Assembly (NCBI RefSeq): GCF_029626105.1
Contig: NZ_JARUBH010000009.1
Span: 4,154,001 to 4,218,000 of the forward strand
Reading direction: 5' to 3'
DNA from: Solwaraspora sp. WMMD792
GTDB taxonomy: Bacteria > Actinomycetota > Actinomycetes > Mycobacteriales > Micromonosporaceae
Length of the DNA stretch: 64,000 nucleotides
Shown piece by piece: positions 1 to 64,000 of the stretch. How positions within the stretch are numbered: position 1 is the stretch's first letter; every line of letters begins with the position of its first letter. The notes under the pieces were generated by a model. The model was not told the origin of the DNA, searched no databases, and worked only from the letters and a program-made list of their open reading frames with translations. The translations under genes were made by a program, and so were the position numbers.

Positions 1-104
1 GCGACGGACGCCGGCCCGGTCGCCAGGGCAGGTGGAACGGGACAGCGGCCCGGTCGCCCGGGCCGCTGTCGACGGCGGTGGCCGCAGTGACCGGCCGGAC
101 CGGA

Positions 105-341
105 TCACCCGACCGGGGTCGGGCGCCGGTGCCGGCCGCCGCCGGACCGGGCCGCCGGGACCGCGCCGACCGTCGACGCCGGCAGCCCCGACGGTACGGC
201 GACCGGCACCCGCTCCACCTCGTGGACCGACGGTTCCCGCCGGTGCCGGCTGCCGTCACTCGGCGCGCCCCAGACCTGGGCGGCGATCGCCTCGCGCAGC
301 ACGGGCAGATCCCAGTAGTCGGAGTCGATGTCGACCAGCAT
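105..341 (-). CDS. Small hypothetical protein, possibly a frameshifted gene start
   Basis: I do not recognise this 78-residue protein. The ATG at 341 has a good ribosome site (GGAGG five bases upstream), and the first 25 or so residues (start MLVDIDSDYWDLP) look like ordinary protein. From about residue 35 the sequence becomes Arg/Pro/Gly-rich and resembles out-of-frame translation of GC-rich DNA, so the gene may be frameshifted or decayed. It lies downstream of, and on the same strand as, the DsbA-like gene, with about 150 bases between them. Confidence 0.35.
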   Translation of the reverse strand: MLVDIDSDYWDLPVLREAIAAQVWGAPSDGSRHRREPSVHEVERVPVAVPSGLPASTVGAVPAARSGGGRHRRPTPVG

Positions 342-491
342 GTTGACCTCCGATGCGTCGGTGTGGCCCGGTCTCCTACCGGGCCGGCGGGGTGAACATC
401 CTGGGCAACGACGTGGCCTGGGACGCGTCACGTGCGCCGCGCAGCGACACGCCGGGCGACGTGGAACTCGTCCCCGACACCGACGAATTGG

Positions 492-1118
492 TCAGTCGAA
501 CGTGGGATCCACCTCGCGGGACCGCTTCAGCTCGTAGAATCCCGGCGTCCCGGCGACCAGCAGCACACCGTCCCAGAGCCGCCCGGCGGCCTCGCCGCGC
601 GGCACCGGGGTGATCACCGGGCCGAAGAACGCGACCGGGCCGGCACCCTCCGGGCCCGGGGCGTGGATCACCGGCGTACCGACGTCCATCCCGACCGGGG
701 CCATCCCGGCGGCGTGGCTGGCCCGCAGCGGGCCGTCCCAGGCCGGATCGTCGGCGGCGGCGGCCAGCGCCGGGTCCAGCCCGGCCTCGGTCAACGCGGC
801 GGTGTAGAGATCCGGTCCGGTCGGCTGCTTCTCCAGGTGGATCCGGTTGCCCAGCGCGGTGTAGAGCGCCCGTACCGCAGCGTCGTCGTGGTCCTGCTGG
901 ACCGCGACGGCGACCCGGACCGCCCCCCAGGCCCCGTCGAGCAGCTTCCGGTAGCTCTCCGGCAGGTCTCGGCCCTCGTTGAGCACGGCCAGGCTCATCA
1001 CCCGGAACCGCACGTCGACCGGCCGGACCTGTTCGACCTCCAACAACCAACGTGAGGTGATCCAGGCCCACGGGCACAACGGATCGAAGTACATGTCCAC
1101 GGTCTGACGGTCGGACAT
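492..1118 (-). CDS. DsbA-family protein, mycothiol-dependent nitroreductase-like (Rv2466c type)
   Basis: A 208-residue thioredoxin-fold protein of the DsbA/FrnE class, closest in remembered sequence to the mycobacterial mycothiol-dependent nitroreductase Rv2466c. Shared landmarks are FDPLCPW near the N-terminus, WITSRW, the run VMSLAVLNE, the run SHHAGM-like SHAAGM, DVGTP (cis-Pro region) and FFGPV. The active site reads C15-P-W-A18, so the second cysteine of the CPWC motif is replaced by alanine. That leaves one thiol, which suits a monothiol mechanism or a non-redox role. The ATG at 1118 follows an AGGGGGAG ribosome site. The gene is divergent from pepN with a 212-base gap. It is probably cytoplasmic, as no signal peptide is seen. 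Confidence 0.85.
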   Translation of the reverse strand: MSDRQTVDMYFDPLCPWAWITSRWLLEVEQVRPVDVRFRVMSLAVLNEGRDLPESYRKLLDGAWGAVRVAVAVQQDHDDAAVRALYTALGNRIHLEKQPTGPDLYTAALTEAGLDPALAAAADDPAWDGPLRASHAAGMAPVGMDVGTPVIHAPGPEGAGPVAFFGPVITPVPRGEAAGRLWDGVLLVAGTPGFYELKRSREVDPTFD

Positions 1119-1330
1119 CAGACTCCCCCTCTTTTTCGTCCGGCGGCTGTCCGCCGCCATTGTCCGGGTCACCTCGCCAGATACCGCCCCAACCCACCAA
1201 GTCCAGGATCTGGGCCGGCCTCGCCAGGCCCCCACGACGTGAAAGACTTGGCCGAACGGGGTCATTCCCAGCTGTCCCCGACGCCGCCGACGTCGACGTC
1301 GGCGGTTGAACGATTGGACGGAGGCACACG

Positions 1331-3892
1331 GTGGCTGGAGTGCGCAATCTGACCCAGGTCGAGGCGGCCGAACGCGCCCGCCTGCTCGACGTGACCGGGT
1401 ATGACATCCACCTCGACCTGTCCGCCGCCGGCAGCGCAACGGACAACCGGGTGTTCCGCTCGACGACAACGGTCACCTTCCGTTGCGCCGAGCCCGGAGC
1501 CAGCACGTTCATCGAGGTGGCGGCGGACCAGCTGCACTCGGCGACGCTGAACGGCCAGCGACTCGACCCGTCCGGTTGGTCGGCCGAGTCCGGGCTGGCC
1601 CTGCCGGACCTGGCTGCGGAGAACACGCTGGTCGTCGAGGCCGACTTCATCTACTCGGCCAGCGGGCAGGGGCTGCACCGCAGCGTCGACCCGGTCGACG
1701 GCGAGACCTACCTGTACAGCCAGTTCGAGACCGCCGACGCGCAGCGGGTGTACGCCTGCTTCGACCAGCCGGATCTGAAGAGCGTCTACACCTGGCACGC
1801 CGTCGTACCGGCCCACTGGCGGGTCATCTCGAACATGCCGGTGGCCGCCGAGGAGCCGGCCGGGCCGGACGCCAAAACCGTCCACTTCGCCGAGTCGGCC
1901 CGGATGAGCACCTACATCACCGCGCTGTGCGCCGGCCCGTACCACGAGGTGCGACGCAGCCACGACGGCGTCGACCTGGGCTACTTCTGCCGGGCCAGCA
2001 TGGCCGAGCACCTCGACGTCGACGATCTGCACCTGATCACCGCGCAGGGTTTCGACTTCTTCCAGGACCAGTTCGGGGTCCGCTACCCGCTGCCCAAATA
2101 CGACCAGATCTGGGTGCCGGACTTCAACGCCGGCGCGATGGAGAACTTCGGCGCGGTCACCCACGCCGAGGCGCACTACATCTTCCGTTCCCAGGTGACC
2201 GACTTCGAGTACGAGCAGCGGGCCAACACCGTGCTGCACGAGCTGGCCCACATGTGGTTCGGCAACCTGGTGACCATGCGCTGGTGGAACGACCTGTGGC
2301 TGAACGAGTCGTTCGCCGAATGGGCCAGCCACTGGTGCAACTCGGAGGCGACCCGGTTCACCGACGCCTGGACCACCTTCCTGTCGGTCCGCAAGAACTG
2401 GGGATACCGGCAGGACCAGCTCTCCTCCACCCATCCGGTCTACTGTGAGATGCCGGACCTGGAGGCGGTCGAGGTCAACTTCGACGGCATCACGTACGCC
2501 AAGGGCGCCAGCGTGCTCAAGCAGCTCGTCGCGTACGTCGGGTTGGAGCCCTTCCTCGCCGGTCTGCGGACCTATTTCCAGCGGCACGCATGGGGCAACG
2601 CCACCTTCGACGACCTGCTCTCCGAGCTGGAGACCGCCTCCGGCCGGGAGCTGCGCAAGTTCGCCGCCCAGTGGTTGGAGACCGCCCAGGTCAACACGCT
2701 GCGGCCGGAGCTGTCGGTCGGCCCGGACGGCACCTACCAGCAGGTCACGGTGCTTCAGGAGGCACCGGCCGGGCACCCGACGCTGCGTACCCACCGGATC
2801 GGGGTCGGCCTCTACGACCTGGTCGACGGTCGGCTGGTCCGCCGGCACCGGGCCGAGGTCGACATCAGCGGCGAGCGCGCCGAGCTGGTCGGCCTGGCCG
2901 GGCTGCCCGCCGCCGACGTGCTGCTGCTCAACGACGACGATCTGAGCTACACCAAGCTGCGGCTCGACCCGGCGTCGATGGCCAACGTGGTGCAGCACAT
3001 CAGCGCGTTCGAGTCGTCGCTGGCGCGGGCGCTGTGCTGGGCGGCGGCCTGGGACATGGTCCGGGACGGGGAGCTCGCCGCCCGCGACTACGTCGCCCTG
3101 GTGCTCACCGGGCTGCCCAACGAGACCGACATCAACCTGGTGACCGCGACCCTGCGGCAGGCCACCAACACGCTGACGTTCTACGCCGAGCCGGGCTGGG
3201 CGGCGCAGGGCTGGGCCGACCTGGCTCGGACGGCCCGGGCGGCGCTGCAGGCGGCGGAGCCGGGCAGCGGTTTCCAGCTGGCCTGGGCGCGCAGCTACGC
3301 CACGGCGGCCCGCTCCGACGGCGACCTGGCGGTGCTGCGTGGCTGGCTCGACGGGGCAGACGTGGTGCCGGGGCTGACCATCGACACCGAGCTGCGCTGG
3401 ACGGTGTTGCAGTCGTTGGCCGCCAACGGCGCCGCCACCGGCGAGCAGATCGACGCGGAGCTGGCCCGGGACCGGACCGCCAGCGGTGAGCGGGAGGCAG
3501 CCCTGGCCCGCGCCCTGCTGCCGGACCCGGCCAACAAGGCCGCCATCTGGGCCAAGCTGACCGGGCCGGACAGCCTGCCGAACTGGCAGCACCGGGCGTT
3601 GCTGCAGGGTTTCCAGCACTCGACGCAGGTGGAGCTGACCGAGCCGTACCGGACGGCGTACTTCGACGTGTTGGGCCGGATCTGGGCCACCCGGGACAGC
3701 GAGCCGGCGCAGGAGTTCGTCATGCTGGCCTACCCGGCGTACCTGGTCTCCCAGGAGACGGTCGACGCGACGGACGAGTGGCTGGCCGGCGAGGGTCACC
3801 CGGCTCCGCTGCGCCGGCTGGTCGCTGAGGGCCGCGACGGGGTGGTCCGGGCGTTGACCGCGCGGGCCACCGACACGGCCGCCGCCAGCTGA
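1331..3892 (+). CDS. pepN: Aminopeptidase N (M1 family zinc metallopeptidase)
   Basis: An 853-residue M1 aminopeptidase that removes N-terminal residues from peptides in the cytoplasm. The substrate-binding GAMENFG motif is at residues 268-274 and the zinc site HELAH at 303-307, with the third ligand Glu326 in WLNESFAEW. The N-terminal beta domain, the thermolysin-like core and the C-terminal helical domain (ERAP1-like) are all present, and the length matches actinobacterial PepN. The GTG start at 1331 follows GGAGG. It is monocistronic and is followed by a long hairpin. Confidence 0.97.
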   Translation: MAGVRNLTQVEAAERARLLDVTGYDIHLDLSAAGSATDNRVFRSTTTVTFRCAEPGASTFIEVAADQLHSATLNGQRLDPSGWSAESGLALPDLAAENTLVVEADFIYSASGQGLHRSVDPVDGETYLYSQFETADAQRVYACFDQPDLKSVYTWHAVVPAHWRVISNMPVAAEEPAGPDAKTVHFAESARMSTYITALCAGPYHEVRRSHDGVDLGYFCRASMAEHLDVDDLHLITAQGFDFFQDQFGVRYPLPKYDQIWVPDFNAGAMENFGAVTHAEAHYIFRSQVTDFEYEQRANTVLHELAHMWFGNLVTMRWWNDLWLNESFAEWASHWCNSEATRFTDAWTTFLSVRKNWGYRQDQLSSTHPVYCEMPDLEAVEVNFDGITYAKGASVLKQLVAYVGLEPFLAGLRTYFQRHAWGNATFDDLLSELETASGRELRKFAAQWLETAQVNTLRPELSVGPDGTYQQVTVLQEAPAGHPTLRTHRIGVGLYDLVDGRLVRRHRAEVDISGERAELVGLAGLPAADVLLLNDDDLSYTKLRLDPASMANVVQHISAFESSLARALCWAAAWDMVRDGELAARDYVALVLTGLPNETDINLVTATLRQATNTLTFYAEPGWAAQGWADLARTARAALQAAEPGSGFQLAWARSYATAARSDGDLAVLRGWLDGADVVPGLTIDTELRWTVLQSLAANGAATGEQIDAELARDRTASGEREAALARALLPDPANKAAIWAKLTGPDSLPNWQHRALLQGFQHSTQVELTEPYRTAYFDVLGRIWATRDSEPAQEFVMLAYPAYLVSQETVDATDEWLAGEGHPAPLRRLVAEGRDGVVRALTARATDTAAAS

Positions 3893-3912
3893 GCGACTCC
3901 CGCGCCAGCCGC

Positions 3913-3975
3913 CATCGAGGTGAGGCTGAGACACCCTACGACGCAGATTTAAGGTGTCTCAGCCTCACCTCGATG
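3913..3975. terminator. Perfect 23-bp inverted repeat after pepN
   Basis: Arms at 3913-3935 and 3953-3975 are perfect reverse complements (catcgaggtg...gacacc and its complement), separated by a 17-base AT-richer loop containing gatttaa. It starts 20 bases after the pepN stop. The position suits a transcription terminator, though no U-tract follows. The perfection and the decayed GntR gene next to it also allow a remnant of a small mobile element. Confidence 0.7.
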
Positions 3976-4036
3976 CGGCTCTCCGGCTCGTCTGGCTCAG
4001 CCGACGCGCAGTGCGGCCACGGCTACCGGTTCACGC

Positions 4037-4220
4037 GTGGCGGCGGAGGCGCCAGCCGGTTCTGCACGCGAAGCCGGTAGATGGCGGCCTCACCGCCAAC
4101 TCGCGGACCTGCTTCGCGCCCAGATCGAAGCCGGAGAGCTACCGCCGGGCCGGCCGATCCCGAGCGTCGTCCAGCTTCAGCAGCGGTACGGGCTCGCCCG
4201 AGAAACCGTGCGACGACGGA
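4037..4220 (+). pseudogene. GntR-family regulator remnant (winged-helix part only)
   Basis: From the GTG at 4037 the translation contains a clear GntR DNA-binding segment: HRQLADLLRAQIEAGELPPG, followed by PSVVQLQQRYGLARETVRR, the recognition helix. After that point (about 4215) the reading frame gives unrelated Ser/Arg-rich residues and runs antisense into the TetR gene. The rest of the winged helix and any effector domain are missing. I read it as a truncated pseudogene lying between a long inverted repeat and the TetR gene. Confidence 0.6.
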
Positions 4221-4303
4221 GCCGATCACGGCCGGCGGTCGGCGGATCAACTTCGGCACCCGATCGTGTGTCCAGCGACCATCCGCGCAGTGCTGGTCGC
4301 CGG

Positions 4304-4900
4304 TCATGCGTGCCGGCTCTTGCGGGCGATCATGCCGACGAGGGTGTCGGTGAGGTCTTCGGCGGAGACGCCACCCCATTTGGGGTCGGTGAGCTGACCA
4401 CTGGCCGCCAGGCCGGCAATCCCGTTCGCGCTGCTGATGAGCAGGGCCGCGTACCGGCGGGCGTCCTGCTCTCCCACCAGGTCGGCCACGACGGCGAGAA
4501 ACTCGGTCTGACTGTGCTGGGCGGCACGGGCGAGTGCGGTGGGGTCGCCGGACGGGTTGCTGAACATGAGCTTGTAGAGGTGCGGCTGAGAGCGGCCGAT
4601 GTCGATGAGAGCGAGGAGGCCGGCGCGTAGTTTGTCGGCAGGCGACAGGCCCGGATCCGCGCGAAGGGTTTGCATGCGGTCGCCGAGAGTGTCCCAGGCC
4701 CGGCTCCCGACGGCGATCAGCAGGCTTTCCTTGTCCGGGAAGTGCCGGTAGGGCGCTCCCCGAGTCACCCCGGCACGCGCTCCCACCGCGCGCAACGTCA
4801 CGGCCTCGAGGCCGCCGGAATCAAGCAGGTCAGCGGCCGCAGCCAGCAGGGCACGGCGCGTGGCGGCGGCGGACTCGGCGCGGCTGGACACGCGGACCAT
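4304..4900 (-). CDS. TetR-family transcriptional regulator
   Basis: A 198-residue repressor with an N-terminal helix-turn-helix (about residues 13-58, including the run LRAVGARAGVTRGAPYRHF) and a C-terminal effector domain of the WHG type (…LYKLMFSNP…). It is divergent from the SDR gene with only 72 bases between the starts. Two copies of a TGACAACGTCATC-type palindrome lie in that gap, so it very likely controls the SDR and itself. The ATG at 4900 is chosen; an in-frame TTG lies three codons upstream. Confidence 0.9.
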   Translation of the reverse strand: MVRVSSRAESAAATRRALLAAAADLLDSGGLEAVTLRAVGARAGVTRGAPYRHFPDKESLLIAVGSRAWDTLGDRMQTLRADPGLSPADKLRAGLLALIDIGRSQPHLYKLMFSNPSGDPTALARAAQHSQTEFLAVVADLVGEQDARRYAALLISSANGIAGLAASGQLTDPKWGGVSAEDLTDTLVGMIARKSRHA

Positions 4901-4936
4901 CCTAGCCAACTTGCGATGACTAAGTCACTCGATACA

Positions 4937-4986
4937 GTTGACAACGTCATCTCAACGTCGGACACTCGGAAGATGACAACGTCATC
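4937..4986. promoter_or_regulatory. Paired TetR-type operators and promoter of the SDR gene
   Basis: A perfect palindrome gatgac-aac-gtcatc spans 4972-4986 and includes the SDR start codon (4973). A near copy, gttgac-aac-gtcatc, spans 4937-4951 and contains a TTGACA -35 hexamer (4938-4943), with a weak -10 (gacact, 4961-4966) 17 bases on. The spacing between the two palindromes is 35 bases. Repressor bound here would block both the promoter and the SDR translation start region. Confidence 0.65.
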
Positions 4987-5875
4987 TGAAACTCAGGAAC
5001 TTGTGGTCGTGAGCGGGGCCTCGACCGGCATGGGCGCGGCCACCGCGCGGGAACTGGCCCGCCGCGGCTTCCACGTCCTCGCCGGCGTACGACGCGACAG
5101 CGACGGGATGTCCCTGCGAACTGAGGGCATCGAGCCGGTGATCCTCGACATCACCGACCCCGACCACGTCGCCGCGCTCACCGCACGCGTCGATCAGGAC
5201 CTGCGGCCGCTGCGGGCGCTGGTCAACAACGCCGGCATCCCTGGCGCCGGCCCGGTCGAAGTGACGCCGCTCAGCGAATGGCGGCGGATCTTCGAGGTGA
5301 ACCTCTTCGGCCACGTCGCCGTCACCCAGGCCCTGCTTCCCGCGCTGCTACGCGGCAAGGGACGCGTCGTCAACATCACCTCCCTCAACGGCAGAATCTC
5401 CATGGCCGGCTATGGACCGTATGCCGCCAGCAAATTCGCGATGGAGGCGGTGAGCGACGCGTTGCGCAACGAGTTGGCCCCCCATGGCGTGCAGGTGGTG
5501 GTGGTCGAACCGGGCGGCGTCAAAACCGAGATGTCCCGCGTCGGCCTCGCCGCCCTCAGCCGCCTCGACGATGGGATGACGCCCGAGCAGAACGCGCGCT
5601 ACGGGACTCTGATGCAGGCAATACCCTCCCACGTGGCCGCGTTCACCAAGGCCGGCGTGACCTCCGAGGTGGCCGCGAAGAGGATCGCCAAGGCAGTGAC
5701 CGACGGCAGGCCCCGCACCCGCTACACCATCGGCGCGACGGCTGCCTTTCTCATCCTGGCTTCCCGCATCCTTCCCGACCGGGTGCTCGACCGGATGACC
5801 ACCTCGGACCTGCGCAGGCACTACCCGGCCAAGGCCCGTGGCCGGACGACTGCGGCACCCGCTTCGAGACGCTGA
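4973..5875 (+). CDS. Short-chain dehydrogenase/reductase (classical SDR)
   Basis: A 300-residue NAD(P)-dependent oxidoreductase. The Rossmann motif SGASTGMG is at about residues 14-21, NNAG at 85-88, and the catalytic residues are Ser137, Tyr150 and Lys154 (YAASK). The C-terminus (residues 250-300) is longer than in minimal SDRs. Such proteins are often called oxidoreductases of unknown substrate. The ATG at 4973 is chosen because the next upstream in-frame starts lie inside the promoter. Control by the divergent TetR gene is inferred. The substrate cannot be told from the sequence. Confidence 0.92.
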   Translation: MTTSSETQELVVVSGASTGMGAATARELARRGFHVLAGVRRDSDGMSLRTEGIEPVILDITDPDHVAALTARVDQDLRPLRALVNNAGIPGAGPVEVTPLSEWRRIFEVNLFGHVAVTQALLPALLRGKGRVVNITSLNGRISMAGYGPYAASKFAMEAVSDALRNELAPHGVQVVVVEPGGVKTEMSRVGLAALSRLDDGMTPEQNARYGTLMQAIPSHVAAFTKAGVTSEVAAKRIAKAVTDGRPRTRYTIGATAAFLILASRILPDRVLDRMTTSDLRRHYPAKARGRTTAAPASRR

Positions 5876-5957
5876 AAGGCAACGGCGGCTCAGCCGCAGG
5901 GGGTGATCCGGGGCGGTTCGGCGGACGTGGTACGCGGACCTGGCCGACGCTGGGGGC

Positions 5958-6992
5958 ATGCGTGCCATCCAACTCACCGCGCCCGGCACCCTCGAGCTCG
6001 TCGACGTGCCGACACCGAAGCCCGGCCCGGGCGAGATCCTGCTGGCCACGGCGGCGGTCGGCGCCTGCCACTCGGACCTGCACATCCTCGACGCGCCCGC
6101 CGGGGTCTTCCCGACCCCGATGACCATCGGCCACGAGATCGCCGGCCGGGTCGCCCAACTCGGTCCGGGGGTCACCGGATGGGCCGAAGGGGACACCGCG
6201 GCGGTGTACGGGATCATCGGCTGCGGGCGCTGCCGGGCCTGCCTGCGCGGGCTGGAGAACCAGTGCCGCACCGTACCGGTCGGCGGGGTCGGCATCAGCC
6301 GCGACGGCGGACTCGCCGACCACGTGGTGGTGCCGGCGGACCGGCTGCTGCCGCTCGGCGGGCTGGACCCGGTGCAGGCGGCACCGCTGACCGACGCCGG
6401 GCTCACCCCGTACCATGCGATCTCCCTCAGCCGGGACGCGCTGCGGCCCGGCACCCACGCGGTGGTGATCGGCGTCGGCGGCCTCGGCCACATGGCGGTG
6501 CAGATCCTGGCGGTGACCACCGCCGTCACGATCATCGCGGTGGACACCAGCGACGCCGCGCTACGGCTGGCCAAACGGATGGGCGCGCACCACACCGTGC
6601 AGGCCGGTCCGGCAGCGGTCGACCAGATCCGTGAGCTCACCGGCCCGGCCCCGGACGGTGCCGACGTGGTGCTCGACTTCGTCTGCGTGGACGCCACCCT
6701 GGACACCGCCCGGCAGGTGGTGTCCACCGGCGGTCACCTGACGATGGTCGGCCTGGGCGGCGGTACGCTGCGGATCGCGGCGACCGTCGAAGGCCCGCCG
6801 CCGGTGCCGATGGAGACCACCGCGGTCATCCCGTTCTGGGGCACCCGCGCCGAACTAACCGAGGTGATCGCCCTCGGCCGCCAGGGCCTGCTCCGCGCCG
6901 AGGTGCAGACCTTCCCGCTGACCGAGGCGGTGCAGGCGTACCAGCAGTTGCGGGACGGGAAGATCCACGGCCGCGCCGTGCTGGTCCCCTGA
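5958..6992 (+). CDS. Zinc-dependent alcohol dehydrogenase
   Basis: A 344-residue medium-chain dehydrogenase. Catalytic zinc ligands are Cys37 and His59-Glu60 (GHE), with Asp146 at the position often held by Cys. The structural zinc has four cysteines (C89, C92, C95, C103), and the NAD(P)-binding motif is GVGGLG at 172-177. It is likely to oxidise or reduce a small alcohol/aldehyde with NAD(P). It lies 82 bases after the SDR on the same strand, so co-transcription is possible, although no shared pathway is evident. Confidence 0.93.
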   Translation: MRAIQLTAPGTLELVDVPTPKPGPGEILLATAAVGACHSDLHILDAPAGVFPTPMTIGHEIAGRVAQLGPGVTGWAEGDTAAVYGIIGCGRCRACLRGLENQCRTVPVGGVGISRDGGLADHVVVPADRLLPLGGLDPVQAAPLTDAGLTPYHAISLSRDALRPGTHAVVIGVGGLGHMAVQILAVTTAVTIIAVDTSDAALRLAKRMGAHHTVQAGPAAVDQIRELTGPAPDGADVVLDFVCVDATLDTARQVVSTGGHLTMVGLGGGTLRIAATVEGPPPVPMETTAVIPFWGTRAELTEVIALGRQGLLRAEVQTFPLTEAVQAYQQLRDGKIHGRAVLVP

Positions 6993-7033
6993 CCAGGCGA
7001 CGGTGACTGGGAGATCCGGTAAGGCTGGATCTG

Positions 7034-7453
7034 TCAGGCGCGGCCGGCTCGCGACGCCAGCTGGTCGATCCCGCTGACCAGGCCGCCGGCCAGGTCACCG
7101 CCGCCGAAAGAGGCCACCATGGACAGCGCGGCGAGCTTCGCGTCCCGGTCCGGGATCCGCTTACGGGCCTCGGCGCCGGTGACGACCTCCAGCACCCGCT
7201 GATTCGGCGACACGGCGATGAGCACCGCGTCGTCCGGGTCGGTGAGCTGCCGGTGCAGCGTCACCGCGTACTCCCGGGTCGGCTCCTCCAGCTCACCGAC
7301 GTAGATGCTGAACGCCAGCCCGGTGGCCGAGTCGGCCAGCCGCAACGCCTCGTCGAGCCGGAGCAGCTGCCGGGTGCCGAACGGCCCCGGCAGGGTAGCG
7401 CTCGTCCGGGTGGACTCGCTGGACTGCTCGTGGGCCTGCTCACCAACGGTCAC
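7034..7453 (-). CDS. DUF5130-type actinobacterial protein (TPM-like)
   Basis: A 139-residue soluble protein of the actinobacterial DUF5130 group. The core (LADSATGLAFSIYVGELE, then DDAVLIAVSPNQRVLEVVTG) resembles TPM-phosphatase folds, and the C-terminus carries a Gly-rich run (ASFGGGDLAGGL). Function is unknown. The GTG at 7453 follows GGGAGG and overlaps the end of the upstream membrane gene by 14 bases, so the two are translationally linked. Confidence 0.75.
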   Translation of the reverse strand: MTVGEQAHEQSSESTRTSATLPGPFGTRQLLRLDEALRLADSATGLAFSIYVGELEEPTREYAVTLHRQLTDPDDAVLIAVSPNQRVLEVVTGAEARKRIPDRDAKLAALSMVASFGGGDLAGGLVSGIDQLASRAGRA

Positions 7454-7730
7454 TTGCGCCTCCCGTCGCGCCCGGACGCGGCTGCCCGCCGCCGAGGTTG
7501 GTCGACTCGATCGCCGTCGGCTCGGTGCCGGCCGGCAGCGCCGCCGCCGGGGTCCCGGTGGACCGGTCGCCGGACGAGACGTACCAGACCGGGCTGAAGT
7601 CGAACTGCCGGCCGGGCCGGTAGCGGCGGTCCGCGCCGCCACGCCCGCCGATCATCGCCAGACCGGCCACCACGAGCACGATGACCGCCGGGATCACGAC
7701 GAAGAAGAGCACCGTGTTGGTAACAGACAA
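7440..7730 (-). CDS. Small membrane protein, likely aa3 oxidase accessory subunit CtaJ
   Basis: A 96-residue protein with one N-terminal transmembrane helix (about residues 5-25, NTVLFFVVIPAVIVLVVAGL) and a conserved-looking segment YRPGRQFDFSPVWYVS, followed by a disordered tail. This layout matches my memory of the actinobacterial aa3-type cytochrome oxidase subunit CtaJ family. The TTG at 7730 is preferred because it gives the typical MSVT start and has an upstream GGGGGG; a further TTG lies at 7757. It overlaps the DUF5130 gene downstream. Confidence 0.6.
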   Translation of the reverse strand: MSVTNTVLFFVVIPAVIVLVVAGLAMIGGRGGADRRYRPGRQFDFSPVWYVSSGDRSTGTPAAALPAGTEPTAIESTNLGGGQPRPGATGGASDRW

Positions 7731-7762
7731 TCTCAACGCCCCCCGGCATCGGTTCAAGGGAC

Positions 7763-9271
7763 TCAGCGGATGTCTGGAGTGGTGGACCTGGCCACACCGC
7801 CAGCCCGTTCCGGCTCAGACGCCTTCACGGTAGCGGAGGGCCCGGCCCGCCAGATCTCCGGGTGCCGACCGGGCCAGCCGGTCCGCTCCTCCAGCTGAGC
7901 GGCCGCGGCCAGCACGGTGGCGTCCGCGCCGCCGCGGCCGGTCAGCAGAACTCCCACCGGCTGCCCGGCCGCACTCTGCGCCACCGGGACGGACACCGAC
8001 GGTTGCCCAGTGACGTTGAACACCGCACAGTACGGCGAGAAGCGCCGCTGCCGGTCGAAGTCCTCGGCCGGGTCACCCGTTTCGGTGAACCAGCCGACCG
8101 GGGCCTGCGGAGCGCTCAACGTCGGGCACAGCAGCAGGTCCAGCCCGACCACCGCGTGCATCGCCCGGCGTACCTGGACCTGCAGCTCGGCCAGGGTGGC
8201 GACCAGCGTCGCGGCGCTGATCGCGTTGCCCCGGCGACGCAGCAGCCGGGTCAACGGCAGCAGCCGCGCCTCCCGTTCCGGTGGCACCGGGGCCAGCGCG
8301 AGCACGTACCAGACGGTCTCGAACAGCGGCCACAGGTCCGGGCCGAGCGGCGCCGGAACGTCGACGACCTCGTGGCCGGCGTCGGCGAGCAGCGCGGCCG
8401 CCGTGTCCACCGCCGCCAGGCAGTCCGGATGCACCGGTTCGTCGGCGAGCATCGGGGTGGTGAACCGGCCGATCCGCAGCCGGCCGGGGTCCGCGCGACG
8501 GGCCGCCGCCAGATAGCCGCCGGGCGGCGGTGGCGGTGCCAGGTACGGCTCACCGGGCACCGGCACCGCCATCGCGTCGAGCATCGCGGCGGCGTCGGCG
8601 ACGGTCCGGGCGATCGGTCCGTGGCTGGGCAGGCCGAACCCGCCGGCGCCGAGCGGGCCGCCGGAGACGACCCCCCGGGTGGGCTTGTAGCCGACCAGGC
8701 CGCAGAGGGCGGCCGGGATCCGGCACGAACCGCCGCCGTCCGAGCCCTGCGCGAACGGCACCAGTCCGGCGGCCACCGCCGCCGCCGCTCCCCCGCTGGA
8801 GCCGCCGGCGGTGCAGGCCAGGTCCCACGGGTTACGCGCCGGCGGTGCCACCTCCCCCTCGGTGTAGAGCGAACAGCCCAGCTCGGCGGCGGTGGTCTTG
8901 CCGAGGCTGACGGTGCCGGCGGCACGCAGCAGGCGGACCACGTCCGCGTCGACGCTCGGCACGTAGTCGGCGAACGCCGCCGAGCCGAAGGTGGTGCGGA
9001 CCCCGGCGGTGAGGGTGAGGTCCTTGATCGCCACCGGTACGCCGTACAGCGGGCCGGGGTGCTGCCGGGTCCGGGTGCTCGGCGGGACCCGGTCGAGGGC
9101 GTGGGCCTGTTCCCGGGCGTGGTCGGCGGTGACCGTGACGAACGCCCCGACGGTGTCCGAGTGGGCGTCGATCCGGGCCAGGTAGTGCTCGACGATCTCG
9201 GTGCCGCTCAGCTCGCCCCGGCGGATCGCGGCGCCCTGCTCCAACGCGGTCAGATCATGGATCTGCGACAT
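7763..9271 (-). CDS. Amidase (amidase-signature family)
   Basis: A 502-residue hydrolase of amide bonds. The Ser-cisSer-Lys triad is visible: Lys83 (AIKD), Ser158 in GGSSGG and Ser182 in GSDGGGS, with the usual 24-residue gap. The substrate channel is not diagnostic, so it could act on an aliphatic amide or be GatA-like; the absence of gatC/gatB neighbours argues against tRNA amidation. The ATG at 9271 is the first in-frame start of the conserved region. Confidence 0.93.
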   Translation of the reverse strand: MSQIHDLTALEQGAAIRRGELSGTEIVEHYLARIDAHSDTVGAFVTVTADHAREQAHALDRVPPSTRTRQHPGPLYGVPVAIKDLTLTAGVRTTFGSAAFADYVPSVDADVVRLLRAAGTVSLGKTTAAELGCSLYTEGEVAPPARNPWDLACTAGGSSGGAAAAVAAGLVPFAQGSDGGGSCRIPAALCGLVGYKPTRGVVSGGPLGAGGFGLPSHGPIARTVADAAAMLDAMAVPVPGEPYLAPPPPPGGYLAAARRADPGRLRIGRFTTPMLADEPVHPDCLAAVDTAAALLADAGHEVVDVPAPLGPDLWPLFETVWYVLALAPVPPEREARLLPLTRLLRRRGNAISAATLVATLAELQVQVRRAMHAVVGLDLLLCPTLSAPQAPVGWFTETGDPAEDFDRQRRFSPYCAVFNVTGQPSVSVPVAQSAAGQPVGVLLTGRGGADATVLAAAAQLEERTGWPGRHPEIWRAGPSATVKASEPERAGGVARSTTPDIR

Positions 9272-9476
9272 TGACCGATCCTGGCAGGTCACTCGCCGGC
9301 CGCAGCGGCCAGGTACGGGTGACCTGACCGGGCGCTGGTTCACCCGGGAGGGGGAGGCATAGCCGGCGCCGGGACGGGAAGTCGGGCCAGCGGGCTCCGG
9401 CCGTCGGCACGGCACACCGGTCGCCGCCGACGCAGCCGGCATCGCCGGCCGGCCGGAGCGTAGTCGGGGGGAGATC

Positions 9477-10004
9477 ATGCCAGGAGTGAGCCATCTGGTC
9501 CGCACGCTGGCCGGGCTCGCCGCCGCCGTGCTGATCGGCACGGTGGCGGCCGGGGTCGACGCGTCGCCGGCGTACGCGGGCAGCACCTACGTGGAGGCCG
9601 ATCCGAGCACCGTGCACGCCGGTGGTCGGGTGACCATCCGGGCCAGCTGCGGGGACGACAACACCAGCCAGGCGACGGTCGAGTCGGACGCGTTCGGGCG
9701 GGTGATCGTGATGCCGGACCAGGATGTGCTGACCGGCCAGGTGACGGTGCCCGGCAGCAAGCGTCCCGGGCGCTACCCGGTGGACCTGCAGTGTCAGAAC
9801 GGGAACACGGCGACAACCACCCTGACCGTGACCGGCACGGCGCACCCGACCAGAGGCCCGGACGCCGGAGGCGGCGGCACCGCGTCGGCCAGCACCGGCT
9901 CCGGCGGCTCGGCCCTGCTGGTCGGCGGTATCGCCGTGATCGGGCTGGGCGCCGGGATCGGGCTGTTCGCGATGCGCCGTCGACGCGCCGACTCCGGCGC
10001 GTAA
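9477..10004 (+). CDS. Secreted, membrane-anchored surface protein
   Basis: A 175-residue protein with a signal peptide (about residues 1-34, cleavage after SPAYA), an Ig-like extracellular domain with two cysteines (residues 35-120), a Gly/Ser/Thr linker and a C-terminal transmembrane helix ending MRRRRADSGA. This is the shape of a sortase substrate, but no LPXTG or LAXTG motif is seen before the helix. The ATG follows a GGGGGGAG ribosome site. The sortase gene starts 16 bases downstream. Confidence 0.8.
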   Translation: MPGVSHLVRTLAGLAAAVLIGTVAAGVDASPAYAGSTYVEADPSTVHAGGRVTIRASCGDDNTSQATVESDAFGRVIVMPDQDVLTGQVTVPGSKRPGRYPVDLQCQNGNTATTTLTVTGTAHPTRGPDAGGGGTASASTGSGGSALLVGGIAVIGLGAGIGLFAMRRRRADSGA

Positions 10005-10019
10005 CCAGCGGGCGGCCAG

Positions 10020-11102
10020 ATGGTCCGTCCTACCCCGGCTGGCGGCCGCCCGGGCGGCTGGGTGCTCCCGTTCCTGACCCAGGTCACGGCGGCGGGTACC
10101 ACGGCGCACACGGTGGCGCCCCGGGTGTCGACCTACGGTCAGCCGAGGCCGACACCGCCAGATCGGCCGACGGACGAAGTGGGGGATCCGCCGGCGAACG
10201 GGGCGACGGATCAGCCGACGGACGGGGCGGCGTACCCGGCGTACCCGGCGATCCCCGGCACGGCCCGCGGGGTGGCCCGTGCCCCGCTGCGTGGGGTGGC
10301 CGCGGTGCCGGGTGCCGCCGGTCGCCGCGGTGTCAACGGGCCCGCCGCCAACCGCCGTGCACCGCACGGCCCACCCCGGCAACGGCGGAGCTGGCCCGGG
10401 TTCGGGTCGCTGCGCCCGGGTCGACGCCGGGCCGAGGCGGCTGCCGCCCAGCGGGTGGCGGTGGGTGGCTACCGGGGGCGCACGGACGCGCCGTCACGGT
10501 GGAGTCCGGTCGCGCTGGTGCTGATCGTGGCGGGCGTCTTCGTCGCCGGGTTCGGCTTCGAACGGGTGACCGGCACCCCGCTCGGGCAGTGGCTGCCCGG
10601 AGCGCACCGCGCGACGCCCGAGACGCACCCGCCGTTGGGTGCCAGCGACCCGGTCAGTCTCGCAATCCCGGCGTTGAACCTGCAGGCCGCGGTGCACGAC
10701 GTCGGGTTGGCCGAGGACGGCACGATCGCGGTTCCGGAACTGAACCGGCACAACGAGGCCGGCTGGTACGTGGCCAGCCCGACGCCGGGTGAGAACGGCC
10801 CGGCGGTCATCGTCGGCCACGTCGACACCAGTACCGGTCCGTCGGTGTTCCACCGGGCCGCCACGCTGCACCCGGGCGCGCAGATCCAGGTCCGCCGGAT
10901 GGACCGGTCGGTGGCGCTGTTCGAGGTCACCTCGGTAGAGCAGTTCGACAAGTCGTCCCTGCCGGTGGACCGGGTGTACGACGACTTCAGTCACCCCGGG
11001 CTGCGTCTGATCACCTGCGGTGGTCAGTGGGTCGGTGGTTCCACCGGGTACGCGGACAACGTCGTCGTCTTCGCGTCACTGGTCGGCGCCCAGCACGGCT
11101 GA
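10020..11102 (+). CDS. Class F-type sortase
   Basis: A 360-residue membrane-anchored transpeptidase. A long Pro/Arg-rich cytoplasmic N-terminus (about 155 residues) precedes one transmembrane helix (LVLIVAGVFVAGFGF). The extracellular sortase domain follows, with catalytic His in VGHVDT and Cys in LITCGG. The segment where class F enzymes usually carry the catalytic Arg (YRDN) reads YADN here, so Arg appears to be Ala. It is co-transcribed with the preceding surface protein, its likely partner. The start at 10020 gives an unusually long N-terminus and could be further downstream. Confidence 0.85.
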   Translation: MVRPTPAGGRPGGWVLPFLTQVTAAGTTAHTVAPRVSTYGQPRPTPPDRPTDEVGDPPANGATDQPTDGAAYPAYPAIPGTARGVARAPLRGVAAVPGAAGRRGVNGPAANRRAPHGPPRQRRSWPGFGSLRPGRRRAEAAAAQRVAVGGYRGRTDAPSRWSPVALVLIVAGVFVAGFGFERVTGTPLGQWLPGAHRATPETHPPLGASDPVSLAIPALNLQAAVHDVGLAEDGTIAVPELNRHNEAGWYVASPTPGENGPAVIVGHVDTSTGPSVFHRAATLHPGAQIQVRRMDRSVALFEVTSVEQFDKSSLPVDRVYDDFSHPGLRLITCGGQWVGGSTGYADNVVVFASLVGAQHG

Positions 11103-11157
11103 CCTCCGCAGCCGGCTCGGGCGGCGGACCGGTCTGCTCAGACAGCGCCCAGCCGGC

Positions 11158-11694
11158 TCAGGCGGCGGCTTCGGACTCGGACAGGTCGAGCCAGTCGGCC
11201 CAGCGCGGATCCGGCGCACGGTGCCCGAGCACCCGCCAGGCGGTGCCCTTCGGGGCGGCCGGCGGGGACGGCAGCCGCCAGCCCAGCTCGGCCGGGGTCC
11301 GGTCGCCCTTGCTGTGGTTGCAGCGGGCGCACGCGGCGACGACGTTCTCCCAGATGTGCCGGCCACCACGGCTGCGGGGAAAGACGTGGTCGATGGTCTC
11401 CGCCGGGCCCCGGCAGTACGCGCACCGCCAGCCGTCGCGGGCGAAGATCGCCCGGCGGGAGAGGCCGACGTGGGTCCGGTAGGGCACCCGAACGTAGCGG
11501 GTGAGCCGCACCACCGACGGCACCGGCAGGCAGTGCCGGGCACTGTGCAGCATGCCCTCGCCGTCGGCGACGCAGACCGCCTTGGCGGACAGGACCAGGA
11601 TCGCGGCCCGGCGTACGGATACGACACACAGCGGCTCATACGTCGCGTTGAGCACCAACGAACCGGAGCCCACCGTGGGTCGTATGTCAGGCAT
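11158..11694 (-). CDS. HNH endonuclease family protein
   Basis: A 178-residue protein with a C-terminal HNH nuclease module. Zinc cysteines are at C91 and C94 (CAYC) and at C122 and C125 (CARC). The catalytic core has Asp102-His103 (IDHVFPRSRGG) and the HNH asparagine in WENVV, with NHSKGDRTP after it. The N-terminal 80 residues (VLNATYEPL) are typical of the single-copy actinobacterial HNH protein of unknown role. The ATG at 11694 has GAGAGG nine bases upstream, so it is better placed than the GTG at 11703. Confidence 0.9.
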   Translation of the reverse strand: MPDIRPTVGSGSLVLNATYEPLCVVSVRRAAILVLSAKAVCVADGEGMLHSARHCLPVPSVVRLTRYVRVPYRTHVGLSRRAIFARDGWRCAYCRGPAETIDHVFPRSRGGRHIWENVVAACARCNHSKGDRTPAELGWRLPSPPAAPKGTAWRVLGHRAPDPRWADWLDLSESEAAA

Positions 11695-11955
11695 CCCGCT
11701 CACCCTCTCGGTTGTGTTCCCACCCGCTCCTAGTGCCGACTACGAATCGACGCGGACCGACGGTCGGACCGCGACCGGCGCTGGCGAATCGCCAGCGCCC
11801 GTGCGCCAATAGTCCCCGATAGATGACCCAAATGCACGTACTATTCGGGCCTGACCCCTCGGGCGTTCGGCCGAGGGCTCGTCGCTGGCCTGTTCCGCCT
11901 GGTCAGACCGACAGTGTGGGTCGGCCGCCGACCGGGCAGGGCGGTACGGTACGAA

Positions 11956-13062
11956 TTGACGGTGACCGCACGATCGCCCGCCCGCGCTGACCCCGAGCCT
12001 CCCGACCCGGCGACCGGGGCAGCGGCGACCGACCCGCCGTACCAGTGGGCTCAACCGGAGCCGCAGCCCTCGGTGAGCCCGGTGTGCCCCGACGACGACC
12101 CGGTCTGCAGCCAGGTGCTCGACTGGACCGGGCTGCCGTGGCTGGCGGAGGGGAGCTTCTGGCTACTGGTCAAACCCCTGCGGATCGTGCTGATCGTCGT
12201 GGTGGCGGTGGTGCTGCGGTACCTGCTGCACCGGGCCATCCGCCGGCTGGTGACCAGTACCTCGACGGTCGCCGGGCCGACCATCCTGCGGCCGTTGCGG
12301 GAACGGACACCGCCGGCTGGGACGGTGGTGATGCCGGAACGGCGGCGGCAACGCGCCGAGGCGATCGGCTCGGTGCTGCGCAGCACGGTGAGCGCGACCG
12401 TGTTCGGGATCGCCGTACTGCTGGTGCTTGGCGAACTGAGCTTCAACCTGGCACCGCTGCTGGCCAGCGCCGGCATCGCCGGCATCGCGCTGGGTTTCGG
12501 GGCGCAGACCTTGGTGAAGGACTTGCTCGCCGGGCTGTTCATGCTGCTGGAGGATCAGTACGGCGTCGGCGACATCGTCGACCTGGGCGAGGCCACCGGC
12601 GTGGTCGAGGCGGTGGGTCTGCGGATCACCACGGTCCGGGACGCCCGGGGTGTGCTCTGGTACATCCGCAACGGGGAGATCATCCGGGTCGGCAACAAGA
12701 GCCAGGGCTGGGCCATGGTGGTGGTCGACATGCCGGTCGGCTTCGCCGACACCGAGCAGGCCACCGCGGTGCTGCGTACCGCCGCCCTGGGGGTGGCGGC
12801 CGACGAGGAGATGGCCGGTCACTTCGTGGAGCCGCCGGACGTGCTCGGCGTCGAGCAGGTCACGGTCGACGGCGCGGTGATCCGTACCGTCGCCAAGACC
12901 ACCGCCGAGGGGCAGTTCGTGGTGGGCCGCGAGTTGCGCCGTCAACTGGCCGCGGCACTGCACACCTCCGGGATCTCGGCACAGATCGTGGCCGGGCGGA
13001 TGTTCGTCACCCGTGGGTCGGGAGGTGGGCAGGAGGAGCCCGGCCAGGGCGGAACGACTTGA
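11956..13062 (+). CDS. Small-conductance mechanosensitive channel (MscS family)
   Basis: A 368-residue inner-membrane channel that relieves osmotic pressure. A charged N-terminus is followed by a hydrophobic helix (about residues 70-92) and the MscS core: TM helices near 145-200 with the Gly/Ala-rich pore helix (ASAGIAGIALGFGAQTLVKD), then the cytoplasmic beta domain (YGVGDIVDLGEATGVVE) and an alpha/beta vestibule. The start is uncertain (TTG 11956, GTG 11962 or GTG 11914); TTG 11956 has AGGGCGG upstream. Confidence 0.92.
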   Translation: MTVTARSPARADPEPPDPATGAAATDPPYQWAQPEPQPSVSPVCPDDDPVCSQVLDWTGLPWLAEGSFWLLVKPLRIVLIVVVAVVLRYLLHRAIRRLVTSTSTVAGPTILRPLRERTPPAGTVVMPERRRQRAEAIGSVLRSTVSATVFGIAVLLVLGELSFNLAPLLASAGIAGIALGFGAQTLVKDLLAGLFMLLEDQYGVGDIVDLGEATGVVEAVGLRITTVRDARGVLWYIRNGEIIRVGNKSQGWAMVVVDMPVGFADTEQATAVLRTAALGVAADEEMAGHFVEPPDVLGVEQVTVDGAVIRTVAKTTAEGQFVVGRELRRQLAAALHTSGISAQIVAGRMFVTRGSGGGQEEPGQGGTT

Positions 13063-13343
13063 CCGGTCACCGGGACGGCGTGTCCGAGTACCGGGACGAC
13101 GTGTCCGCCTCGGCCGACTAGCAGGGACTATGCACCGTATGGCGAACTGGTTGTCATCCGAATGTTTAGTCGGAGTGACGACAAACCAGCCGTTCACACT
13201 AGCCAGATGTCACCCGATCGGGCATGATCCGGGACGAGTGTCATCGGAGTGTCACCACCACTTCGCTCAGCCGTACGTCCGGGACGTTCCCCGGTAGCAC
13301 CCGCCACGAGCGGGTGCCGCCGAGAACGATGGAGGCGCCGTCC

Positions 13344-14792
13344 GTGTCCGACGAGGCACAAACCGCCGGGAGTCCGGCGACCTTCCGCGAGGTGTTCGCG
13401 GCGGATGAGTTCCGCTTTCTTTTCGTCTCGGTGGCGCTGTCCTGGATCGGCGACTACATCGCGAAGGCAGCGGTCACCGTCCTGGTCTACCGGGAGACGG
13501 AGTCGGTGGCCCTGTCGGCCGCCGCCTTCGCGGTCAGCTTCCTGCCCTGGTTGATCGGCGGCCCGCTGCTCACCACGGTCGCCGAGCGGCACCCGTACCA
13601 CCGGGTGATGATCACCACCGATCTGATCCGGATGGCCCTGATCGCCGTTGTCGCCACCCCCGGCCTGCCGGTCTGGGCGATGATCAGTCTGCTGTTCTGC
13701 ACCACTCTGGCGAATCCGCCGAACCAGGCCGCCCGGTCCGCGCTGATGCCCACTGTGCTGACCGGTGACCGGCTGATCGTGGGGCTGTCGCTGATCGCCA
13801 GTACCGGCCAGCTCGCCCAGGTCGGCGGCTACATCGCCGGCGCGGCGATCGCCTCCGTCAACCCACGGGCGGCGTTGCTGTTGAACGCGACCACCTTCGC
13901 CGTCTCGGCCCTGGTGATCCGGCTCGGGGTCCGGGCCCGGCCGGCGGCCACCACCCCGGACCGCCGCCAACACCTGCTCCGCGAGACCGCCGAGGGCTTC
14001 CAGCTGGTGTGGCGTACCGACGTGCTGCGGGCCATCGCGATCCTGGTCTGGACGGTCCCGCTGTTCGCCATCGTGCCGGAGGGGTTGGCCGCCGCCTGGG
14101 CGGCCGAGCCCGGGGTGTCCGACTCCGAGCGGGGTCTCGCCCAGGCGATGATCATGGCGGCGAGTCCGACCGGCTACATCGTCGGCGGGCTGCTGATCGG
14201 CCGGCTGGTCCGTCCGGGCCGCCGACGCAGACTGATCCGACCGTTCGCGGTGATCGCCCCGCTGGCGCTGGTCCCCACTCTGCTCGACCCGTCGCCGCCG
14301 GTGGTGGCGGTGCTCGCCGGGGTCTGCGGCTTCGCGGTGGCCGGTCTGCTGCCGGTGACCAACGGGCTGTTCGTCCAGGCGTTGCCGCACGGTTACCGGG
14401 CCCGCGCGTTCGGGGTGATCGCTACCGGCATCCAGGTCGGCCAGGGAGCCGCAGTGCTGGTCACCGGCCTGCTCGCCGACCGGTTCGACATCCCGACCGT
14501 GGTCGGGTTGTGGAGCCTGACCGGTGCGGTGGTGATCTCCCTGGCGCTGCTGCGGTGGCCGGCCGAGGAGCGCTTCGACGCGGCGATCGCCGCCGTCGCA
14601 GCCGCCCCCGGCGCCGCGACCGGTACCGCGACCGGCGGTGGTTCCAGCACAGCCGGCACAGGGACCGCCGGCACAACGGAGACACCGGGCACTTCCGCCG
14701 CCGGCTCTTCCGCCGGCGCGGCGGCCAGCAACGGCAACCCCGTACCGCAGGCCCGTGACGCGCAGCAGGCCGACGAGGTCGGCCGCGCCTGA
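13344..14792 (+). CDS. MFS transporter (MFS_3-type exporter)
   Basis: A 482-residue, 12-helix major facilitator protein. The N-terminal helix (FRFLFVSVALSWIGDYI) and the pattern of loops resemble EntS-like and macrolide-efflux-like exporters. The last 60 residues are a disordered Gly/Thr/Ala tail. The GTG at 13344 sits eight bases after GGAGG, which decides it over the ATG at 13329. Substrate unknown. Confidence 0.9.
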   Translation: MSDEAQTAGSPATFREVFAADEFRFLFVSVALSWIGDYIAKAAVTVLVYRETESVALSAAAFAVSFLPWLIGGPLLTTVAERHPYHRVMITTDLIRMALIAVVATPGLPVWAMISLLFCTTLANPPNQAARSALMPTVLTGDRLIVGLSLIASTGQLAQVGGYIAGAAIASVNPRAALLLNATTFAVSALVIRLGVRARPAATTPDRRQHLLRETAEGFQLVWRTDVLRAIAILVWTVPLFAIVPEGLAAAWAAEPGVSDSERGLAQAMIMAASPTGYIVGGLLIGRLVRPGRRRRLIRPFAVIAPLALVPTLLDPSPPVVAVLAGVCGFAVAGLLPVTNGLFVQALPHGYRARAFGVIATGIQVGQGAAVLVTGLLADRFDIPTVVGLWSLTGAVVISLALLRWPAEERFDAAIAAVAAAPGAATGTATGGGSSTAGTGTAGTTETPGTSAAGSSAGAAASNGNPVPQARDAQQADEVGRA

Positions 14793-14810
14793 GCCCGCGC
14801 TGGCGCACAC

Positions 14811-14860
14811 CACGCCGCACCACGCCGCACCACGCCGCACCATGCCGCACCATGCCGCAC
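14811..14860. repeat. Decamer tandem repeat (5 x 10 bp)
   Basis: Five head-to-tail copies of cacgccgcac (the last two are catgccgcac) fill the gap between the MFS gene and the globin gene. A 10-bp period is close to one helical turn. It may be a slippage-prone spacer; no function can be assigned. Confidence 0.9.
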
Positions 14861-14900
14861 CGGGGACCGCCGGGCGCGGACCGGCTGGCAGGATGGAGTG

Positions 14901-15371
14901 GTGACAGCGTCAGATCCTGCCAACGACTCGGCCGGCGCGGCGCCCGCGGCCGGCGGTCCCGCCCCGACCTTCTTCGCCGCCATCGGCGGGGAACCCGCCT
15001 TCCGCCGGCTCGTCGACGAGTTCTATGCCGGCGTCGCCACTGATCCGCTGCTCCGCCCGATGTACCCGGAGCAGGATCTGGGGCCGGCCGCGGAGCGACT
15101 GACCCTGTTCCTGATGCAGTACTGGGGCGGCCCCGGCACGTACTCCGAGCAGCGTGGACACCCCCGGCTGCGGATGCGGCACGCACCGTTCCGGATCGGT
15201 CCGGCGGAGCGGGACGCCTGGTTGACCCACATGCGCCGGGCGGTCGACCGGCTGGACCTGCATCCGGAGCTCGCCGGGGTGCTCTGGGACTACCTGGAGC
15301 GTGCCGCCTACTTCATGGTGAACGAGATGGACCCGTCCGATCCGCCCCGGCGCGACCTGGCCAGCGGCTGA
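14901..15371 (+). CDS. glbO: Group II truncated haemoglobin (GlbO type)
   Basis: A 156-residue 2-on-2 globin that binds haem and oxygen, thought to help respiration or deal with reactive oxygen or nitrogen species. Landmarks are [20 protein letters not shown] (helices A-B), the TyrCD-region MYPEQDL, the YWGGP run of the E helix, proximal His in MRHAPF, and the TrpG8 region RDAWLTHM. A 20-residue Ala/Gly-rich N-terminal extension precedes the core. GTG at 14901 (seven bases after AGGA) is chosen over the GTG one codon upstream. Confidence 0.93.
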
Positions 15372-15378
15372 CCGGCCG

Positions 15379-16020
15379 TCAGAGCAGGGCGCCCTCGTCG
15401 TGCAGCCAGTCGACGAAACTGGTCGCCACGGCCGCTCCGCAGTCCAGCAGTTCGACAAGCAGCGCGTCGTTGGCTCCGGCGGCGAGTGGGACCTGCAGCT
15501 CGGCGTAGATGGGCAACTGGCCACGGTCGGTGGGGTCGCCGACGTACGCCTTGCAGAACCGTCTGGTGTGGTTCCACTCGTTGACCACCCGGTAGGCACG
15601 GTCGGCCCAGTCGGGTGGCACGGTGGAGTGCGGTCGGGCGCGGACCACCAGGATCTCGTCCTCCGGCCCTTCGAGGGTGAACAGGACGGCGTGCCGCTCC
15701 CACATGGCCAGCAGGCTGCCGTCGCCGTCCGCGAGATACCGGATGTCCAACATGTCCAGTGCGGTGCCGATCCGGCGGAGGGTCACCGGCACCACCTGCG
15801 GCGATAATTCCTTGCCCGCCGCCGCGGCCGGCGACGAGATCGGGCAGGACGGCCCTACCGGCCTGGTCGGCCCGAGTTCAGCCGACGACGACCGGGGCGT
15901 CTGCTCCGGCGTTCGTGGCGCGGGCGGGCCAAGCCGGACACCGCTGTCCACTCCGGTCCTGCTTCGGGTATCCGGCTCACCGCCATCTGCGTGACCGGAG
16001 CGCCACGACCACCATGGCAT
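15379..16020 (-). CDS. YbjN domain-containing protein
   Basis: A 213-residue protein whose last 135 residues form a YbjN-type domain (TLRRIGTALDMLDIRYLAD, then VVNEWNHTRRFCKAYV). This family looks like type III secretion chaperones, but its biochemical role in actinobacteria is unknown. The first 75 residues are low-complexity, so the true start may be later (a GTG near 15792). It converges on the globin gene with only seven bases between stops. Confidence 0.75.
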   Translation of the reverse strand: MPWWSWRSGHADGGEPDTRSRTGVDSGVRLGPPAPRTPEQTPRSSSAELGPTRPVGPSCPISSPAAAAGKELSPQVVPVTLRRIGTALDMLDIRYLADGDGSLLAMWERHAVLFTLEGPEDEILVVRARPHSTVPPDWADRAYRVVNEWNHTRRFCKAYVGDPTDRGQLPIYAELQVPLAAGANDALLVELLDCGAAVATSFVDWLHDEGALL

Positions 16021-16149
16021 TATCCGCACCTCACTCCCCAGCGGATCCGGGCGCCTACGTTGCGTCGGATCCGAGGCCCGACGGTACCCGGATAGCCGTT
16101 CCTAGGCACCCCCCCAACGGACCCCCCGAACCAGAGGGATGAGGGAGCA

Positions 16150-16923
16150 TCATACTTTCGGCTGAGTGATCGTCGGCGTGAGTGCAAGATTGTTAACTCT
16201 TTGTGTCCAGGCCGCCCCGAACGGCGCATCAAGTGCTACCCAATTGCCTACTGTCCCGACCCGTACCACCGACTGCAGTGGATCCACGGGGCGGCCCGGC
16301 AGGTCGGTCCGGTCCCGACAGTCGACCGGCTCCGGCCGACCGACCGGCCCCTCGGTCGTGCCGAGGAACCCCATCCGGGCCACCGCCTGCACCAGCCCCT
16401 GGCGGATCTCGATCCGCTCGCCGATCGGACCGTCGACGGTCACCACCACGGCCACGTGGTCGAGCAGGGCGTCCCGTACCGCCCGCTGGCCCACTGCCCG
16501 TCCACCGACGCCCTGCGTCTCGGCGGCCCGCAGGGTGCCGGCCGCCGCCACCGCGACCCGTCGCAGATCGGCCGCCGGCACCACCTCGACGACCCGCGCC
16601 GGGCCGGGCGGCAACGGCCACCGCCACGCGCTGTCCCGGCGCGGCGGCAGCCCGGTGGAGACCGCCGTCAGCCGGGCCAGCAGCTCCGCGGCGGACACCG
16701 TGGCGTCCCCCGGGCCGGGCCCCGCCACGGTCCGCTGCACCAGGACCGCCCACGGCAGGCGGGCCCAGAGCTCGGTGTGGTCCCGACCGACCGACCGCAG
16801 CCGCACCGGTGCGCCGGGGTCCAGCCGTACCAGCCGGGCCAGGAACGCGCCGGCGTCGGCCAGCCCGGTCAGCCGGTGACCGGCCGACGCCGAGTCGGCC
16901 CGGGGCGTCCGGCCGGCCATCAT
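16150..16923 (-). CDS. Conserved hypothetical actinobacterial protein
   Basis: A 257-residue soluble protein that I cannot assign to a family. It has an Arg/Leu-rich N-terminal half with a possible nucleotide- or ligand-binding fold and no membrane segments or signal peptide. Its start overlaps the thioesterase stop (ATGA at 16920-16923), so it is the third gene of a coupled unit ettA, thioesterase, this gene. The coupling suggests co-regulated expression only; no function is inferred. Confidence 0.7.
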   Translation of the reverse strand: MMAGRTPRADSASAGHRLTGLADAGAFLARLVRLDPGAPVRLRSVGRDHTELWARLPWAVLVQRTVAGPGPGDATVSAAELLARLTAVSTGLPPRRDSAWRWPLPPGPARVVEVVPAADLRRVAVAAAGTLRAAETQGVGGRAVGQRAVRDALLDHVAVVVTVDGPIGERIEIRQGLVQAVARMGFLGTTEGPVGRPEPVDCRDRTDLPGRPVDPLQSVVRVGTVGNWVALDAPFGAAWTQRVNNLALTPTITQPKV

Positions 16924-17421
16924 GCCTCGGCGGCGGCCGGTCGGACGTACGGCAGCAGGAAGGCCCGCTCCGCCTCGGTCAGCCGGCGCGGCCGCCCCTG
17001 CTCCAGGTCGAACGGCACCAGCACCGAACGGGCCCGGCTGACCAGCAGGTCGCCGTCGAACATCTCGTAGGCGACCGTGAACCGCGACGGACGGACCTGT
17101 TCGATCCAGAGTTCGATCCGGACGGCCGGTGCCTGATCGGCGGTCGACCGGCCCATCCGGTAGTCGACCGGGCGCAGGTAGTCGACCTCGTGCCGGTGGA
17201 TCAGCACGCCGTCGGCGAACGAACCGACGCCCCAGGCCCGCCCGCCGGAGAACATCAACGCGACCCGGGCCTCCTCGTACAGCGTCAGGAACCGGGCGTT
17301 GTTGACGTGCCCGTACGCGTCGAGGTCGGACCAGCGCAGCGCGGCGTGGAACGTGTAGCGCTGGCCACCGCCGGCGGCCGGGACCTCGCCGGTCGTCGAC
17401 GAGCCCCCGGCCAGTGCCGCA

Positions 17422-17429
<8 letters not shown>
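16920..17429 (-). CDS. Hotdog-fold acyl-CoA thioesterase (4HBT type)
   Basis: A 169-residue thioesterase likely to hydrolyse acyl-CoA. The catalytic segment RWSDLDAYGHVNNARFLTLY (residues 32-51) carries the Asp and the GHVNN motif of the YbgC/4-hydroxybenzoyl-CoA thioesterase group. Its GTG start overlaps the ettA stop (GTGACTGA), and its own stop overlaps the next gene, which indicates translational coupling through the block. Confidence 0.9.
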
Positions 17430-19098
<1,669 letters not shown>

Positions 19099-19457
19099 GG
19101 TGCGGCCTACCTCCAGAACTCTCGTGGGACCCGTCGGTACGGGCAGGTCACGACCCCGCGTACCGGCCGCCGGCACCGACCGGAGCGGCTGCGGGTGGTA
19201 CGCGGTACGCGGTCGTGCGCGGTACGACGGTCCGATCGGTGCGTACGCCGTTGTCAATCCTGACAGGTCCAACGCCCCAGCCGCACCTCACCCCACCGGA
19301 CGGCCGGGATCTTCGCGCCAGTGTTACCTGCCTCATTGCGCCCGGCCGGGTTTCGATGTCCTGATCAGCTGGGCACCAAGAGGGGGACGGGGGTCCGCCC
19401 GTCTGGCCCGCACAGTACGCTCATGGCGGTCCCGTAATCACCGGAGGTGTACGGAAC
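19099..19457. other. Divergent intergenic region ettA / otsA
   Basis: A 359-base gap between divergent genes. It holds the ettA ribosome site at its left end and a GGAGG for otsA at its right end. A short inverted repeat tgtca-atcc-tgaca lies at 19252-19265. No RNA gene or convincing -10/-35 pair was seen. Confidence 0.5.
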
Positions 19458-20855
19458 GTGACGGTTCGGAGCTCGTTCGTAGTGGTCGCCAACCGCCTGC
19501 CGGTGGACGAGGTGACCACGCCGGAAGGTCGCCAGTGGCGGCGCAGCCCCGGCGGTCTGGTGACCGCCCTGCACCCGGTGCTCGCCGCGCACCAGGGCAC
19601 CTGGGTCGGCTGGGCCGGTGGCGCCGGTGCGGCACCGGAGCCCTTCGACCTCGAAGGCATCCGGTTGCACCCCGTCCCGCTGAGCGCCGAAGAGCTGGAA
19701 CGGTACTACGAAGGTCAGTCCAACGCCACCATCTGGCCGCTGTACCACGACGCGGTCGAGACGCCGGCGTTCAAGCGCCGCTGGCGGGAGGCGTACCGGG
19801 TGGTCAACGCCCGGTTCGCCGAGGCGGCAGCGGAGGTCGCCGACGAGGGTGCGACGGTGTGGGTGCAGGACTACCAGCTGCAACTGGTGCCGGCCATGCT
19901 CCGGGAGATCCGCCCGGACCTGCGGATCGGCTTCTTCCTGCACATCCCGTTCCCGCCGATCGAGCTGTTCATGCAGATGCCGCAGCGCGCCGAGATCCTG
20001 CGCGGACTGCTCGGCGCCGACCTGGTCGGCTTCCAGCAGCGGCTGGCCGCGCAGAACTTCGTCCGGCTGGCCCGCCACCTGCTCGGGCTGCGGTACGAGG
20101 GCCAGATGATCCAGGTCGACGGCCGTAAGGTCAAGGCGGGTGCCTTCCCGATCTCGATCGACGTTCCGGAGATGGAACGGATGGCGCACGACGCGACGGT
20201 GGAGGCGCGGGCCAAGCAGATCCGCGCCGAGCTGGGGGATCCGAAGACGGTGATCCTCGGGGTGGACCGGCTCGACTACACCAAGGGGATCGAACTCAGG
20301 CTGAAAGCGTTCCGGGAACTTCTTGCTGACGGAAAGCTGACAGTTCCGGACGCAGTTATGGTGCAGGTTGCCACCCCCAGCCGCGAGCGGGTCGAGCACT
20401 ACCAGGCACTTCGGGTCAAGGTTGAGCGCGAAGTTGGCCGGATTAATGGTGAATTCGGCCGGGTGGGTGTGCCCGCCGTGCACTACCTGCACCAGTCGTA
20501 CAGTCGCAGTGAACTCGCCGCGCTCTACCGCGCGGCCGATGTGATGATGGTGACACCACTGCGAGACGGAATGAACCTGGTGGCCAAGGAGTACGTCGCG
20601 GCCCGCGCCGACACCGGCGGTGCCCTCGTGCTCAGTGAGTTCGCCGGCGCGGCAACGGAGCTGCGTCAAGCGTTCCTGTGCAACCCGCACGACCCGGACG
20701 GCGTCAAGGATGCCCTGTTGCGGGCGGTGCACGTCGACAGTTCCGAGGCCCGGCGGCGGATGCGGATCATGCAGCGCCATCTGCGGACCCATGACGTCGG
20801 CCACTGGGCCCGCTCCTTCCTCACAGAACTCGGTGTGCCCGAGACGGAGGAATGA
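19458..20855 (+). CDS. otsA: Trehalose-6-phosphate synthase (GT20)
   Basis: A 465-residue glycosyltransferase that joins UDP- or GDP-glucose to glucose 6-phosphate in the cytoplasm. The N-terminal glucose-6-P loop ([18 protein letters not shown]), [11 protein letters not shown] with its catalytic region, the sugar-nucleotide site ([16 protein letters not shown]) and the C-terminal run [16 protein letters not shown] are all intact. The GTG at 19458 has GGAGG about ten bases upstream. The stop abuts the otsB fusion start (TGAATG), so the two are one operon. Confidence 0.97.
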
Positions 20856-23465
20856 ATGAGAACGTCCGTCCTTGACGGGGACGTACGCGCGGCCGCGGAT
20901 CAGATCGATCCCGAGCTGCGCGCGGCGATCGGGCGGATCGCCCGGATGCCGATACTGCTGGTGGCCTGCGACTACGACGGCACCCTCGCACCGATCGTCG
21001 AGGACCCGACCCGAGCCGTACCGCTACCGGAGTCGGTCGCGGCGGTGCGGGCGCTGGCCGCGCTTCCACAGACCACCGTCGCGGTGGTCTCCAGCCGGGC
21101 GCTGCGCGACCTCGCCGCGCTCTCCCGGCTGCCCAGCGAGGTCCATCTGGTCGGCAGCCACGGGTCCGAGTTCGACATCGGCTTCGTCGAACGGCTGGCC
21201 CCTGAGCAACTGCAGGTGCACTCCCAGCTCAAGCGGGAGCTACGGCAGCTGATCAAGGACCAGCCCGGGGTACGGCTGGAGGTCAAACCGGCCAGCGTCG
21301 CGGTGCACACCCGGGGCGCCGATCCGGCGGTCGCCGAGGCGGTCGTCGCGGCGGTCAACACTGGACCGGCCGCCTGGCCCGACGTCACCGTCACCCAGGG
21401 CAAGGAAGTCGTCGAACTGTCGGTGGTCGCCACCGACAAGGGCACCGCCCTGGACCAGATCCGCACCCAGACGTCGGCCAGCGGCGTGCTGTTCATCGGC
21501 GACTCGATCACCGACGAGAGCGCCTTCGCCAACCTGCACGGCCCGGACGTCGGCATCAAGATCGGCGACGGCGACACTCGGGCGGCGTTCCGGGTCGCCG
21601 AACCGATCGACGCCGCGCGGGTGCTCGGCGTCCTGCTGGAGACCCGGCGCAACTGGCTCTACGGCGAGCACGCGGTGCCGATCGAGCGCCACTCGATGCT
21701 GGCCAACGGCCGGACCATCGCGCTGCTCACCCCGGACGCCAAGGTGACCTGGCTGTGCCATCCCAAGCCGGACTCGTCGGCGATCTTCGCCGATCTGCTC
21801 GGCGGCGCACCGGCCGGGCACTTCGCCGTCGCACCGGCCCGCGGCGGGTTCCCGCTGGGGCAGCGCTACCGGCCCGGCACGATGACCGTGGAGACCCGCT
21901 GGTCGGGGCTGACCGTCACCGACTGGCTGGACCACCCGCCGGCCGAGTCCTCCGCCGGCGACACGGTGCTACCGGGCGCCGACTCCACCCTGGTCCGGGT
22001 ACTCACCGGCACCGGGCAGGCACAGCTGGAGTTCGCCCCGCGCCCCGAGTTCGGCCAGGTGGCCGTGCAGCTGCAGCCGCTCGGTGACGGGCTGCTGGTG
22101 CTCGGCTCCAACGAGCCGGTGGCGCTCTACTCCCCCGGGGTGGAGTGGAAGGTCGTCGACGACGGCGGTCGGGAAACCGCCCGCGCCCTGGTCGACCTGG
22201 CCGCGCTCGACGGCATGCTCACCATGGAGCTGCGGTTCGGCTCGCACAGCCTGGAACACCACACCGTCACCGTGCAGCAGCGCCAGTCCACCGCAGAACA
22301 GCCGTGGCGGGAGTGGGTCCGGCAGCTGCAGCTGCCGAACACCGGCCGGGAGCTGGTCGCCCGCAGCGCGCTCACCCTGCGGGGGCTGTGCCACGAGGCA
22401 ACCGGCTCGATCCTCGCCGCCGCGACCACCTCACTGCCCGAAGAGCTCGGCGGGGTACGCAACTGGGACTACCGGTACTGCTGGCTGCGGGACGCGGCGA
22501 TGAGCGCCCGGGCGTTGGTCGACCTCGGCTCGCTGGCCGAGGCCGAGGCGTTCCTGCGCTGGGTGGACGGCTGCGTCGAGCGCACCGGCGGCCACCCGGA
22601 GCGGTTGCACCCGCTCTACACGGTGGAGGGACTGGAGCTGGGCGCGGAGGCGGTCATCGACACCCTCCCCGGCTACGCCGGCTCCCGCCCGGTGCGGGTC
22701 GGCAACCTGGCCAACCACCAGCTGCAGCTCGACGTGTTCGGGCCGATCGCCGACCTGCTCGCGGTGGTCGCCGACGCCCGTGGTTCGGTGCACGACGACG
22801 AGTGGCGGGTGCTGGAGGCGATGGTGCAGGCGGTCGAACGCCGCTGGCACGAGCCGGACCACGGCCTGTGGGAGGCCCGGCTCGCTCCCCGGCACCATGT
22901 CTTCTCCAAGGTCATGTGCTGGATGACGGTGGACCGGGCGCTGCGGATGGCGGGCCGGCACGGCGGCGGCGAACGGCCGGACTGGGTCGAGCTGCGCGAC
23001 CGGATCGGCCGCAACGTGCTGGAACACGGCTGGCACGCCAAGGCCGGCGCGTACACGGTCGCCTACGGCGACGAGGAGATGGACGCCTCCTCGCTGTGGA
23101 TCGGGCTGTCCGGGCTGCTGCCCGACGACGACCCGCGGTTCCTCGCCACGGTGCTCAAAGTGGAGGCGGACCTGCGCAGCGGCCCGGTGGTGTACCGCTA
23201 CCGGTGGGACGACGGGTTGCCCGGCCGGGAGGGCGGGTTCCACATCTGCACCGCCTGGCTGATCGAGGCATACCTGCGCACCGGGCGGCGCGGTGACGCC
23301 GAAGAGCTGTTCGAGCAGATGATCGACACCGCCGGCCCGACCGGTCTGCTGCCCGAGCAGTACGATCCGCTCGCCGAACGCGGGCTGGGCAACCATCCCC
23401 AGGCGTACAGCCATCTGGGGCTGATCCGGTGCGCCCTGCTGCTGGACGACATGCTCAAGCTCTGA
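20856..23465 (+). CDS. otsB: Trehalose-6-phosphate phosphatase fused to GH15 glucoamylase/trehalase domain
   Basis: An 869-residue two-domain protein. Residues about 30-265 are a HAD phosphatase with DYDGTLAPI (nucleophile Asp), VVSSRAL, and the closing motif FIGDSITDESAF, which makes trehalose from trehalose-6-P. Residues about 275-869 are a GH15 domain like mycobacterial trehalases, with NWDYRYCWLRDAAMSA, HHVFSKVMCW, and catalytic Glu-type segments HICTAWLIEAY and LLPEQYDP. The fusion puts trehalose synthesis and probable breakdown on one chain, directly after otsA. The intact motifs of both halves argue against a sequencing artefact. GH15 activity could instead be on another alpha-glucoside. 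Confidence 0.9.
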   Translation: MRTSVLDGDVRAAADQIDPELRAAIGRIARMPILLVACDYDGTLAPIVEDPTRAVPLPESVAAVRALAALPQTTVAVVSSRALRDLAALSRLPSEVHLVGSHGSEFDIGFVERLAPEQLQVHSQLKRELRQLIKDQPGVRLEVKPASVAVHTRGADPAVAEAVVAAVNTGPAAWPDVTVTQGKEVVELSVVATDKGTALDQIRTQTSASGVLFIGDSITDESAFANLHGPDVGIKIGDGDTRAAFRVAEPIDAARVLGVLLETRRNWLYGEHAVPIERHSMLANGRTIALLTPDAKVTWLCHPKPDSSAIFADLLGGAPAGHFAVAPARGGFPLGQRYRPGTMTVETRWSGLTVTDWLDHPPAESSAGDTVLPGADSTLVRVLTGTGQAQLEFAPRPEFGQVAVQLQPLGDGLLVLGSNEPVALYSPGVEWKVVDDGGRETARALVDLAALDGMLTMELRFGSHSLEHHTVTVQQRQSTAEQPWREWVRQLQLPNTGRELVARSALTLRGLCHEATGSILAAATTSLPEELGGVRNWDYRYCWLRDAAMSARALVDLGSLAEAEAFLRWVDGCVERTGGHPERLHPLYTVEGLELGAEAVIDTLPGYAGSRPVRVGNLANHQLQLDVFGPIADLLAVVADARGSVHDDEWRVLEAMVQAVERRWHEPDHGLWEARLAPRHHVFSKVMCWMTVDRALRMAGRHGGGERPDWVELRDRIGRNVLEHGWHAKAGAYTVAYGDEEMDASSLWIGLSGLLPDDDPRFLATVLKVEADLRSGPVVYRYRWDDGLPGREGGFHICTAWLIEAYLRTGRRGDAEELFEQMIDTAGPTGLLPEQYDPLAERGLGNHPQAYSHLGLIRCALLLDDMLKL

Positions 23466-23475
23466 AACCGGGGCC

Positions 23476-23509
23476 GGTCCGGCGCGCCGCTCCCCCGGCG
23501 CGCCGGACC
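23476..23509. terminator. Convergent hairpin terminator
   Basis: Perfect 14-bp arms at 23476-23489 and 23496-23509 with a six-base loop, lying in the 46-base gap between the converging trehalose and cobA genes. No U-tract, as is usual in this GC range. It probably ends transcription in both directions. Confidence 0.75.
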
Positions 23510-23511
23510 GC

Positions 23512-24792
23512 TCAGTCCTCGGTCCGGTCGGCTCGATCGGTTGGCCGGTCGGCTCGATCGGTCGGCACGTCCAGCGTGCCGACCACGTCGCCGACGACCA
23601 CCACGGCCGGCGGCCGCAGCCCGGCGGCGGCGGCCTCGCCGGCCACGGCACCCAGGGTCGACGTCAGCGCCCGCTGGGCACCGGTGGTCGCCTCCTGCAC
23701 CACCGCCGCCGGGGTGTCCGCGCCACGGCCGTTGGCGAGCAGCGTCTCGGCGATCGCCGGCAGGTTCTTCAGCCCCATCAGCACCACCAGGGTGCCGCGC
23801 AGCCGGGCGAGCGCCGGCCAGTCGACGAGCGACAGCCGGTGCCCCGGCGGCAGGTGGCCGGAGACCACGGTGAACTCGTGGGCCACCCCTCGGTGGGTGA
23901 CCGGGATACCGGCGGCGGCGGGTGCCGCGACCGAACTGCTCACGCCGGGCACCACCGACACCGGTACGCCCGCCTCGACGCAGGCCAGCAGCTCCTCGCC
24001 GCCCCGGCCGAAGACGTACGGGTCACCGCCCTTGAGCCGGACCACGACGGACCCGGCCCGGGCCCGGTCCACCAGAATCCGGTTGATCTCCTCCTGGGCG
24101 GCAGCCGGGCCGTACGGGATCTTCGCGGCGTCGACCAGCTCGACCCGGGCGGGCAGCTCGTCCAGCAGCAGCCCCGGCACCAGCCGGTCGGCGACCACCA
24201 CGTCGGCCTCGGCGAGCGCGCGGCGGCCCTTCACGGTGATCAGTTCCGGGTCACCGGGGCCGGCGCCGACCAGGACCACCCGGCCGGTCGGGCCGGGGCC
24301 GGCGGCGGCCGGCGCCGCCCCGGCGGTGCCGGCGACCGGGATCGTGCCGTCGGCCAGCCGCTGGTCGATCGCGTCCCGGACCCGGACCGCCCGCTGCGGG
24401 TCCCCGCCGCCGAGCACCGCCACGGTCACCGGGCCGTGCCGGGTCACCGCCGGGGTCCAGGCGGTCGCCTCGGTCCGGTCGTCGGCCCGTACGCAGAACA
24501 CCCGCCGGGGCTCGGCGGCGGCGCTGACTTCGGCCGCCGCCGCCGGGTCGTCGACGGCGACCTGGACCAGCCAGGCCCCGTCGAGGTCACCGGGCTGGAA
24601 CCGCCGCTGCCGCCAGCCCAGCCGACCGGCGGTGACCAGGCCGTGCAATGCCGGGGTCAGCTCGGGTGAGACGACGAGCACGTCGGCTCCGGCGTCCAGC
24701 AACGCCGGCACCCGCCGGGTGGCGACCGTGCCGCCGCCGACCACCAGCACCCGCCGGCCGTCCAGCCGCAGTCCCAGTGGGTAAAGGTTCAC
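23512..24792 (-). CDS. cobA: Uroporphyrinogen-III C-methyltransferase with N-terminal precorrin-2 dehydrogenase domain (CysG-like)
   Basis: A 426-residue fusion. Residues 1-150 form a siroheme-synthase/precorrin-2 oxidase Rossmann domain (VLVVGGGTVATRRV). Residues 170-400 form the SAM-dependent uroporphyrinogen-III methyltransferase (VVLVGAGPGDPELITVKG, KGGDPYVFGRGGEE, GVSSSVAAPAAAGIPVTHRG). Together they can make precorrin-2 and sirohydrochlorin, the entry to B12 and siroheme. The Arg/Asp-rich last 15 residues are repetitive. Its GTG start overlaps the cobT stop. Confidence 0.95.
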   Translation of the reverse strand: MNLYPLGLRLDGRRVLVVGGGTVATRRVPALLDAGADVLVVSPELTPALHGLVTAGRLGWRQRRFQPGDLDGAWLVQVAVDDPAAAAEVSAAAEPRRVFCVRADDRTEATAWTPAVTRHGPVTVAVLGGGDPQRAVRVRDAIDQRLADGTIPVAGTAGAAPAAAGPGPTGRVVLVGAGPGDPELITVKGRRALAEADVVVADRLVPGLLLDELPARVELVDAAKIPYGPAAAQEEINRILVDRARAGSVVVRLKGGDPYVFGRGGEELLACVEAGVPVSVVPGVSSSVAAPAAAGIPVTHRGVAHEFTVVSGHLPPGHRLSLVDWPALARLRGTLVVLMGLKNLPAIAETLLANGRGADTPAAVVQEATTGAQRALTSTLGAVAGEAAAAGLRPPAVVVVGDVVGTLDVPTDRADRPTDRADRTED

Positions 24793-25910
24793 TTCTCGGA
24801 AACTCCCGCCGCGTCGAAGGTGGCCACCTCGTGCAGGACCCGGACCGCACTGGCCACCATCGGCCAGGCGAGCAGGGCGCCGGTGCCCTCTCCCAGGCGC
24901 AGCTCCAGGTCGACCAGTGGGTGCAGGCCGAGCTGGCGCAGCCCAACGGTAGCCCCCGGCTCCACCGAACGGTGCCCGGCGACCATCGCGGCGGTGGTGT
25001 GCGGGGCCAGGGCCGCCGCGGCCAGCGCGGCGGCCACCGCGCTGACCCCGTCCAGGATCACCGGGATCCGCCGGGCGGCGGCGCCGAGCAGGAAGCCGCA
25101 GAGCGCCGCGTGTTCCAGCCCGCCGAGCGCGGCCAGCACCCCGACCGGGTCGGCCGGGTCCGGCCGGTGCCGGCGCAGCGCCGCCTCCACCACGGACACT
25201 TTCCGCTGGTACGTCTGCTCGTCGACCCCGGTGCCCCGGCCAGTGACGTCAGCCGCCGTCGCACCGGTGAAGCCGGCGATCAGGGCCGCCGCCGCAGTGG
25301 TGTTGGCGATTCCCATGTCACCGGTGAGCAGGCTGGCGGCGCCACCGTCGTGCAGGTCGCCGGCGACCCGGATGCCCACCTCGATGGCGGTACGGGCCTC
25401 GTCGACGGTCATCGCCGGCCCGCTGCACAGGTCGGCGGTGCCGGGGCGTACCCGGGCCGACACGAGCCCGTCGGCGGGCTCCAGCGGCGCGGCCACGCCC
25501 ACATCGACCACGGTGACGCTGGCCCCCATCTGGCGGGCGAAGGCGTTCACCACCGCGCCGCCAGCCAGGAAGTTGGCCACCATCTGCGCGGTGACCTCCT
25601 GCGGCCAGGGGGTGACCCGCTGCCGGTGCACCCCGTGGTCGGCGGCGAAGACGGCCACCGCGCCGGGCTCGGGCAGCGGTGGCGGGCAGGCCGCGGCGAG
25701 GCCGGCGAGCCGTACCGAGAGCTCCTCCAGCGCGCCGAGTGAGCCGGCCGGCTTGGTCAGCCGGGCGTGCAGTGCACGGGCCTGCGTCATCGCGTCGCCG
25801 TCCGGTGGCCGGATCCGCGCCAGGGTCGCCTCGATCAGTGAGCCGGTCGGGCCGTCGGGCACAGGACCTCCAGAGCCGTCGGGCATCAGTCCTCCACGAC
25901 CATCGGGCAT
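24789..25910 (-). CDS. cobT: Nicotinate-nucleotide-dimethylbenzimidazole phosphoribosyltransferase
   Basis: A 373-residue enzyme (if started at 25910) that makes alpha-ribazole phosphate for the lower ligand of cobalamin. Landmarks are KPAGSLGALEEL, FAADHGVHRQRVTPWPQEVT, LLTGDMGIANTTAAAALI, and the C-terminal GATVGLRQLGLHPLVDLELRLGEGTGA with its catalytic Glu. The start is one of three: ATG 25910, ATG 25886 or GTG 25862, each preceded by its own GGAGG in a 24-base tandem repeat. The longest overlaps the cobC stop (TGATG). Confidence 0.95.
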   Translation of the reverse strand: MPDGRGGLMPDGSGGPVPDGPTGSLIEATLARIRPPDGDAMTQARALHARLTKPAGSLGALEELSVRLAGLAAACPPPLPEPGAVAVFAADHGVHRQRVTPWPQEVTAQMVANFLAGGAVVNAFARQMGASVTVVDVGVAAPLEPADGLVSARVRPGTADLCSGPAMTVDEARTAIEVGIRVAGDLHDGGAASLLTGDMGIANTTAAAALIAGFTGATAADVTGRGTGVDEQTYQRKVSVVEAALRRHRPDPADPVGVLAALGGLEHAALCGFLLGAAARRIPVILDGVSAVAAALAAAALAPHTTAAMVAGHRSVEPGATVGLRQLGLHPLVDLELRLGEGTGALLAWPMVASAVRVLHEVATFDAAGVSEK

Positions 25911-25919
25911 CAGTCCTCC
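25848..25919 (-). repeat. Three tandem copies of a ribosome-site-plus-start-codon unit
   Basis: Three 24-base units (25919-25896, 25895-25872, 25871-25848) read, on the minus strand, GGAGGACTG-ATG-CCCGA..., the same again, and GGAGGTCCT-GTG-CCCGAC.... They are in frame and translate as MPDGRGGL, MPDGSGGP, VPDG. Every copy therefore has a complete Shine-Dalgarno and start codon. Duplication of an initiation region is the simplest origin. Confidence 0.9.
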
Positions 25920-26971
25920 AGGGCGGTCGACAACACGGAGACGAAGGCGTCGGTGGTGGCAGTGTCCCGTACCGCGATCCGCAGCCAGTCGACACCCAGC
26001 CCGGGGAAGGTGTCGCCGCGGCGTACCGCATAGCCCCGCTCACGCAGCCGGTGCCGCACCCGCTGCGCACCGGCGACGTGGATCAGGACGAACGCGCTGG
26101 CCGGGGTGCCGGCCACGGTGACCCCGGGCAGTTCGGCGAGCCGTCGGACCAGGTGGGCGCGCTCGGCGGCGAGCGCGGCGGCGAACCGGCGTTCGGCGCC
26201 TACCGCCCGGCGGCTGGCGCACATCTCGGCGGCGACCAGCGCCGGAGTGGCGACCGGCCACAGCGGCGCCGCGGTGGCGAGCCGGCGCAGCAGCGGCTCC
26301 GGGCCGAGCAGGTAGCCGATCCGCAACCCGGCCAGTCCCCAGGTCTTGGTCAGGCTGCGCACCACGACGAGTCCGGGCAGGTCGCGCCGGTCGGCCAGCG
26401 ACTGCGGTTCGCCCGGTACGCCGGCGGCGCAGGTGGTGTCGGCGAACGCCTCGTCGACGACGACGACCCGGCCCGGTCGGGTGAGCGCGGCGACCGTCTC
26501 GGCGGGGTGCAGCACCGACGTCGGGTTGGTCGGGTTGCCGATGAGCACCAGGTCCGCGTCGGCCGGGACGAGGGCGGGGTCGAAGGTGAACCCGGTGTCG
26601 GCGGACAGCAGCACCCGGTCGACCCGGTGCCCGGCGTTGCGCAGCGCGGCTTCCGGCTCGGTGAACTGCGGGTGCACCACCACTGGGCGGCGGGCGTCGC
26701 GCAGCCCCTGGGCGATCAGGACGAAGCCCTGGGCGGCACCGGCGGTGAGCAGCACCTCGCTGGCGGGCCGGCGGTGCCGGTCGGCGACGGCCGTGACAGC
26801 GGCCCGCTGGTCGGGGTAGCGGGCGAGATCGCGCAGGCTGGCAGAGACCGGTTCGGTCAGCCAGCGCGGCGGTTCGCCGACGCGGACGTTGACCGCCAGG
26901 TCGATCAGGCCGGCGGTGGCCTCGACGTCGCCGTGGTGCCCGAGATCGTACTCCTGCATGGTGGCGATCAT
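25910..26971 (-). CDS. cobC: CobC-like PLP aminotransferase (threonine-phosphate decarboxylase-type)
   Basis: A 353-residue fold-type I PLP enzyme of the HisC/CobD(CobC) group. Its setting in a cobalamin operon suggests L-threonine-O-3-phosphate decarboxylase or a similar aminopropanol-arm enzyme, as for Rv2231c CobC in mycobacteria. Landmarks are LLTAGAAQGFVLIAQGL, GNPTNPTSVL (PLP Asn), VVDEAFAD (PLP Asp) and RSLTKTWGLAGLRIGY with the Schiff-base Lys. It is the first gene of the coupled cobC-cobT-cobA run. An ATG at 26959 is an alternative start. Confidence 0.85.
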   Translation of the reverse strand: MIATMQEYDLGHHGDVEATAGLIDLAVNVRVGEPPRWLTEPVSASLRDLARYPDQRAAVTAVADRHRRPASEVLLTAGAAQGFVLIAQGLRDARRPVVVHPQFTEPEAALRNAGHRVDRVLLSADTGFTFDPALVPADADLVLIGNPTNPTSVLHPAETVAALTRPGRVVVVDEAFADTTCAAGVPGEPQSLADRRDLPGLVVVRSLTKTWGLAGLRIGYLLGPEPLLRRLATAAPLWPVATPALVAAEMCASRRAVGAERRFAAALAAERAHLVRRLAELPGVTVAGTPASAFVLIHVAGAQRVRHRLRERGYAVRRGDTFPGLGVDWLRIAVRDTATTDAFVSVLSTALED

Positions 26972-27081
26972 GCCGGGCGGGCGGGATGAAATCGACGAAG
27001 GGTGACGCTTGTGACACGATTCGTCTTATGGTTTTAATCCTTTTGGTCACTTTTTGTGGCTGTCCGGCTTAGCTTTGGGCC

Positions 27082-29247
27082 GTGAGGAAACGCACCCGCC
27101 ACCCAGCTCGCAGTGGCCGCCTCGTCCAACTGCTCCGGGCCGGTCTGATCGCCGGTGTCGTGGTCGCCGCCGCCGCGTACCCGATGGCCGCCGTTGCCGG
27201 TCTCGGCGTCATCGCCAGCACCAAGGCGATCGACCAGATCCCCAGCGAGCTGCGCGAGGCCCAGCCCGCCCAGACGTCGTACGTCTACGCCGCCGACGGC
27301 AAGACCCTGGTGACGATGTTCTACGAGGAGCACCGCAAGTACGTACCGCTGACCGAGATGTCGCCGTTCATCCAGCAGGCCATCGTCGCCTCCGAGGACA
27401 ACCGGTTCTACCAGCACTCCGGCGTCGACCCGAAGGGCGTCGCCCGGGCGTTCGTCGCCAACCAGCAGGCCGGCGGGGTGTCCCAGGGCGGCTCCACACT
27501 GACCATGCAGTACGTCCGGCTCGCCCTGCAGCAGACCGCCCAGAACCCGTTGGAGCTGCAGGCGGCCACGGCACAGACCCCCGGCCGCAAGATCCGGGAG
27601 ATCCGGATCGCCATGGAGCTCGAGAAGCAGATGTCCAAACCGGAGATCCTGGAGCGGTACCTCAACGCCGCCTACTTCGGTCACCGGGCGTACGGCATCT
27701 ACGCCGCCGCGGAGATCTTCTTCTCCAAGCACCCGAAGGCGCTGACCGCCAGCGAGGCCGCGCTGATCGCCGGACTGGTCAAGGCACCGTCGGAGTACGA
27801 CCCGGCGACATCGGACCAGGCCGCGGCCACCGAGCGGCGCAACTACGTCATCGACCGCATGGCCGACCTGGGCTACCTCTCCCCGGTCGCGGCCGAGCAG
27901 GCCAAGGCCGAACCGATCCGGCTCAACCTGAGCACCCCGCCGAACGAGTGCGTGTCGGTGCCGCAGGAGCACAACGACTGGGGCTTCTTCTGCGACTACC
28001 TCAAGTCCTGGTGGATGAGCCAGAAGGCGTTCGGCGACAGCCCGTCCGAGCGGCTGGCCAACCTGCGTACCGGCGGGTACCGGATCGTCACCAGCCTCGA
28101 CCCCGGCATCCAGAAGGTCGCCCAGGAACAGGTCACTTCCCGGGAGTCGATCGGCAGCCCGTTCGCGCACGGCCTGGTGGCGGTCGAACCCGGCACCGGA
28201 CAGGTCAAGGCGATGGCGGTCAACCGGGTCTACTCGCTCGACCAGACCGACAACGGACAGCACTCCAACCCCAACCTGCGGGAGAAGGTCAAAGGCAACT
28301 ACCCGAACACGGTGACACCGCTGCTCGGCGGCGGCGACCTGCCCGGGTACCAGGCCGGCTCGACCTTCAAGATGTTCACCATGCTGGCCGCGCTGGACGC
28401 CGGGATGCCGTTGCGCTCCGGGTTCAACGCGCCGCACCGGATCAACTCCATCTACGACGGCGGCGAGGGCTCCAGCAGCTGCGGCGGACGGTGGTGCCCG
28501 AGCAACGCCGACGGGTCGATGGCCGGTTTCCACTACATGTGGTCCGGGTTCGGTAAGTCGGTCAACACCTACTTCGTCTGGCTGCTGCAGCAGGTCGGCG
28601 CGGAGAAGGCGGTGCAGATGGCCGAGCGGCTCGGGCTGCGTTGGCGCACCGACGTCGACCGGCGCAACGCCTCACCGGAGCACGCCAGCAAGTGGGGTGC
28701 GTTCACCCTCGGCGTCTCCGACGTGACCCCGCTGGAGATGGCGAACGCGTACGCCACCATCGCCGCCGACGGCAGCCACTGCGAGGACTCCCCGGTGCTG
28801 GCGGTGGAGAACCCGGACGGCAGCCCGGTCACCTACCGGGCGTTGACCGGGGTCGACGTCGAGGTGGCAACCCCGCGCTGCCGGGCGGCCTTCTCGCCGG
28901 ACGTGGCCCGAGCCGCCACCGACGCCGCCCGCTGCCCGGTCGGTGACCGCCCGGCCGCCGGCGGCTGTGGCGGCTGGGCCACCGCCGAAGGGGTCGCCAA
29001 GGCGGTCGGGCGGCCGGTTGCCGGCAAGACCGGTACCACCGACAGCACCCGGTCCGCCTGGTTCACCGGCTACACCCCGGAACTCGCCGTGGCCAGCTTC
29101 ATCGCCGACCCGGACAACCCGTTCAACGCGGTCGGCGACTGGCAGTCGCAGAAGCCGGTGGACTCGGCCGCCGGCACGTTGAAGAACGCCCTCAAGGGCA
29201 AGCCGCCACGCCAGTTCACCCCGCCGTCAGCCGAGATCGTCGGCTGA
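27082..29247 (+). CDS. Class A penicillin-binding protein (transglycosylase/transpeptidase)
   Basis: A 721-residue membrane enzyme that polymerises and cross-links peptidoglycan. One N-terminal transmembrane helix (about residues 17-42) is followed by the GT51 domain with catalytic Glu105 (SEDNRFYQHSGVD) and GGSTLTMQYV. The transpeptidase domain has Ser427-x-x-Lys430 (GSTFK), an SVN motif in KSVNTYFVW and Lys649-Thr-Gly-Thr. No PASTA repeats are present. It is divergent from cobC, and its last 21 bases overlap the end of the convergent cobB. Confidence 0.96.
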   Translation: MRKRTRHPARSGRLVQLLRAGLIAGVVVAAAAYPMAAVAGLGVIASTKAIDQIPSELREAQPAQTSYVYAADGKTLVTMFYEEHRKYVPLTEMSPFIQQAIVASEDNRFYQHSGVDPKGVARAFVANQQAGGVSQGGSTLTMQYVRLALQQTAQNPLELQAATAQTPGRKIREIRIAMELEKQMSKPEILERYLNAAYFGHRAYGIYAAAEIFFSKHPKALTASEAALIAGLVKAPSEYDPATSDQAAATERRNYVIDRMADLGYLSPVAAEQAKAEPIRLNLSTPPNECVSVPQEHNDWGFFCDYLKSWWMSQKAFGDSPSERLANLRTGGYRIVTSLDPGIQKVAQEQVTSRESIGSPFAHGLVAVEPGTGQVKAMAVNRVYSLDQTDNGQHSNPNLREKVKGNYPNTVTPLLGGGDLPGYQAGSTFKMFTMLAALDAGMPLRSGFNAPHRINSIYDGGEGSSSCGGRWCPSNADGSMAGFHYMWSGFGKSVNTYFVWLLQQVGAEKAVQMAERLGLRWRTDVDRRNASPEHASKWGAFTLGVSDVTPLEMANAYATIAADGSHCEDSPVLAVENPDGSPVTYRALTGVDVEVATPRCRAAFSPDVARAATDAARCPVGDRPAAGGCGGWATAEGVAKAVGRPVAGKTGTTDSTRSAWFTGYTPELAVASFIADPDNPFNAVGDWQSQKPVDSAAGTLKNALKGKPPRQFTPPSAEIVG

Positions 29248-30822
29248 GGCCACCAGCACCGGCTCGGTGTCCTCGTCGTCGCCGACCGACGGCGGCCGTG
29301 GCCCAGGCGGATGCTGCACGGACGCATGCGGCGCTGCCGAATGCGGTGCAGGCGGGTGCGGACCGGGCGGATGCGGCGGCACCGGCGGATGCGGTGCGGG
29401 CTCCCCCGCTGGCGGGCCGACCGGGGAGCCCGCACCGGTACGGCCGTCGGCGGCGGCGACCACCAGTCGCCGGGCGATCTCCGGCGCCCCCGCCCAGTGC
29501 AGCGTCAACTGGGAGGCGTGCACCCGACGCCAGACGAAGCCCTCCGGCACCCCGTTGCCCCAGGTCCACGCGGGGGTGTGGCCGGCACGCGGGGAAACCA
29601 CCATCTGGTGCTGCTTGTAGCCGATCAGTCGGCCGCCGAGCGGCGCGACCGGGGTGGCCGCCCGCGACGTCGCCTCCCGGTAGCCGACGATCATCCGGTC
29701 GGTGGTCGACGCCGCCGCGTCGAACACCTCACCCATCGGCCGCCCGTCACACTCCCGGACCAGCCAGAGCAGCCCGGTCCCCTCGGCAAGCACCGGCCGA
29801 CCGGACCGGGCGAGGTCGGCCACCGCGAGGGTCAACGCCCGGTTCGCCGACAACTCCGGCAGGTAGGTCTCCGGCAGCCCGCCGGGCAGCACCAGCGCCG
29901 CCGTCGCCTCCGGCAACGACTCGTCCCGCAGCGGATCTACCGGCACCACCGCGGCACCGGCAGCGGTGAGCAGTTCGACCGTCTCCGCGTAGCCGTAGAT
30001 CAGCTCAGCGGTGCCGGCGACCGCGATCACCGGACGCCGGGCCGGCGGCGGCGCCGGCGGCACCCCGGCCGCCTCGGCCTCGGCCGCCAACGCGTCGCCG
30101 GCGGTCCACTCCGGCACCGGCAGCGGCGGCGCTGACCGGGCCATTGCCAGCACCAGGTCCAGGTCGACGGCCGCGTCCACCGCCTCACCGAGCCGGCGGA
30201 TCAGCCGTACCGTGTCGATGCTGTGATGCGCGACCGGCACCACCCCGGCCGGACGCGGAATCCCCGCCGGCAGTTCGCCCCGGTGCAGCGCGCCGAGCAC
30301 CGGCACGCCGATCTCGTCCAACGCGGTACGGAGCACCTGTTCGTGCCGCGCCGAGCTGACCCGGTTGAGGATCACCCCGCCGAGCCAGAGCAGTTCGTCG
30401 TACGCCCGGAAGCCGTGCACCAGCGCGCCCACCGACTGCCCCATCGTCGCCGCGTCCACCACCAGCAGCACCGGGGCACGCACGGCGGTGGCGACGGTGG
30501 CCGTGGACGGGCTGTCCGGTCGGCTACCGAGACCGTCGAACAGCCCCATCGCCCCGGCGACCACGGCGATGTCGGCTCCGGCCGCACCGTGCGCCAGCAA
30601 CGGACCGATCCGCCCGGAGCCCACCAGCATCGGGTCCAGGTTGCGGCCCGGACGCCCGGCGGCGGCGCCCAGGTACGCGGCGTCGGTGTGGTCCGGCCCG
30701 ACCTTCAGCCCGGCGGTGCTCAGCCCTCGGTGCCGCAGCGCGGCCAGCAGGCCGATCGCCACCGACGACTTGCCGTGGCCGGACGCGGGGGCGCTCACCA
30801 CCAGGCGGGGCAGGGACGGCAT
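29227..30822 (-). CDS. cobB: Cobyrinate a,c-diamide synthase with altered glutaminase site
   Basis: A 531-residue CobB/CbiA protein that amidates cobyrinate or hydrogenobyrinate with ATP. The N-terminal P-loop (SAPASGHGKSSVAIGLL), DHTDAAYL and the GAMGLFDG run are conserved. The C-terminal class I glutaminase fold is recognisable (LVLPGGLPETYLPELSANR), but the nucleophile segment that normally reads AECGG is AEGTG here, so the catalytic Cys is missing. The last 75 residues are a Pro/His-rich repeat-like tail. The ATG at 30822 follows AGAGGAG. The amide nitrogen might come from ammonia or a partner; this is inference. Confidence 0.88.
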   Translation of the reverse strand: MPSLPRLVVSAPASGHGKSSVAIGLLAALRHRGLSTAGLKVGPDHTDAAYLGAAAGRPGRNLDPMLVGSGRIGPLLAHGAAGADIAVVAGAMGLFDGLGSRPDSPSTATVATAVRAPVLLVVDAATMGQSVGALVHGFRAYDELLWLGGVILNRVSSARHEQVLRTALDEIGVPVLGALHRGELPAGIPRPAGVVPVAHHSIDTVRLIRRLGEAVDAAVDLDLVLAMARSAPPLPVPEWTAGDALAAEAEAAGVPPAPPPARRPVIAVAGTAELIYGYAETVELLTAAGAAVVPVDPLRDESLPEATAALVLPGGLPETYLPELSANRALTLAVADLARSGRPVLAEGTGLLWLVRECDGRPMGEVFDAAASTTDRMIVGYREATSRAATPVAPLGGRLIGYKQHQMVVSPRAGHTPAWTWGNGVPEGFVWRRVHASQLTLHWAGAPEIARRLVVAAADGRTGAGSPVGPPAGEPAPHPPVPPHPPGPHPPAPHSAAPHASVQHPPGPRPPSVGDDEDTEPVLVASADDLG

Positions 30823-30951
30823 CTGCGACTCCTCTGTACGTACGGGTGGCGGGCGGTCCCGGGCCCGACGGACGCCCGGTGGGGTCGGCCGGACCGCCAC
30901 CGGCGGCATCGGTGGAACAGCCGCAAGACGATACCCGGTAGTCTCCGCAAT

Positions 30952-31791
30952 GTGTACCGGTTCCTGCTGACGCCCCGGTGGCTGGGCTACCTCGCGGTGG
31001 CCCTGGCCGCCGCGGCGGTGATGGTACAGCTGGGAAACTGGCAGCTCGACCGCTACCACCAACGCAGCGCGGTCAACGACCGGATCGACGCCGCCGGGCA
31101 GCAGACCCCGGCCGAGCTGACCCAGGCCGCCGGCCGCCCCGGTCCGGCACCCGGGCAGGCCGGCGACGCGCCGCCGGAATCGGCCACCTGGACCAGGGTG
31201 ACCGCCGTCGGGCGCTACGACAGCGACAACCACGTGCTGGTCCGCAGCCGTACGGTGAACAGCCGGGTCGGGTACGAGGTGCTCACCCCGCTGGTGCTGG
31301 CGGACGGTTCCGCAGTGCTGGTCGACCGGGGCTGGATCCCGCCGGACGACAATGGGCTCGCCGTCGCGCCGCCGGTGCCGCCGGCGCCGACCGGCGAGGT
31401 GAGGGTGACCGGACTGCTGCGCCAGCCGGAGCCGATGTCCGGCTCGGTGACCCGCCAGGACGGCACGCTGCAGACCCGGCGGATCGCCACCCCGGTGCTC
31501 GCCGCCGAGTTGCCCTACCCGATCTACGGCGGTTACGTGCTGCTGCAGCAGCAGGACCCACCGGCCGACCCGGTCTTCGTCGCCGTACCGATCCGGCACG
31601 AGAACAGCTGGCAGAACGGCGGCTACGTGGCCCAGTGGTGGATCTTCGCGGCGATGACCCTGGTCGGTTTCGGCTGGCTGGCCCGGCGCGAGGCACACCA
31701 CCGGCGGCGGCCGGCCGGCGACGGTGACCGGGCCGATGCCACCGGAGGCGATGCCGGCCCGGTCGACCAGCGTCCGACTACCGTGCGGTGA
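30952..31791 (+). CDS. SURF1-family cytochrome oxidase assembly protein
   Basis: A 279-residue membrane protein of the SURF1 family, which helps insert haem a into aa3-type cytochrome oxidase. An N-terminal helix (PRWLGYLAVALAAAAVMV) is followed by the motif GNWQLDRYHQR, an extracellular domain with LVDRGWIP, and a C-terminal helix (WWIFAAMTLVGFGWL). The GTG start is at 30952. Its stop overlaps the permease start. The CtaJ-like gene at 7.4 kb is a likely functional relative. Confidence 0.92.
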   Translation: MYRFLLTPRWLGYLAVALAAAAVMVQLGNWQLDRYHQRSAVNDRIDAAGQQTPAELTQAAGRPGPAPGQAGDAPPESATWTRVTAVGRYDSDNHVLVRSRTVNSRVGYEVLTPLVLADGSAVLVDRGWIPPDDNGLAVAPPVPPAPTGEVRVTGLLRQPEPMSGSVTRQDGTLQTRRIATPVLAAELPYPIYGGYVLLQQQDPPADPVFVAVPIRHENSWQNGGYVAQWWIFAAMTLVGFGWLARREAHHRRRPAGDGDRADATGGDAGPVDQRPTTVR

Positions 31792-33050
31792 GCCCGACCG
31801 ACCCGTCGCCCGGCGGTCTGGCCCGTCGGCTCGGCACCGGCGACGCGGTGGTCGTCGGTCTCGGCGCGATGATCGGCGCCGGGGTGTTCGCCGCGTTCGC
31901 CCCGGCGGCGGCCGCCGCCGGCGGCTGGCTGCTGGCCGCGCTCGGCGTCGCCGCCGTGGTGGCCTACTGCAACGCGATGTCGTCGGCGCGGCTGGCCGCC
32001 CGCTACCCGGAGTCCGGCGGCACCTACGTGTACGGCCGACAACGCCTCGGCGACCTCTGGGGCCACCTCGCCGGCTGGGGGTTCGTGGTCGGCAAGACCG
32101 CCTCGTGCGCGGCGATGGCGCTCACCGTCGGCAGCTACCTGGCACCGGGGTACGCCCGGCCGGTAGCGGTCGCCGCGGTGGTCGCGCTCACCGCGCTGAA
32201 CCTGTTCGGCGTACACCGGTCGGCGCTGGCCACCCGGATCATCGTCGGTGTCGTGCTGGTGGTGCTGGCGGCGGTGGTCGTGGCCGGCCTGCTCGGCGGC
32301 ACCGGGCCGGTCGTCGGTGCGGCGGGCGGCGTACCCGTCGACGGTTGGGGGGTGCTGCAGGGCGCCGGGCTGCTCTTCTTCGCCTTCGCCGGCTACGCCC
32401 GGATCGCCACCCTCGGCGAGGAGGTCCGCGACCCGCGGCGCACCATCCCGCGGGCGATCCCGATCGCGCTGGGCATCGCCCTGACGGTGTACGCGCTGGT
32501 CGCGATCGCCACGCTGCGGGCCCTGGGCCCGGCCGGGCTGGCCGACGCTCCGGCACCGCTGGCCGCCGCCGTGTCGCAGGCCGGTGCCGGTTGGTTGGTC
32601 CCGGTGGTACGGATCGGCGCGGCGACGGCGGCGCTCGGCGCGCTGCTGGCGTTGATCCTCGGGGTGTCCCGGACCGTGTTCGCGATGTCCCGGGGCCGGC
32701 ACCTGCCGGCCGGGCTGGACGCCGTGCACCCACGTCGGCAGGTGCCGCACCGGGCGGAGATCGCGGTCGGGGTCGCGGTGGTCGCCCTGGTCTGCGTCGC
32801 CGACCTGCGCGAGGCGATCGGCTTCTCGTCGTTCGGCGTACTGATCTATTACGCGGTGGCCAACGCCGCCGCGCTGACCCTGCGCCGCGACGAGGGCGCG
32901 CTACCGAGGTCGGTGCCGGTCGTCGGGATCGCCGGTTGTCTGCTGCTGGCCGCCACCCTGCCCGGCACGGCGGTGCTCACCGGGCTGGTGGTCTTCGCCG
33001 TCGGCGGCGTCGTCTGGTGGGCCGGTCGCGGCGTCCGGTCCCGCCGCTGA
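31788..33050 (+). CDS. APC-superfamily amino-acid permease
   Basis: A 420-residue, roughly 12-helix permease. The first helix motif GAMIGAGVFAAFAPAAAAAG and the family motif FFAFAGYARIATLGEEVRDP (helix 6 to loop) identify the amino acid-polyamine-organocation superfamily. It uses a GTG overlapping the SURF1 stop (GTGA), so it is translationally coupled to it. Substrate not predicted. Confidence 0.92.
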   Translation: MSPTDPSPGGLARRLGTGDAVVVGLGAMIGAGVFAAFAPAAAAAGGWLLAALGVAAVVAYCNAMSSARLAARYPESGGTYVYGRQRLGDLWGHLAGWGFVVGKTASCAAMALTVGSYLAPGYARPVAVAAVVALTALNLFGVHRSALATRIIVGVVLVVLAAVVVAGLLGGTGPVVGAAGGVPVDGWGVLQGAGLLFFAFAGYARIATLGEEVRDPRRTIPRAIPIALGIALTVYALVAIATLRALGPAGLADAPAPLAAAVSQAGAGWLVPVVRIGAATAALGALLALILGVSRTVFAMSRGRHLPAGLDAVHPRRQVPHRAEIAVGVAVVALVCVADLREAIGFSSFGVLIYYAVANAAALTLRRDEGALPRSVPVVGIAGCLLLAATLPGTAVLTGLVVFAVGGVVWWAGRGVRSRR

Positions 33051-33108
33051 GCCATCCGGCCGCCCGCTGAGCGATGCCCGGCGGCGAGGGAACCCACATG
33101 GTTTGGCT

Positions 33109-33159
33109 CTGCCGGTCCCGCTGCCCGGGGCGCCAGCACCCGGGCAGCGGGACCGGCAG
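33109..33159. terminator. Strong convergent hairpin terminator (21-bp perfect stem)
   Basis: Arms at 33109-33129 and 33139-33159 are perfect complements with a nine-base loop. It lies between the stops of the permease (33050, plus) and araA (33163, minus), only three bases from the latter. Bidirectional termination is the natural reading. Confidence 0.85.
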
Positions 33160-33162
33160 GCG

Positions 33163-34659
33163 TCAGAAGCCGCGGGCCAGCCGGTGGTACGCCTGGCTCC
33201 AGCGCAGCTCGGCGGCGAACCGCCGGACCGTGGTGTCGGCGTCGATGACCGCCAGTTCGGTGCCGGTCATCTCGGCCAGGTCGTGCAACTCGTCCACCCC
33301 GACGGCCTGGGAGAGAACGGTGTGGTGCGGGCCGCCGGCGGTCAGCCATGCCTCCGCCGACGTCGGCAGGTCCGGCTCGGGGCGCCACACCGCCCGGGCC
33401 ACCGGCAACTTCGGCAGCGGCTGTGCCGGCGGCACGACCTCTATCTCGTTGGCCACCAGACGGAACCGTTCGCCCAGGTCGACCATGCCGAGCACGACGG
33501 CCCGGCCGGGTGCGGCATCGAAGACCAACCGCACCGGGTCCTCCCGGCCGCCGATGCTCAGCGGATGGATCTCACACGACGGGGTGTCGGCGGCGATGCT
33601 CGGGCAGACCTCCAGCATGTGCGCCCCGAGGATCCGCTCCTGCCCAAGGGTCAGGTCGTAGGTGTAGTCCTCCATGAACGACGTACCACCGGAGGCGCCG
33701 ACGGACATGGCCTTGAGGGTGCGCACCAGTACGGCGGTCTTCCAGTCGCCCTCACCACCGAAGCCGTAGCCGTCGGCCATCAGCCGCTGCACCGCCAGAC
33801 CGGGCAGCTGCCGCAGCCCGCCCAGGTCCTCGAAGTTGGTGGTGAAGGCCCGGAAGCCGCCCTCGGTCAGGAAGCCGCGCAGACCCAGCTCGATGCGGGC
33901 GGCGTAGCGCAGCGAGTCGTGCCGGTCGCCGCCGGCCCGCAACGCCGGGTCCACCCGGTACCGCTGCTCGTACTCGTCGACAAGGACCTTGACGTCGGGG
34001 TCCGGTACCGCGTCGACCGCCTCGACCAGCTCGTTCACCCCGTACGTGTTGACCGAGACGCCGAACCGGACCTGCGCCTCCACCTTGTCGCCTTCAGTGA
34101 CCGCGACGTTGCGCATGTTGTCGCCGAACCGGGCCAGCTTCAGTGACCGCAGCTCGGTGTGGCCGATCGCGGCCCGCGCCCAGCCGGCGATCCGGCCGAC
34201 GACCCGGGGGTCGCTGACGTGGCCGGCGACGGTCTTGCGGGCCACCCCGAGCCGGGTCTGCACGTAGCCGAACTCGCGGTCGCCGTGCGCGGCCTGGTTC
34301 AGGTTCATGAAGTCCATGTCGATCTCGGCCCACGGCAGCGTCACGTTCGCCTGAGTGTGCAGGTGCAGCAGCGGCTTGCGCAGCGCGTCCAGGCCGGAGA
34401 TCCACATCTTCGCCGGGGAGAACGTGTGCATCCAGGCGACCACCCCGACCACGCCGGGTTCGGCGTTGGCGGCGAGGCAGACCCGCAGGATCTCCTCCGG
34501 GCTGGTCAGCACCGGCTGCCAGACGATCTTGACCGGCAGCCCGTCGGCGTCGTCCAACCGCCGGGCGATCTCCTGGGACTGCTCAGCCACCTGCTGCAAC
34601 GTCTCCGGACCGTACAGCCCCTGGCTGCCGGTCAGAAACCACACCTGCGCCGACCGCAT
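33163..34659 (-). CDS. araA: L-arabinose isomerase
   Basis: A 498-residue enzyme converting L-arabinose to L-ribulose. Conserved blocks include [15 protein letters not shown] at the N-terminus, [15 protein letters not shown], the metal-ligand Glu segments in [12 protein letters not shown] and [11 protein letters not shown], and HMLEVCPSI with its His. The ATG at 34659 is chosen because GGAGG lies six bases upstream of it; the longer ATG start at 34671 would place that site inside the gene. Last gene of the pentose operon, ended by a strong hairpin. Confidence 0.97.
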
Positions 34660-34735
34660 CGATGCCTCCATCACCACGGATCCCCCCTGTGCCACACTTC
34701 TCGGTCCCATCTGGACAATCTCTGCCGGCTGCGGT

Positions 34736-35473
34736 TCACCGCTGGCCGTACACGTTCTGGTAGCGCTCGTACAGCGCGTCGACCGCCGCCTGCGGCAGCG
34801 GCTCGACCGGACCGAGCTGGCGGGCCAGGTGGATGGTGCGGGCCACGTCCTCGCACATCACCGCCGCCTTCACCGCCGCCTTCGCGGTCGCGCCGATGGT
34901 GAACGGGCCGTGCTGGCGCATCAGCACCGCCGGTGACCGGTGTCCGGTGAGCGTCGCGACGATGCCCCGGCCGATCGCGTCGGAGCCGATCAACGCGAAC
35001 GGCCCGACCGGGATCTCGCCGCCGAACTCGTCGGCCATCGCGGTCACCGCGCACGGGATCGGTTCGCCGCGTGCCGACCAGGCGGTGGCGTACGGGCTGT
35101 GCGTGTGCACCACCCCGCCGACCTGCGGCATGTGCCGGTAGACGTACGCGTGTGCCTCGGTGTCGCTCGACGGCGCGTAGTCGCCCTCGACCAGCGAGCC
35201 GTCGAGATCGGTGACGACCATGTGCGCCGGGGTGAGCTCGTCGTAGCTGACCCCGGACGGCTTGATCACCAGCAGGTCGGCGCCGGGCACCCGGGCCGAG
35301 ACGTTGCCGCTGGTCCAGGTGACCAGCCCCCAGCGGGTCAGGTGCTCGTGCAGCCGGCACACCTCGGCACGCAGCCGGGTGATCTCGGCGGCCACGTCGG
35401 TGGCTGCGACGTCGGTGGCGGAGCCGGCGGTCGTTGCGGGGCCGGCGGTCGTTGCGCGGGCGGTGGTGCTCAT
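34736..35473 (-). CDS. araD: L-ribulose-5-phosphate 4-epimerase
   Basis: A 245-residue class II aldolase-fold zinc enzyme that makes D-xylulose 5-phosphate. Zinc ligands are in the HTHS motif ([13 protein letters not shown]) and in [17 protein letters not shown] and KPSG bind the phosphate. The first 25 residues are an Ala/Thr-rich duplication ([21 protein letters not shown]) not found in most AraD. Its ATG overlaps the araB stop (ATGA). Confidence 0.96.
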
Positions 35474-37155
35474 CAGGCGGATACCTCCCGGTCGGAGCGG
35501 GCGAGCGCGGCGTTGCGGATGTCCCGCAGCCGGTGCATCGCCTTGTCGGCACCGGTGCCGAAGTGGTCGTGCAGCAGCTGGTACTCGGCGTACAGCCGGT
35601 CGTAGCCGGCGGCGGCATCGGGGTCGGGGCGGTAGACGGCGGTCTCCACCGCGCCCATCACCCCTGCCGCGGTGACCACGTCCGGGTACGCCCCGGCGGC
35701 GACCGCCGCGTGGATCGCCGAACCGAGCGCCGGTGCCTGGTCGGAGCTGGCCACGCTGACCGGCCGGCGCAGCACGTCGGCGTAGATCTGCATGATCAGC
35801 TTGTTTCGTTTCAACCCACCGGCGACGACGAACTCGGTCACCGGCAGCCCGGCCCGTTCGAACGTCTCCACGATGGTCCGGGTGCCGAACGCGGTCGCCT
35901 CGATCAGCGCCCGGTAGATCTCGTCCGGCCGGGTCGCCAGGGTCAGCCCGACGATCAGCCCGGACAGGTGATGGTCGACCAGGACCGACCGGTTGCCGCT
36001 GTGCCAGTCCAGGGCGACCAGCCCGTGCCCGCCGACCGGCTGCTCGGTGGCCTGCCGGGTGAGCAGGTCGTGCACGCTGAGTCCGAGGCGCGCGGCCTCG
36101 TCGTGCACCGCCGGCGGTACGCCGTTGTCGACGAACCAGGCGAAGATGTCACCGACGCCGGACTGGCCGGCCTCGTAGCCGTACGCCCCGGCGGTGATGC
36201 CGCCGTCGACGACGCCGCAGATGCCCGGGACCTCGACCAGGTCGGTGCCGTTCATCACGTGGCAGGTCGAGGTGCCCATCACGGCGAGCAGCTGTCCCGG
36301 TGCGACCGCGCCGGCCGCCGGCGGGGTGACGTGCGCGTCGACGTTGCCGACGGCCACCGCGATGCCGGCCGGCAGCCCGGTCCAGCCGGCGGCCTCGGCG
36401 GTCAACCCGCCGGCCCGGGCGCCCAGCGGCAGGATCGGGTGTTCCAGCCGGGTGGCCGCGAAGTCGGCGAAGTCGGGGTGCAGCGCGGCCAGGTACGCCG
36501 GGTCCGGGTACCGGCCGTCCTGGTAAATACCCTTGTAGCCGGCGGTGCAGGCGTTACGGGTCTCGGCGCCGCACAGCTGCCAGACGATCCAGTCGGCGGC
36601 CTCGATCCACCGCTCGGTACGGGAGTAGACCTCCGGGTCCTCCTCCAGCACCTGCAACGCCTTGGCGAACTGCCACTCGGCGGAGATCTTGCCGCCGTAC
36701 CGGCCGATCCACGGCTCGCCGCGCTGGTGGGCCAGGGCGTTGATCCGGTCGGCCTGTGGCTGCGCCGAGTGGTGCTTCCACAGCTTCGGCCAGGCGTGCG
36801 GCCGCTCGGCCAGCTCGGGCAGCTGGCACAGCGGGGTGCCGTCGGCCAGGGTCGGCAGCACCGTGCACGCGGTGAAGTCGGTGGCGATGCCGATCACCTG
36901 TGCCGGATCCACGCCGGCGTCGGCGAGTGCCGCCGGCACGGCGTGGCGCAGCACGTCCCGGTAGTCCTCCGGGTCCTGCAGGGCCCAGTCCGGCGGCAGC
37001 GGTTTGCCGCTGGTGGGCAGGGCCCGGTCGATGACGGCGTTGCGGTACTCGTGCACCGCCGAGCCTGCTTCGGCGCCGTCGGCGACCCGGACCACGACGG
37101 CCCGCCCGGACAAGGTGCCGAAGTCGATGCCGATGGTGTACTGGTCGGTGTTCAC
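35473..37155 (-). CDS. araB: Ribulokinase
   Basis: A 560-residue FGGY-family kinase that phosphorylates L-ribulose. IGIDFGTLSGRAVVV at the N-terminus binds phosphate, and AVGNVDAHV, GTSTCHVM, and LIEATAFGTRTIVE with GGLKRNKL form the C-terminal ATP site. The GTG start at 37155 follows AGGGAGA. It lies 43 bases after the permease gene, so the transporter and catabolic genes form one transcription unit. Confidence 0.96.
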   Translation of the reverse strand: MNTDQYTIGIDFGTLSGRAVVVRVADGAEAGSAVHEYRNAVIDRALPTSGKPLPPDWALQDPEDYRDVLRHAVPAALADAGVDPAQVIGIATDFTACTVLPTLADGTPLCQLPELAERPHAWPKLWKHHSAQPQADRINALAHQRGEPWIGRYGGKISAEWQFAKALQVLEEDPEVYSRTERWIEAADWIVWQLCGAETRNACTAGYKGIYQDGRYPDPAYLAALHPDFADFAATRLEHPILPLGARAGGLTAEAAGWTGLPAGIAVAVGNVDAHVTPPAAGAVAPGQLLAVMGTSTCHVMNGTDLVEVPGICGVVDGGITAGAYGYEAGQSGVGDIFAWFVDNGVPPAVHDEAARLGLSVHDLLTRQATEQPVGGHGLVALDWHSGNRSVLVDHHLSGLIVGLTLATRPDEIYRALIEATAFGTRTIVETFERAGLPVTEFVVAGGLKRNKLIMQIYADVLRRPVSVASSDQAPALGSAIHAAVAAGAYPDVVTAAGVMGAVETAVYRPDPDAAAGYDRLYAEYQLLHDHFGTGADKAMHRLRDIRNAALARSDREVSA

Positions 37156-37198
37156 CCGTTCTCCCTGTGGTGGATTCCTACCTGGCCACTATGGTGAG

Positions 37199-38221
37199 TC
37201 ATCCGCGCCGCCGGGTGACCAGGCGTTGCAGGATGATGAAGGCGAACAGCAGCGCGCCGATGACGATCTTCGTCCACCAGGAACTCAGCGTCCCCTGGAA
37301 GGCGATGATCGTCTGGATGAGACCGAGCACCCCGACGCCGAGGACGGTGCCGAGCAGGTAGCCGGATCCGCCGGTGAGCAGCGTGCCGCCGATCACCACC
37401 GCGGCGATCGCGTCCAGCTCCAGCCCCTGGGCGTGCAGGCTGTAGCCGGAGAGCATGTAGAAGCTCAGCAGCACGCCGCCGAGGGCCGCGCAGAACCCGC
37501 TGATGGTGTAGACGGCGATCCGGGTCCGCCCGGCCGGCAGCCCCATCAGCAACGCGGACTGCGGGTTGCCGCCGATCGCGTACACGTTGCGGCCGAACGG
37601 CGTGTACGCGAGCACGAAGGCGGCGATCAGCACGACGACGAGCGCGATGACCACGCTGATCGAGATGAAGTAGCCGTCGCCGAAACGCAGCCGCTGCTGG
37701 GCCGCGCCGGTCCAGAACGCGTCGGTGATCGGGATCGAGTCGCTGGTGATCAGGTGGCAGAGCCCCCGGGCCAGGAACATCCCGGCCAGGGTGGCGATGA
37801 ACGGCTGGATGTCGAAGAAGTGGATGATCAGGCCCATCAGCAGCCCGAGCGTGGTGCCGATGAGCAGGACCAGCGGCAGCACCACGCCGGCTGGCCAGCC
37901 CTCGCGCAGCAGCACGGCGGCGCAGACGGTGGTCAGGGCGACCACCGCGCCGACCGACAGGTCGATGCCGCCGGTGAGGATCACGAAGGTCATCCCGACC
38001 GCGACGACCAGCAGGAAGGCGTTGTCGACGAAGACGTTCAGCACGATCTGTGGCTGGGCGAACCCGGTGTAGTTGAGCGCGCCGAGGCCGTACATGGTGG
38101 CGAGCAGGGTGAGGGTGGCGAGCACCGGCAGGTGCCGTTGCTGCGGCAGGTACCGCCGAGGGCGCACGGTCGGCGTCGGCGCGGTGGCCGTCGCCTGCCG
38201 GGGGTCGCTGACGTCGATCAT
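37199..38221 (-). CDS. yjfF: Sugar ABC transporter permease (YjfF-like)
   Basis: A 340-residue inner-membrane permease of the BPD_transp_2 family. The first conserved stretch MTFVILTGGIDLSVGAVVAL and the second YAIGGNPQSALLMGLPAGR are characteristic. With its partner permease next door it matches the E. coli ytfQRT-yjfF arrangement (furanose importer). The ATG start overlaps the partner's stop (ATGA). Confidence 0.9.
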   Translation of the reverse strand: MIDVSDPRQATATAPTPTVRPRRYLPQQRHLPVLATLTLLATMYGLGALNYTGFAQPQIVLNVFVDNAFLLVVAVGMTFVILTGGIDLSVGAVVALTTVCAAVLLREGWPAGVVLPLVLLIGTTLGLLMGLIIHFFDIQPFIATLAGMFLARGLCHLITSDSIPITDAFWTGAAQQRLRFGDGYFISISVVIALVVVLIAAFVLAYTPFGRNVYAIGGNPQSALLMGLPAGRTRIAVYTISGFCAALGGVLLSFYMLSGYSLHAQGLELDAIAAVVIGGTLLTGGSGYLLGTVLGVGVLGLIQTIIAFQGTLSSWWTKIVIGALLFAFIILQRLVTRRRG

Positions 38222-39351
38222 GCCCGTACCTCCGCCTCTGCCGGTGCCGCCGGGCCGGCCTGCTGGGGCAGCCCGCCACCGGTGCCGTCCGGTCGCTTCC
38301 CGGGCGGGGTTGCCGGCGGCCGGGCGGGCCCGCCACGGCGGGTGATCCCGGCCAGTCGGGCGCGGAACGCCGACGACTGGGCCAGGCACAGCACGATGAC
38401 CACGACCGCCTTGAACAGCAGGTTCGCCTGGCTGGGGATGCCGATGGTGTAGATGGTGATGTCCAGCGCCTTGATGATCACCGCGCCGAGGACGCTGCCG
38501 GCGAGGGAGAACCGGCCGCCGGTGAGCGCGGTGCCGCCGATGACGACGGCGAGGATCGCGTCGAGCTCGATCAGGTTGCCGGCGTTGTTGCCGTCGGCGC
38601 TGGAGACGTTGGAGCTGAAGATGAGTCCGGCGATGCCGGCACACAGTCCGGCGAAGACGTACGCCAGGATGACGAGTTGCCGGGCGCGGATGCCGGCCAG
38701 TCGGCTGGCGGTCGGGTTGCCGCCGACCGACTCGACCAGCATGCCGAGCGCACTGCGCCGGATCAGCAGCGCGGCGGCGGTGACCACCGCGACGACGATG
38801 AGCACCGACACCGGCAGGGTGAGCGCGTAGCCGGCGCCGATCACCTTGTACGGCGCCGAGTTGACGTTGATGATCTGCCCGTCGGTGATCAGCTGGGCCA
38901 GCCCTCGGCCGGCCACCATCAGGATCAGTGTGGCGATGATCGGCTGGATGCCGATCGCGGCGACCAGGGTGCCGTTCCAGAGGCCGAGCAGCACCGAGAG
39001 CCCGAGCGCCAGGGCGACGGCGAACAGCACACCCCCGACGCTGTTCTGGTCGGCCAGACCGCTGATGTGCAGGCAGGCGAGCGCGCCGGAGATGGCCATC
39101 ACCGAGCCGACGGACAGGTCGATGCCGCCGGTGGCGATGACCACGGTCATCCCGACGGCGACCAGGACCAGCGGGGTGCTGGCCCGCAGGATGTCGATCA
39201 ACGAGCCGTACAGGTGCCCGTCGCGAACCGTGATGGAGAAGAAGCTCGGGGTGAAGAACAGGTTGCTGACCAGCAGCACCACCAGGATCAGCACCGGCCA
39301 GAACAGCCGCTGCCGGACCAGGCCGGTCAGTCGTCGCTGCGCGTCGCTCAT
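38218..39351 (-). CDS. Sugar ABC transporter permease (YtfT-like)
   Basis: A 377-residue permease paired with the YjfF-like protein. Motifs [20 protein letters not shown] and ESVGGNPTASRLAGIRARQL are typical. The last 45 residues are a Pro/Gly-rich cytoplasmic tail. Its start overlaps the end of the ATPase gene by four bases. The substrate is probably L-arabinose (perhaps its furanose form), inferred from araBDA in the same operon. Confidence 0.9.
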   Translation of the reverse strand: MSDAQRRLTGLVRQRLFWPVLILVVLLVSNLFFTPSFFSITVRDGHLYGSLIDILRASTPLVLVAVGMTVVIATGGIDLSVGSVMAISGALACLHISGLADQNSVGGVLFAVALALGLSVLLGLWNGTLVAAIGIQPIIATLILMVAGRGLAQLITDGQIINVNSAPYKVIGAGYALTLPVSVLIVVAVVTAAALLIRRSALGMLVESVGGNPTASRLAGIRARQLVILAYVFAGLCAGIAGLIFSSNVSSADGNNAGNLIELDAILAVVIGGTALTGGRFSLAGSVLGAVIIKALDITIYTIGIPSQANLLFKAVVVIVLCLAQSSAFRARLAGITRRGGPARPPATPPGKRPDGTGGGLPQQAGPAAPAEAEVRA

Positions 39352-40874
39352 GCTGCCGCCTCCCCGGCGATGGTCCGCATGATCCGGTCCACGTCGACGC
39401 CCGCACCGTTGGCGAGCTGGTCGATCATCTGCCGGTCCCGCAGTACCGCGATCTTGTGGCTGAGCCGGAGGACCTCCTCCAGCTCGGCGCTGATGAACAG
39501 CACCGCCATGCCGCCGCCGGCCAGCTCGACCACCAGGCGCTGGATCTCCGCCTTGGCGCCGACGTCGATCCCCCGGGTCGGTTCGTCGACGATGAGCAGC
39601 TTGGGCTCGGTGATCAGCCACCGGGCCAGCAGCACCTTCTGCTGGTTGCCGCCGGACAGGTTACGGATCGGCAGCTCCGGGTCGGCCGGGCGGATCTGCA
39701 GCGCGGCGATGTACTTGGCGACCAGCTCGTCCTGGCGGCGACGCGGGATCGGTCGGGCCCACCCCCGGGCGGCCTGCATGGCGAGGACCAGATTTTCCCG
39801 TACGGTCAGGTCCTCGACCACGCCCTCGGCCCGCCGGTTCTCCGAGCAGAACGCGATGCCGTTGGCCATCCCGGTCCGCGGGCCGCGCAGCGCGGTCGGC
39901 CTGCCGGCGATGCTCAGCCGGCCCCGCTCGGCGCGGTCGGCACCGAACAGCAGCCGGGCCGCCTCGGTACGTCCCGATCCGAGCAGCCCGGCGAAGCCGA
40001 CCACCTCGCCGGCGTGGATGGTCAGGTCGAACGGGGCGATCGCCCCGGACCGGCCGAGTCCGGTCGCCTCCAGCACCGGCTGACCGCCCTCCAGGGTGGC
40101 CAGGTCCGGCTTGGACTCACCGTCGAGCTGCTCCAGCACGCTGAGGTCCTTGCCGATCATCTTGGCCACCAGCTCCAGCTGGCTCAGCTGCGCGACCGGC
40201 CACTCACCAATCAACCGGCCGTTGCGCAGCACGGTCATCCGGTCGGCGATCTCGTAGACCTGGTCGAGGAAGTGCGAGACGAACAGGATCGCCACCCCGG
40301 ACTCCTTGAGCTGGCGGATCACCGCGAACAGCTGTTCCACCTCGGAGGCGTCCAGGCTGGAGGTCGGCTCGTCGAGGATGAGCACCTTGGCCGAAATGTC
40401 CACCGCGCGGGCGATGGCGACCATCTGCTGTACGGCGAGCGAGTGGCTGGACAGCGGCGCCGTCACGTCGATGTCGAGATGCAGCCGGTGCAGCAGCTCG
40501 GCCGAGCGGCGCCGCATCGTGGCCCACCTGATCGCGCCGAACCGACGGGGCTCCCGGCCGATGAAGATGTTCTCCGCCACCGACAGGTTGGGGCAGAGGT
40601 TCACCTCCTGGTAGACGGTGCTGACGCCGGCCTGCTGGGCCTGCAGCGGACCGGCGAACCGGACCTGCCGGCCGGCGAGCCGGATCTCGCCGCGGTCGAT
40701 CCCGTAGACCCCGGTGAGAACTTTGATCAGGGTGGACTTGCCGGCGCCGTTCTCGCCCATCAGGGCGTGCACCTCGCCGGGGAACATCCGGAAATCGACG
40801 TCGTCGAGCGCGACGACGCCGGGGAAGGTCTTGCCGATCCCGGTCATCTCCAGGATCGGCGCCGCGTCGGTCAT
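39348..40874 (-). CDS. Sugar ABC transporter ATPase, duplicated cassette (YtfR/AraG-like)
   Basis: A 508-residue protein with two ABC cassettes. The first has Walker [10 protein letters not shown], a signature region reading SSHSLAVQQMVAIARAV and Walker B ILDEPTSSLD. The second lacks a normal Walker A (FAGLLGSGRTEAARLL), which is usual for this subfamily, and has [15 protein letters not shown] and [14 protein letters not shown]. It powers the two permeases. Confidence 0.94.
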   Translation of the reverse strand: MTDAAPILEMTGIGKTFPGVVALDDVDFRMFPGEVHALMGENGAGKSTLIKVLTGVYGIDRGEIRLAGRQVRFAGPLQAQQAGVSTVYQEVNLCPNLSVAENIFIGREPRRFGAIRWATMRRRSAELLHRLHLDIDVTAPLSSHSLAVQQMVAIARAVDISAKVLILDEPTSSLDASEVEQLFAVIRQLKESGVAILFVSHFLDQVYEIADRMTVLRNGRLIGEWPVAQLSQLELVAKMIGKDLSVLEQLDGESKPDLATLEGGQPVLEATGLGRSGAIAPFDLTIHAGEVVGFAGLLGSGRTEAARLLFGADRAERGRLSIAGRPTALRGPRTGMANGIAFCSENRRAEGVVEDLTVRENLVLAMQAARGWARPIPRRRQDELVAKYIAALQIRPADPELPIRNLSGGNQQKVLLARWLITEPKLLIVDEPTRGIDVGAKAEIQRLVVELAGGGMAVLFISAELEEVLRLSHKIAVLRDRQMIDQLANGAGVDVDRIMRTIAGEAAA

Positions 40875-40910
40875 CCGTACCTCTCACTGCTGTCGCTGCG
40901 GCCGGCCACC

Positions 40911-41005
40911 GCCGGCCCGGTCGGCGCCTGCGAGGGCCGACCGGGCCGGCGGCCGGCGCCTGCCCCCGTCGTCCCGCCCGGCGCGGTGGCCGGGCGGGAC
41001 GACGG
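40911..41005 (-). terminator. Twin perfect hairpins directly after the sugar-binding-protein gene
   Basis: Stem 1 has 15-bp arms at 40911-40925 and 40936-40950 (10-base loop). Stem 2 has 17-bp arms at 40966-40982 and 40989-41005 (six-base loop). On the minus strand, stem 2 begins six bases after the binding-protein stop. Since the ATPase gene follows on the same strand, these are more likely a partial terminator or mRNA 3'-end stabiliser that gives more binding protein than ATPase. Confidence 0.75.
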
Positions 41006-41011
41006 CCCGGC

Positions 41012-41989
41012 TCAGTACTCCCGGGTGGGCAGTGCTTCCTTGGCCTGTTCCTGGGTGAAGGTGGTCTCCTCGGTGACCACCCGCTTGGGCACCGACTCGC
41101 CGGCGTGCACCTGCTCGACCAGCTCCATCAGCTGTGGCCCGAGCAGCGGGCTGCACTCCGCGATGAAGTTGATCTTGCCGTCGGCGAGCGCCTGCATGCC
41201 GTCCCGGACCGCGTCGATCGTGATGATCGTGATGTCCTGGCCGGGCACCAGACCGGCGGCCTCGATCGCCTCGATCGCACCGAGACCCATGTCGTCGTTG
41301 TGCGCGAAGAGCACGTCGATGTCGTCGTGGGCCTGGAGGAAGGCCTCCATGACCTCCTTGCCCTTGGCCCGGGTGAACTCACCGGTCTGCGACGCGATGA
41401 TCTCGAACTTCGGGTCGGCGGCGATCGCCTCACCGAAGCCCTGCTTGCGGTCGTTCGCCGGGGCCGAGCCGGTGGTGCCCTGCAGCTCGACGATCCGCAC
41501 CGGGCCGGGCTCGTCGGCGAACTCCTCGACCAGCCACTCCCCGGAGAGCCGGCCCTCGAGGACGAAGTCGGAGCCGATGAAGGTCTCGTAGAGCGTCTCG
41601 TCCTGCGAGTCCACCGCGCGGTCGGTCAGGATCACCGGGATCTCGGCGTCCTTGGCCTCCTTGAGCACCGTGTCCCACCCGGACTCCACGACCGGGGAGA
41701 AGGCGATCACGTCGACCCGCTGGGCGATGAAGTTGCGGATCGCCTTGATCTGGTTCTCCTGCTTCTGCTGCGCGTCGGCGAACTGCAGCTTGATCCCGGC
41801 CTCGGCCGCGGAGTCCTGGATCGACTTGGTGTTCGCGGTACGCCAGCCACTCTCGGCGCCGACCTGGGAGAAGCCGAGGACGATCTGGTCGTCACCGCCG
41901 CCACCCCCCTCCGCGCCCGAGTCACCACAGGCGGCGGTGGTCGCCACCATCATCGCCGCGATCATGACGGCGGAAAAACGTCTGAACAC
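41012..41989 (-). CDS. Sugar ABC transporter substrate-binding lipoprotein (YtfQ-like)
   Basis: A 325-residue periplasmic-binding-protein type 1 lipoprotein. The signal peptide ends at lipobox TTAAC with Cys21, followed by a Gly/Asp linker. The ligand domain carries GFSQVGAESGWRTANTKSI and the closing region VLFAHNDDMGLGAIEAIEAAG. The similarity pattern is that of YtfQ (galactofuranose, arabinofuranose). First gene of the operon binding protein, ATPase, permeases, araB, araD, araA. Confidence 0.93.
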   Translation of the reverse strand: MFRRFSAVMIAAMMVATTAACGDSGAEGGGGGDDQIVLGFSQVGAESGWRTANTKSIQDSAAEAGIKLQFADAQQKQENQIKAIRNFIAQRVDVIAFSPVVESGWDTVLKEAKDAEIPVILTDRAVDSQDETLYETFIGSDFVLEGRLSGEWLVEEFADEPGPVRIVELQGTTGSAPANDRKQGFGEAIAADPKFEIIASQTGEFTRAKGKEVMEAFLQAHDDIDVLFAHNDDMGLGAIEAIEAAGLVPGQDITIITIDAVRDGMQALADGKINFIAECSPLLGPQLMELVEQVHAGESVPKRVVTEETTFTQEQAKEALPTREY

Positions 41990-42070
41990 TGCCTACCTCC
42001 CGCTGAGGCTGATGTCGTCCGCCGGTTGGCCGGACGACCGGCGGTCGAAACGGCCCACGGATGCGGTGGA

Positions 42071-42104
42071 CCGATTGTTAGCGTTAACTTCGTGGCCTGG
42101 TCAA
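42071..42104 (-). promoter_or_regulatory. Promoter and LacI-type operator of the leftward pentose operon
   Basis: On the minus strand a TTGACC -35 (42104-42099) is followed after 17-18 bases by CTAACA/TAACAA as -10. A near-palindrome GTTAACGCTAAC (42088-42077) with central CG, typical of LacI-family operators, covers the -10. It lies about 90 bases before the binding-protein start. Confidence 0.6.
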
Positions 42105-42312
42105 ACACCCGGCATGCGCCGAGCTTTCACCCTGCCGACACCCTTCCCAGGTGGCCAGACTGGTCGGGATGCCATCGACGGCTGGGGCTCAACCGCCGCG
42201 TTTCAGGAGTGTTACCGTTCTCATCAAGCACGTCAAGGGGGTGGATCGCGGCCGTTACCGCTCTGTTGCGACAACTTTCCTCGGCGACACCGAGTGGGGC
42301 TGGACGATCAGA

Positions 42313-42324
42313 TGAGCGATAACA
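42313..42324 (+). promoter_or_regulatory. LacI-type operator-like box upstream of the regulator
   Basis: TGAGCGATAACA occurs here and again, base for base, at 43770-43781. It shares the CG-n-TAACA core with the operator at 42077-42088. It may serve autoregulation of the LacI gene 276 bases downstream. Confidence 0.45.
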
Positions 42325-42599
42325 TCGACAACTGTCGCAGACAAGGATATCCGGTCGGGTCCCCGTAGTGGGCTACCACTGCCGGATCGATGGGACCAGG
42401 TTCTCCCCTCGGCTCGCCGCCAGCCCATGGCGGCTCCCGGCGGGTGACCGCTAACCTCGCTGTTGACGGAGCTGGCACGGGCACCGGAAGACAGCCCGGC
42501 CCACCCGGCCGGTCCAGTTCCACGGCCCTGGCACCACGCCGGGTCTGAAAGATCATCGGCAGTGCCGGCACGTCCCGGCCGGACTTGAGGTGGGCAGCG

Positions 42600-43613
42600 G
42601 TGAGCAGCAGAAGCGTCCGGGAACCGGCGATGACGGATGTGGCCAGACTGGCCGGGGTTAGCCACCAGACGGTGTCCCGGGTGCTCAACGGTCACCCCAA
42701 CGTGCGCGAACAGACCCGGCTGCGGGTCCGGGCCGCCATCGCCGAGCTGGGCTACCGGCCGAACCGCGCCGCCCGCGCCCTGGTCACCGGCAAGTCACAG
42801 GTGATCGGAGTGGTGGCACAGAACTCGACGCTCTACGGCCCGGCGTCCCTGCTCGCCGCGTTCGAGCAGGCCGCCGGGGCCGCCGGGTTCGCGGTCAATG
42901 TGGGCAGCGTCCGCAGCCTGGACCGGCAGTCCATCGCCGGCGTCGTCGACCGCCACCTCGACCAGCGGGTCGCCGGCCTGGTAGTGATCGCACCGGTGGT
43001 CTCCGCCGGCGAGGCCGTGGAACAGGTGCCGGCCGGGGTGCCGCTGGTCACCATCGACGGTGACCCGCAGCGCAACACCGCGCTGGTCACCGTCGACCAG
43101 GCGGCCGGGGCACGGGCCGCCACCCGGTGCCTGCTGGACGCGGGTCACCCGACCGTCTGGCACGTCTCCGGTCCGGGCGACTGGTTCGACAGCGCCGGGC
43201 GGATCCACGGCTGGGAGCAGACCCTGCGGGACGCCGGTGCCGAGGTCCCGCCACTGGTGCCGGCCGACTGGAGCGCGGCGTCCGGCTACCGGGCCGGGCA
43301 GATGCTGGCCCGGATGCGCGACGTCACCGCCATCTTCGCCGCCAACGACCACCTCGCGCTGGGCATCCTGCGGGCACTGAGCGAGCGGGGCCGGCGGGTG
43401 CCGGACGAGGTCAGCATCATCGGCTTCGACGACGTGCCGGAGGCCGCCTACTTCACCCCACCGCTGACCACCGTCCGGCCGGACTTCGACGCGGTGGCCA
43501 AGGCGAGTCTGGCGCTGCTGCTGCGGCAGATCGAGTCGGGCGCGCGCAGCGACGAGCGGCACACCATCGAGCCGACCCTGGTGCACCGGCGCAGCGTCGC
43601 CGCACCCAGCTGA
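42600..43613 (+). CDS. LacI-family transcriptional regulator
   Basis: A 337-residue repressor. The N-terminal helix-turn-helix (MTDVARLAGVSHQTVSRVLN) and hinge helix (YRPNRAARALVTGKS) are followed by a periplasmic-binding-like effector domain ending in TTVRPDFDAVAKASLALLL. It sits between two sugar ABC operons with matching operator boxes, so it probably responds to L-arabinose or a similar sugar and controls both. The GTG at 42600 is nine bases after GAGG. Confidence 0.92.
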   Translation: MSSRSVREPAMTDVARLAGVSHQTVSRVLNGHPNVREQTRLRVRAAIAELGYRPNRAARALVTGKSQVIGVVAQNSTLYGPASLLAAFEQAAGAAGFAVNVGSVRSLDRQSIAGVVDRHLDQRVAGLVVIAPVVSAGEAVEQVPAGVPLVTIDGDPQRNTALVTVDQAAGARAATRCLLDAGHPTVWHVSGPGDWFDSAGRIHGWEQTLRDAGAEVPPLVPADWSAASGYRAGQMLARMRDVTAIFAANDHLALGILRALSERGRRVPDEVSIIGFDDVPEAAYFTPPLTTVRPDFDAVAKASLALLLRQIESGARSDERHTIEPTLVHRRSVAAPS

Positions 43614-43754
43614 ACCGGCCCGCCAGCCGAGCCGGCGGCGCTCCACATCCAGCCCTTGAGCTGTGGAAACGTCCCGCGACGGAAGCGTCGGGGCGGCACC
43701 GGCGCGGGCGGTCGGATGTTTCGCATCGGTTTCCCCAGGATCGCGCAGGGGCTC

Positions 43755-43783
43755 TTGACAGCGATCTTGTGAGCGATAACACT
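43755..43783 (+). promoter_or_regulatory. Promoter with overlapping LacI-type operator for the ChvE transporter operon
   Basis: A perfect TTGACA (43755-43760) is followed 16 bases on by TAACAC. The operator box TGAGCGATAACA (43770-43781) covers the -10. The binding-protein start is 180 bases downstream. The rest of the 43614-43964 gap shows nothing else that I can support. Confidence 0.65.
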
Positions 43784-43964
43784 GCGACTCACATAGCCAC
43801 CGATAGTTGCAGCAACCCGACAGCGTGACGGGGCCGCATGGCCAGCGGCCGTCCGCCGTGCCCGGGTCACCGCCCAGCGGCCCGGCACCTCATCGCCCAC
43901 GGCACCACAACCTCCCGCCTGCGGCGCCACCGCCCGCAGCCCATCCCAGAAGAGGGAGACGTCC

Positions 43965-45107
43965 GTGCAACTGCGCACCAGCACCATGATTCGACGGCTG
44001 GCCACGATCGGCGCAGCCGCCGCCCTGGCGACCGGTCTGGCCGCCTGCGGTTCCAGCGAGAAGACCATCAACCAGGAGACCGGCAACGGCGACAACACGG
44101 GTGCCCTGGTCGGTGTCACCATGCCCACCCGGTCCTCCGAACGCTGGATCAGCGACGGCGACAACGTCAAGGCCGCGCTCGAGGAGCTGGGTTACGAAGT
44201 CGACCTGCAGTACGCGGAGAACGACATCCCGACCCAGGTCAACCAGATCGAGAACCAGATCACCCAGGGCGCCCGGCTGCTGATCATCGCCTCGATCGAC
44301 GGCAAGGCGCTGACCACTCAGCTGCAGCAGGCCGCCGACCAGGGCATCCCGGTCATCTCCTACGACCGGCTGATCCTCGGCAGCCCCAACGTGGACTACT
44401 ACGCCACCTTCGACAACTTCCAGGTCGGCGTACAGCAGGCGACGTCGCTGCTGGTCGGGCTCGGCGTACTCAACGCGGACGGCTCCGCCGGCGAGGCCGA
44501 CGGGCCGTTCAACATCGAACTGTTCGCCGGATCGCCGGACGACAACAACGCCACCTTCTTCTTCGACGGCGCGATGTCGGTGCTGCAGCCGCACATCGAC
44601 TCGGGCAAGCTGGTGGTCCGCAGCGGCCAGACCGACTTCGACACCGTCGCGATCCTGCGCTGGGACCCGGCCAACGCGCAGCGACGGATGGAGGATCTGC
44701 TCACCCGCACCTACCAGGGCGGCGTCACCGTCGACGGGGTGCTCTCGCCGTACGACGGGCTCTCCATCGGCATCCTGTCCGCGCTCAAGAGCAGCGGGTA
44801 CGGCACCGCCGGCCAGCCCTACCCGGTGGTGACCGGGCAGGACGCCGAGGAGGCTTCGGTCAAGTCGATCCTGGCCGACGAGCAGTACTCGACGATCTTC
44901 AAGGACACCCGCGAGCTGGCGCAGAAGACCGTCGAGATGGCGCACGCCATCCTCAGCGGCGACGAGCCGGAGGTCAACAACACCACCGACTACGACAACG
45001 GGGAGAAGGTCGTCCCGTCCTACCTGCTCGAGCCGGTGATCATCGACAAGAGCAACTACGAGGTGCTGATCGACAGCGGCTACTACTCGGCCGAGCAGCT
45101 GGGCTGA
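43965..45107 (+). CDS. chvE: Multiple-sugar-binding lipoprotein (ChvE type)
   Basis: A 380-residue periplasmic-binding-protein type 1 lipoprotein with Cys28 in the lipobox GLAAC. The body matches the ChvE/multiple monosaccharide-binding family ([56 protein letters not shown]). It likely captures pentoses and related sugars. The GTG start at 43965 follows GGGAG. It begins a three-gene transporter operon. Confidence 0.93.
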
Positions 45108-45117
45108 GTCCACGACC

Positions 45118-46668
45118 ATGCCGACCGACGCCATCCTGCAGATGCGGGGCATCACCAAGACGTTCCCCGGCGTGCGTGCTCTGCACGACGTCAATCTGAC
45201 CGTACGCCGGGGTGAGATCCACGCCATCTGCGGCGAGAACGGCGCCGGCAAGTCGACCCTGATGAAGGTGCTCTCCGGCGTCTACCCGCACGGGTCGTAC
45301 GCCGGAGAGACCACCTTCGACGGCCGGCCGGCCCGGTTCGCCGGGATCCGGGACAGCGAGCACCGGGGCATCGTGATCATCCACCAGGAGTTGGCGCTCT
45401 GCCCGCAGCTGACCATCGCCGAGAACATCTTCCTCGGCAACGAACAGACCCGCCGTGGGCTGATCGACTGGAACCACACCAACCACCAGGCGGCCGAGCT
45501 GCTGCGCCGGGTCGGGTTGACGGAGAATCCGACCACCCTGGTCACCGAGATCGGGGTGGGCAAGCAGCAGCTGGTCGAGATCGCCAAGGCGCTGTCCAAG
45601 CAGGTGAGGCTGCTGATCCTGGACGAGCCCACCGCCGCGCTCAACGACGAGGACTCCGCGCACCTGCTCGACCTGCTCCGCGGGCTGCGGGACACCGGCA
45701 TCACCTGCGTGATCATCTCGCACAAGCTGAACGAGATCCTCGCCATCGCCGACACGATCAGCATCCTGCGCGACGGCGAACTGATCGAGACGCTCGACCT
45801 GGCGACCGACGAGGTGACCGAGGACCGGCTGATCTCCGGCATGGTGGGCCGGTCGATGGAGCACCGGTTCCCGCCGCGCACCCCGAGGATCGGCGCCGAG
45901 GCGCTGCGGATCGAGGAGTGGACGGTGCGCTCCCCGGACGGCGACCGGGTGGTCGTCGCCGACGCCAACCTCACCCTGCACCGTGGGGAGGTCGTCGGGC
46001 TCGCCGGGCTGATGGGAGCCGGCCGCACCGAGCTCGCGATGAGCGTCTTCGGTCGGGCGTACGGCCGGGACATCAGCGGCCGGGTGTACAAGGACGGCCG
46101 GCAGATCCAGCTGCGCTCGGTCCGCGAGGCGATCGACCACGGCATCGCGTACGCCACCGAGGACCGCAAGCGGTACGGGCTGAACCTGATCGAGGACATC
46201 CAGCGCAACGTGTCGGCGGCCGGGCTGACCCGGCTGGCCCGTCGCGGCTGGGTCGACGAAGGCGCCGAGCACCGGACGGCGCAGGAGTTCCGCCGCAGCA
46301 TGAACATCAAGGCGCCGAGCGTGGCGAGCATCGTCGGCAAGCTCAGCGGCGGCAACCAGCAGAAGGTCGTGCTGTCCAAGTGGATCTTCACTGAGCCGGA
46401 CGTGCTGATCCTGGACGAGCCGACCCGGGGCATCGACGTCGGCGCCAAGTACGAGATCTACTCGATCATCAACCAGATCGCCGACAACGGTACGGCGGTC
46501 CTGGTCATCTCCTCTGAACTGCCCGAACTGATCGGGCTGTGCGACCGGATCTACACGTTGTCGGCCGGCCGGATCACCGGCGAGGTGCGGCGGGCCGACG
46601 CCACCCAGGAGCGACTCATGCAGCACATGGTGCAGGGACAGGAGCAGGGATCGGGGGCCGACCGGTGA
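45118..46668 (+). CDS. mmsA: Multiple-monosaccharide ABC transporter ATPase
   Basis: A 516-residue double-cassette ATPase. The first half has GENGAGKST and Walker [11 protein letters not shown]; the second has the altered P-loop [28 protein letters not shown] and [17 protein letters not shown]. GguA/MmsA assignment follows from the ChvE-type binding protein and MmsB-type permease on either side. Its stop overlaps the permease start. Confidence 0.93.
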
Positions 46669-47846
46669 GCGTCGCCCGGATCAACGTCCGCGAGAGCGGC
46701 ATCTACATCGCGTTCGGGCTGATCGTCGTGCTGTTCGCGGTGCTGACCGACGGGGCGCTGCTGCAGCCGCAGAACCTGTCCAACATCATCGTGCAGAACT
46801 CGTACGTGCTGATCCTGGCGATCGGCATGATCCTGGTCATCATCGCCGGGCACATCGATCTGTCGGTCGGCTCGGTGGTCGGCGCGACCGGGGCGATCGC
46901 CGCCGTACTGATGGTCGAGCACGACCTGCCCTGGCCACTCGCCCTGCTGATCACCCTGATCGCCGGTGCCGCGATCGGCGCCTGGCAGGGGTTCTGGATC
47001 GCGTACTTCGGCATCCCGGCGTTCATCGTCACCCTCGCCGGGATGCTGCTGTTCCGAGCGCTCACCCTGAGTGTGCTCGGCAACCAGGGCATCGGGCCGT
47101 TCCCGGATCCGGTGCGTACCCTCGCCAACGGCTTCACCGAGGGCTATCTGGGCAACATCGGGTTGGGCCCGCTCGGCGGCGCCGATCTGGTCAGCCTGCT
47201 GGTCGGTCTGGTCGCGGTCGGCGGTATCGCGGTCAGCCAATGGCGGGCCCGGGTCGCCCGGCTCGGCTACGACCAGGCGGTGGAGCCGATGCCGGTCTTC
47301 CTGTTCAAGATCGTCGGCGCCTCGGCGGCGGTGCTGTTCGTGATCGTGCAGCTGGCCCGGTTCAAGAACCTGCCGTGGGTGCTGGTGCTGCTGGCGGCAC
47401 TGGTGCTCGGCTACTCGCTGCTGACCAAGCGGTCGGTGTTCGGTCGGCAGATCTACGCGGTCGGCGGCAACCTGCAGGCCGCGGTGCTGTCCGGAGTCAA
47501 GGTCAAGTCCGTCGTGTTCTGGATCTTCGTGAACATGGGGGTGCTCTCCGCGCTGGCCGGGATCATCTTCGCTGGCCGGCTCAACCTGGCTGGACCGACC
47601 GCCGGCAACACCTTCGAGCTGGACGCGATCGCCGCCGCGTTCATCGGCGGGGCGGCCGTGCAGGGCGGGGTCGGCAAGGTGGTCGGCGCGGTCACCGGCG
47701 GTCTGATCATGGGCGTGATCAACAACGGGATGTCGCTGATCGGCGCCCCCAGTGAGAACGTCATGCTGGTCAAGGGTGCGGTGCTGCTCGCCGCGGTCGC
47801 CTTCGATGTGTGGAGCAAGCGCCGCGCCGGCGTCGCCTCCCGCTGA
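46665..47846 (+). CDS. mmsB: Multiple-monosaccharide ABC transporter permease
   Basis: A 393-residue permease with about ten helices. The motif [20 protein letters not shown] and the loop [19 protein letters not shown] are characteristic of the GguB/MmsB group, and the extra central segment (residues 185-235) is usual in it. The GTG at 46665 overlaps the ATPase stop (GTGA). It completes a second sugar importer next to the ara operon. Confidence 0.93.
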
Positions 47847-48057
47847 CTCCGCCGATCCACCCGTACCGCCTGGGCTGTCCACCGGGATGCGGCGCAGCTC
47901 ACCATCGGCCCCACCGGTCTGACACCCGCAGCCCGCACCGCTAACCTCCTGATGCTCGGCGACAGCCCGGAGCCGCCGGCGATCCCGGCGGCGGTGGCCA
48001 TCACGGCCAGCCACGGACGTCGTACCGCGAACCGTAGGCAACAACCACGCCTACCGC

Positions 48058-48096
48058 GGCCTGCCCTGCTCCCACACGACGGGGGCGGGGCAGGCC
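48058..48096. terminator. Convergent hairpin between sugar permease and condensation-like gene
   Basis: Nine-base perfect arms ggcctgccc (48058-48066) and gggcaggcc (48088-48096), with further G/C pairing inside the loop. It separates two converging genes and marks the left border of the peptide-synthesis locus. Confidence 0.6.
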
Positions 48097-48124
48097 CATG
48101 TCGTCCTAGCGCACCAGCTTGGCT

Positions 48125-49555
48125 TCACCTGACGACCCGGCCCCGTCCGCCGCCAGGGCCGGGCTGCCAGGGCCACGGCACGTCCCGGTACGCGGCCTCG
48201 ATGAGCAGCGCCTCCAGGTCGCGCAGGTACGGCTCGATCGTTTCCGGTGCCAGGAACCGGGTGTCGACCGTGTAGGTGAGGCCGAGCGCATCCGGCTCGT
48301 CCACCACGTGCAGCAGGCGGTGCCAGGAGGCGGCGTCCAGGCCGTCGGTCCGGGAGAAGCGACTGTCGTCGGCGGCCGCCCGCAACTGCTGCTCGGCGAC
48401 CAGCGGCGCGTCGTCCACCAAGTCCCCGCCGGGCAGCCGGACGTCGTTGAAATAGTAGTGCGGCAGGAATGCGGTGGTGTAGTCGTAGCCGAGTTCCTCG
48501 AACGTCGTCCGCATCGCAACGGCGTCGTAGTAGGCGTGCAAATAGCCGTCTAGCGCGACCCGATAGATCCGTGGTAACAGCTCAAAGAATCCCGGCCGAT
48601 CGGCGATGTCCAGCACACAGAAGCCGATTTGACCGAGATTGGCGATCGCATTGACGTACTCGGGCCGGAAGCGGTTGTGCGACATGTTGAACAGTCCGCA
48701 GACCTGACGCCCGGTCGCTCCGGCCGACAGGGCGGTGGTGGCGGCGAGCAGCACCGTCGAGACGCTCACCCGGTGCCGGGCGGCGACCATCCGGGCGGCG
48801 GTGGCGGCGGCCGACGAGACCAGCGTGCCCCGGTGCAGCCGTGGGGTGGCCGGCGGCACCGGCTCGTCGAGCGAGACGTCGGCCAGCCGGCGGTACTGCC
48901 GGAGCCAGTACGCCACGGTACGGCCCGAGCGCCGCTGGTCCGGCCCGTGCTGGCGGCGGGCCACGTCCACCGACTGCAGCCCGGCCGGGGTGCCCAGGTC
49001 GCCCCGGAGCAGGATCAGCCGCAGGTCACGCAGCACCACCTCGACCGCGTACGCGTCCACGGTCGAGTGGCTGAAGACCAGCACCAGCTGGCGTACCACG
49101 CCGTCGACCTGCACCACGGCGAACCGCACCGGCCACTCCCGACCGTGGTCGAAGGCGACGTCACCCAGCCGGCGGGTGAGCTCGGCGGCCGCCGCGGCGC
49201 CGTCGCCGGTGCCCGCAACCACCAGGACCGGGACCTGCCCGGCCGCCGCGGTCTCCTGCCGCGACGTTCCGTCCGCCGCCCGGCACACCCGGGTACGCAG
49301 CCCGCCGTGCCGGCCGACCAGCGTGCCGATCGCCCGCACCACGCTGGACAGGTCGGCCGGGGCCCGACGCGGCACCGCCAGCACCCGGCGCAGGTTGAGG
49401 AACAGGTGCTGGGTCCTCGACAGGGTGGCGGCCCGCCACATGACCTGCTGTGCCCAGGTCATCGGCGCGTCCTCGGTCCGACCACCGTGGAATTCCGCGT
49501 GGATCAACTCGTCCATGGCCCACTCGGTGGGCACGATGGCATCGGCGAATCGCAT
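48125..49555 (-). CDS. Stand-alone condensation-domain-like protein
   Basis: A 476-residue protein with the fold signature of NRPS condensation domains (N-terminal MTWAQQVMWRA; the run VVRAIGTLVGRHGGLRTRV; C-terminal NLGQIGFCVLDIADRPGFFELL). The active-site motif HHxxxDG reads SHSTVDA: the second His (His163) and the Asp are kept, while the first His and the Gly are changed. It could be an unusual condensing or acyl-transfer enzyme, or non-catalytic. ATG 49555 is chosen because longer starts run into the divergent NRPS promoter and gene. It is divergent from the NRPS with 102 bases between. Confidence 0.75.
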   Translation of the reverse strand: MRFADAIVPTEWAMDELIHAEFHGGRTEDAPMTWAQQVMWRAATLSRTQHLFLNLRRVLAVPRRAPADLSSVVRAIGTLVGRHGGLRTRVCRAADGTSRQETAAAGQVPVLVVAGTGDGAAAAAELTRRLGDVAFDHGREWPVRFAVVQVDGVVRQLVLVFSHSTVDAYAVEVVLRDLRLILLRGDLGTPAGLQSVDVARRQHGPDQRRSGRTVAYWLRQYRRLADVSLDEPVPPATPRLHRGTLVSSAAATAARMVAARHRVSVSTVLLAATTALSAGATGRQVCGLFNMSHNRFRPEYVNAIANLGQIGFCVLDIADRPGFFELLPRIYRVALDGYLHAYYDAVAMRTTFEELGYDYTTAFLPHYYFNDVRLPGGDLVDDAPLVAEQQLRAAADDSRFSRTDGLDAASWHRLLHVVDEPDALGLTYTVDTRFLAPETIEPYLRDLEALLIEAAYRDVPWPWQPGPGGGRGRVVR

Positions 49556-49657
49556 TCCTGACGGTACGACGGCACGACGTGCATCGAATCGATCGTTCGT
49601 CTGCACCACAGTGCACCAAAAGTTGATTCCGCTGTGCCGACGACGGGAGTCAGGCTG

Positions 49658-52600
49658 ATGGTTCATGTAGACAAATCAAAGGCAATCCGGGTGACGAATC
49701 TCGACGTACCAGCGCAGGATGTCCCGATCCAATCACAAGTGATTCAGCACCGAAATGGGGAAAGTCCGGCACTGTCGTTCGGTCAGGAACGGATCTGGTT
49801 CACCGAGCAGCTGACGCCGGGCACCGCCGGCTACGTCGTACACAGCACGGTACGGATGGGTGGCCCGCTCGATGCCGACCTGCTGCGCGCCGCAGTGGAC
49901 ACCGCCGCGGCCCGCCACGACAGCCTGCGGATGCGGTTCACCGAGAACCTCGACGGCGAGCCGCGGGTCGAGGTGGTACCGCAGGTCACCGTACCGTTCA
50001 CGGTGCTCGACGCCGACGACGAGACACACGCCCGGGAGCTGGTCGACGCCGCCGTGCGGACCCCGTTCGACCTGGCCGTCGCACCGCTGCTGCGGGTGCT
50101 CCTGGTCCGGCTCGGCGACCACGACCAGGTACTGCACGTCGGGATGCACCACATCGTCAGCGACGGCTGGTCGCTGAACCTGCTGCTGGCCGAGGTCGCC
50201 GCCCGCTACGGCGCGCTCACCGACGGTCTGCCGGTGCCGCCGGCACCGGCCATCGACTACGCCGACTACGCCGCCTGGCAACGGGTACGCGGTGACGGAC
50301 CGGCCGCCCAGCGGGAACTCACCTACTGGACCGGGGCGCTCGCCGGAGTACCGCCGCTGGAGCTGCCGACCGACCGGCCCCGACCCGCCGTGCAGTCGTA
50401 CGCCGGCGACGTGCACCGGTTCGGCTTCGATGCCGAGCTCACCGCGGCACTGCGCCGGCTGAGCCGGGCCCACCGCAGCACCCTCTACATGACGCTGCTC
50501 GCCGGCTGGCAGGCGACGTTGTTCCGGTACAGCGGGCAGCGGGACTTCGCCGTCGGATCACCGGTCGCCGGCCGGGTGGTGCCGGAGGTGGAGAACCTCG
50601 TCGGGCTGTTCGTCAACACGGTGGCGATCCGGGCCGACCTGTCCCGGACACCGACCAACAGCGCCGGCGGTGGCGGTGCCGGCGATCGCGGTGGTGCCAG
50701 CAGTGCCGGCGACGGCGGTGAGCCGAGCTTCGGCGAGGTGCTGCGCCGTACCCGGGGGCGGGTGCTACGGGCGCTGAGCCACCAGGAGGTCCCGTTCGAA
50801 CGTCTGGTCAAGGAACTCAACGTCGCCCGCGACGTCAGCCGGGCACCGGTGTTCCAGGTGCTGTTCACCCTGCAGAACTACTCGCGGGCGCAGAGCAGCT
50901 GGCCGCGCGGGATCACCACCGGGGCGTTCGGCAGCGACGCGGCGGCGGCCCGGTTCGACCTGTCGCTCTACGTCAGCGAGACCGACGACGGGCTGCGGGC
51001 CATGCTGGTCTACAACACCGACCTGTTCGACGCCGCCACCGTGGCACGGCTCACCGGGCACTACCGGGCGTTGCTGCGCGCCGCGGTGGCCGACCCGGAC
51101 CGGCCGGTGGTGGACCTGCCGCTGCTCGACGACGCACAGCAGCGGCAGCTGACCGCGTTCAGCACCGGCCCGGTGCCCGACGCCGACCGCCCGCGACCGG
51201 CCACCGCCGGTGCGGCCACCCTCGGCGACCTGGTCAGCCGGCACGCCACGGCCACCCCGCAGGCACCCGCCGTGGTCTGCGGCGACGACCTGATCAGCTA
51301 CGCCGAGCTGGACCGACGCGCCAACCAGCTGGCCCACCAGCTGCGGGAGTGCGGCGTCGCACCCGGCCGGCTGGTCGGCGTCTGCCTGGACCAGTCGGTG
51401 CAGCTGGCGGTCGCCCTGCTCGCCGTACTGCGGGCCGGCGGGGCCTACCTGCCGCTCGACCCCGAGCAGCCACCCGCCCGGTTGCAGCTGATGCTCGCCG
51501 ACGCCGCCCCGACAGTGGTACTGACCAGCAGCGAGATCCGCGCCGTGCTGGGCGGCGACGCGGCCCCGCCGGCTCTCGCCGAGGCGACCTGCCTGGACCG
51601 GATCGCCTCGGTCGTCGCGCAACAGCCGACCAGGCCGCCGGCAGGGGCGGCGGGCGGCGACGACCTGGCCTACGTCATCTACACATCCGGCTCGACCGGC
51701 GTGCCCAAAGGGGTCGCGGTCGCCCACCGGCAGGTGCTGAACTATCTGGACGGCGTCGCCGAACGGTTCGACGTCGTGCCCGCCGGCCGGTACGCGCTGC
51801 TGCAGTCGCTGTCGTTCGACTTCAGCGTCACCGTGTTCTACCTGGCGCTGGCGACTGGCGGCAGCGTCCATCTGGTGCCGAGGCGGTGCACCGGTGAGGA
51901 GCTCGCCGACGCGTTGCGCACCGGGCAGATCGACTACCTGAAGATGACGCCGTCGCATCTGCGGGCGCTGGCCGCCGAGGTGGACACGGCGCGGCTGCTG
52001 CCCCGGCGGGCGCTGATCCTCGGCGGCGAGGCGGCCGACCTGGACTGGGCGGCCGACCTGGCCGGGCACGGAGTGCCGGTGTTCAACCACTACGGACCAA
52101 CCGAGGCAACCGTCGGGGTGACCACGTACCGGGTGTCGGCACACGAGCGGGGGCCGGGCAGCGTGCCGATCGGCCGTCCGCTGCCGTACGCCCGGGTGCA
52201 CGTGCTCGACGCCCGGCTGCGGCCGGTGCCGGTCGGCGTACCGGGTGAGGTGTACCTCGGCGGCGACCGGCTGGCCCGGGGCTACCTGAACCGGCCCGGA
52301 CTGACCAGTCAGCGCTTCGTCCCGGACCCGTTCGGCCCGCCCGGCTCCCGGCTGTACCGCACCGGTGACCTCGGCGCGTGGCGTGCCGACGGCGAACTGC
52401 TCTTCCTGGGCCGCACCGACCACCAGGTCAAGATCCGCGGCTACCGGGTGGAGCTGGGTGAGGTGGAGGCGGCGCTGCGCGAGCTTTCCGGGGTACGGCA
52501 GGCCGCCGTACTGCTGCGTGACGACCGGTTGGTCGGCTACCTGGAACGCGTTCCGCAGGACCCGGCACCGGAAACGGCGCACGGGCCGGCACCCGAGCCG

Positions 52601-55420
52601 GCACCCGAGCCAGAGCCGGCCGAGCTGCGCCGGCTGCTCGCCGACCGGCTGCCGGACCACATGATCCCCAGTCGGTACTGCTGGCTGGACCGGCTGCCGC
52701 TGCAGGATCACGGCAAGATCGACCGCAGGGCGCTGCCGGATCCGGGCGACGATCAACCCGCCCGGGAGTACGTCGAGCCGGCCGGCCCGGTGCAGACGCT
52801 GATCGCCGCCGTCTGGCAGGCGGTGCTGCAGGTGCCCCGGGTCGGCGCCGACGACGACTTCTTCGAGCTGGGCGGCCATTCGCTGCTGGCCACCCAGGTG
52901 GTCGCCCGGCTGCGCCGGGAACTGCCGACGGTCCGCGCCGGGGACGGCGCGCCCCCGGCGGTCAGCGTGATGGACCTGTTCCGGCACCGGACCGTACGCG
53001 AACTCGCCGCCCTGCTGACCGACGGTGACGCCGAGCGGGGTCGGCTGCTGCATGAGCTGACCGCACCGGCCTCCGCCGCCGAGCGGGTCGCCACCCTGCT
53101 CTGTGTCCCGTACGGCGGCGGCAGCGCGGTGGTCTACCAGCCGCTCGCCGACGCGCTGCCGGCCGGCTGGCGGCTGCTGTCGGTGGCGATGCCCGGACAC
53201 GACATCGGGCTGGCCGACGAGCCGGCGCCGATCGACGAAGTCGCCGAAGGCGTGGTCGCGGAGATCCTGGACCGGGTCGACGGGCCGCTGATCCTCTACG
53301 GCCACTGTGGGCCCGGCGGGGCGCTCGCCGTCGAGGTGGCCCGCCGGCTGGAGGAGGCCGGGCGGGAGTTGACCGCGGTCTACCTCGGTGCGATCTTCCC
53401 GTTCGGCCGGCCGACCGGCGGGTTGCTCGGTCCGCTGCTGCGGCTGCGGTTGGTGGAGCGGGTCCGCAGCGACCGGATCTACCGCACCTGGCTGCAGGCG
53501 CAGGGCACCTCGATCGGTTCCCTCGACCCGGAGGAGGCGGCGTTCCTGATCCGGGCGATGCGCCACGACGCCCGGGTCTCCGAGGACTACTTCACCGCGC
53601 TGATGCGCGACCAGGTGACCCCGCTGCGCGCCCCGGTGATCTCGGTGGTCGGGGAACGCGACCGGGGCACCGACTTCCATGAGGAACGCTTCCAGGAGTG
53701 GCACTTCCTGTCCGACCGCACCGCACTGGCGGTGATCGACGAGGCGGGGCACTACTTCCTCAAGTACCGGGCCGGCGAGCTGGCGGAGATCGTCACCGGC
53801 GTCCATCTGCGGCTGGACACACCGCCAGCGGGCGACGTACCGCCGGTGGGCGCGGTGCCACCGGCCGTACCGGTCGAATCCGACGTGCCACCCACCGACG
53901 GCGCGGGGGTGGACGACCCGGCGTGGCGGCTGCACGCGGTCTCCGACCGAGGCCCGGCCGCCGACCCGCCGGGGGCCCGGTCCGGACCGTCGGCACCGGA
54001 CCGGGTGGCGACCGGACCGGACCGGGCAGGCGGGCCACAGCCCAGCCTGCGCCGGTTCGGTCTGGTCGCGGCCGGCCAGATCGTCACCACCACCGGCACC
54101 GCGCTGACCAACTTCGCCGTACCACTGTGGATCTACCTGGAGACCGGTTCGCTGGCCCGCTTCGCCCTGTTCTCCATCGTCAGCTTGCTTCCCGGACTGC
54201 TGATCGCCCCACTGGCCGGGGCGTTGATCGACCGGACGAGTCGCCGCCGGGTACTACTGGCCGCCAGCGTCGCCGCCGGCGGCGCCAAGGCGGTGATGGC
54301 CGGGCTGCTGATCGCCGACCGGGCCGAGATCTGGCACTTCTACCTGCTCGTCGGCTGGCTGTCGGTGGCGTTGGCGTTTCAACGGCTGTCGTTCGTGTCG
54401 GCGGTGCCGCAGCTGGTGCCGAAACGCTTCCTCGGCCACGCCAACGGCCTTACCCAGACCGCGGTCGGGTTGACCCAGTTCATGGTGCCGCTGCTGGCGG
54501 TCGCGCTGCTGGAGGCGGTCGGACTGCGCGGCATCATGATCATCGACGTGGTGGCGTACGTCTTCGCCGTCGCGGTGCTGATCGTCATCCGGTTCCCCCG
54601 CACGCTGGCGCTGCAGCGGCGGGAGAGCCTGGGGCAGGAGATCCTCGGTGGGTTGCGCTACTCGCTGCGCCGCCGGGAGTTCCGCGGCATGCTCGCCTTC
54701 TTCGCCGCCCTCAACCTGTTCCTGTTCCCGGTGCTGTTCCTGCTCTCCCCGTTGGTGCTGGGCTTCGCCGAGCTGGCCGAGGTGGCCCAGATCGCGCTCA
54801 CCGGCGGGGTCGGCGCGGCAGTCGGCGGGCTGGTGATGCTGGTCTGGGGCGGCCCGCGCCGCTACCGGATGCGGGCCGTGCTGATCGGCACGCTGGGCAT
54901 CGCGGTGGCCTGCGCGGTGACCGGGCTGCGCCCCAGCCTGCTCGTCATCGGTGCCGGGGCGTTCGGCATGTACTGCGCGCTCGGCCTGGTCAACGGCATC
55001 TACAACACGATCATCCAGATCAAGGTGCCGCCCCGGTTCCACGGTCGGGTTTTCGCGCTCAACCAGATGGTCGCCTGGTCGACGATGCCACTCGGCTGGG
55101 GGGTGATCGCCCCGCTGGCCACCAGCCTGATGGAGCCGCTGCTGATGCCGGACGGGGCGCTGGCCGACACGGTCGGGCAGGTCATCGGGGTCGGTCCGGG
55201 CCGGGGCATCGCCCTGCTCTACATCGCCTTCGGCGTCTGCATCGCGCTGACCGCGATCGTCTCGATGCGCACCCGGGTGCTGTCCCGGTTCGACGACGAG
55301 GTGCCGGACGCTCCGCCGGACGACCTGGTCGGCATCGAGACCCGGCAGGCCCGGGTGGCGGCGTCCCCCGGCGGTGGCCGGCAGGCCCGGGTGGCGGCGT
55401 CCCTCGGCGGTGGCCGATGA
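49658..55420 (+). CDS. Nonribosomal peptide synthetase fused to an MFS exporter (C-A-PCP-TE-MFS)
   Basis: A 1920-residue protein with five parts. C domain about 30-480, with LSFGQERIWF and intact His164-His165-IVSD-G170. A domain about 515-1005, with YTSGSTGVPKG, FNHYGPTEATVG, YRTGDL and GKIDRRALP; the pocket code read against GrsA is D-F-T-K-I-G-H-V-G-K, close to Asp codes. Carrier domain with phosphopantetheine Ser1075 (LGGHS). Thioesterase about 1135-1390 with Cys1217 in GHCGPG instead of Ser, plus GERDRGTD and GHYFL. After a 70-residue Pro/Gly linker, an MFS domain of about 12 helices (about 1465-1880) with an EntS-like layout. ATG 49658 is eight bases after GGGAG. The reading frame is open throughout, so the fusion is real in this sequence. 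Confidence 0.93.
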   Translation: MVHVDKSKAIRVTNLDVPAQDVPIQSQVIQHRNGESPALSFGQERIWFTEQLTPGTAGYVVHSTVRMGGPLDADLLRAAVDTAAARHDSLRMRFTENLDGEPRVEVVPQVTVPFTVLDADDETHARELVDAAVRTPFDLAVAPLLRVLLVRLGDHDQVLHVGMHHIVSDGWSLNLLLAEVAARYGALTDGLPVPPAPAIDYADYAAWQRVRGDGPAAQRELTYWTGALAGVPPLELPTDRPRPAVQSYAGDVHRFGFDAELTAALRRLSRAHRSTLYMTLLAGWQATLFRYSGQRDFAVGSPVAGRVVPEVENLVGLFVNTVAIRADLSRTPTNSAGGGGAGDRGGASSAGDGGEPSFGEVLRRTRGRVLRALSHQEVPFERLVKELNVARDVSRAPVFQVLFTLQNYSRAQSSWPRGITTGAFGSDAAAARFDLSLYVSETDDGLRAMLVYNTDLFDAATVARLTGHYRALLRAAVADPDRPVVDLPLLDDAQQRQLTAFSTGPVPDADRPRPATAGAATLGDLVSRHATATPQAPAVVCGDDLISYAELDRRANQLAHQLRECGVAPGRLVGVCLDQSVQLAVALLAVLRAGGAYLPLDPEQPPARLQLMLADAAPTVVLTSSEIRAVLGGDAAPPALAEATCLDRIASVVAQQPTRPPAGAAGGDDLAYVIYTSGSTGVPKGVAVAHRQVLNYLDGVAERFDVVPAGRYALLQSLSFDFSVTVFYLALATGGSVHLVPRRCTGEELADALRTGQIDYLKMTPSHLRALAAEVDTARLLPRRALILGGEAADLDWAADLAGHGVPVFNHYGPTEATVGVTTYRVSAHERGPGSVPIGRPLPYARVHVLDARLRPVPVGVPGEVYLGGDRLARGYLNRPGLTSQRFVPDPFGPPGSRLYRTGDLGAWRADGELLFLGRTDHQVKIRGYRVELGEVEAALRELSGVRQAAVLLRDDRLVGYLERVPQDPAPETAHGPAPEPAPEPEPAELRRLLADRLPDHMIPSRYCWLDRLPLQDHGKIDRRALPDPGDDQPAREYVEPAGPVQTLIAAVWQAVLQVPRVGADDDFFELGGHSLLATQVVARLRRELPTVRAGDGAPPAVSVMDLFRHRTVRELAALLTDGDAERGRLLHELTAPASAAERVATLLCVPYGGGSAVVYQPLADALPAGWRLLSVAMPGHDIGLADEPAPIDEVAEGVVAEILDRVDGPLILYGHCGPGGALAVEVARRLEEAGRELTAVYLGAIFPFGRPTGGLLGPLLRLRLVERVRSDRIYRTWLQAQGTSIGSLDPEEAAFLIRAMRHDARVSEDYFTALMRDQVTPLRAPVISVVGERDRGTDFHEERFQEWHFLSDRTALAVIDEAGHYFLKYRAGELAEIVTGVHLRLDTPPAGDVPPVGAVPPAVPVESDVPPTDGAGVDDPAWRLHAVSDRGPAADPPGARSGPSAPDRVATGPDRAGGPQPSLRRFGLVAAGQIVTTTGTALTNFAVPLWIYLETGSLARFALFSIVSLLPGLLIAPLAGALIDRTSRRRVLLAASVAAGGAKAVMAGLLIADRAEIWHFYLLVGWLSVALAFQRLSFVSAVPQLVPKRFLGHANGLTQTAVGLTQFMVPLLAVALLEAVGLRGIMIIDVVAYVFAVAVLIVIRFPRTLALQRRESLGQEILGGLRYSLRRREFRGMLAFFAALNLFLFPVLFLLSPLVLGFAELAEVAQIALTGGVGAAVGGLVMLVWGGPRRYRMRAVLIGTLGIAVACAVTGLRPSLLVIGAGAFGMYCALGLVNGIYNTIIQIKVPPRFHGRVFALNQMVAWSTMPLGWGVIAPLATSLMEPLLMPDGALADTVGQVIGVGPGRGIALLYIAFGVCIALTAIVSMRTRVLSRFDDEVPDAPPDDLVGIETRQARVAASPGGGRQARVAASLGGGR
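55343..55414 (+). repeat. 36-base tandem duplication at the 3' end of the NRPS-MFS gene
   Basis: Two 36-base copies (55343-55378 and 55379-55414), differing at one base, encode RQARVAASPGGG and RQARVAASLGGG, the C-terminal tail of the MFS domain just before the stop. It adds a positively charged cytoplasmic repeat. Confidence 0.9.
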
Positions 55421-56970
55421 GCTCAGCTACCGGTGTCCCCCGGCGGCCGGCCGCCGCGCCGGCCGCTCGGACCGTACCCGAGCTGCTCGACTGGCGCTGC
55501 TCCCTGCACCCCGACCGGGTCGCCATTGAGGTCCACGGCGTGGACCAGCTCACCTTCGCCGACTGGCGGGCCGGGTCGCTGGCGGTGGCCGCCGCGCTGC
55601 GACGGACCGGGGTGGCCCCCGGTGACCGGGTCGCGCTGGTGTTCGCGGCGCGGGAGTGGACCGGCTACGCCGTGGCGTACTGCGGGGTATTGCGGGCCGG
55701 CGCGGTCGCGGTGCCGCTGTCCGACCGCCTCGCCCCGGCCCAACTGGAGTACGCGGTGCGGCACTGCGCCGCCCGGCTGGTCCTGCACGGACCGCTGACC
55801 GGCCCGACCGGGCCGGCGCCGGCCGTACCCACCGGGGTCGCGCCGCTAGCGCTCGCCGACCTGGTCGCCGACGGCCCGGTCGCCGACGGCACCGGCGCGT
55901 CCGCTCCCCCGGTGCGGCCCGCTGACCTGGCTCAGATCCTCTACACCTCGGGCACCACGGGCCGGCCCAAGGGCGTCGGCGCCAGTCACGCCAACCTGGT
56001 GGCCGGGGCGCCGAACCACCCGCGCCGGCTGGCCCTGGCCCACTCGGAGCGATTCCTGCATGCCTTCCCGATCGGCACCAACGCCGGGCAGACCATGCTG
56101 TTCAACGCGTTGACCGCGAAGCCGGCCGCGCTGACCCTGCCCCGGTTCACCCCGGCACGGTTCGCCCGCCTGGTGACCGCGCCCGGCACCGGCACCGTCT
56201 TCCTAGTCCCGTCGATGGCGATCGAACTGCTCGACTCCGGTGCCCTGCGGGGCCGGGACACCTCCGGCGTGATGCTGATCGGGTCGACGGCGGCGGCGCT
56301 CGCGCCGGCGGTCGCCACCCGGCTGGCGACGACGTTCCCGGCCGCGACGATCGTCAACTACTACTCGTCGACCGAGGCCGCCCCCGCCCAGACCGTGATG
56401 ATCTTCGACCCGGCGCGGCGGGCCGCCGTGGGCCGGCCGGCCGACGGTCAGCTGATGATCGCCGACGAACAGCGCCGGCCGCTGCCGCCGGGCAGCCTCG
56501 GCGAGGTCTGGCTGCGCTGCCCGCATCCGCGTTCGTACTACCGCGACGGCCCGGCCACCGAGGCGACGTTCCGTCAGGGCTGGGTCCGGATGGGCGATCT
56601 CGGCCGGCTGGACGCCGACGGCTACCTGTACCTCGCCGACCGGCACCAGGACATGATCAAGTCCGGCGCCTTCAAGATCTCCTCGCTGGAGGTGGAGGCC
56701 GCGCTGCACGAACATCCGGCCGTCGGCGAGGCGGCGGTGGTGGCCGTCCCGCACCCCGTGCTCGGGTCGGCGGTCGGGGCGGTGCTGGTGCCCCGCGCCG
56801 GGCAGCCGCCGCACGAACTCACCCTGCCCACGGTGCGTGCCTTCCTGGCCGACCGGCTCGCCGACTACCAACTGCCGGCCCGGGTGCTGGTCGTCGAGGC
56901 ACTGCCCCGCAACGAGGCCGGCAAGGTCCTCAAACGGACGCTGGCCACGCTGTTCGACCCGCTCGGCTGA
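55417..56970 (+). CDS. Stand-alone adenylate-forming ligase (acyl/aryl-AMP ligase)
   Basis: A 517-residue ANL-superfamily enzyme. The ATP motif ILYTSGTTGRPKGV, NYYSSTEAAPAQ, MGDLGRLDADGYLYLADR, and the terminal lysine motif in PRNEAGKVLKR are all present, so both half-reactions look possible. It lacks a carrier domain. The ATG start overlaps the NRPS stop (ATGA), so it is coupled to it. It probably activates a carboxylic acid and loads it on the free carrier protein downstream, or on CoA; the acid cannot be predicted. Confidence 0.9.
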   Translation: MSSATGVPRRPAAAPAARTVPELLDWRCSLHPDRVAIEVHGVDQLTFADWRAGSLAVAAALRRTGVAPGDRVALVFAAREWTGYAVAYCGVLRAGAVAVPLSDRLAPAQLEYAVRHCAARLVLHGPLTGPTGPAPAVPTGVAPLALADLVADGPVADGTGASAPPVRPADLAQILYTSGTTGRPKGVGASHANLVAGAPNHPRRLALAHSERFLHAFPIGTNAGQTMLFNALTAKPAALTLPRFTPARFARLVTAPGTGTVFLVPSMAIELLDSGALRGRDTSGVMLIGSTAAALAPAVATRLATTFPAATIVNYYSSTEAAPAQTVMIFDPARRAAVGRPADGQLMIADEQRRPLPPGSLGEVWLRCPHPRSYYRDGPATEATFRQGWVRMGDLGRLDADGYLYLADRHQDMIKSGAFKISSLEVEAALHEHPAVGEAAVVAVPHPVLGSAVGAVLVPRAGQPPHELTLPTVRAFLADRLADYQLPARVLVVEALPRNEAGKVLKRTLATLFDPLG

Positions 56971-57033
56971 CCGGCTCCGACCCGGCCACACCGTCCGACA
57001 TCGACAAGACAACAGCAGTACCAGGAGGATCCC

Positions 57034-60000
57034 GTGGGCACCGCCGAAGCGACGTACACGCAGCACGCCGTCTGGTTCACCGAACAGGCCGGAGTGGCGG
57101 GTACGGCGTACCACATGGCACTCGGAGTGTGGTTCGCCGCCGGCCTGGACCAGGCGGCGCTGGCCACGGCGTGCGCCGCCGTCGTCGACCGGCACCCGAT
57201 CCTGGCCACCCGGGTCGACGACAGCGACGGCGTACCGCGACTCGCCCCGGCCGCCGACCGCCCGACGCTGCGGCGGCTGACACCGCCGGCTGGTGGCGCG
57301 GACGCCGACCGGCTGATCGCGGCGGAGATCGCCCGCCGCCACGACCTGCGGGCCGGCCCGCTGGCCAGGTTCAGCCTGATCCCCGCCGCCGGCGGTGACC
57401 GGCACCTGCTGCTGATCACCGCCCACCACCTGGTCTTCGACGGTACGTCCAAGGACGTGCTGGTCCGGGACCTGGCGGCGGCGTACGGTGCCGCCCGCGC
57501 CGGTCGCCCGGTCGAACTGCCGGCGGCACCGACCGACGGGTACGCGGCACGGGCCGGCACCGAACGGGACCGGGTCGCGGCCGAGTCGGCGGCGGCCGCA
57601 GAGCACTGGGCCACCCGCTGGTCCGGCCCGGGTGGGCTGGTGCTGCCCGGTCTCGCCCGGGTGCCGACCGACGCCGAACCCGGCGACGCCGTACCGGTGG
57701 TGTTGGAGCCGGGTCTGGTCGCCGGGCTCGACCAGGCCCGGCGCAAGCTCGGGGTCACCCGGTTCGAGCTGCTGCTGGCCGCGGTGCACGCGCTGCTGCA
57801 CAGGTACGGCAACCAGCAGGTCCCGGTCGGGGTCGGGGTGTCGACCCGTACCGCCGACGACGCCGACGAGATCGGCCTGTTCGTCAACGAACTGCCGGTG
57901 ACCGTCCCGGTGCCCGACGACGCGGGTTTCCGCGACCTCGCGCTCGCCGTCCGGGACGAGACGCGGGCGCTGAACCGGTTCCGGGCCGTCCCGCTGGCGC
58001 ACGTGGCCACCGGGCTGCGGCCGGCGCCCGCGCTCACCCCGGTGTCGATCGGCTACCGCCGCCGCGCGCCGGAACCCGTGTTCGCTGCGGTGCCGACCAC
58101 CGTCGACTGGGCGATGTTCAGCGGCGCGGCCCGCAACGCGCTGCACATCCAGGTCGTCGACGGGCCGGTACCGGACAGCGACCAGGAGCACCTGGAAAGC
58201 AACCTGGAGATCAACCTGCAGTTCAGCCCGACGGCTGTTCCCGCCGCCGCCGTCACCCGGATCGGCGACCACCTGCGGACCCTGCTGGCCGCCGTGGCCA
58301 CCGACCCGGAACAGCCGGTCGACGACCTGCCGGTGCTGCCTCCCGCCGAGTCCGAGCTGGTCTGCCGTGGCTGGAACGCCACCGGCCGCGACTACCCGGC
58401 CGACGCGACCGTGCCGCTGCTGTTCGCGGCGGCGGTACGGCGGACACCGGACGCCGTCGCGGTCGTCGACGGTGGACGTACGTTGAGCTACGCCGAACTC
58501 GACGCGGCCAGTGCCCGGCTCGCCGGGCTGCTGCGGCGCCGTGGCGTCGGGGCGGGATCGCTGGTCGCGGTGCTGCTGGACCGCTCCTGGCAGGCGGTCG
58601 CCGCGCTGCTCGCGGTGCTGCGCAGCCGGGCCGCGTACGTGCCCGTCGACCCCAACTATCCGCCGGCCCGGCAGGCAATGATTCTCGACGACGCCGCGCC
58701 GGCGCTGGTACTGACCACCAGCGGTACGGCGGCCGCCCTGCCCGCCGGGTCACCGGTGCTCACCCTCGACCAGCTCGACCTGACGACCGCTGCCCCAGAA
58801 ACCGCAGACCCGGGGTCCGCTGACCCGGGGACTGCGGACCTGCCCGGCCCGGACGAGCTGGCGTACGTGCTCTACACCTCGGGTTCCACCGGGCGGCCAA
58901 AGGGGGTGCGTGTCCCGCACGGTGCGCTGGCCAACCTCCTGCTCGGCATGCGGGACATGTTCGACAGTGGGCCGGCTGACCGGTGGCTCAACCTGACCTC
59001 GCCGTCGTTCGACATCTCGGGGGTCGAGGTCTACCTGCCGCTGACCACCGGCGGCCAGGTGGTGGTGGCCTCCGGCGTCAGCGCGCTCGACGGCGCCGGG
59101 GTGCTACGGCTGGTGCGCGAGAGCCGGGTGACACATGTGCAGGCGACTCCGTCGGGTTGGCGGGTCCTGCTGGAGGCCGGGCTCGACGACCAGGTGGTGG
59201 CGGTCACCGGCGGCGAGGCGCTGGCGGTCCCGCTGGCCCGCCAGTTGCGCTCACGGGTGGCCCGCTTGGTCAACGGGTACGGCCCGACCGAGGCGACGAT
59301 CTACGCGACGATGGCGGAAATCCCGCCGGAACCGGCCGAGGTCACCATCGGCCGGCCGGTGCCGAACACCACCGCGTACCTGCTGGACGGGCGGCGGCGG
59401 CCGGTGCCGATCGGGGTGCCCGGCGAGCTGTACCTGGGCGGGCGGGGCGTCGCCGACGGCTACCTGAACCGCCCCGAGCTGACCGCCGAGCGGTTCGTCC
59501 CCGACCCGTACGCTACCGACGCCGGCTGTCGTCTCTACCGCACTGGCGACCTGTGTCGCTGGCTGCCCGACGGCCGGCTGGAATTCCTCGGCCGGGCGGA
59601 CGACCAGGTGAAGATCCGCGGCCACCGGGTGGAGCTGGGTGAGATCACCGGCCGGCTGCTGGAGCATCCGGCTCTCGCCGAGGCCGCCGTACTACTGAAC
59701 GGGACGGACGAGGCGTCGCCGCGGCTCGTCGCCTACCTGGTGCCCCGCGGTGCCGCGCCGACCATCGCCGAGCTGCGCCGGCACCTGACCGAGAAGCTGC
59801 CCACGGCGATGGTGCCCACCGACTGGGTGCTGCTCGATCGGCTACCGGTGAGCCCGAACGGAAAACTGGACCGGGCCGCGCTGCCGGCACCGACGACCGG
59901 CGGTACGGACCCGACGGCCCCGACGGACCTGGTCGACGGCGCCGCTGCGGTCGTCGAGGCCGACCCAATCGTCGAGGAGATCCGATCAATCTGGCAGGAC

Positions 60001-60192
60001 GTGCTGCAGATCGCCGAGATCGGCATTGACGAGGACCTGTTCGACCTGGGCGGGCACTCGTTGACGATCACCCGGATCAGTAGCCGGATCCACCGTCGGC
60101 TCGGCGTCGAGGTGCCGTTGGACGCGTTCTTCGACACGCCGACGATCGCCGAGATCGCCGACCTGGTCCGCGAAGCCGGCGGCCGGTGCTGA
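57034..60192 (+). CDS. Nonribosomal peptide synthetase module (C-A-PCP)
   Basis: A 1052-residue one-module synthetase without release domain. The C domain (1-420) has His131-His132-LVFDG137. The A domain (about 440-945) has YTSGSTGRPKGV, NGYGPTEATIYAT, YRTGDLCRWLPDG and PNGKLDRAALP; its pocket code reads D-I-V-Q-V-G-G-I-Y-K, which shares the D-I-x-Q-x-G pattern of glycine codes but is not an exact match. The carrier site is Ser1009 in LGGHS. The GTG start at 57034 has GGAGG just upstream. With no TE, its product should pass to the NRPS-MFS protein. Confidence 0.93.
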   Translation: MGTAEATYTQHAVWFTEQAGVAGTAYHMALGVWFAAGLDQAALATACAAVVDRHPILATRVDDSDGVPRLAPAADRPTLRRLTPPAGGADADRLIAAEIARRHDLRAGPLARFSLIPAAGGDRHLLLITAHHLVFDGTSKDVLVRDLAAAYGAARAGRPVELPAAPTDGYAARAGTERDRVAAESAAAAEHWATRWSGPGGLVLPGLARVPTDAEPGDAVPVVLEPGLVAGLDQARRKLGVTRFELLLAAVHALLHRYGNQQVPVGVGVSTRTADDADEIGLFVNELPVTVPVPDDAGFRDLALAVRDETRALNRFRAVPLAHVATGLRPAPALTPVSIGYRRRAPEPVFAAVPTTVDWAMFSGAARNALHIQVVDGPVPDSDQEHLESNLEINLQFSPTAVPAAAVTRIGDHLRTLLAAVATDPEQPVDDLPVLPPAESELVCRGWNATGRDYPADATVPLLFAAAVRRTPDAVAVVDGGRTLSYAELDAASARLAGLLRRRGVGAGSLVAVLLDRSWQAVAALLAVLRSRAAYVPVDPNYPPARQAMILDDAAPALVLTTSGTAAALPAGSPVLTLDQLDLTTAAPETADPGSADPGTADLPGPDELAYVLYTSGSTGRPKGVRVPHGALANLLLGMRDMFDSGPADRWLNLTSPSFDISGVEVYLPLTTGGQVVVASGVSALDGAGVLRLVRESRVTHVQATPSGWRVLLEAGLDDQVVAVTGGEALAVPLARQLRSRVARLVNGYGPTEATIYATMAEIPPEPAEVTIGRPVPNTTAYLLDGRRRPVPIGVPGELYLGGRGVADGYLNRPELTAERFVPDPYATDAGCRLYRTGDLCRWLPDGRLEFLGRADDQVKIRGHRVELGEITGRLLEHPALAEAAVLLNGTDEASPRLVAYLVPRGAAPTIAELRRHLTEKLPTAMVPTDWVLLDRLPVSPNGKLDRAALPAPTTGGTDPTAPTDLVDGAAAVVEADPIVEEIRSIWQDVLQIAEIGIDEDLFDLGGHSLTITRISSRIHRRLGVEVPLDAFFDTPTIAEIADLVREAGGRC

Positions 60193-60236
60193 ACCAGCGG
60201 CCGACGCTGGACGAACTCGAGACGAAGGAGGATTCG

Positions 60237-60518
60237 GTGGACACGACGACGCTGCGGCAGCGGGTGATGGAGCTGGTCGACGAGGCGACCGGCGGCACGG
60301 TGCCGGTCAACCAGCTGACCGGCGGCGGATCGCTGATCGCGCTGGGAGTCGACTCGCTGGGCCTGCTCCGACTGGTCGACGCCGTCGAGGCCGAGTTCGG
60401 CGTCGAGGTGGAGTTCGACGGCCCCGGCCAGCGGATGGACACTCTGGACGACCTGGTGGCCGCGATCGTCGACGCCCGCGACGAGGCCGAGCCGGACCGG
60501 GCCACCACCCCCGGGTGA
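60237..60518 (+). CDS. Acyl carrier protein (free-standing)
   Basis: A 93-residue acidic four-helix carrier protein with the phosphopantetheine Ser40 in LGVDSLGLL. The GTG at 60237 sits five bases after AAGGAGG and 44 bases after the NRPS stop. Within the locus it is the natural acceptor for the stand-alone ligase, giving the first building block to the C domain of the C-A-PCP protein (inference). Confidence 0.88.
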   Translation: MDTTTLRQRVMELVDEATGGTVPVNQLTGGGSLIALGVDSLGLLRLVDAVEAEFGVEVEFDGPGQRMDTLDDLVAAIVDARDEAEPDRATTPG

Positions 60519-60544
60519 GCCGGCCGCTCGACTAGGCTGCGTTC

Positions 60545-61747
60545 GTGTCGGTCGAGGGTGGGAACGCGGACGAGCGCCTCAAACGCATCGAGGCGATCAC
60601 CGACCCTGCCCTGTCCCGGCTGGGCTTCGACGCGCTGCTGGTCGAGTCGCTGGCCCGCACCGGCGGGCTGCTCGGCGTCGACTCCGCCGCCGTCTGCCTG
60701 CTTGACGCACACTCCCAGCAGCTGGTCACCGCCGCAGCCTGGGGTATCGAGGCCGGCCACGAACCGCCGGCCCGGTTGCCGCTGGGGCGCGGGTACGCCG
60801 GCAAGGTGCTGACCACCGGCGACACGGTCATGCTGACCGACCCTGACGACGACGCGCTGGCGCATCCGGCACTGCAGGGGCAGGGCATCCGGTCGCTGCT
60901 GGCGGTGCCGGTGACGATCGGCGGCTCGGTCGGCGGGGTGCTGCACGTGGCAACCCGACGACGCGGGCCGGCCTGCGACGACGAACAAATGCTGCGGCTG
61001 CTGGCCGACCGGATCGCCCTGGCCGACCAGGCCCGCGAACGCCAGGTCGACCGCGCCACCACCCTGGCGCTGCAGTACGACCTGCTGCCCACTGAACTAC
61101 CGACGGTCGTCGGGCTGGAGTTCGCCGCCCGGTACGTCGCCGGCCACGACGCCGGGGTCGGCGGCGACTGGTACGACGTACTGCCGCTGCCCGACGGTTG
61201 GGTCGGCGTGGCGATCGGCGACGTCACCGGACGCGGGCTGCACGCGGCCACCGTGATGGGCCGGCTGCGCAGCGCGCTGCGCGCGTACGCTCTGGAAACC
61301 ACCGACCCGGCCGATGTGCTCGCCCGGCTGGACCGCAAGGTGCAGCATTTCGAGCCGGGCATGATGGCGACGGTGTGCTACGCGACGATCGACCCCGCCC
61401 GGACGGTCGTGTCGGTGTCGACGGCCGGCCATCCTCCGCCGGTGATGATCGGCGGTGGCCGCGCCGCACACAGCTTGCCGGTGCCGGCGGACCTTCCGCT
61501 CGGCACCCGCATCCACCGGCCACGCCGGGTGCGCAGGTACGCCCTCGAGCCCGGCGCGTTGCTGTTCTTCTTCACCGACGGCCTGGTGGAGCGGTGGGGG
61601 CCGACCATCGACGACGGCCTGCGTCAGTTGTCCGACTCGTTGGTCGCCACCAGCGCCGAGACGGCCTGCGCCGAGACAATGGGCGCGCTGGTGGACGGCC
61701 GGCCGCTGGTCGACGACATCGCCATGTTGGCGCTCCGCCGCCGGTAG
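60545..61747 (+). CDS. GAF-domain SpoIIE/PP2C serine phosphatase
   Basis: A 400-residue signalling protein. A GAF sensor domain (about residues 25-165, ending LHVATRR) is followed by a linker helix typical of RsbU/SpoIIE proteins (RATTLALQYDLLP) and a PP2C-type phosphatase domain with GGDWYDVLPL, IGDVTGRGLHAA and FFTDGLVER as metal-binding sites. No RsbW-like kinase or anti-anti-sigma partner is nearby. It starts 26 bases after the ACP, so it may be transcribed with the peptide locus and sense its state. Confidence 0.9.
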   Translation: MSVEGGNADERLKRIEAITDPALSRLGFDALLVESLARTGGLLGVDSAAVCLLDAHSQQLVTAAAWGIEAGHEPPARLPLGRGYAGKVLTTGDTVMLTDPDDDALAHPALQGQGIRSLLAVPVTIGGSVGGVLHVATRRRGPACDDEQMLRLLADRIALADQARERQVDRATTLALQYDLLPTELPTVVGLEFAARYVAGHDAGVGGDWYDVLPLPDGWVGVAIGDVTGRGLHAATVMGRLRSALRAYALETTDPADVLARLDRKVQHFEPGMMATVCYATIDPARTVVSVSTAGHPPPVMIGGGRAAHSLPVPADLPLGTRIHRPRRVRRYALEPGALLFFFTDGLVERWGPTIDDGLRQLSDSLVATSAETACAETMGALVDGRPLVDDIAMLALRRR

Positions 61748-61805
61748 CCATTGTTGGCGCTCCGCCGCCGATAGCCACTGTTGGCGCTCCGCCGCCGATA
61801 GCTGC
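61725..61805. repeat. 27-base tandem repeat spanning the phosphatase stop (3 copies)
   Basis: Three 27-base units (61725-61751, 61752-61778, 61779-61805), consensus tgttggcgctccgccgccg followed by atagccac. The first copy contains the last codons and TAG stop of the phosphatase; the other two extend past it, so the gene end was duplicated outwards. Each copy keeps a stop in the same phase. Confidence 0.9.
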
Positions 61806-61822
61806 AGTCGATGTCGCGGGCG

Positions 61823-62536
61823 TTACCAGCGGCCGATCGACGGCACCCCGGCGGCGTCGTGCGGGGTACGGGCACCGGCGTCGTCCGAGGTACGGGAGGC
61901 TGCAGCGGTGTCCGCCCAGTCGCGTGGGCCGGTGCCGTCCCCGCCGATCGTCGGGGCGTCGGCACCCCTGGGCTGCGCGTCCGGGCTGGTCTTGCGCCCG
62001 TTTGCGAACGTCACCTGGTCGAAGCGCACCTCGACCGGAGTCGCGTACCGCTTGCCGTTGACCGGGTCGTGCCGCATGAACTGCGGCGGCGCGATCCGGA
62101 CCGTCACGTCGTACGGGCCGGGACCGGGCACCGAGGCGTTTCCGCCGTAGTGGTACAGGAACGGGTGCCACAGAAACGGCAGGCCGGCGGTGGCGACCGG
62201 TTGACCGTTCCGGCTGACCGTGATCCGCACGCCCAGACCGGGAATGAACCGGCCGTCGGCGGCATCCGCGACCGCGACCTCCAGATGCACGTTCGCATCC
62301 GGGGCAGCCTCCCGCCAGACCAGCTGACCGCCGGAGAGCTCGTACATGCCCTCCGCCTCCTCGTTGACGAACGCCACGAGGTAGTCGCCGGCCAGCTGGC
62401 TCAGCGCGCCGTCCTCCTCGGCCATGGCGCGCAGCGCGCCGCCGTACGCCTGACCCTGCCGCCGGGCGACGGCGAGCTGCTCCTCGGTGGCCTCGTTGCT
62501 GGTCCGCATGGGCGGCTGCGCGGCTGGTGTCGTCAT
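61823..62536 (-). CDS. Tp34/P19-like iron-binding family protein without signal peptide
   Basis: A 237-residue protein whose middle (about residues 75-185) matches the Tp34/P19 periplasmic iron-transport family: NVHLEVAVADAADGRFIPGL, PFLWHPFLYHYGGNASVPG, and RIAPPQFMRHDPVNG. Those proteins use such His/Glu residues to bind Fe2+ or Cu2+. Here the N-terminus lacks a signal peptide or lipobox, and the last 50 residues are disordered. A cytoplasmic role, or export by another route, is possible. The ATG at 62536 follows GGAGG. Confidence 0.7.
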   Translation of the reverse strand: MTTPAAQPPMRTSNEATEEQLAVARRQGQAYGGALRAMAEEDGALSQLAGDYLVAFVNEEAEGMYELSGGQLVWREAAPDANVHLEVAVADAADGRFIPGLGVRITVSRNGQPVATAGLPFLWHPFLYHYGGNASVPGPGPYDVTVRIAPPQFMRHDPVNGKRYATPVEVRFDQVTFANGRKTSPDAQPRGADAPTIGGDGTGPRDWADTAAASRTSDDAGARTPHDAAGVPSIGRW

Positions 62537-62743
62537 GGTGACCCTCCGGGTCGATCTGGTTGCCATCTCACCTGGGTCTACCCCGCAGCGGCCGCGCTAT
62601 TACTTCACCCCGCCGGGCAGGCTGGGTCACCTGGTGGGCGGCACCGGTCACCCACCGGCCGGCGTTAGCCACGCCGTCGGCCGGGAAGCCGATGGACATC
62701 GGGGCACGCCGGACGCGTGCCGTACCGGATCCGGGAGGTCGAG

Positions 62744-62914
62744 ATGGGTAACCGCGATCAGCTGCACGATCTGCGGCGGCAGGCACACGAGGCCGGCATC
62801 GAAGGCAACTCGAAGATGTCCGAGGCCGAGCTACGCCAGGCGCTGAAGAAGGTCGGCAAGGGCGCAGACCCGCAGTCAGCCAAGCAGACCGCGAAGCAGG
62901 CCATGAGCCGTTGA
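62744..62914 (+). CDS. Small basic hypothetical protein (56 aa)
   Basis: A 56-residue, Lys/Gln/Ala-rich helical protein (QLHDLRRQAHEAGIEGNSK, then MSEAELRQALKKVGKG). The helix-loop-helix resembles SAP/Rho-N-like small domains seen in actinobacterial stress proteins, but this is only a resemblance. The ATG at 62744 has GGGAGG about seven bases upstream, which supports it as a real small gene. Confidence 0.65.
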   Translation: MGNRDQLHDLRRQAHEAGIEGNSKMSEAELRQALKKVGKGADPQSAKQTAKQAMSR

Positions 62915-63002
62915 CCAGCGGCCGCGCCAGCCCGCCTCCGGCTCCGTGCCGTCGGCGGGCTGGTGCCGTTGCCGTGTTTGTTGCCGTCGTCGCGTCAGTG
63001 GG

Positions 63003-63335
63003 TCAGCCGTTACCCGGCGGCAGGTCGTAACCGGTCGCGACGCACTGCGCATTGAGCGTCCCGTCCGAGACGGTCCAGTAAAGGTGCGCCGCGCCGCGGC
63101 TGCCACTCGTACGGGTGAAGATCAGGACGTCATCGTTCGTGGTCCCGGCGGTGCCGTTGTCGGAGATCACCACCGACCCGAGGGGCGCACCGCCGAACAC
63201 CCCTACCAGGGAAATTGGGGTCAGGTCCGGGTCGGCGGCGTGGTCGGTGACCGGGATGGTGACCGTCCCGCCGACCGTAGCGGGCAGGTTGAAGCCGACG
63301 CTGTTGCAGATCGGGCGACGGTTGGCCGCCGTGTG
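63003..63335 (-). pseudogene. 3' remnant of a secreted repeat-domain protein
   Basis: Translated from about 63335 leftward the frame gives a beta-rich extracellular-type sequence: ICNSVGFNLPATVGGTVTIP, TDHAADPDLTPISLVGVFGG, then SRGAAHLYWTVSDG and a stop at 63003. It looks like one Ig- or cadherin-like repeat (VTDHAADPDLTP is a typical motif). Just upstream is an in-frame TGA, and the IstB gene starts about 70 bases further on, so the 5' part is missing. The remnant probably marks a gene disrupted near the insertion element. Confidence 0.6.
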
Positions 63336-63402
63336 TCAACGCCGCCTCAATCGTGACCACCGTGGTCCGGCTGAAACTGGACCACCCCGGTTTGGTTGAT
63401 CT

Positions 63403-64000
63403 TCAGTCGTTGGTCTTGGTCGCTGCCGGGACGCGGCCGAGGTCGCGGTCCTTGAGCCGGTAGCTGTCGCCCTTCATCGAAACGACCTCGGCGTGGTGAA
63501 CAAGCCGGTCGATCATGGCCGCGGCGACGACGTCATCACCGAAGACCTCTCCCCACCGGCCGAAGGGCTTGTTACTGGTGACGATCAGCGAGGCACGTTC
63601 GTAGCGGTTCGAAACCAACTGGAAGAACAGGTTCGCCGCTTCGGCTTCGAAGGGGATGTAGCCGACCTCGTCAACGATCACCAGCGGGATCCGGCCGAGT
63701 TTGACGAGCTCGTCCTGCAGCCGGCCGGCGTGGTGGGCGTCAGCGAGACGGGACACCCACTGAGCGGCGGTGGCGAACGCGACCCGGTGTCCGGCCTGGC
63801 AGGCCCGGATACCGAGACCGATGGACAGGTGGGTCTTGCCGGTGCCGGGCGGCCCCAGGAACACGACGTTCTCCTTCGACGCCACGAAGTCCAGAGTGCC
63901 CAGGTGGGCGATCGTCTCCCGCTTCAACGACCGCTGGTGTTCGAAGTCGAACTCCTCCAGGCTCTTGCGTGCCGGGAACCTCGCCGCCCGGATACGCCCC
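63403..64000 (-). mobile_element. istB: IstB-like ATPase of an IS21-family element (runs off the right edge)
   Basis: At least 199 residues of the IstB helper ATPase, which acts with IstA in transposition. Walker A GPPGTGKTHLSIGLG, Walker B LVIVDEVGYIPFEAEAANL and VTSNKPFGRWGEVFGD (sensor region) are intact. The N-terminal part continues beyond base 64000 in frame (segment RKSLEEFDFEHQRS visible). The element's end should lie between the stop at 63403 and about 63340; no clear terminal inverted repeat can be defined without its other end. Confidence 0.93.

Follow-up and report, generated by a model that had tools for sequence, protein, structure and literature searches.

The stretch of the Solwaraspora sp. 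WMMD792 genome analysed here (64,000 nucleotides; hereafter the window) encodes a nonribosomal peptide synthetase (NRPS) in which the terminal thioesterase (TE) is followed, in one uninterrupted open reading frame, by a transporter of the major facilitator superfamily (MFS). This protein probably stands at the end of a small NRPS assembly line, with the release and export steps carried by one chain. The frame is open over 1928 codons without stops (49634..55420, plus strand), and an ATG at 49658 with GGGAG upstream gives a product of 1920 residues. The domains of this protein and the other genes of the cluster are as follows.

49658..55420, plus strand: NRPS of C-A-PCP-TE-MFS organisation in one open frame, 1920 residues (Pfam)
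49769..51154, plus strand: condensation (C) domain, residues 38–499 (Pfam), active-site motif HHIVSDG
51239..52747, plus strand: adenylation (A) domain, about residues 528–1030, code DFTKIGHVGK, taken to be Asp-like
52802..53017, plus strand: peptidyl carrier protein (PCP), residues 1049–1120 (Pfam PP-binding), phosphopantetheine Ser 1075
53078..53842, plus strand: TE, about residues 1141–1395, with Cys1217 (GHCGPG), Asp1335 at position II, His1365, and Ala1245 at position I
53843..54040, plus strand: TE-MFS linker, with Trp1423 in a short predicted strand between low-confidence stretches
54047..55270, plus strand: MFS domain, about residues 1464–1871, 12 predicted membrane helices, motif A (GxxxDRxxRR) from residue 1521
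55417..56970, plus strand: AMP-forming acyl ligase, 517 residues, nearest to fatty-acyl-CoA ligase families; its start overlaps the NRPS stop (ATGA)
57034..60192, plus strand: NRPS elongation module C-A-PCP, 1052 residues, A code read by eye as D-I-V-Q-V-G-G-I-Y
60186..60518, plus strand: free-standing acyl carrier protein (ACP), 110 residues
48125..49666, minus strand: divergent free-standing condensation-like protein with the motif SHSTVDA, 513 residues counted from the first ATG (the true start may be further in)

The first-pass annotation of this DNA had described a single chain of C, A, PCP and TE domains joined to about 12 MFS helices, and had proposed a domain search of the protein. The Pfam search bore this description out, giving Condensation (residues 38–499), AMP-binding (528–877), AMP-binding_C (935–1020, at 21.6 bits below the cut-off of 24.5), PP-binding (1049–1120), Thioesterase (1146–1243) and MFS_1 (1471–1806, 79.1 bits versus a cut-off of 33.4), in that order. 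The C, A, PCP and TE domains have the intact motifs of an NRPS termination module, and the C-terminal part combines the MFS_1 match with 12 predicted helices and motif A, as in MFS transporters. This part also matches MFS_3 and the H+ antiporter model TIGR00900, the latter with a score of 150.4, below its curated cut-off of 319.6. Both of these models presumably belong to the DHA3 family (2.A.1.21). DHA3 proteins are described as drug and siderophore antiporters (PMC3924187); the window transporter shares the TIGR00900 and MFS_3 matches with them, but differs in being fused to an NRPS and in its sub-threshold TIGR00900 score.

An AlphaFold2 model of residues 1046–1905, based on a 42-row alignment from which L024, L040 and three plasmid loci were left out, had a mean pLDDT of 85.6 and a pTM of 0.72; in it, a carrier protein is followed by an alpha/beta hydrolase and then by an MFS domain. 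Twelve long membrane helices between residues 1464 and 1871 were read from the helix list of the model, and a hydropathy profile averaged over the alignment showed 15 raw peaks, likewise interpreted as 12 helices. The charges of successive loops alternate in the manner of a protein with its N terminus in the cytosol, with a net charge of +5.1 on the central loop. This positive-inside pattern places the N terminus of the MFS domain in the cytosol, so that the synthetase is predicted to be cytosolic and tethered to the membrane, in agreement with the membrane-bound assembly line suggested earlier.

In the proposed pathway, the acyl ligase would charge the free ACP with an acid, the C-A-PCP protein would add the first residue together with the free-standing C domain, and the terminal module would contribute an Asp-like residue. 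The chain would then leave the PCP for Cys1217 of the TE, the resulting thioester would be released by hydrolysis or intramolecular attack, and the fused antiporter-type MFS domain, kept close by a flexible linker, would export the product. We infer the order of reactions, the substrate and the service of the fusion in local hand-over, as well as any direct passage of the product from the TE to the transporter.

To our knowledge, export in NRPS pathways is normally the task of a separate gene. The enterobactin system, in which the terminal module EntF (C-A-PCP-TE) and an EntS-type MFS product exporter are separate proteins, provides a comparison; the match of the EntF TE to the window TE is weak (E 0.001). 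An enterobactin-like siderophore line, with a Ser module and an MFS, was rejected for the window, since its TE is far from that of EntF and the ligase best matches fatty-acyl, not aryl-acid, ligases. Full-text searches, mostly with narrow terms and covering few subscription journals and preprints, found no paper describing an NRPS fused to an MFS transporter; automatic annotation may already label such proteins NRPS/MFS. A conserved covalent link between release and export would offer a direct way to test the hand-over of products from assembly lines to transporters.

Relatives were collected by scanning the GTDB species collection with two conserved peptide patterns, which yielded at least 80 loci; split or more distant relatives may have escaped this procedure. 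TE and MFS share one open frame in at least 43 of the 80 listed GTDB loci and in three plasmid loci, at least 46 in all. Among the matches listed, identity to the window over PCP-TE-MFS was 47–77% in 41 of these 46 loci and 40–41% in five. Taking the best plus-strand TE match among those listed, all 46 loci with a TE at least 47% identical to that of the window have the one-frame joint, and no MFS match was found in the six other loci listed, with weaker plus-strand TE matches (26–36% identity). PP-binding, Thioesterase and MFS_1 (Pfam), as well as MFS motif A, are present in each of the 47 aligned members, including the window. The set contains near-copies, for example L021 and L105.

In genomes sampled by taxonomic rank, 64 TE-MFS frames occur in 41 of the 101 from the window's family. 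Two TEs of this family were listed without an MFS, each located at the end of a contig, where in one case an MFS domain begins, and 25 further frames are MFS-only, at most 40% identical to the window MFS; two of the latter are long (1396 codons in G418 and 1047 codons in G475). In the class sample of 98 genomes, matches were found in four genomes, and all eight frames were fused. In the phylum sample, the fusion was found in at least one of 396 genomes, the window's own, which is a lower bound because two candidates were scored in the genomes listed versus up to 11 in the family and class samples. Named hosts among the matches listed belong to Micromonosporaceae, Streptosporangiaceae, Streptomycetaceae, Pseudonocardiaceae and Catenulisporaceae. 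From these samples, the fusion would seem to be frequent in a few families but rare outside them. The recurrence of the TE-MFS joint in many actinomycetes makes the synthesis and the export of the product appear linked.

A few copies deviate. The frame of L040 seems to be broken within the MFS domain and that of L101 within the A domain. L100 (G423, 7319–9625, minus strand) is an orphan TE-MFS frame, 769 codons long, around which no NRPS was matched within 15 kb. Its MFS shares 52% identity with that of the window, and its TE looks dead, since the nucleophile is Gly (GHGG).

The main clue, absent from the first-pass annotation, is the Cys nucleophile of the TE together with its kinship to TEs forming beta-lactones and beta-lactams. 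Cys was found in 67 of the 69 TEs read, which comprise 47 aligned members (46 with Cys, and L012 with Ser), 21 further proteins (20 with Cys, and L100) and L102 (Cys); five more close kin outside this set (L095–L099) carry Cys too. In an alignment of 66 TEs, with the register of the Asp positions taken from ObiF1, the nucleophile is Cys in 65, the triad Asp stands at position II in all 66, a RifR-like location, and position I holds Ala (44) or Gly (22). Among solved structures, the best relative of the window TE by sequence is ObiF1 (6n8e, E 3.4e-24), with RifR and further thioesterases of the stand-alone type, as well as the SulM TE (8w2c, E 6.5e-9), behind it. One extra residue after the nucleophile, without counterpart in ObiF1 in the alignment, is present in 52 of the 66 TEs and missing in L038, L041, L045, L046, L048, L049, L059, L103 and L128–L133. 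In place of the Gln-Cys-Asn motif of SulM, the window TE has His-Cys-Gly.

Cys-TEs exist without MFS: the nucleophile in 15 unfused TE relatives from the fetched loci is Cys in five, Ser in nine and Gly in one (two misaligned rows were read by eye), and the four closest of them include three with Cys and one with Gly. L012 is the only TE read that joins a Ser nucleophile (GHSSVG) to an MFS domain; its terminal A code, DTEDIGTVIK, is unusual, being unlike those for Ser, Thr, Cys or Asp.

As described in the respective papers, the Cys triad of ObiF1 closes a beta-lactone (PMC6668435) and that of SulM a beta-lactam (PMC11298585), both with Asp at position II, as in the fused TEs. ObiF1, the obafluorin NRPS, shares with the window protein the C-A-PCP-TE order, the Cys nucleophile and the RifR-like Asp position, but its C terminus is an MbtH-like domain rather than a transporter, and its substrate has a beta-hydroxyl (PMC6668435). 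The window protein has no MbtH-like Pfam match, and it differs from ObiF1 also in its Asp-like A code, while most fused TEs have the longer spacing after Cys. The TE of SulM (sulfazecin) likewise resembles that of the window in nucleophile and Asp position, differing in the motif noted above and in the weaker sequence match; the words 'transporter' and 'MFS' are absent from the main text of the SulM paper (PMC11298585).

The terminal A code could be read in 66 proteins, L024, L100 and L101 being left out of the count for want of a usable in-frame A domain. By commonly used code positions and meanings (Ser, Asp-like, Cys and Thr), applied also to DFTKIGHVGK of the window, 33 codes specify Ser, 17 are Asp-like (including the window), one specifies Cys, and 15 are others, one of them Thr. 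The mean A-domain distance between the Ser and Asp groups is 0.56 versus 0.35 within groups, and the C, TE and MFS domains differ little, which suggests replacement of A domains in a stable frame. A four-membered ring would be possible with Ser, Thr or Cys as the terminal residue, but with Asp only after prior beta-hydroxylation, and none of the five cluster genes has a Pfam match to a hydroxylase. Therefore, a beta-lactone is not predicted for the window protein.

One could hypothesise that the Cys-TE closes strained rings in the manner of ObiF and SulM, and that the exporter is fused to it because the product is reactive; proteins ending with Ser would then make beta-lactones, the one ending with Cys a beta-thiolactone, and those ending with Asp, such as the window protein, another intramolecular acyl product. 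The kinship to ObiF1 and SulM, the near-invariant Cys and the shared layout of positions I and II argue for this explanation, as do the Ser codes in half of the proteins with the single Cys and Thr codes, and the peculiar code of L012, the one TE of the 66 with a Ser nucleophile. However, the Asp-like codes, that of the window among them, come without a beta-hydroxyl, the 14 remaining codes are mixed, type II hydrolytic TEs have the same triad layout, and the fused TEs depart from SulM in the motif and mostly from ObiF1 in the extra residue. We regard such ring formation as possible, although not as the expected outcome. Rather doubtful is the more general proposal that Cys-TE-MFS is a widespread actinobacterial module for strained or otherwise reactive acyl products, in Ser-ending proteins beta-lactones, which it would hand directly to the exporter, leaving no free warhead in the cytosol. 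A GHC thioesterase followed by an MFS domain offers a search handle for many, apparently unstudied, clusters with release enzymes resembling those for beta-lactones and beta-lactams.

The preferred reading, a terminal protein with release and export in one chain, raises the question of how closely the two steps are coupled. The linker between TE and MFS measures 1–78 residues in 47 proteins (median 30), has the lowest identity of all parts in seven out of seven comparisons, and includes two stretches with pLDDT below 50 in the AlphaFold2 model. A single Trp within the short predicted strand is found in the linker of 41 of the 47 alignment rows; a regular expression for this Trp motif matched 28 of them. 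The variability of the linker in length and sequence gives no indication of a docked interface between TE and transporter, and its flexibility favours nearness over a channel. Release at the transporter mouth, as suggested earlier, remains a proposal, and the linker is better explained as a tether than as a rigid channel.

Selection was assessed by comparing the window with seven relatives, four congeners and three other family members, with the C domain covered for L058 and L069 only. The dN/dS ratio was 0.10–0.36 for the MFS domain and 0.24–0.50 for the linker, and the lowest value among the compared domains belonged to the MFS in four comparisons and to the TE in three (L095, L058 and L069); in L058, the ratio for the short linker fell below that for the MFS. 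The MFS part is under purifying selection.

Alternatively, the MFS domain could serve chiefly to anchor the protein in the membrane or to confer self-resistance as a pump, the TE only hydrolysing its substrate and the fusion fixing gene dosage with no hand-over. The variable, partly low-confidence linker would suit this explanation, and the set of MFS_1, MFS_3 and TIGR00900 matches fits generic drug efflux. On the other hand, the conservation of motif A in all 47 proteins and the low dN/dS argue against a mere anchor, and a plain pump would not need a lasting fusion across so many lineages, so we find this explanation unlikely.

That the fusion is an artefact of a sequencing error joining two genes, or that the MFS domain is translated separately from an internal start, is most improbable, since the same open frame was found in many separate assemblies, including three S. 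clavuligerus plasmid records, no clear split copy of TE and MFS was seen among relatives from the pattern scan and the family and class samples, and the only in-frame start codons in the window linker are five weak-looking GTGs (one matches GGAGGA at 3 of 6 positions, and the others are weak by eye, though 53855 has GGTGGG upstream). An ATG does stand at the same place just before helix 1 in 30 of the 47 proteins, the window not among them, but it was rejected as a relic start because Met also occurs at the matching place in separate cyanobacterial MFS proteins, where it need not be a start. Thus, neither the assembly error nor the consistently split homologues that would have spoken against the first-pass annotation were encountered, and the PCP-TE-MFS order that it asked to be traced in homologues does recur.

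The origin of the fusion was considered using an MFS tree, which excluded L102 (no MFS) and L103 (cut short). The 67 fused MFS domains all lie on one side of a single branch from the 14 standalone ones, with an SH-aLRT of 88, a moderate support obtained by a quick method in a tree with long branches; this arrangement fits a single fusion. Across 63 proteins, MFS distances correlate with those of TE (r 0.83), A (r 0.59) and C (r 0.84); since the C domain tracks the MFS as closely as the TE does, TE and MFS are not a special pair in this respect. In all five inspected loci whose NRPS is without this Cys-TE, the MFS is encoded by a separate gene, located directly after the NRPS in Nostoc (37% identity to the window MFS), Trichormus (40%), a Holophagales MAG (36%) and Lentzea fradiae (29%), and roughly 1.2 kb downstream in Amycolatopsis xylanica (28%); by sequence, the last two are weak relatives. 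The cyanobacterial NRPSs (L092 and L093) thus have a related MFS directly after the NRPS, as in the window, but in two genes and with a Ser-type TE. An NRPS gene followed by an MFS gene, and then one fusion in the Cys-TE line, is the likely history.

The gene set of the window recurs in the same order in Micromonospora endophytica (L058) and Micromonosporaceae bacterium KJ-029 (L069), with 59–85% identity over the parts compared. A related ligase and C-A-PCP module are also present on two Embleya plasmids and an S. clavuligerus plasmid; in two of these three plasmids (L009 and L010), ligase, carrier and C domain seem, from the frames, to be fused in one protein, and the actinobacterial plasmid records carry no annotation at the places of the fused NRPS. 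The earlier question of whether the fusion is always accompanied by an adjacent ligase and ACP finds no support in the counts: a close ligase (at least 50% identity) was detected in at least 15 of 46 listed loci and an ACP match in at least 12, both lower bounds because the stretches extend up to about 10 kb on each side (12 kb in plasmid loci). Neighbouring genes, called roughly in the window and the 46 loci, included partner NRPS modules in 26 of the 47 cases and a standalone C protein in 14, the window being among both, and no tailoring enzyme was common to all 47. In the 14 aligned free-standing C proteins, the first His of HHxxxD is replaced by Ser or Cys, and the second His and the Asp are kept. 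L058, with two free-standing-C stretches within one 1007-residue frame, was kept outside this alignment. A match to the adjacent GAF-SpoIIE gene appeared in five of 46 fused loci, at 34–36% identity, and this gene is therefore not counted among the parts of the cluster.

Some neighbourhoods have features of their own. Ser-coded NRPS-TE-MFS proteins in L019, L025–L030, L034 and L044 lie beside PKS-like genes, read from sequence, most of them also with a TauD-like gene, and this group is probably a separate product family. Genes resembling E1 components of 2-oxo acid dehydrogenase complexes, likewise read from sequence, occur near the fused NRPS in L012, L016, L020, L039, L041, L042 and L047, and E2-like genes in L012, L037, L038 and L042; these parts would perhaps supply a starter unit. 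Within the window, no Rfam match reached the gathering score, and a match to an IstB-type transposase ATPase lies at 63403–63927, about 3 kb past the end of the cluster.
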